Origin: a virus | Direction: 5' to 3' (one strand) | DNA: 25,439 bases | Virus record (IMG/VR): IMGVR_UViG_3300031803_000008 | Span: 1 to 25,439 of that record | In this document: positions 1-25,439 of the stretch, piece by piece | Layout: the number at the start of each line of letters is the position of its first letter | Numbering within the stretch: position 1 is the first letter of the stretch | Notes under the pieces: generated by a model | What the model saw: the letters and a program-made list of their open reading frames with translations, nothing else | What the model was told of the DNA's origin: nothing | The model's database searches: none | Program-made: the position numbers and the translations under genes

Positions 1-1356
1 CAGTTCGGCAATGGTGTCAAAGTCTTCGATAATTAATTTATCACTTTCGACAAGGTTCTTGAGATTGAGACATCCTACTTGCTTTACTTTCTTGGTTGTC
101 TTGATTCCCATTTGAGCCTGTCCTATACCAAAACCACCACCAAGAACTTGTCCTGCGCGGCCCCGTTGTGTGACCATTAGCATGTTGTCATATTCTAGGT
201 CATAATGCAAAATGTCAGCCACTTGCTGCCCGATGTCATTGATTTCGACAAGAACAAATGATTCATTGTATTTCAGAGCAGCATTATGGATAACTGTAGG
301 ATAGGTTAATGGGGGAATTGTTGCATTGCGATACTTGGCCACCTGTTTATATGGAAATTCTGACGAATCAATGATCGAAAACGCAGAATAGTCCAATCCC
401 TCACCGTGTGATACATCGACAACTAGTGTATAGACATGCCCTTCTTGGGGTTCTTCGTAGATGTCCATGTCTCCCAAAACTAGAGCCGGGTCTTTGAATG
501 GCATATTCTTTAGCTTCGTTGCATTAATCAGAGTATTAATCGACCCAACAAAGTCACATTCAAATTCTTGTGCAAATTGTTCCTTGCTCGTATTCTTGAT
601 TGTTTCTTCTTTCCACTTCTCGTCGCGCCCCGGAACTTCACTCCAATGAACCTCGACAGGTTTATATAGATTCTTTTTTTCTTGTGCATCCGACCACAAC
701 TTATAGAAGTGGTTCATTCCGCAAGGGGTGCTGACGATAATAACTTTTGTGGTTTTACCGGAAGAAATTGTGGGATAGACAGAACTAAAGAATTCATCTG
801 CAATATTCTTCGGGACGAACGCAAATTCGTCAAGCAGAATCATGTTGTATGTTCCACCACGAACTGCACTAGAAGAAGTCGATGCTGCAACAATTTTTGA
901 CCCATTCTCTAGTTGCATGTCCCCGCGATTCCATACTTTAATTCCTTGTTGTAGAAATGGGGGAAGATTCTCATAGGCTAGTTGCAATCTGCCTAGAATA
1001 TCACGGGCTAGCGACCCTTTGTTTGCAAGGATGGCAATGTTGACATCTTCATTGAATAAAATATAGTGTAGAAAATAAGAAACGACCGTCGTGGTCTTGC
1101 CCGACTGTCTTGGGAGTTTGGCAATGGCAAAGCGATTATTATGAATCGTGTGTATAATTTTCTCTTGAAAGTCATACATGGTAAAGGGAACAAGCCCTTC
1201 ATCTACATTGACAATTTTTACATAGTTGAGAATAAAATAAACAGGGTCTTGAGAACACTTGATGTATTCTGCAATCTGATTTTTTGTGAACTCTTCGTGT
1301 GTTCCGGCCTTCTTGAGAAGGGGATTCCCAAGATAGCCCGATTGATGAGTAGCCAT
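1..1356 (-). CDS. gp17: Terminase large subunit gp17, C-terminus cut by window edge
   Basis: This is the DNA-packaging motor: an ATPase that pumps DNA into the prohead and a nuclease that cuts the concatemer. The frame is open from the ATG at 1356 to base 1 (452 codons) with no stop, so roughly the last 100 residues are missing if it matches T4 gp17 (610 residues). Visible motifs are Walker A RQSGKTT (residues 83-89), Walker B MILLDEF (172-178) with catalytic Glu177, and a coupling motif VIIVSTPCG (205-213). The nuclease domain begins near residue 305 with VVDVSHGEG (Asp314) and LVEINDIG (Glu371); the third acidic residue would lie past the edge. The start has AAGGAG about 9 bases upstream, inside the end of gp16, which stops 6 bases before this ATG, so translation is probably coupled. 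The family assignment is secure. Confidence 0.96.
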   Translation of the reverse strand, partial: MATHQSGYLGNPLLKKAGTHEEFTKNQIAEYIKCSQDPVYFILNYVKIVNVDEGLVPFTMYDFQEKIIHTIHNNRFAIAKLPRQSGKTTTVVSYFLHYILFNEDVNIAILANKGSLARDILGRLQLAYENLPPFLQQGIKVWNRGDMQLENGSKIVAASTSSSAVRGGTYNMILLDEFAFVPKNIADEFFSSVYPTISSGKTTKVIIVSTPCGMNHFYKLWSDAQEKKNLYKPVEVHWSEVPGRDEKWKEETIKNTSKEQFAQEFECDFVGSINTLINATKLKNMPFKDPALVLGDMDIYEEPQEGHVYTLVVDVSHGEGLDYSAFSIIDSSEFPYKQVAKYRNATIPPLTYPTVIHNAALKYNESFVLVEINDIGQQVADILHYDLEYDNMLMVTQRGRAGQVLGGGFGIGQAQMGIKTTKKVKQVGCLNLKNLVESDKLIIEDFDTIAEL

Positions 1357-1362
1357 GAGAAA

Positions 1363-1758
1363 TTACTCCTTACTGTCACCAATATTTAGGTCTAGCTTAC
1401 CTTTTAGCAACTTCTGGAGGTCATGCGTACTCCCAACAAACAGCGCATTGGTGACATTCTTGGGGCCAGACTCGGTTTTTTTCAAGCCCTTGATGTCTTT
1501 TTGCAAGTCGATAAGCTGACGATTGACATCGGCCACATTCTTGATGATTTGCCCGACAACCTCATAGGCTCTAGGATGCTCGCTCTCTTTGGCTAGTTCA
1601 AGAATGCCGTTGAGAGCTTCGGACCCCTTTTCGATAATTGCTTTTAGATTGTCCCGGGTATATTCGTAGTCCGTGTCAAGGTCTTTTGCAATTTCAATTT
1701 CACTAGTAGGAAGAAGTTCTGCTGGCAGAACTTCCACAAGTTTTTCATCATTACTCAT
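1363..1758 (-). CDS. gp16: Terminase small subunit gp16
   Basis: This is the small terminase, the regulatory ring that binds DNA and stimulates gp17. It has 131 residues against 164 in T4 and is close in size to marine T4-like versions. The central region, with YTRDNLKAIIEKGSEALNGI (residues 33-52), then PRAYEVVGQIIKNVADVNRQ (62-81) and a Lys-rich helix, matches the helical core of the T4-like gp16 family, which forms coiled-coil ring contacts. The N-terminus is acidic. The ATG overlaps the stop of gp15 by one base (TAATG), and the gene ends 6 bases before gp17, so gp15-16-17 form one tight translational unit. Position directly before the large terminase supports the call. Confidence 0.9.
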   Translation of the reverse strand: MSNDEKLVEVLPAELLPTSEIEIAKDLDTDYEYTRDNLKAIIEKGSEALNGILELAKESEHPRAYEVVGQIIKNVADVNRQLIDLQKDIKGLKKTESGPKNVTNALFVGSTHDLQKLLKGKLDLNIGDSKE

Positions 1759-2918
1759 TATAATTCATCTACTCCTGTACTCAAGTTTCGTCTACTTCCA
1801 GCCAATGATGTATTCGATGGAAAGAATGTTTGAGTTTGAATGATACCAAAGTCATCATTTGCGTCAATATCAGCCACGGCGACACTTAATTCTAAATTAC
1901 TTGTCGGGTCGAAGTCTATTGTTAATCCTGGTTGTGTATAGACCCGCGCCGCAGTTGGTATACCCCTGAGTTGATCTAGTGTTACCTCAGAAGACCGATC
2001 ATCTACATAATACTGAATTTCATATTTCCAATCGGCCTGAGGATCATCTAAAAAGTTTCCAACAATAGTAGCCGACTGAGAAGATCCATCATAATGAATT
2101 AGTGTTTTTGTATTACCTGCAATACTAGTTGTTCCAGTTGGGCCTTCTGATAAGATTGTTATAGTTCCATTATCATAGATATTGCTTGTTCGACTGGCTG
2201 TATTTGCCTGTAGATAAACTTTTGAGGTTGTAGAATCAGAAGTAAGGTTGCCTGTAGTATATCTAAGTTTAGAATCCGGGCCCGGAACAAAGAAATCTAC
2301 ATAAGCCTTCTTAATGATACCTGACGATCCTTGAACAGGACCAAACAACAGGGCTTTCATTGTAAAATCTAAAGTATAGATAATTGTTCGTCGTGATTCA
2401 AAATCTCCCTCGTAGGCATCTTCTTTGCTAATTCCATTGAGAATAATTGGGCAGTCAATGTCAATTTTAAGATCGGTTGCATCATTAATTGTAACTGTAA
2501 ACTCGGGAGTAAAAAATGGAAGAATTTGTTCGACGATGTTTGTTGCATCGGCCGCATTCCGACAATACAACGATAGATCGAACTGAAGATCATAGGGAAC
2601 AGGAGCATACATTGTCCTAAGCACGTTCTGTTCGTTTACTCGAACATGCCGATTCAGAGTATTCAGTTTTCTGTCTGATGCATACGTCAGATTACTAAGT
2701 TCATAGCTCAATCTTGGAAGAGAAGTCGCTATTTGTTGTGCTATTCTAGGATCGGTTAATCGACTGTACCACTTTTCTTTTGCGGCATAGGACAACGGAA
2801 CAGAAACCCATTGGGTGTCCGATGAGCCAGGACGTTGTAGTTTGATGTTATTAAATAATGTACCAAAGGCTACTACATACTTCCGAATAACGTCATGTGT
2901 AAAGGGTGCACCTAGCAT
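1758..2918 (-). CDS. gp15: Tail sheath stabiliser / tail completion protein gp15
   Basis: This is the T4 gp15-type protein, a ring that caps the contractile tail and joins it to the neck. The N-terminus (MLGAPFTHDVIRKYVVAFGT, then LFNNI) and residues 99-195 (including YAPVPYDLQFDLSLYCRNA and the ESRRTIIYTLDFTMKALLFG stretch) are typical of the family. The protein has 386 residues, whereas T4 gp15 has 272. The extra length lies mainly between about residues 213 and 328: a Ser/Thr/Gly-rich, beta-type stretch between KKAYVDFF and QPGLTIDFDPTS, where shorter homologues run directly on. The ATG overlaps the gp14 stop by one base (TAATG), and the stop overlaps the gp16 start the same way. The function call is firm; the role of the insert is unknown. 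Confidence 0.92.
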   Translation of the reverse strand: MLGAPFTHDVIRKYVVAFGTLFNNIKLQRPGSSDTQWVSVPLSYAAKEKWYSRLTDPRIAQQIATSLPRLSYELSNLTYASDRKLNTLNRHVRVNEQNVLRTMYAPVPYDLQFDLSLYCRNAADATNIVEQILPFFTPEFTVTINDATDLKIDIDCPIILNGISKEDAYEGDFESRRTIIYTLDFTMKALLFGPVQGSSGIIKKAYVDFFVPGPDSKLRYTTGNLTSDSTTSKVYLQANTASRTSNIYDNGTITILSEGPTGTTSIAGNTKTLIHYDGSSQSATIVGNFLDDPQADWKYEIQYYVDDRSSEVTLDQLRGIPTAARVYTQPGLTIDFDPTSNLELSVAVADIDANDDFGIIQTQTFFPSNTSLAGSRRNLSTGVDEL

Positions 2919-3619
2919 TATCCAAAGTCTCCGAAGGGTGATGTTTCGCTCAGGTCAAGGATGGATGCGGCCTCATTTTCGATTATTGCATTATCGGCTA
3001 TAATACTAGAGGGCATGGTGTTTCCTGTCGTGACATAAGTAGAAACGCCATTTGCAAATGCAGCATCAATAACATCAACGCCAGTTGTAAAGTCTTCATT
3101 GCTATAGGTAAATGTTTCGCAACGTAGGTCATACACTTGGAGCGCGCCGGCTTGATAGTACAAGGCTTCATGCTCCACAAATTGAATTTCAAAGAACATG
3201 CCTGCTGCACCAGGATACTTAGGATCAGGACGTACAAAGTCCATGAAGATTAGGTCACCTTCTCGGGGACGAGTGATTCCCATTGCAGACAATCCAGGAG
3301 TACCAACCAACAATTCTTCAAAACGACGAATGGATAAAGTAAGCGTAGTTTGGTCGCGAATTTCTAAACCAAATCTAGAAATCAAGTCACCTTCACCTTC
3401 AAACCCTTCGACATTCTTGATATACATTTCAATCAAGTGAGCCTCGGTGAAAGTCTTTCGTGGATCTTCGCCATAGAGTTGGTCAAAACTACCACTCTGC
3501 TTGCGAGGAATATAATAGAAATCTCGACCATAGAATTTAATAGATTCTATGATTAAGTCTTCTATCAAGTTCTGTTCTGACGAACTCTCGAAATTATTTA
3601 TGTATACGTTTGTGGGCAT
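2918..3619 (-). CDS. gp14: Neck protein gp14
   Basis: This is the T4-like neck protein gp14. With gp13 it closes the filled head and forms the tail-docking site. It has 233 residues against 256 in T4. Diagnostic features are the N-terminal NLIEDLIIESIKFYGRDFYY with IPRK following (residues 17-40) and the GEDPRKTFTEAHLIEMYIKN stretch (50-69), which are strongly conserved in marine T4-like gp14. The middle contains RDQTTLTLSIRRFEEL and a PREGDLIFMDF beta strand (118-128). The C-terminal tail after about residue 190 is variable and Ser/Asn/Ala-rich. The start has GGGGAA about 8 bases upstream, and 17 bases separate it from the gp13 stop. The stop overlaps the gp15 ATG by one base. Confidence 0.92.
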   Translation of the reverse strand: MPTNVYINNFESSSEQNLIEDLIIESIKFYGRDFYYIPRKQSGSFDQLYGEDPRKTFTEAHLIEMYIKNVEGFEGEGDLISRFGLEIRDQTTLTLSIRRFEELLVGTPGLSAMGITRPREGDLIFMDFVRPDPKYPGAAGMFFEIQFVEHEALYYQAGALQVYDLRCETFTYSNEDFTTGVDVIDAAFANGVSTYVTTGNTMPSSIIADNAIIENEAASILDLSETSPFGDFG

Positions 3620-3636
3620 ATTTTAATTCCCCATCA

Positions 3637-4422
3637 TTATGCCATCATCATATCGACAGGAAGCTCATACTTGAGAGACATTTCTTCTCGGAGTTTTTCT
3701 AAATCAACACGAGCCTCGTCAAGAATAGCCCTGCCATTGAGCGTCACGCCACCTGGCATTTGTATACCCTCAAATTTAGATAAATTCATTCCCCATTGCT
3801 CTTTGAATAGAGCAGTCACATATTGTTTCAAGAACAAGTCATTATAGACATCCGAATATGTATCTGGATCAATAATCTTAAAGGCCTCGAAAATTAAATA
3901 TTCTCCGGCTGTTGCATCAGATCCCCATTCCCAGTCAAGCCGAATTTGGTTTTTGTGTTTATTAAAACGAATGGGAACTTTGCCTGTCAGTAATTCAGAA
4001 ATCAAGGAAAGATTTTTCATTCTCATTTCATAACTGAGTAGATCATATCCACCCATGTATGTACCAAAGGTTGTTAAATCGCTCATTCGCATTTGGTAAC
4101 GAATATCCCACATGCCGATAGATGTTCCTCGGACATCAAAAATCTTTGTAATTCCTATATAAGAATCTGTCGTATGAATCTCTGTATTTGACCACCCTAC
4201 AGAAGGAACGCTAATGTATTCATTGTCTATATCATTCTGGGTTAGTTGGTGCTTTTCATAAACTTTTTCAACACCATCATAATGATACTCTTGAAATATT
4301 TGCAAACCTTCGTCAATTCGATCTTCTAGTTGATCGTCATCGACATTAATTTCAATAACAGGTTTTCCTAATCTGCGTAGGCACCATTCTTTTAGTGCTG
4401 ATCTTGATGCTGGTTTAGCCAT
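3637..4422 (-). CDS. gp13: Neck protein gp13
   Basis: This is the T4-like gp13 head-completion/neck protein, which sits under the portal with gp14. It has 261 residues against 309 in T4. The N-terminal SRSALKEWCLRRLGKPVIEI (residues 7-26), the following DDDQLEDRIDEGLQIFQEYH (28-47) and FKEQWGMNLSKFEGIQMPGG (residues about 210-229) are hallmarks of the marine T4-like gp13 family. The C-terminus carries LNGRAILDEARVDLEKLREE, an amphipathic helix. The ATG lies 3 bases after the stop of the 133-residue gene; the only ribosome-binding candidate is a weak GGAAT, so translational coupling to the upstream gene is likely. Base composition is AT-rich like the other core genes here, for example 21 G+C in the row 4021-4080. 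Confidence 0.93.
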   Translation of the reverse strand: MAKPASRSALKEWCLRRLGKPVIEINVDDDQLEDRIDEGLQIFQEYHYDGVEKVYEKHQLTQNDIDNEYISVPSVGWSNTEIHTTDSYIGITKIFDVRGTSIGMWDIRYQMRMSDLTTFGTYMGGYDLLSYEMRMKNLSLISELLTGKVPIRFNKHKNQIRLDWEWGSDATAGEYLIFEAFKIIDPDTYSDVYNDLFLKQYVTALFKEQWGMNLSKFEGIQMPGGVTLNGRAILDEARVDLEKLREEMSLKYELPVDMMMA

Positions 4423-4425
4423 GTC

Positions 4426-4827
4426 TTAATTCCAATCCCATTTAGTAACTTGTGGCGAAATAGTTATAGTTCCTTCACAAACCCTTAGAATTTTATTGTC
4501 TTCAGAACCATCACTAAATCCAGTAACAGCAGGACCTCCAGCAATTTCTACATCATATAGATACCGTCCACCAGCTATGGATCCTGTTACAGAATTATTC
4601 ATTGAGAGCGTGATCGTTCCATTATTTGCACTACCGGATGGATGAATATCTACGGCAATGTTAGCCGTAGAATTGGCTGAGGTATAAGACTTTCTAATTT
4701 GCCCAACCCCATTTGCATACTGATAAACATTGGCCGCAAATGTTCCTGTGGCATTGCTAGTATATACTATAATATTAGCCGACCAATGGCTTCCTTGGTC
4801 TACGATTAAGTTTTTTTGCTGGGCCAT
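4426..4827 (-). CDS. Small beta-sandwich virion protein (hypothetical)
   Basis: This 133-residue protein is rich in beta strands. It has an N-terminal LIVDQGSHWSANI, a central QIRKSYTSANSTANIAVDI segment (residues 43-61), a GTITLSMNNSVTGSIAGGRY run (70-89) and a C-terminal VCEGTITISPQVTK (116-129). This layout resembles small phage structural proteins with an immunoglobulin-like or baseplate-upper-protein-like fold that often lie next to neck genes in marine T4-like phages. No enzymatic motif is visible. It is the first gene after a perfect late-promoter box (4865-4872), has GAGGAT before its ATG, and runs into gp13 with a 3-base gap, so it probably leads the neck/terminase transcript. A structural role is inferred from context and composition. 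Confidence 0.6.
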   Translation of the reverse strand: MAQQKNLIVDQGSHWSANIIVYTSNATGTFAANVYQYANGVGQIRKSYTSANSTANIAVDIHPSGSANNGTITLSMNNSVTGSIAGGRYLYDVEIAGGPAVTGFSDGSEDNKILRVCEGTITISPQVTKWDWN

Positions 4828-4864
4828 TTAATATCCTCTTCCGGGAACTACATCTCTTCTTGTC

Positions 4865-4872
4865 TATTTATA
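4865..4872 (-). promoter_or_regulatory. T4-type late promoter box TATAAATA (perfect match)
   Basis: On the minus strand the sequence reads CATATAAATAGA, containing the exact T4 late promoter consensus TATAAATA, which the phage sigma factor gp55 recognises. It lies in the 92-base gap between the 242-residue gene and the 133-residue gene. The start codon at 4827 is 38 bases downstream, which leaves room for a start site about 10 bases past the box and a ribosome-binding site. It would drive the 133-residue gene, gp13, gp14, gp15, gp16 and gp17. Confidence 0.65.
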
Positions 4873-4919
4873 TGTAAACGAAAGACTATTCAAAAATGAC
4901 TTCATCATCAACATTATTA

Positions 4920-5648
4920 TCAAACGATTCGCCTTTTGATGTGAATCGTTTGTGATGGATCTGCCAGGTCGCCCTCGACATCGAAGTCAATGCTCATGAA
5001 AGCCAGCAAGTCTGTTGTGATCTGATCGGCGTCAAACGCTTCTCGCAACCCAATAATTTCTTCGGACTGAAAGTTGGGCAGGAAGTGATAGTCTGTGAAG
5101 TCGAGTGTCCGACCATCATCGAGTGTGAACTGTGTGGCAAGAATGTGCGTATAGATTGCGCCCAATGTTTGAACGGTGTCGGTGCTTTCTGTGATGATTC
5201 CAGGTAAGATGATCCCGCCACACACAATACCAGTCGCCGTGTCGCTTTCGATCTCAATGTTGACAAGTGAAAGACCACCGACACATTCATTGGTTACAGA
5301 ATCGCGAACGCAAAAGAAGTAGTCCGGCTTGGATGGATCGGGATCATGCTCGCGATGTAATGGTCGAGTCTCCTGCCATTCCCTAAAGTCCAAGCCAGGA
5401 TTGGCCTCTAGGGCGATGTGAAAGGCAGTTATGTCGATTTCAATCTGTTCATTGTTGGGGCGACAAACAATATCGCCCAGCCCAACCCCGAGACGTGCAA
5501 AGATGCTGCCCATCTCTTGACACCATGCATTAAAGGCATCCAATGACTCACCGACGCCAGCAGATCGTTGGTCTGTGAATAACAAGTTATTTGTTGCAAT
5601 TAAAGCAGAGAACGGCTCGATGATTGGTAAGGGGTTGGCGTGTGGCAT
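4920..5648 (-). CDS. Uncharacterised protein of the fibre cassette (possibly GNAT-like)
   Basis: I do not recognise this 242-residue protein. It has no signal peptide or membrane segment. The middle contains DYFFCVRDSVTNECVGGLSL (residues 108-127) followed by TGIVCGGIILPGI (138-150). That pattern, a strand with D..TN..VG, then a G-rich strand, then a helix (TLGAIYTHILATQF), resembles the core of GNAT acetyltransferases. However, I cannot identify a convincing acetyl-CoA loop, so this is only a suggestion. The N-terminal half is helical with several Trp residues and an REHDPDPSKPD loop. The start has AGGAG 9 bases upstream. G+C is high for the window (33 in the row 5461-5520), like the 271-residue neighbour and unlike gp13-gp15. 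Position inside the fibre/decoration cluster suggests a virion or host-recognition role. Confidence 0.5.
   Translation of the reverse strand: MPHANPLPIIEPFSALIATNNLLFTDQRSAGVGESLDAFNAWCQEMGSIFARLGVGLGDIVCRPNNEQIEIDITAFHIALEANPGLDFREWQETRPLHREHDPDPSKPDYFFCVRDSVTNECVGGLSLVNIEIESDTATGIVCGGIILPGIITESTDTVQTLGAIYTHILATQFTLDDGRTLDFTDYHFLPNFQSEEIIGLREAFDADQITTDLLAFMSIDFDVEGDLADPSQTIHIKRRIV
4921..4952 (-). terminator. 10-bp perfect stem-loop at the 3' end of the 242-residue gene
   Basis: Bases 4921-4930 (CAAACGATTC) and 4943-4952 (GAATCGTTTG) are perfect reverse complements separated by 12 bases. In the minus-strand transcript the hairpin covers the last codons and the stop of the 242-residue gene. 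It is followed by an AU-rich but not uridine-only stretch, so it is not a textbook intrinsic terminator. It may act as a weak terminator or as a 3' end stabiliser. A late promoter box follows about 50 bases downstream, which fits a transcript boundary. Confidence 0.45.
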
Positions 5649-5675
5649 ATTATTATTCTCCTACTTTTATACTGG

Positions 5676-6491
5676 TTATATAGCTGAAGTATATCTGACG
5701 GTGAGCGAAGGGCGGTACGAATCGTTCCACGTCCCATCCTCCTGAACCAGACCTTGATAGTGATTGCCCGGACTGGGCCAATCTACATAAAGTTGGACGA
5801 GGACAGGAATTTTGCCCGCAACAATGTGACCTCTCAGGCTTTCTTGGTTGTCGATATAGTTTTGGAGCTGATCGACCAAGCCCGTGACATCCGTTGTTGC
5901 AGTCAGTTCGTCGCCGAACGAATAATTTTGAAATGTAACCGTCGTTAATGGAGTTGGAACTGATTTAAAGGCGGGCCCAGCAGATGCAGTCGTGTTGGCG
6001 GCGAACACTTCCGGGTATTCTACACGATCTTCTAGATATTGGCCCTCAAGCCTCTGAGCGAGCGGAACATCATTCAACCAACTTGTCCACTCCAAGACGC
6101 CTGTTGAATCTTCCCAACCACCCCCCGAAGGACCGGGCAGAACAAACCCGCCAGATATATCTAGGTCGTCTGTCCCCTCGACACCTAGCCCCCAGTATTG
6201 TAGTTTGACGCCTGTAATGGTTGCACCGGCTGGGACATCGACCTCGTACCGAGTGAAGATCACATGGTCAACCCTATTGGATGCCTTTGTTCCATATCGG
6301 CCCAGTAAATATGAAGTTTCGGTTGAAAATGTTACTGTCGCAGTCTTGCCGACATATGCATCGGGGTTGTGCGTCGTACCATCGACAGCGGGCGATGGAT
6401 CATAGGTTGTTTCGGTTGTTTCATACTCGATAAGAGGAACAGCACTAGCAGCACGAATCTGTGTAATTTTAGTTGAGAGCCCAAGCCTCAT
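5676..6491 (-). CDS. Beta-rich putative virion decoration or fibre protein (DNRLRE-like)
   Basis: This 271-residue protein looks like a beta-jellyroll domain. FTRYEVDVPAGATITGVKLQ (residues about 79-98) followed by YWG resembles the start of DNRLRE/disaggregatase-type carbohydrate-associated domains, in which a strand ends in a P.G..I..A.L.. motif. The C-terminal SYRPSLTVRYTS (258-269) is the usual closing strand of such domains. A Gly/Pro-rich loop PGPSGGGWEDSTG lies in the middle. There is no N-terminal signal. The start has AGGGGG about 10 bases upstream and lies 12 bases after the stop of the spike-base-like gene, so the two are probably co-translated. A role as the shaft or tip that sits on that base protein is inferred from adjacency only. 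G+C is high (37 in the row 6121-6180). Confidence 0.55.
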   Translation of the reverse strand: MRLGLSTKITQIRAASAVPLIEYETTETTYDPSPAVDGTTHNPDAYVGKTATVTFSTETSYLLGRYGTKASNRVDHVIFTRYEVDVPAGATITGVKLQYWGLGVEGTDDLDISGGFVLPGPSGGGWEDSTGVLEWTSWLNDVPLAQRLEGQYLEDRVEYPEVFAANTTASAGPAFKSVPTPLTTVTFQNYSFGDELTATTDVTGLVDQLQNYIDNQESLRGHIVAGKIPVLVQLYVDWPSPGNHYQGLVQEDGTWNDSYRPSLTVRYTSAI

Positions 6492-6503
6492 CGTCGGGAC
6501 CCC

Positions 6504-6881
6504 CTAATATAAACCAATCAATCCAGTGGCCGTTGTGTTGCTTGTGTCGTCTGTGTAGTTGTTCGCCCAAATTGCCTCAATGCGAAGAGGAAGAATTGTT
6601 CCGGCTGGGATTCCTTGAAAATGAACATTAGCCTGTTCTGTTTCAAGCAAGTCAGTTCCGTTATATGTATTGGCCAGACGACAAAACACATTACCCGAAA
6701 TTCCGACATAGAGAGCCCTGGTCGTGGCTCCACCAGGAATTCCAGCAATGGCAGACAATCGGCCTACTTCAACCGTACTACTTCCGCTAGGAATGTGCAT
6801 GTCTGGAATTACAAATGCAAACTCGGCTGGGCTGTCCACATCGGAGATTGTTTTAAAAAATTTATCTGCTGGGTTGGCCAT
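6504..6881 (-). CDS. Small spike-base-like structural protein
   Basis: This 125-residue protein has the pattern of a widespread small phage/prophage family: an ALYVGISGNVFCRL strand (residues about 56-69), then VHFQGIPAGTILPLRIEAIW (85-104) and the closing TTATGLIGLY. The same pattern (YVG..G.V, F..VPAGTILP.RV, TTAT.I..LY) defines the spike base proteins described for the Rhodobacter capsulatus gene transfer agent (RCAP_Rcc_01079 family). The match was made by eye and from memory. The protein would form a small beta-barrel or base plate for a head or tail spike. The ATG follows the oxygenase stop by one base, and the ribosome-binding site AAAGGA lies within the oxygenase coding end, so translation is coupled. 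Two late-promoter-like boxes lie 25-43 bases upstream. Confidence 0.65.
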   Translation of the reverse strand: MANPADKFFKTISDVDSPAEFAFVIPDMHIPSGSSTVEVGRLSAIAGIPGGATTRALYVGISGNVFCRLANTYNGTDLLETEQANVHFQGIPAGTILPLRIEAIWANNYTDDTSNTTATGLIGLY

Positions 6882-6882
6882 G

Positions 6883-7500
6883 CTAGGACATCCTTTCGCT
6901 AGGAGTATTTATCCTATATTTATCTATAGTTGTTCTGTATTTGTCAATCCACTTTTCTGAAAAGAGAAGATAGCCATTCATGCTATATTTAGGGCCGCTG
7001 ATTGGGGGGGTTCCACGGTGCATGTGGGTCCAGGCTGTCGGAAAAAAAACAAGCCGCCCTTTGAGCGGCTGGATGCGTATCTTTTCTGGAGTTTTAAATT
7101 CAGTATGCCCACCTTCTTCGACTGTGTTCAGATAACATTGAATGGCCAAGAATCTTCGGAAAGAAAATGGTCCAGTCGAGTCGGTGTGCCAATCATGAAA
7201 ATCGGCAACAGGTTCATATTTCTTGATGGCCAGCGATTCAATTTCACAATCTTTATATTTGGCCAATGATACAAATGCATTGTCGGCCTTAAAATATTGG
7301 CTCATGTGAGCTTCAATAATTTTGAACATTTGTTCCGAAAGTGTGTCGTCTATTGCAAGAAACACTTCGGTGTTGTGTTTGGCTGGATTGTCTCTTGTGA
7401 CCTTGTGATCAGAAGATTCAAATGCCTCAATGAGTTTGTCACATAATGACGGGGGAATGGCCTCGTCATACCATCGTATAAAATTTTCCACTTGTCTCAC
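6883..7500 (-). CDS. 2-oxoglutarate/Fe(II)-dependent oxygenase (prolyl-4-hydroxylase-like)
   Basis: This 205-residue enzyme would couple oxidation of 2-oxoglutarate to hydroxylation of a substrate. The iron-binding facial triad is visible: HTD (His105 and Asp107) within FHDWHTD, and His161 in THMHRG. Lys171, ten residues after His161 in GPKYSMNGYL, is placed to bind 2-oxoglutarate. The LKGRLVFFPTAWTHMHRGTP stretch is typical of the prolyl-hydroxylase branch, and length fits a single catalytic domain. Such genes are common beside fibre genes of marine T4-like phages; the substrate is not established here. The start taken is GTG at 7500, the first start after an in-frame TAA. No Shine-Dalgarno is visible, and a second GTG three codons on is possible. 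G+C is low (21 in the row 7201-7260), unlike the fibre upstream. Confidence 0.88.
   Translation of the reverse strand: MRQVENFIRWYDEAIPPSLCDKLIEAFESSDHKVTRDNPAKHNTEVFLAIDDTLSEQMFKIIEAHMSQYFKADNAFVSLAKYKDCEIESLAIKKYEPVADFHDWHTDSTGPFSFRRFLAIQCYLNTVEEGGHTEFKTPEKIRIQPLKGRLVFFPTAWTHMHRGTPPISGPKYSMNGYLLFSEKWIDKYRTTIDKYRINTPSERMS
6906..6924 (-). promoter_or_regulatory. Two tandem GATAAATA late-promoter-like boxes
   Basis: On the minus strand GATAAATA occurs at 6913-6906 and again at 6924-6917, 11 bases apart, about one helical turn. Each differs from the T4 late consensus TATAAATA only in the first base. They lie inside the last 45 bases of the oxygenase gene and 25-43 bases before the ATG of the spike-base-like gene at 6881, a normal distance for a late promoter. 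The coding requirement there (KYRTTIDKYRIN) explains part of the repetition, so the call is tentative. Confidence 0.4.
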
Positions 7501-7525
7501 AATATTGATAATTTATTAAAATGTG

Positions 7526-10500
7526 TTACTTCCACGCTCTCAGAGTATATTGCCATTTCTCGGTGTCGATGGATCTCTGCGTGCCAAGAGGAACTTCGCC
7601 GCCGAAGCCATCGTCGTACCAAAGGGCGTCTATAATTCTCAAAACAACCGCCCCCACTGTGCTCCCGGCGCCGAAGAGGTTCTCTTCAGTGTGGATGCTG
7701 GCATAAGTAGAGTTAGCCCAGTACGAGATCGCCGAGGATCCGCTGTTCTGAACAATATTGTTGACATTGACTTCATCACCATTTCGATAACCTAGGTCTT
7801 GGTCAAGTCCAGCCGGTGGGCTCGAATCGGCGCCCATGATTCCCACAAGACATACCTGTAGGATCCTCGGAGTCGTGCCGAGACCGTGTGCAAAGTGCCA
7901 AAGGGTGGGAAAGACCCCTGACGTGGCCGGAATCGGCGGGACCCCGGACTGTGGAAGATCAATGCCTGTTTGTTCAAAATATTGATCCGAGATGGTCGGG
8001 CCCGGGATCTTGCCTCTTTCAATTGGCCCGTGGTCAGCCCCAGTGTCATCCGTGAACATTAATGAAGACGGGGTTGTACTCTTGACCCAGATTTGACCAT
8101 AACCTCCATGCGAGGTTGCACTAACCTGACTTGATGATTGTTCGGAAATTGCAATGGCTCCGTTGACTGAGAGTTTGGATGGACTTGTCGCGTTGGGCCC
8201 GGAATTAAGGGCAACATTTGCTGAAGGTGAAATAGTAAAAGGTCGTTTACCAGAACCATAAGGGCTAGTATCATTGCCCGGGTTGGAAGCTCCAGGTAAG
8301 CGAGCCTGGTCAATAAGAAGGCCATTGTTATCTATACCTATTCGCCAATAATTTATGTCGCCGCCGGAGATTTCTTTCAACTCTAGTAAAGGTGTATCAG
8401 CTTGAATCCGAAAGGTTGCCTGTTGTCCGTTCGCACCTATTATATCGACAGCACGAACAGGAGCAGCAAGGGATCCGAATGTGGCTCCTCCTGAAGTAAG
8501 GACCTCCCCCGAATTGGTAATTCTCATTCTCTCCGTAAACGCATCTCCAGCGCCCAGACCGACAAAAGTCCCAAAACGCATATACTTGGTACTATGCCAA
8601 CCTAGGGTGGACTGGTTGCTCTCGATGCCTAATCGAACATATTCAGTGATCCCGGATCCTTCTTGTATAAGAAGTTGAGGATTCGTACCATCGGTGGCGC
8701 CTGTAATATGAAGCAACTGATCCGGCAATTGTTCATTAATGCCAATCTTGCCATCATGACGAATTGTCATTCGGCTCTCGGGAGTGGTGGTGTTATCGGG
8801 CGTGGTCATGAAGCTCAAAGAGGCTGGCGATTCGGACCCGTCCCACGAGCCGAAGGCGGATGCAGAAATTTTTGCTCCAATGCTATGCGCGTTGAGCGGA
8901 TCATCTCCTCTAAATTCAATGTGACCAAGACCTTGGTTGCCGATGATTGATGGATCCGTCTGCTCCAGTATTATTGTAGGACCCTGTGACGTTCCTGGTC
9001 CACCGGTGTCTCCGAACTTTGATATATGAAGTAGGGATAATGGGCTTGTCTCACCTATACCAACATTACCATTCTTATCAAGAACCATATATTCGGAGGA
9101 GCCCGATCCGAAGGTTATATTGTTACCTCGACCGGTCCCAGCATTATGACCAAATCCAATATAACCCATGAGAGTTTCGTCAACCTGGCGGCCTAGTTTA
9201 TGTATGGCCGTGGTCCAGTTTCCGGTTGTCTCAGGCGATACACGTTCTACCCAATGTCTGAGCATATCTCTGTGACCACCGGTGGCCACACCAAATGTAA
9301 CTATGTTGGCTGTATCACCCGCAACATTTGTTAGCTCTGTGGATTTCTGTACACTAAATGCGGATTTTGGATCCTTCGCTGCGGTGCCGAATCCGGCGCC
9401 TACTTTAAGCCTAGAACCAGATGTTGATGTATCGCCTTCCCCTACATAAAGCTGCCGGTGGATTGTGGCTACGGTTCCATCAAATTTCATTCTTTCTGTA
9501 CTATTTTCCATAAGTGAAAACGGGTCGTTACTAAACGAACCAATCTCTACGCCGGCATCAGTTGATCTAAATACGCCTTTGATCTCCATACTAGTAGTAT
9601 CTACAACTGTAAATCTTGGGGAATTGGATCCTTCTAGGTAAATACCATCATCGGTTACATTAGTATTGGCATGAAGTAGATGGAGCCCAGGTCCATGGAG
9701 ATTAAAAGAAAAATTGCAGGATCCAGTCAAGGTCTGAGGCTCCATAACAAAGGTCCTTCGATAGGTACCAAACGTGCCGCCGGCATTAGTTCGATCATAG
9801 TCAATAAAGTAGTAACCATTTTCAATCCCGCCTCGCCAATGTTGCGAGCCATCGGTTGGGGCCGAGGTGGATTCAGTCCAACCCCACATTACTGCGCCGG
9901 TTGTCGTATTTATTCTTGCAGTCGAAACGGTCGCGAGCGTCGTGGTTCCAGATACGTCAAGAGTGGTGCCAACATCAAGGGCAGTACCAACAAATAGTTT
10001 CTTTGCAATACCAACACCACCGGATACTCGTAAGGCTCCGGATGTTGAGTTGAATGCTTCAACTGTATCAAGAATCCGGACAATTGCCGATCCTTCGATC
10101 CCAGTCGTGCTGAAGCCTGTGTTCCCGGACACATGTAACGGATATAATGGGATGTCAATATTAATTCCTACCTGGCCGTTGGATCCATTAAATGTTGCAA
10201 CTCTGTTGCCATTACTACTGCCGAAATTGCTCTTGCCTATATAGTGAGTGGCAGTCGAGTTCCCGCCGATAAAGAGCTGGCCTCCATGATATTGAAGATA
10301 CAATGACGACCAGGCGCCGTTGTCGCGGGCTTGAATTTCATTGGCGTCCAGGATCACATTGTCGGCACCCAGATCGCCTAACAGAAGCATACCGCCGCCG
10401 GAAACGGTCACGGTCGACGCGCCACCCATTATATGCAAAGGAACTTTCGCCTCATTTGAACTATCTAGCTGACCGAAAGTTCCAATACCAACATTACCAC

Positions 10501-12295
10501 CTCTCGTGATACGCATATACTCGGTGGAATTCCAGCCAAATGTTATTAGATCAGAGTCATCATCGTTGCCGGTGCCCGTTGTTGTTTGATTGTATCCAAA
10601 TTGAATATATCCTTGCAGATCCGAGTCAACTTGCCTATGTAGTTTTATCCTGGAGCTTTGCCAATCAGAGCCGCCGCCAGTGAGGCGTCTACTTGTAATT
10701 CTTAGTGAATCACTGTTAGTAACCTTGAGCCCAAACCTAGCAATCTCAGTCGTCTGAATGGTTCCGGTTCCCAGGGGCGTGGCGTTTACATGAAGGGCTG
10801 CCCCAGGAGAGGTAGTTCCAATACCAACATTGGCACTACCAGAACTTGCGAGCCCGGCCAGACCGCCAGGACCCACCTGGATAGTCATCAAACTATTAAG
10901 GAAATTAGTGGCTTGTATGTTATTGGTCAGAGTACCAAAATGGAACCCCGAGGCATTGCCATCATCCCAAGCAAGAGAAGGTTTGCCTCCTCCAGCGGCC
11001 AATCCAATCCTAATAAATTCATGAGTGCCTTCACTTATTTGCATTTGGGGATTAGTAGTACCGATAACATTAAACTCTGCTCCACCCCATGGAGTACCTC
11101 CAATCCCTATGTTTCCACTACCATCCTCGACTATAACAGAATCACCAAGACTAAAAGCCCCGGTCCACTTGGCCAGCTTGCCCGATGTTGCGCCTGGAAC
11201 GCCGGGTCCACTAAGAGTGGAAGAACTAGTCCCTCCCGCCATCCACTCTACACCAGCACCCGCACCCCCCTTAGAAGTAAGAATTTCCAAAGGGGCCCCG
11301 GCTAAATTGTTGACATCGAGGAAGTCTCCGTCAAGTTTCATGTTCCCGGAGAGCGTGAGAAGGTCAGTTACACCAAGGGTACCACCAATCAATGAATCTC
11401 CTGAGGCTTGGAATGTTCCGAATACATCCAATGTTTTCGCTGGGGTATTTATATTAATACCGACCCGGCCGAGGTTAGCATCGAAGTATGCAATTCTATG
11501 CGCTGACCCAGAGCCATGGGCGGCGGCGCCTACGATGAGATCGCCGCCGCCAAAGACGAGGTCGAGGTTACCGCCTGGTGATTTGTGCTGGAGGAAAAGA
11601 GTCGAGGCGGTGGTGGCATCCGAGCGCGCCAGAATTTCATTACGATCTATAATTATATTTGGGCCGGTTTCTTCGCCAAGCATCAACATACCCGCACCAG
11701 GGGATAATCCCACGTTCGATGGTGTGAATATGTGCAAGTCAACTTTGGGGTCCGTCGTTCCAATGCCAAGCCGGCCGGCTCGGGTAAAGGTGAACAAATC
11801 TGTTTCTACTGCACTATTCACTCCTTTAATATCTAATCTATCAAGGTCACTATAATGAATTACCATTCCCGTTTCGGCATGTTCCATAAGACGAATAGCC
11901 GCAACATGTGGTGCCGTCCCACTGACCGCCATCAAACTTAAATTAGCATAAGTACCAGTTCCTTGCGCCACAACATTTATACTAGCCGTTGCACCCGTGC
12001 CAGTTTTTAGAATATGGATTTGGTCCGTTGTAGTGGTAGTAGGTTCACCTGAGGCCAAGAAATTACCAATCCCAAGTCCACCATCATCGCTAATAATAAA
12101 AAGGCTACCCTCAAGGCCTTGAGGAATGGCTCCAGTATATTCACCGTCAATTGTACCACCAAGACGACTAATATCACTAGTACCTGTACCAGGAAGACCA
12201 TTGACAATAGAAATTACTTCATTTGTCTTGTCTTTAAATTGAGTAAATGTGTCAGTCATGACAACATTTGAAACTTGGGTAGTATTAACTGGCAT
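7526..12295 (-). CDS. Long modular tail fibre protein
   Basis: This 1589-residue fibre probably mediates host recognition. Residues 1-35 (DTFTQFKDKTNEVISI) resemble the baseplate-attachment end of marine phage fibres. The shaft (about 170-1260) has at least eight copies of a G.VGI...P...LHV motif, at residues 175, 276, 394, 488, 600, 706, 1076 and 1182, and three longer recurring module types. Residues 1399-1425 carry the fibre motif YGQIWVKSTTPSSLMFTDD. The C-terminal tip (1465-1589) contains AHGLGTTPRILQVCLVG and GYRNGDEV, a known phage tail C-terminal pattern. There is no recognisable S74/endosialidase autochaperone. The ATG overlaps the end of the 90-residue gene by 11 bases, and AAGGA lies about 11 bases before it. 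G+C is 32-35% over the N-terminal region but reaches 58-68% in sampled shaft rows. Confidence 0.88.
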   Translation of the reverse strand: MPVNTTQVSNVVMTDTFTQFKDKTNEVISIVNGLPGTGTSDISRLGGTIDGEYTGAIPQGLEGSLFIISDDGGLGIGNFLASGEPTTTTTDQIHILKTGTGATASINVVAQGTGTYANLSLMAVSGTAPHVAAIRLMEHAETGMVIHYSDLDRLDIKGVNSAVETDLFTFTRAGRLGIGTTDPKVDLHIFTPSNVGLSPGAGMLMLGEETGPNIIIDRNEILARSDATTASTLFLQHKSPGGNLDLVFGGGDLIVGAAAHGSGSAHRIAYFDANLGRVGININTPAKTLDVFGTFQASGDSLIGGTLGVTDLLTLSGNMKLDGDFLDVNNLAGAPLEILTSKGGAGAGVEWMAGGTSSSTLSGPGVPGATSGKLAKWTGAFSLGDSVIVEDGSGNIGIGGTPWGGAEFNVIGTTNPQMQISEGTHEFIRIGLAAGGGKPSLAWDDGNASGFHFGTLTNNIQATNFLNSLMTIQVGPGGLAGLASSGSANVGIGTTSPGAALHVNATPLGTGTIQTTEIARFGLKVTNSDSLRITSRRLTGGGSDWQSSRIKLHRQVDSDLQGYIQFGYNQTTTGTGNDDDSDLITFGWNSTEYMRITRGGNVGIGTFGQLDSSNEAKVPLHIMGGASTVTVSGGGMLLLGDLGADNVILDANEIQARDNGAWSSLYLQYHGGQLFIGGNSTATHYIGKSNFGSSNGNRVATFNGSNGQVGINIDIPLYPLHVSGNTGFSTTGIEGSAIVRILDTVEAFNSTSGALRVSGGVGIAKKLFVGTALDVGTTLDVSGTTTLATVSTARINTTTGAVMWGWTESTSAPTDGSQHWRGGIENGYYFIDYDRTNAGGTFGTYRRTFVMEPQTLTGSCNFSFNLHGPGLHLLHANTNVTDDGIYLEGSNSPRFTVVDTTSMEIKGVFRSTDAGVEIGSFSNDPFSLMENSTERMKFDGTVATIHRQLYVGEGDTSTSGSRLKVGAGFGTAAKDPKSAFSVQKSTELTNVAGDTANIVTFGVATGGHRDMLRHWVERVSPETTGNWTTAIHKLGRQVDETLMGYIGFGHNAGTGRGNNITFGSGSSEYMVLDKNGNVGIGETSPLSLLHISKFGDTGGPGTSQGPTIILEQTDPSIIGNQGLGHIEFRGDDPLNAHSIGAKISASAFGSWDGSESPASLSFMTTPDNTTTPESRMTIRHDGKIGINEQLPDQLLHITGATDGTNPQLLIQEGSGITEYVRLGIESNQSTLGWHSTKYMRFGTFVGLGAGDAFTERMRITNSGEVLTSGGATFGSLAAPVRAVDIIGANGQQATFRIQADTPLLELKEISGGDINYWRIGIDNNGLLIDQARLPGASNPGNDTSPYGSGKRPFTISPSANVALNSGPNATSPSKLSVNGAIAISEQSSSQVSATSHGGYGQIWVKSTTPSSLMFTDDTGADHGPIERGKIPGPTISDQYFEQTGIDLPQSGVPPIPATSGVFPTLWHFAHGLGTTPRILQVCLVGIMGADSSPPAGLDQDLGYRNGDEVNVNNIVQNSGSSAISYWANSTYASIHTEENLFGAGSTVGAVVLRIIDALWYDDGFGGEVPLGTQRSIDTEKWQYTLRAWK
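9050..9304 (-). repeat. Fibre module B, copy 2 (copy 1 at 10484-10744)
   Basis: Residues 998-1082 repeat residues 518-604. Shared elements are W....I..L.RQVD..L.GYI.FG.N...G.G, then ITFG..S.EYM, and G.NVGIG. Copy 1 carries an extra Asp-rich loop (GNDDDSD) at about residues 576-582. This module type differs from module A, so the shaft is a mosaic and not a simple tandem array. Confidence 0.75.
10124..10393 (-). repeat. Fibre module A, copy 2 (copy 1 at 11417-11695)
   Basis: Residues 635-724 repeat residues 201-293. Both run GML(M/L)LG, then N(I/V)I(I/L)D.NEI.AR, S.L(F/Y)LQ, a G-rich GG.L..G segment, R.A.F...G.VGIN, and end with the LHV-type motif. The N.I.D.NEI.AR segment is a recognised fibre-associated motif. 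The copies are clearly homologous but diverged, which suggests an old duplication or recombination between related fibres. Confidence 0.75.
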
Positions 12296-12557
12296 CCTTA
12301 TCGCTTTCCTTGGTTTCTGATATGATTTGCTTTAATAAATTTTTTATTTCGCCCATTTCGTCTTTGAGAACATCTATGTCTTCTCTAACATTATTTATAC
12401 TATCTAGTTTGGCCTGATTGGCATTGTGAAATTTTACTCGATTTCTATAACTGGTTAATTTTTGCGTATCTGCATTAATAACAGCCTGCGAATGTGTATC
12501 GCGAACCAATCCAGGAACATCAGTTGGTATGTATCTAGAAGAAGGCTTTTCGCTCAT
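12285..12557 (-). CDS. Small coiled-coil virion protein upstream of the fibre
   Basis: This 90-residue protein starts with an extended segment containing GLVRDTHSQAVINAD (residues 16-30) and continues as a predicted coiled coil from about residue 44 to 84 (heptads in SINNVREDIDVLKDEMGEIK). The combination of a RD..S.A(V/I)IN motif and a coiled-coil tail is common in a small family encoded among baseplate/fibre genes of marine T4-like phages, usually listed only as a structural protein. It may link the fibre to the baseplate; that is inference. AAGGGA lies about 10 bases before the ATG. The end overlaps the fibre ATG by 11 bases, so the two are probably translated together. A perfect late box lies inside this gene at 12392-12399. 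Confidence 0.7.
   Translation of the reverse strand: MSEKPSSRYIPTDVPGLVRDTHSQAVINADTQKLTSYRNRVKFHNANQAKLDSINNVREDIDVLKDEMGEIKNLLKQIISETKESDKDAS
12392..12399 (-). promoter_or_regulatory. Intragenic TATAAATA late-promoter box before the long fibre
   Basis: The minus strand reads AGTATAAATAATG, a perfect match to the T4 late consensus. It lies within the 90-residue gene (codons for SINNV), about 97 bases before the fibre ATG at 12295. It would give the fibre its own late transcript. The codons impose ATAAATAA there anyway, so chance is not excluded. Confidence 0.4.
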
Positions 12558-12578
12558 TTTGCGTATGTCCCTTGTTTA

Positions 12579-15500
12579 TTATTCAACGGCAATTGCTCTT
12601 AAATCACTCACGATAGGAACTATTAGAGGATCATTACTTTGCATTACAATCTTAATTGCAAACTGATTGAATGTATTATATTGCTGGGCAGAAGGTTGAT
12701 TGCCTGATTCGGTACCCTCTGCGCCAAATTGGGGAAGCAAAGAGCCGTCGGCGGTTTGGGTTTCGTATGTCAAAGGGAAGGGGTCGGTGCCTGGTCCAGA
12801 GAACCTAATTTCTCGGAAGATATCTGCGCTCGGAGTTACTTCGGCTGAATATCCCTGATTTCTGGACATTAGTTTCCATCTCTTCTTCTCGAAAGGTTCA
12901 ATGTCAGATATATTCTTGACTTTGCTATAAACCCAAACTCTAGTTCCTCTAGGCTGTGATGCCGTCAAGTATATCTTAATGTCTGTTGCCTCTGCGCCAG
13001 GTAACAGTATAACCTTCTTAGTCATGTATCGTGCAAGGAAGTTTCCAGGACCAGCTGGTTCATCTTCACCATGATATTTAATTACTGCGCCAGTTCCAGT
13101 AGTTGTAGTAATAGAAACATTTGGACTGTGCAAATAAGTATTTCCAACATTAGATAGTGTCACACCAACTATTGAGCTGGTACCATTGATTATAGGCTTG
13201 CCAATGGCACCAATTCCAATTGCACCAGGAAGCATTTCAATATTAATAGTATCTTGGTCAGAATATCCCCCTCCAGCACTTTCGATATAGAATCCACCCC
13301 CTATGTTATTTCCCCCGGCATAGTCGTCAGTTGCAATAAAGTTGGTAGGCCAGGTGTTTGCATATAAATTCCCATCATTGATAAGGTTTCGGATCATTGT
13401 CAATGAAAGTCTTTCTAGGTTAATCATCGGAGAAATGTTTTCACTGACCGTAGAAATTATTCCTTTAAGCAGAAATGATCCTGTCTTATTATTCAGGAGT
13501 TTTAGAGTATTGGATGGGACGGTATCTTGATGCAACTGTAATGGTGAATAGTCAAATGGATTAAGAATCAATGGATTAGGAACACCAATATCTGCCTTTG
13601 TGGCTGCTGCATAAGAAAACGTAGTGAATCCAGACGGGAAATCTAATGTAGACGAATCAACACGGAAGCGATGATATAGATATCCATTTGGACTTGCTCC
13701 ACCATCTTCGCTGTTAATACTACTATAGAATTTATGTGCAGAAGTAGAAGTTGACGGAGTGCCTAGTCCATCTACACCCGATGGAAGGTTTACATGGGCA
13801 AGGGGATTATGAACCCTGAACTGTGGTGGAGTGTACTGTGTCATTGCATTAGATGTCTTCCAAATTGCAGTTCCTACTGAAGTTGGATCAAACTTGCACT
13901 TGTGTAATCTGAACATCATGTCTTGATTAACTTCAGGCTGCCAAGTTGTACCGTTTTGAGACTTGAACAAGGATCCAAGGTGCGGTTGACTATCAATCGT
14001 CACAGCAGGAATACCAGTTTCTCCCCCAGTACCGACTGAACTTGCTCCAACCTTTGCAGTCCAAACTTCATATTCAATACTATCAGAAAGCAGCACAACT
14101 GCAAATTCATTGCCGCCCGCCAGATACACAGGATAATCAAACTTGAAGTTAGTTATTGTATCATTATTAGCTGTAGATGGTAAATCATTCAGGCCACCAG
14201 AACTTACGGTAATATTAGTTGGATATCTGATAGCCCGTCCTAGAACATGGCCTCCATGAGGAACACCACCAATGGTGGGGCGTATTTGAAGATTAACAGG
14301 AAGACCTCTGTTTGAATCAGAAATCACAGACGAATCTGGCTTTGTAGCAAACCAAATATCAACACTATCAATGAAGATTCCTTCTGGATACTTATGAGGA
14401 TCAACCAAAAATGATTGAGCCAAGGGATCCAGATGACAAATTGTTCCAACTTCAATTTGTCGTCCAGTTTCAGAAATTTCTGTCAACTGAGTTGTTGTAA
14501 TTCGAGAATCAGTAACACTATTGGTTATTGTCTCTATTCCCATTACATCCATAGTATATGTTGCACGAGTTTCAATTACACCCGAAGCCCTGAACGTGCC
14601 TATACCAAAGGAATGAAGACTTTCCGAATATTTGTCAGAGGAATCTCGTACCTGGAAGGATTTATTACCCACCAAGAATCGAGTTAGATCGCTGGTCTGT
14701 TCATCAGATGTTGCATTTTGTGAATTGAAGAGGTCTTGCGTACCAGCAGGTCCAGGATCACCCTCTTGTTGTTTGGACAGGAGAAGGTTGGCCCAATTAT
14801 AATTGGGAACATGGAAGACACCAAATAACTGGCCAGCAGGAGTTGTTTTATGATCGCTAATACTATATCGACTTTGAGTGTTGGGTGTGGGCTCGCTGAA
14901 ATCGCTCGATACGATTAATTGATTTGTAACATTACTATAACTACTAATTGTTCTAGATTGACCATAACCACGACCTTCTGTAATATAAATTGTCTTACCA
15001 TAGAGATCGACCCCAGGACTTCCTCCGGGCTTATCTTTGGCTCGGCCGGCGCCTACCCCAGGGGCCTCTGTTGTGTACCAACTCTCCGAAGTAGCCGCAG
15101 AATTATCTATTGTAATTGTTCTTGCATCAATTCTATTCTGAACAGTTCCAGAATAGTGTTTGTACGAAACAACCGTCCGAGTTTGTCCAGTGCTTATAGT
15201 TCCTGATACGATGTCTCCAACATTAAACATACCATTTGCATTGACAATAAAGTGGGTGTTTCCATAATTCCCAACAACAAGTCCAATCCCATCTTCTATT
15301 GCACCAGAGTATAAAAGGTCTTCGTTGTTTGTTGCGGAACTAAACGGAGTAACTCCAAATGCGGCCGACACGCCGTCATTGTGTCTCAACACCAATTCGT
15401 TTGCTCGTTCGGTATATGGTCGAATGTCAACATCATCAAAGGACGGATACATTACTGTAGTAGGCTTTAATCCATGCACTCTAAACGAAATATCAATGGG

Positions 15501-18500
15501 ACGCATGTATGGAGCCAGGTTTGTATTTACAACAAATTCACCAACTTCAACCTGCTCACTAGTCACGTTGAATGTGTATTCAGTTCCTTGTCGGGTCTCG
15601 GCAAGGGTTGCTGTTTTATATACGGTTGCAATTTCATCATCAAAAATATGGGTTTGCAGAGGAACAGCCTGATAGGAATGTTCATCTTCTCCGAACTTTT
15701 CTCTATAAGTTCGCCAGTCTGTTCCGGGTACATCAAAATCTTTTATAACTGTTGTACCCAGGTCAGTTACGAGGTTAGTAAGATCATCTGCATTCTCATA
15801 ACCCGTGTCGGTCGCATGACCCAGGTTGCCAGTCCCGGCCTGGTCGACCAGTTGATTTACTAGTCCAAACGGAATTTCTTGCATTACCCTATCAAATGCT
15901 CCGGTCGGATCTTGCGCCGAATATATAGTGTCGCCAACCTGCACTTCGCCATACCAATCGGTTTCCCACTCACCCCATTGGGTCATTGATGGGCCCATTA
16001 TATCATTTAATGTGACCTCCAGGGCGTGCAAGTCATATTCCCCAGAGGTATCCAGATGAACTTCGCCTGCATCAATAACTGATTTCCATATGTCAGAGGT
16101 TGGTGAAAGGGTAACCGTACCTCGGAAATTCTGAATCTGGAAGGGATTGATGTTTTCTGCACCATCGCCGGTGGCTCGCACTTGCTGTAGGTCTGAGTCA
16201 TAAACAGTAGTATAAGGCAAATGCATAACACCACTAGAGGATATAATATCTTGACTTAATGCCTCATCGAAATTTAAAGAAATATTTTCAGTTTCGACGG
16301 CAGGTCGCAAAACCCCCTTACCAATAGCTGCTTGGAAATCTGGATTTGGTCTTACTCCTGGGATACCAATATCAGCCAATGCAAGTCCAGTATAGAATGT
16401 ATCTACAAGGAATCCATGCTTAAATCTTTCGAGGTTACCACTTGCATCCATAATGTTTAAGTCGTTAAGGTCTTGTTCCATCAAAGACAATGACGAATAA
16501 TATTCTAGTCGATCAATGCGACCATCCATCTTACTAATGTCTTTCATCGTCCATCGTCGATTATTTGTTTTCAGGATCGAAATATCACGGGCTTTAGGTG
16601 TATATGATGGCAATGCAAGCTGGAAGAGTGTCATGTCAGCAGGATCTACAGTAGGCGGAATAGCAGGGGCAATATCATCTGTTCCAGAAACAATCTTGAT
16701 AAATCCTGTGTTTGCGCTTCTGCCCGTTTGATTCAGAGACAATACAATTTTGTCAAATCTAGGAGCAAAATATTGCATATCATAAATCATATTTCCCTGC
16801 GAATCTGGATGTAGGACTGTTTCATTACTTACTGTATGATCTAAGTCCGGCGCGGAATAGATAGGAACAAAATAATTTGTGTTGGCTACCGAAGCGGCCG
16901 CTCCTATTCTACGAGAAGGTCGAAAATCAATATACTCTCGCAGATCATATCTCTGGCCAGTCTTAGTCGAAATAAATCTGGTAATATTATCAATGGCCAC
17001 TTGTCCTGCATATGAATCTACAGTAAAGAATCCTGACTTATCTGTATCTGTGTGATTAAATTTATCAAAGACTACTGCCAATTGTCCGAGTGGGGCTGGA
17101 GCTGAGGCCTTTAGGACAATGGATGAATAATCATATAGGTCTTCACTTTGTCCATGATCTAATTCATAATTTGCCGTGACTCGATAGTCGGAATTGTTTA
17201 TCATATCATAGGTGGGCGCAAGATTAATCTCACCCGAATCATATACGTCAATAATTCTGTATACATCAGGAACACCAAGACTGTCATTATTTCCAGTCTG
17301 TTGGTTTGGAGCAGCAATAACAACATGGTTGTTTGTGGTAAGGTTTGTTATTACAGGACCGGCTGCCGGCAGATTTCGTAAGTTACTCCCTCGCGACAAA
17401 GTTTTGCGCTTTGGGTTCAATGCAGTAATTTTAACAGGAGCAATTAGACGGACAACTTGGCTGCCACTAATGAAAGGAGAGTCAATAGTTATTTGACTGG
17501 GAGTCGAACCCGCATCCAGGGTCCAATCATCGGGATCAATAACCTTGCCTGTGGTTTCATTGATTACCGTCATTGCCCTTTTGGATCTTGTTGCAAATCC
17601 AGCCGATGCCCAACCAGAGCTTTGATTTCTAAGGGCCGTAATTGGAAACGCGGCTGTCCCAGAGGAGGCGGGATCAGTTTGAGAATACTTTGCATAGTAG
17701 GTGATGTTATTTCCTGTGGCGCCGTATGAAATACCATTCGCCATTCTTGCGCCGCCAACAGGCATCTTGAATATCAATCCAGGATGTGTTCCGCCACCTA
17801 GAATAGCCGAATTTGCAACTGTTCCTATCTGTGATATATTACCGTTGGCTGCTTCTTTATTTCCTATGACACCACCGGTAGCAGCTCCAACGGCCGTTGT
17901 GAAGTCATTCACTCCAGAGGCGACAATACATCCGTTGCCCGTTGCTGCTGCACGAAGATCAAGGCTAAGAACATACCTTTCCTGGCTGCCAGGCCATTCG
18001 TTATTTGCAGAAGGCTGGTTAAATGGCGCATTAAGATAGACTATTGTGTCTGTACCAATATCATTGTCTGATTTAACAATTGTTCTGGACTGACCAACAA
18101 ATTCTGGATGATAATGCGAATATGTAATTGTAAGTTTTCCGCCTATATAGGCATTGTTAAAATCACTTGTATTTGCACTTTGCAGTCTGATACCGTCTGC
18201 GCCATTTCCCTCGATCATTGATTCGACAGGGACATTAATACAATTTCCTGTGATTGCATGAGAACCCTCAAAGTCTGTGATGTATATTGCATGAGTATTT
18301 GCAGTAATAGGAATAATATCTCGAATACGAAAATGGCCTAATTTGGTGGAATTGTATTTCACTATGCTGTCGGTATCAACAGCAAAGGTGTTTACTGAGT
18401 GAATATCCATGACAGGCAATCGACCCGTATCAAAATATGAAATGGTTCCTGGAGTCGGAGCTTGCCCGGCCAAATCTTTGATGGCCGTAATTGCACCATG

Positions 18501-19727
18501 ATTTAACGGTGTCGTGACATTAGGTAATATCGCCGTCTTTCTGGCCCTTTCAATATATTCAACCCAAGGTGTGCCCTGTTCATATAGATGGCCTCGAATA
18601 TAGGCTTTGGATGATGTCTTACCTTTCATGGGTCCTACTATTACTTTAACTCGATCACCACCAACAATATCTTCGACGCGACAATCAAAATCATCTATGA
18701 CAAAGTTACCACTTTCATCATATGTTCTCCGAGCCTGTTCATCTTCCACGAAAGCACGAATAGGTTCTTGATTTCCTGGAGTGGCATAGGCTCGCTGGCC
18801 ATTTTCAATTCGCATCAATTCAACAAAGTCTTTGGCGGATGCCGGATTGATTGAAGTTCCATCAGAACCCGGAGCCTTAGAGAAGTCTAGGGCAACCTTT
18901 AGTCTGTGCGCGCCAGGAGCATATGTTGTATATGTTCCTTGTGCATTGTCATAGAGCGTTCCGTCTTCTTCTGGAGTAACAATAGACTCCACAATATTAA
19001 AACCAATTTTATAGGTTGGGCTGGCAGAATATTTGTCAAGAACAATTTTTTGCTTAGGTACATAGGCAAAATAACCACCCGTTGATACAGTCACAAAATA
19101 TATACCAGTTGCAATTGAAGCATAACTGGCTCGGCCAACGGCACTGCCTGTCAATGTAACTGTTGTGTTGACTACTGCGCTAAACGAATCGGGAAATCCA
19201 GCAGGGCTACCAATCTTTGTGATGTAATCATTTCCAGAAAATTTATCGCCTGACTCATAATTAATAAGAAGCGTCGGTGGATCACTAGCTTCTCGTCCAG
19301 AAGCAAAAACAACTTGAGCCACAGGCTTTCTGATTGTGCCATCTGCATCTGTAACATATATCTCACCATCATCATCGGTACCATAATCTCCTGCGGTTGT
19401 TGCATCCAGACCAACCTTGATACCTGTCAATGCAGTATTAGAATATGCAGCCCAAACATTAATTTCGTTATTGTTTGGATCATTGCCTATATATTCTGAT
19501 AATTTAATATGGTCACATTTGTTATATGCTAGTTCGCCATCAAGAATCCGAGAACCATGAGTAAAGGAATGCTTACCCTGACGTTCAATTTGTTTTTGCA
19601 GATTTGTCTGAAGCTGTGTCAGTTCCCGAGCCTGGACTGCATATCCTGGTCTGAACAAGATACGATAAAATTGTTTGTCATCGGCATAATCATCCCAGAA
19701 AGGGGAATTATTCGTAGTAAGAGGCAT
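12579..19727 (-). CDS. Giant DUF4815-type baseplate/fibre structural protein
   Basis: This 2382-residue protein belongs to the large structural family of marine T4-like phages that begins with DUF4815. The N-terminus has FRPGYAVQARELTQLQTNLQ (residues 26-45) followed by KQIERQGKH, a highly characteristic signature. Further family landmarks are GLKPTTVMYPSFDDVDIRPY (about 1418-1437), DPLAQSFLVD (near 1766) followed by a strand-rich domain ending in a SDS.EYEVW segment, and YMTKKVILLPGAEATDIKIY (near 2232). The C-terminus is FAIKIVMQSNDPLIVPIVSD plus LRAIAVE. Between about 2160 and 2225 are two copies of a G.GY/GNTY...P.V.I strand repeat often found in marine phage virion proteins. It occupies the place of T4 genes 9-12, so a peripheral baseplate role joining wedge and fibre is likely. 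AAGGAAA lies about 10 bases before the ATG. Confidence 0.88.
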   Translation of the reverse strand: MPLTTNNSPFWDDYADDKQFYRILFRPGYAVQARELTQLQTNLQKQIERQGKHSFTHGSRILDGELAYNKCDHIKLSEYIGNDPNNNEINVWAAYSNTALTGIKVGLDATTAGDYGTDDDGEIYVTDADGTIRKPVAQVVFASGREASDPPTLLINYESGDKFSGNDYITKIGSPAGFPDSFSAVVNTTVTLTGSAVGRASYASIATGIYFVTVSTGGYFAYVPKQKIVLDKYSASPTYKIGFNIVESIVTPEEDGTLYDNAQGTYTTYAPGAHRLKVALDFSKAPGSDGTSINPASAKDFVELMRIENGQRAYATPGNQEPIRAFVEDEQARRTYDESGNFVIDDFDCRVEDIVGGDRVKVIVGPMKGKTSSKAYIRGHLYEQGTPWVEYIERARKTAILPNVTTPLNHGAITAIKDLAGQAPTPGTISYFDTGRLPVMDIHSVNTFAVDTDSIVKYNSTKLGHFRIRDIIPITANTHAIYITDFEGSHAITGNCINVPVESMIEGNGADGIRLQSANTSDFNNAYIGGKLTITYSHYHPEFVGQSRTIVKSDNDIGTDTIVYLNAPFNQPSANNEWPGSQERYVLSLDLRAAATGNGCIVASGVNDFTTAVGAATGGVIGNKEAANGNISQIGTVANSAILGGGTHPGLIFKMPVGGARMANGISYGATGNNITYYAKYSQTDPASSGTAAFPITALRNQSSGWASAGFATRSKRAMTVINETTGKVIDPDDWTLDAGSTPSQITIDSPFISGSQVVRLIAPVKITALNPKRKTLSRGSNLRNLPAAGPVITNLTTNNHVVIAAPNQQTGNNDSLGVPDVYRIIDVYDSGEINLAPTYDMINNSDYRVTANYELDHGQSEDLYDYSSIVLKASAPAPLGQLAVVFDKFNHTDTDKSGFFTVDSYAGQVAIDNITRFISTKTGQRYDLREYIDFRPSRRIGAAASVANTNYFVPIYSAPDLDHTVSNETVLHPDSQGNMIYDMQYFAPRFDKIVLSLNQTGRSANTGFIKIVSGTDDIAPAIPPTVDPADMTLFQLALPSYTPKARDISILKTNNRRWTMKDISKMDGRIDRLEYYSSLSLMEQDLNDLNIMDASGNLERFKHGFLVDTFYTGLALADIGIPGVRPNPDFQAAIGKGVLRPAVETENISLNFDEALSQDIISSSGVMHLPYTTVYDSDLQQVRATGDGAENINPFQIQNFRGTVTLSPTSDIWKSVIDAGEVHLDTSGEYDLHALEVTLNDIMGPSMTQWGEWETDWYGEVQVGDTIYSAQDPTGAFDRVMQEIPFGLVNQLVDQAGTGNLGHATDTGYENADDLTNLVTDLGTTVIKDFDVPGTDWRTYREKFGEDEHSYQAVPLQTHIFDDEIATVYKTATLAETRQGTEYTFNVTSEQVEVGEFVVNTNLAPYMRPIDISFRVHGLKPTTVMYPSFDDVDIRPYTERANELVLRHNDGVSAAFGVTPFSSATNNEDLLYSGAIEDGIGLVVGNYGNTHFIVNANGMFNVGDIVSGTISTGQTRTVVSYKHYSGTVQNRIDARTITIDNSAATSESWYTTEAPGVGAGRAKDKPGGSPGVDLYGKTIYITEGRGYGQSRTISSYSNVTNQLIVSSDFSEPTPNTQSRYSISDHKTTPAGQLFGVFHVPNYNWANLLLSKQQEGDPGPAGTQDLFNSQNATSDEQTSDLTRFLVGNKSFQVRDSSDKYSESLHSFGIGTFRASGVIETRATYTMDVMGIETITNSVTDSRITTTQLTEISETGRQIEVGTICHLDPLAQSFLVDPHKYPEGIFIDSVDIWFATKPDSSVISDSNRGLPVNLQIRPTIGGVPHGGHVLGRAIRYPTNITVSSGGLNDLPSTANNDTITNFKFDYPVYLAGGNEFAVVLLSDSIEYEVWTAKVGASSVGTGGETGIPAVTIDSQPHLGSLFKSQNGTTWQPEVNQDMMFRLHKCKFDPTSVGTAIWKTSNAMTQYTPPQFRVHNPLAHVNLPSGVDGLGTPSTSTSAHKFYSSINSEDGGASPNGYLYHRFRVDSSTLDFPSGFTTFSYAAATKADIGVPNPLILNPFDYSPLQLHQDTVPSNTLKLLNNKTGSFLLKGIISTVSENISPMINLERLSLTMIRNLINDGNLYANTWPTNFIATDDYAGGNNIGGGFYIESAGGGYSDQDTINIEMLPGAIGIGAIGKPIINGTSSIVGVTLSNVGNTYLHSPNVSITTTTGTGAVIKYHGEDEPAGPGNFLARYMTKKVILLPGAEATDIKIYLTASQPRGTRVWVYSKVKNISDIEPFEKKRWKLMSRNQGYSAEVTPSADIFREIRFSGPGTDPFPLTYETQTADGSLLPQFGAEGTESGNQPSAQQYNTFNQFAIKIVMQSNDPLIVPIVSDLRAIAVE

Positions 19728-19755
19728 CTATGGTATTTCCTTACCTGCTGGTTTT

Positions 19756-21690
19756 TTAAAATTCAACAACAATTTTAATTTCTTCTGACTGTTCGATTGA
19801 TCGAGTAATAGGAGTTCTATTTTCGAGATATAAAATATCACCCGTCTGGGGTTGTAGTTCAGGTGCGTATATGATCGGAGTTGGGGGCGTCAATGCATCT
19901 GTAAGTGTCACGACAATAGCTGCACCAACACCATCAACAAAATGACCATTTGCCGTTACATATGTAGTCGAGGGTTCGGCTGATGTACCCTCTATATCTT
20001 GAAGTTTTCCGATTTGTTCATTGTTCAAGAAAGTTGTAGATGATGAATTTGCAGCCGAGACATTTCCAAGAATCAAAATACCATTACTATGTGAATTATA
20101 ATCAATCACCCGCGCAGTAACTCTAGAGAGAGATCCTATCACCTCGTCATCAACTGCTGGAGTCCACACGGTGGACCCTTTAAGATTACCTGGCCCTTCA
20201 GTAGTATTTGCAGTAACCCAAGTGGCCTGTCGAATTGTGAGTGTATTTGCATACCAATTCTTACCTGAAGTTGCAGTAGCAAGAATTGTAGGAATAACTC
20301 CAGATCCTGGTCCTGCATAGCCTTCTTTCAAATACGGATTTCTTAGTAATCCAATAGTACGATACTCGTTTGTCACAGGGAATGAATTTCCTATTCCAGC
20401 ACCAGTCAAAGATTTTGCAACAATTACATTATATGCATTGAGTTCTGATACAGGATCAAATCCATGCCCACCTGATGGAGATAGCACACCTCGAATATTT
20501 TGTCCGGATGCTGTAGCCTCGCCAACAACAACAACATTTGAGGTCGTATAATTATTACCTGCCTGCCAAGTATTTACTTGAGAAATTGAACCACCAGATG
20601 TACAAATAGCATAGGCATTTGCATTGTTTCCATCACCTAGTACCTCTAGTCGAGGACCAATATGATAGCTTTCTGGAGTCGATCCGGCGACACTTGACGG
20701 AGCGAACTTAGCCGCAAAACTTCCATCTCCCTCCACAGTAGTTCCATATAACAAGACAGCCTGCGTTAATGTGCCACCGCCCGACATTGTAAGGGTTCCA
20801 TATTCTTTGATGATTCCAACACCCTTTTGATATGTAGTATTGGAGAGATAAATAGATGCACCATTATAAAAGCCCTGCTGCGGATTTGCAGAAGTTGATA
20901 ATCGTAAAAATGTCGTATTGGCTGCTGTATTCGGAATTGTTTTTCGCTGAACCTCACTTAACCCACCCGAATGCTTTGTAAATCCTGATCCCTCCGAAAT
21001 TATCACATAGGTTTCAATTGAACCATTGTTGGCACGTTCTTGAATCGTGGCTTGGTTATTGTATCCGACAGGAGGGCCATCCAGTCCTCCAGCAAGTTCT
21101 GTGTGTACATTAAGTGTGCGAACTGGAATATAATTCGTAGTAAGAAATTTTGCTTGGCCAGTAGGAATGGTGAACATGTACTTCCAACGATAGCCATCTA
21201 CTTTAGTAAAAGGGGTATGTATGATTGAATCGGAGTTTGGCCTTACTGGCCTTACTGTCGATGGCACACCACCATTATTATCTAGGCACTTGAATACATC
21301 ACCGGCACCACTTTCGTAGACATAGAACGAGGCGAGTCCTTTTGTAATGGCAGGATTTTGGTCATCGTATGCAATATAGGAATCTCCTGCTGTCCAATTA
21401 TATCGTTTTGCACCAAAAGAAATATCCGAGTTTGCAATAAGTCGTTCGGCTGCAATCATGTCATTCCAAGGTTCGTACACATTTCCTTGAATATCGCCGT
21501 CAGGAGTAGGAATAAGCGTATCACTATATCCTGCGTGTGTCTTGTCCCAAGACAAAGCCTTGCCAATAAACAAATACATATAAGTTATGCCTTCAATGTC
21601 TGAACGACCACCATTTACTGCTTCTTCAAAGGAATTAATAAATTCTTTGGCGTTGGCTATTCTAAAGCTAGATGTCACGACTGCTGGCAT
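19756..21690 (-). CDS. gp8: Baseplate wedge protein gp8
   Basis: gp8 is a dimeric component of the T4 baseplate wedge that joins gp7, gp6 and gp10. Here it has 644 residues against 334 in T4. The N-terminal VTSSFRIANAKEFINSF and ITYMYLFIGKALSW (residues about 35-48) match the gp8 start. GDVFKCLDNNGGVPS and DGYRWKYMFTIPTGQAKFLT (about 170-189) match the conserved core. The C-terminal GDILYLENRTPITRSIEQSE plus EIKIVVEF (617-644) aligns well with the T4 C-terminus as I recall it. Between these lies about 300 residues of extra strand-rich sequence containing GGHGFDPVSELNAYNVIV, seen in marine T4-like gp8. GGAGA lies 8 bases before the ATG, and a CATAAATA late box is 40 bases upstream. Confidence 0.92.
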   Translation of the reverse strand: MPAVVTSSFRIANAKEFINSFEEAVNGGRSDIEGITYMYLFIGKALSWDKTHAGYSDTLIPTPDGDIQGNVYEPWNDMIAAERLIANSDISFGAKRYNWTAGDSYIAYDDQNPAITKGLASFYVYESGAGDVFKCLDNNGGVPSTVRPVRPNSDSIIHTPFTKVDGYRWKYMFTIPTGQAKFLTTNYIPVRTLNVHTELAGGLDGPPVGYNNQATIQERANNGSIETYVIISEGSGFTKHSGGLSEVQRKTIPNTAANTTFLRLSTSANPQQGFYNGASIYLSNTTYQKGVGIIKEYGTLTMSGGGTLTQAVLLYGTTVEGDGSFAAKFAPSSVAGSTPESYHIGPRLEVLGDGNNANAYAICTSGGSISQVNTWQAGNNYTTSNVVVVGEATASGQNIRGVLSPSGGHGFDPVSELNAYNVIVAKSLTGAGIGNSFPVTNEYRTIGLLRNPYLKEGYAGPGSGVIPTILATATSGKNWYANTLTIRQATWVTANTTEGPGNLKGSTVWTPAVDDEVIGSLSRVTARVIDYNSHSNGILILGNVSAANSSSTTFLNNEQIGKLQDIEGTSAEPSTTYVTANGHFVDGVGAAIVVTLTDALTPPTPIIYAPELQPQTGDILYLENRTPITRSIEQSEEIKIVVEF

Positions 21691-21729
21691 TTATAATTCT
21701 CCGTATAGTAATCTCTAACTGAACATTAC

Positions 21730-21737
21730 TATTTATG
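21730..21737 (-). promoter_or_regulatory. Late-promoter-like box CATAAATA before gp8
   Basis: The minus strand reads AACATAAATAGTAATG in the 74-base gap between the gene-7-position protein and gp8. It differs from the T4 late consensus only at the first base and ends 40 bases before the gp8 ATG, an appropriate distance. An 8-bp inverted repeat (21705-21712 with 21725-21732) overlaps its downstream edge. It would start the gp8-DUF4815-fibre transcript. Confidence 0.5.
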
Positions 21738-21764
21738 TTTACTTTCCTAGTATTTAGTCGTCCA

Positions 21765-24700
21765 TTATACCTTTTCTGGGCGCAACACGACTTTACCTGG
21801 GCCTATTCCTCTGAACTTATTGACACCTCCGGTGCCCTCTACTGCAAATTTTGTCTCGGCATTTGGATTCTCGTCCATGATTGTCATGGCCAACTGTCCG
21901 CCTTCTGACTCTACAAACGAACCATTGGCGTTTGGATAGATGGCAATGAGGCGTCTTCCATTTACATTACTAAAGGTAGTGGCATCTATAGATGTTATAG
22001 TTTCGCCATCATGCATCGTAATATATACACCTTCACTGAAATTATTTGCGCCAGTAGAAAGATTCCCTGGATCTCCACCAGTAAAGGCACTATTGGATGT
22101 TTTGGCCCCAAGGACGAAACTATCAATGCTGGCTGTTTCGAAAGACCACGAACCCCCACCAACCCCGAAATCAATATTCGATGTATACATTTGTGAGTTT
22201 GCGACAACCTGTAGCGTCGAGAATTCTGTATTGGATTTATTATACAAAAGCAAATCTGTATTCGATCCGCGAGAATAACAGAATAGATTCGCCATACCAC
22301 CAAAGTAAATTCGATTTCGACTATCGACTTGCAATTTTTGATAGTTGTTTAAATAGTAAAGGTAAGGATTTTCGGTATCGCCGATACCTTGGCGAGAAAA
22401 TCCAAGAATATGATGATTAGCACCGCTACCACCATGATATTTTAATGTATCGCGGAAATAGTTGTCAGGAAAGACCTGTTCGATTTCTGCATCACCAATC
22501 TGATAACTATATCCCTTGGGCGTGATTCGATACATGGTGTTTGCACTCATGTAATATAAATTAGGAGGTTCTTCATGGTCTAATACCATGCCTGCACATG
22601 ATTGTGACGCTCCATCCTGGTTCATATCAACGAGATAAGGAAGGAAGCCACTTCCCGGCACAGCAGTAAATCCTGATGTATTCGCAAAGACAGGATAGAC
22701 ATTCTTGGTATAGTGTATTCCAGTTGCAACATTTTGTGTTGTCACAACATGATAGCAATAGACAGAATTTGCACCTCTATTAGTTGGATCATATCCAGTA
22801 TCGCAGGCCACGAACAACGAATCTTTTGGACCAGGAATAATGTTTGTCGGGCTCCAATTACCAAGCACATCATTGTTTGCATCAATGGTTGTCGGAATTA
22901 CAAGCTCGAATACTCGACGACCAGGCAACTGCCCCACAAAATCACTTGCAAGTCTTACCACCCCATTTGCATATGAAGCATTTGCGGCAGGAAGAATCTT
23001 GATAATATTTTGCGAACCACTTCCCACAACATAGAGCGAACCTAGATCATCGGTAGAGAAATCCACAAAAGAACCAGATCCTCCTCCAATTTCTGTGGCC
23101 TGCCAGTGAACAGAAGATTGACCATATAAATCATCACTCCCAACCATCACACCAACACCGCCTGATCCTCCTGTGTTTCCCCATAGAATTTGTTCGACGG
23201 AGTAGGTGTTAGACCTTCCTCGTGATGTGCTACCAACAGACCTTAGGTTATGGGGATCTGCTGGTTCAGATATATCAGTCTGAACATTGGCTGTAGGTGT
23301 CAATCGGAATAACATCAAGGGCTTGCTATCATTCGGCGAGTCGAAGCCCGGATAACCTCCCGTATGGTCTTCATATACATAACCAACATATAAATTATCA
23401 TTGACATCTGTATCAAGAAGAACTGGACCGCTGAACTTTCCATTAGCCGTTAAGTCTGAGCCAACATAATCCCCGAGCGCAGGAGAGCCAGGAGCAGTTC
23501 TCAAAAATTTCTCTGAGTCAATAATTTCGGTGACAATCCAATCAAGATTGTTTGCGGTATTTGCAGAGGCCCGGAAAATTGCTCCATTAGAATTAAAAAT
23601 CTGATCGTTTGCATTTAAATTAGCTGGAGAATAATTAACTATACTCTTATCCGAATGCACATAGAGAACAGGTGCCCCCCGAGTAATTTCACTAGGTTGT
23701 ATCGAGGACGGAGCCACACTGGCCGAGAAATCTCCAATCGTCTGATTGGTCATGTCCGTAGATTCTACTGCACGCCTACGATTATAAGACCCCATGCCCC
23801 CAGTTCCGGATCCAGATGAAGTCCAATTATCATGTGTGGTGTTGGCAACATATCCTAGCGGAAGTGCATACGAACCACGAGGCCATCCCGTTCCATCGTC
23901 TGCTTGAATCCATTCAATCTCAAACTTTTCATTTGCATTGTCGGGTTCGTAGCACAAGTGAAAACCAATGTAACCAATTCGACGCCCAGGGCCTCCATCC
24001 TGAGGAGATTCTCCTGTAGAGGCATCGGCATCTTTCCACGTTAGGGCGCCTCCAGACTCCATCAGTTCGGTGAGAGAACCACCATTTTGTGGGATATAAA
24101 AATTAAAAGCCTGGTCCTGGTAATGTGCAAATCCAAGACTATGCATATCCCATTCTAGAATATGCCATGGGCTCTTTGTATCTGGTGATGCATCGGCAGG
24201 TATTATGAGCGTCGAAGGTTGGGCCGTATTGGCCGAACCAACATACTTTGATCTGTCAGGCACGTACCATGCCGACAACCCCGTACCTGGACTAGGTGGC
24301 CAACCAATGATTAATGATGGAGCTGTTGTATTCCATTCGGTTGGTGTCAATCCCATTGTGGGAGAAAATAAACTGGCTCCACTTGCAGGTTTTGTTTCTG
24401 GTTGACATGCACCCAACCAGGAATCTGCTCCATATCCACCAGGGCCTATTCTACGAACTTTCATTCGTACATATCTATTAGTGTTTCCATCAATATCCAA
24501 TGGTGAAGTAATACCAAATCCAGCATGATAATAATCAGTTTGGCCTTCAGGTGAAGCTCCTTCTAACTGTCTTTCTATTTCGAGGACTTGGGTTGTACCC
24601 TCTAAATCCGTGTACTCCAGTTGCCCGAAGAAATGACCCGGCGAAACGGGATCAACATTCCAGTTTCCGGTAGCCAGGGACCATCCTTTTTGTAAATGTC

Positions 24701-25439
24701 CAAGAGAAGCTAACGGGGTCTGGGAATTTCCCGGTATTCCAGCTTGGTCATAATCCCAACCATAGCTTTGAGTAAACAAGGCTCCTACATTTGCATTTTG
24801 ATAGGCAGTTCCTAGGATTGTTCGGAATCCCTTGATGTTCCAAATTAACGAATCGCTGGTTACTGTCGTATATGAATTTGATGTTGCAAAAGGAATGCTA
24901 CCGGTGACATCTAGATATGGCCATAAATGAGAAGCAGGAGCCGATGCGTTTTGAATACTACTATTTGCATAATAGTGCGAGTTTGCATATGGACTTGTCA
25001 ATGGAGACTGTTCCCAGGCAATCCATCCAGGCGAACCAGGAGTATGTCGTCCTGCTCCATGTGGATTCACACCATGGGCGGCATCAAGATCAAACTCGTT
25101 TCTTCCTGTATTGTTCAGTCCAAATCGAGTATGATAGGCCACCCCACGTCCAGCAAGGGGAATGTTTGCATAATCAGACAGAAGGGACGATTCTGCTCCC
25201 ATATAGAATTCGCGAATCAGGTCCAGAATGTCTCCCGAGAATGTTTCGCTAAATGCATTCATTCTAACCGAAGCCAACGATTCAATGCTGACCAAACCAA
25301 ACATGGCAAATCCAGCAGGGTGTGTCAGTTTCTTAATGACTTCTTTATAAACTTCAATTGACAGTCCAGATTTAAGAACATAGGAATAAATTTGATAGTA
25401 TTTGTCATCTTGAATATATTTTGAGAGCCATGCATTAGT
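21765..25439 (-). CDS. Giant baseplate protein in the gene 7 position, 5' end outside window
   Basis: The frame is open from base 25439 down to the stop at 21765, 1224 codons visible; an internal ATG at 25304 is not the real start because the frame continues upstream without a stop. The edge segment, YIQDDKYYQIYSYVLKSGLS followed by KKLTHPAGFAMFGLVSIES, is a motif I associate with large wedge/structural proteins of marine T4-like phages. Position directly before gp8 matches T4 gene 7 (1032 residues), but I see no firm gp7 signature. Two accessory regions stand out: a jellyroll-like region (about 23890-24700) with WHILEWDMHS and KFEIEWIQADDG, resembling carbohydrate-binding folds, and a region (about 22270-23420) with five recurring strand pairs such as LQVDSRNRIYFGG and VDFSTDDLGSLYVVG, suggestive of a beta-propeller. 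The stop is 74 bases before the gp8 ATG. Confidence 0.7.
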   Translation of the reverse strand, partial: TNAWLSKYIQDDKYYQIYSYVLKSGLSIEVYKEVIKKLTHPAGFAMFGLVSIESLASVRMNAFSETFSGDILDLIREFYMGAESSLLSDYANIPLAGRGVAYHTRFGLNNTGRNEFDLDAAHGVNPHGAGRHTPGSPGWIAWEQSPLTSPYANSHYYANSSIQNASAPASHLWPYLDVTGSIPFATSNSYTTVTSDSLIWNIKGFRTILGTAYQNANVGALFTQSYGWDYDQAGIPGNSQTPLASLGHLQKGWSLATGNWNVDPVSPGHFFGQLEYTDLEGTTQVLEIERQLEGASPEGQTDYYHAGFGITSPLDIDGNTNRYVRMKVRRIGPGGYGADSWLGACQPETKPASGASLFSPTMGLTPTEWNTTAPSLIIGWPPSPGTGLSAWYVPDRSKYVGSANTAQPSTLIIPADASPDTKSPWHILEWDMHSLGFAHYQDQAFNFYIPQNGGSLTELMESGGALTWKDADASTGESPQDGGPGRRIGYIGFHLCYEPDNANEKFEIEWIQADDGTGWPRGSYALPLGYVANTTHDNWTSSGSGTGGMGSYNRRRAVESTDMTNQTIGDFSASVAPSSIQPSEITRGAPVLYVHSDKSIVNYSPANLNANDQIFNSNGAIFRASANTANNLDWIVTEIIDSEKFLRTAPGSPALGDYVGSDLTANGKFSGPVLLDTDVNDNLYVGYVYEDHTGGYPGFDSPNDSKPLMLFRLTPTANVQTDISEPADPHNLRSVGSTSRGRSNTYSVEQILWGNTGGSGGVGVMVGSDDLYGQSSVHWQATEIGGGSGSFVDFSTDDLGSLYVVGSGSQNIIKILPAANASYANGVVRLASDFVGQLPGRRVFELVIPTTIDANNDVLGNWSPTNIIPGPKDSLFVACDTGYDPTNRGANSVYCYHVVTTQNVATGIHYTKNVYPVFANTSGFTAVPGSGFLPYLVDMNQDGASQSCAGMVLDHEEPPNLYYMSANTMYRITPKGYSYQIGDAEIEQVFPDNYFRDTLKYHGGSGANHHILGFSRQGIGDTENPYLYYLNNYQKLQVDSRNRIYFGGMANLFCYSRGSNTDLLLYNKSNTEFSTLQVVANSQMYTSNIDFGVGGGSWSFETASIDSFVLGAKTSNSAFTGGDPGNLSTGANNFSEGVYITMHDGETITSIDATTFSNVNGRRLIAIYPNANGSFVESEGGQLAMTIMDENPNAETKFAVEGTGGVNKFRGIGPGKVVLRPEKV

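Follow-up and report, generated by a model that had tools for sequence, protein, structure and literature searches.

A giant gp7-type baseplate wedge protein of a T4-like phage that probably ends in a beta-propeller

A truncated gp7 gene and its neighbours

The window, that is, the whole 25,439-nucleotide stretch of viral DNA that was analysed, ends within a giant minus-strand gene, the reading frame of which is 5'-open and truncated at the contig edge (Table 1). This gene is gp7 of a T4-like phage because its product and that of the relative L001 match wedge families, a gp8-type gene is its neighbour, gp13-17-type genes are also found in the window and the window terminase is ~63% identical to the terminase of Synechococcus phage S-PM2. 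The first 63 visible residues form a core segment common to the giant gp7 proteins of cyanophages and of other T4-like phages, and they gave matches to T4-type wedge and virion structural families and to cyanophage-type giant proteins. The window fragment matched phrog_17744 at 1.8e-11 and scored 17.2 against a cut-off of 27 for PF23786, most of the matching region lying beyond the contig. L001 carries the entire gp7 gene (3258 aa), and the full-length protein matched PF23786 (Baseplate_wedge) at 4e-11 and phrog_964, the T4 gp7-length family, at 2e-7. The gp7 gene lies directly upstream of gp8, and gp8 is found downstream of it in the window, L001, L151 and L034, a count that leaves out a 652-aa ORF at the corresponding place in L002; in the window the gp6 side of gp7 is off the contig. 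The gp7 position proposed in the initial annotation is thus borne out by the N-terminal matches, the L001 matches and the adjoining gp8.

Table 1. Features of the gp7-gp8 region, in window coordinates; residues are numbered from the first visible residue of the gp7 product.
Feature	Positions	Strand	Details
gp8-type baseplate wedge gene	19756..21690	minus	directly downstream of gp7
Giant gp7-type baseplate wedge gene, 3' part	21765..25439	minus	1224 aa visible
Candidate propeller domain	21900..23684	minus	residues 586-1180; seven LYV-type segments
Possible segment b6, GVYITMHDG...GRRLIAIYPNANGSF	21918..22031	minus	residues 1138-1174; weak
Segment b5, LQVDSRNRIYFGG	22296..22334	minus	residues 1036-1048
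Segment b4, LDHEEPPNLYYMSANTMY	22530..22583	minus	residues 953-970
Loop site of the L002 insert	22779..22784	minus	residues 886-887; window without insert
Segment b3, GPKDSLFVACDTG	22794..22832	minus	residues 870-882
Segment b2, VDFSTDDLGSLYVVG, then QNIIKILP	23022..23066	minus	residues 792-806
Loop site of the L151 insert	23256..23288	minus	residues 718-728; window without insert
Segment b1, LDTDVNDNLYVGYV	23376..23417	minus	residues 675-688
Segment b0, LYVHSDKSIVNYSP	23625..23666	minus	anchor at residue 592; overlooked in the initial annotation
Region between core and candidate propeller	23715..25202	minus	residues 80-575, ending ...KFEIEWIQADDG
Conserved gp7 core segment, YYQIYSYVLKSG...HPAGFAMFG	25251..25439	minus	residues 1-63

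Other genes of the window were also recorded. Directly after gp8 lies the gene of a 2382-aa protein (12579-19727) belonging to phrog_358, a family of unknown function, with a DUF4815 match (E 2.5e-34). A 205-aa protein assigned to phrog_61, 2OG-Fe(II) oxygenase (6883-7500, E 4e-40), is encoded amid the tail-fibre genes, and two ORFs of 242 and 271 aa (4920-5648 and 5676-6491) gave no match in PHROGs or Pfam.

A giant gp7 extended by a long C-terminal tail was common among the loci compared, the tails ranging from <200 to ~3000 residues. One such protein (L077:5586-11561) has a YHYH domain (PF14240, E 8.9e-29) at residues 34-135, upstream of the core segment, and another (L074:4104-10082) has a Laminin_G_3 lectin-like domain at residues 1745-1924 (E 8.3e-11), close to the end of the tail. 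In the window protein, the region between the core and the candidate propeller gave no family match and, judged by eye, is possibly a beta-sandwich.

Blade-like segments and the putative fold

Five segments with a D..(G/N).LYV-type strand had been likened in the initial annotation to blades of an NHL/SGL-type propeller. All five are present on the minus strand (22296-23417, residues 675-1048), with their L/I-Y/F-V anchors at residues 683, 802, 875, 961 and 1044. The resulting spacings are 119, 73, 86 and 83 residues, so that the 81-85 given earlier for the last four holds only roughly; similarly, only two segments (NIIKILP, TMYRITP) have a clear second strand of the N.I.K..P type, the others matching it more loosely. 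Two further copies flank these five, at residues 592 and 1138, the latter being weaker, and the whole array extends over about residues 586-1180.

Several tests of repetition were carried out on the window protein. A 420-aa stretch contained five separated motif hits, whereas none of 3000 shuffles of the C-terminal 651 residues gave more than three; this density is support and not proof, since the motif was defined post hoc. When each segment was left out in turn from the blade profile, b1, b2 and b5 scored above every non-member position and b4 above all except a single one; b3 and b0 failed to outscore all non-member positions of the protein. Comparison of single blades with one another by hhalign profiles gave nothing significant. 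The motif alone is not diagnostic, since single copies also occur in unrelated gp7 tails. The gp7 tails of L074, L077 and L078 carry several hits, and that of L074 has, by eye, no blade pattern.

A divergent homolog, the gp7 of L034, lies on another contig; of the loci compared outside this clade, L034 has the core and gp8 that score nearest. By eye, NHL-like blades are visible in the L034 tail, and the mean self-similarity of these repeats was above that of all shuffles (0 of 300 reached it). Alignment of the L034 tail with the window-family domain beat all 295 control slices taken from other gp7 tails (p ~0.0006-0.002 by Gumbel fit), and L034 supplied four of the top 60 blade-profile hits against 0.6 expected. 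The registration of the window protein on L034 is consistent between methods for b0-b2 and differs between local and global alignment for b3-b5.

Structure prediction gave no usable model, either for the window domain with two relatives (pLDDT 27.3) or, when the window and L001 were added to it, for the L034 tail (pLDDT 26.0); both runs used three-row alignments, which may explain the low values. As the AlphaFold models were unusable, the fold was inferred from sequence. Membership in a propeller family model was not found, and the PDB profile matches were confined to weak ones to Pizza6. Searches with single blades and with L034 against Pfam, NCBIfam and PDB returned nothing significant. With a two-blade profile of b2-b3, all four PDB matches at E<=10 were to Pizza6, designed propellers of the NHL type, at E ~0.011, a value that sums over weak repeat hits (E ~450 each alone) and comes from a sub-region picked after inspection. 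MAFFT misregistered the blades when they were aligned with their loops, and a loop-trimmed blade alignment was used instead; its profile gave nine weak hits in the PDB, with gliomedin and teneurin, both propeller proteins, among the top at E ~0.5.

These observations point to an oversized gp7 that probably ends in a beta-propeller. The NHL type named in the initial annotation is the best reading, given the weak Pizza6 matches, the L034 repeats and the inserts between blade segments described below, and it stays unproven, the models being unusable. The strongest competing explanation is that beta-sandwich or fibre-like beta domains follow one another along the region and that D..(G/N).LYV turns recur in their strands by chance, the window protein having no propeller at all. 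It would account for the absence of any propeller or other match when the whole domain was searched against Pfam, NCBIfam and PDB profiles, for a motif-free self-alignment of the window protein that was not significant (16-20% of shuffles equalled it) and for single LYV copies, e.g. SLYVFLD, in unrelated gp7 tails; however, the motif count, the Pizza6 match and the similarity to the repeat-bearing L034 tail speak against it, and we consider it unlikely, with perhaps one chance in four of being right.

Relatives and in-frame loop inserts

The family comprises four members in the collections searched, namely the window, L001, L002 and L151. Over the C-terminal 650 residues L001 is 81% and L002 76% identical to the window, and L151 is 80% identical over the candidate propeller domain. 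The L151 contig is binned in a Flavobacteriales MAG, a label that may be a binning error. Scans of viral contigs and genomes with queries from this clade and from L034 returned only L001, L002, L151, L034 itself and L098, and tblastn of phage records returned no relative of the window's candidate propeller domain. L098 is near-identical to L034; its gp7 and phrog_358 genes are broken up among several reading frames, a pattern that sequencing errors or decay could leave.

Two members carry extra domains at loop sites where the window has none. In L002, 285 additional residues follow LFVACDTG in frame (L002:8832-9686). Six PD40 stretches were recognised in them (E 2.5e-28), and they match TolB structures in the PDB (E 3e-18), which marks the insert as a TolB-type propeller; the NCBIfam TolB equivalog scored 125.6 bits against a cut-off of 343, and the insert is, from its sequence, the TolB-like propeller part only and not a TolB ortholog. 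In L151, which does not have the L002 insert, a 214-aa module follows LMLFRLTPTA in frame (L151:1508-2149). This module gave no family match, and it shares 45% identity over 206 aa with residues 968-1141 of the L001 gp7 (E 5e-41), a different place in the protein and a region absent from L002. Viral contigs and phage records yielded no copy besides that on the L001 contig.

Both inserts separate conserved blade segments, and in the four-member family all indels spare the LYV anchors. If strands are assigned as in NHL propellers, the L002 insert would fall in the b-c loop and the L151 insert after strand c.

A possible propeller platform in the baseplate wedge

The C-terminal ~600 residues would most likely form an NHL/SMP30-like beta-propeller with long loops and, if closed, about six or seven blades. 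Carried by the gp7 core, such a domain would act as a platform in which the strand segments are near-fixed, while the loops vary and can house complete extra domains. The platform may be exposed at the baseplate periphery. Its likeliest role would be binding to the host surface, to a glycan or an outer-membrane component, with the loops and inserts determining what is bound. A glycan-binding or protein-docking platform had also been suggested in the initial annotation, and either function is conjectural. Taken together, a giant gp7 wedge subunit with a C-terminal propeller platform, exchangeable loop domains and a likely host-surface binding role is a reading that we hold to be evenly poised between right and wrong.

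The main functional rival keeps the propeller and gives it another use: other parts of the tail, either the fibres or the two neighbouring proteins of 2382 and 1589 aa, would dock to it as a structural platform, and it would not bind the host surface. The T4 gp7-gp8 neighbourhood organises peripheral parts of the baseplate, and this role, together with the strong conservation of the blade segments (73% of anchor-region positions are identical in the four members, a modest difference from 62% elsewhere), would favour docking. Loops that vary and, from one close relative to another, accommodate different complete domains are nevertheless more typical of an exposed and changing surface, and we judge a docking role improbable, slightly more so than the beta-sandwich string. 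That the two inserts are assembly chimeras and no true domain insertions is conceivable in that the L002 and L151 contigs are each a single metagenome-derived assembly, but the frame is kept at both junctions of both inserts, the same conserved gene continues on either side and a homolog of the L151 module resides within another gp7 of the same clade, which leaves this explanation hardly credible.

A wider version of the platform reading, in which the gp7 propeller is a domain-display scaffold, can be offered as a tentative and rather doubtful proposal. Its loops would repeatedly receive foreign domains, a TolB propeller among them, modules would move between gp7 sites, and host range would be tuned in the wedge subunit and not only in the tail fibres. 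If so, a wedge subunit usually viewed as structural would itself evolve as a device that binds surfaces and takes plug-in domains, which would help to explain the size and variability of gp7 in the T4-like phages of these collections. It would also provide a natural case of a propeller with a second propeller in one of its loops.

Among the known systems compared, likeness to TolB/PD40 propellers is confined to the L002 insert, and the window has no such insert. The giant gp7 of Kyanoviridae, such as the 3515-aa protein of Synechococcus phage S-RSM4, also precedes gp8 and has the same core segment and a long variable C-terminal extension; in contrast, among the tails compared, a detectable relative of the window domain occurs only in L034. 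Propellers have been described in other phage proteins. The myophage CBB has Kelch-propeller proteins, one of them in the virion (PMC5259590), which differ in being of the Kelch type and separate proteins. PRD1 P2 has a distorted five-bladed propeller (PMC4901313). The receptor-binding protein Gp45 of phi11 has a five-bladed propeller platform with a cavity proposed for GlcNAc (PMC4901313); it resembles what is proposed for the candidate domain, a phage adhesion device that has a propeller for its platform, but it is a separate trimeric protein of a siphophage, while the window domain is part of a baseplate wedge subunit. PhiKZ gp131C has a C-terminal seven-bladed propeller (PDB 4GBF), is located on the baseplate periphery of a myophage and is suspected of receptor binding (PMC4901313). 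The likeness lies in a C-terminal propeller on a baseplate protein, with periphery and receptor binding presumed for gp7. A difference from the present protein is that the description of gp131C does not make it a gp7 wedge protein or place it within a gene order of the T4 type, and loop inserts of the kind found in the window's relatives are not mentioned for it (PMC4901313). In the literature searched, the coverage of which was incomplete, no description of a propeller in gp7 was found. The initial annotation had regarded a propeller as not standard in a T4-type wedge protein; this seems right for gp7 specifically, but in phage adhesion devices propellers are already known (PMC4901313).
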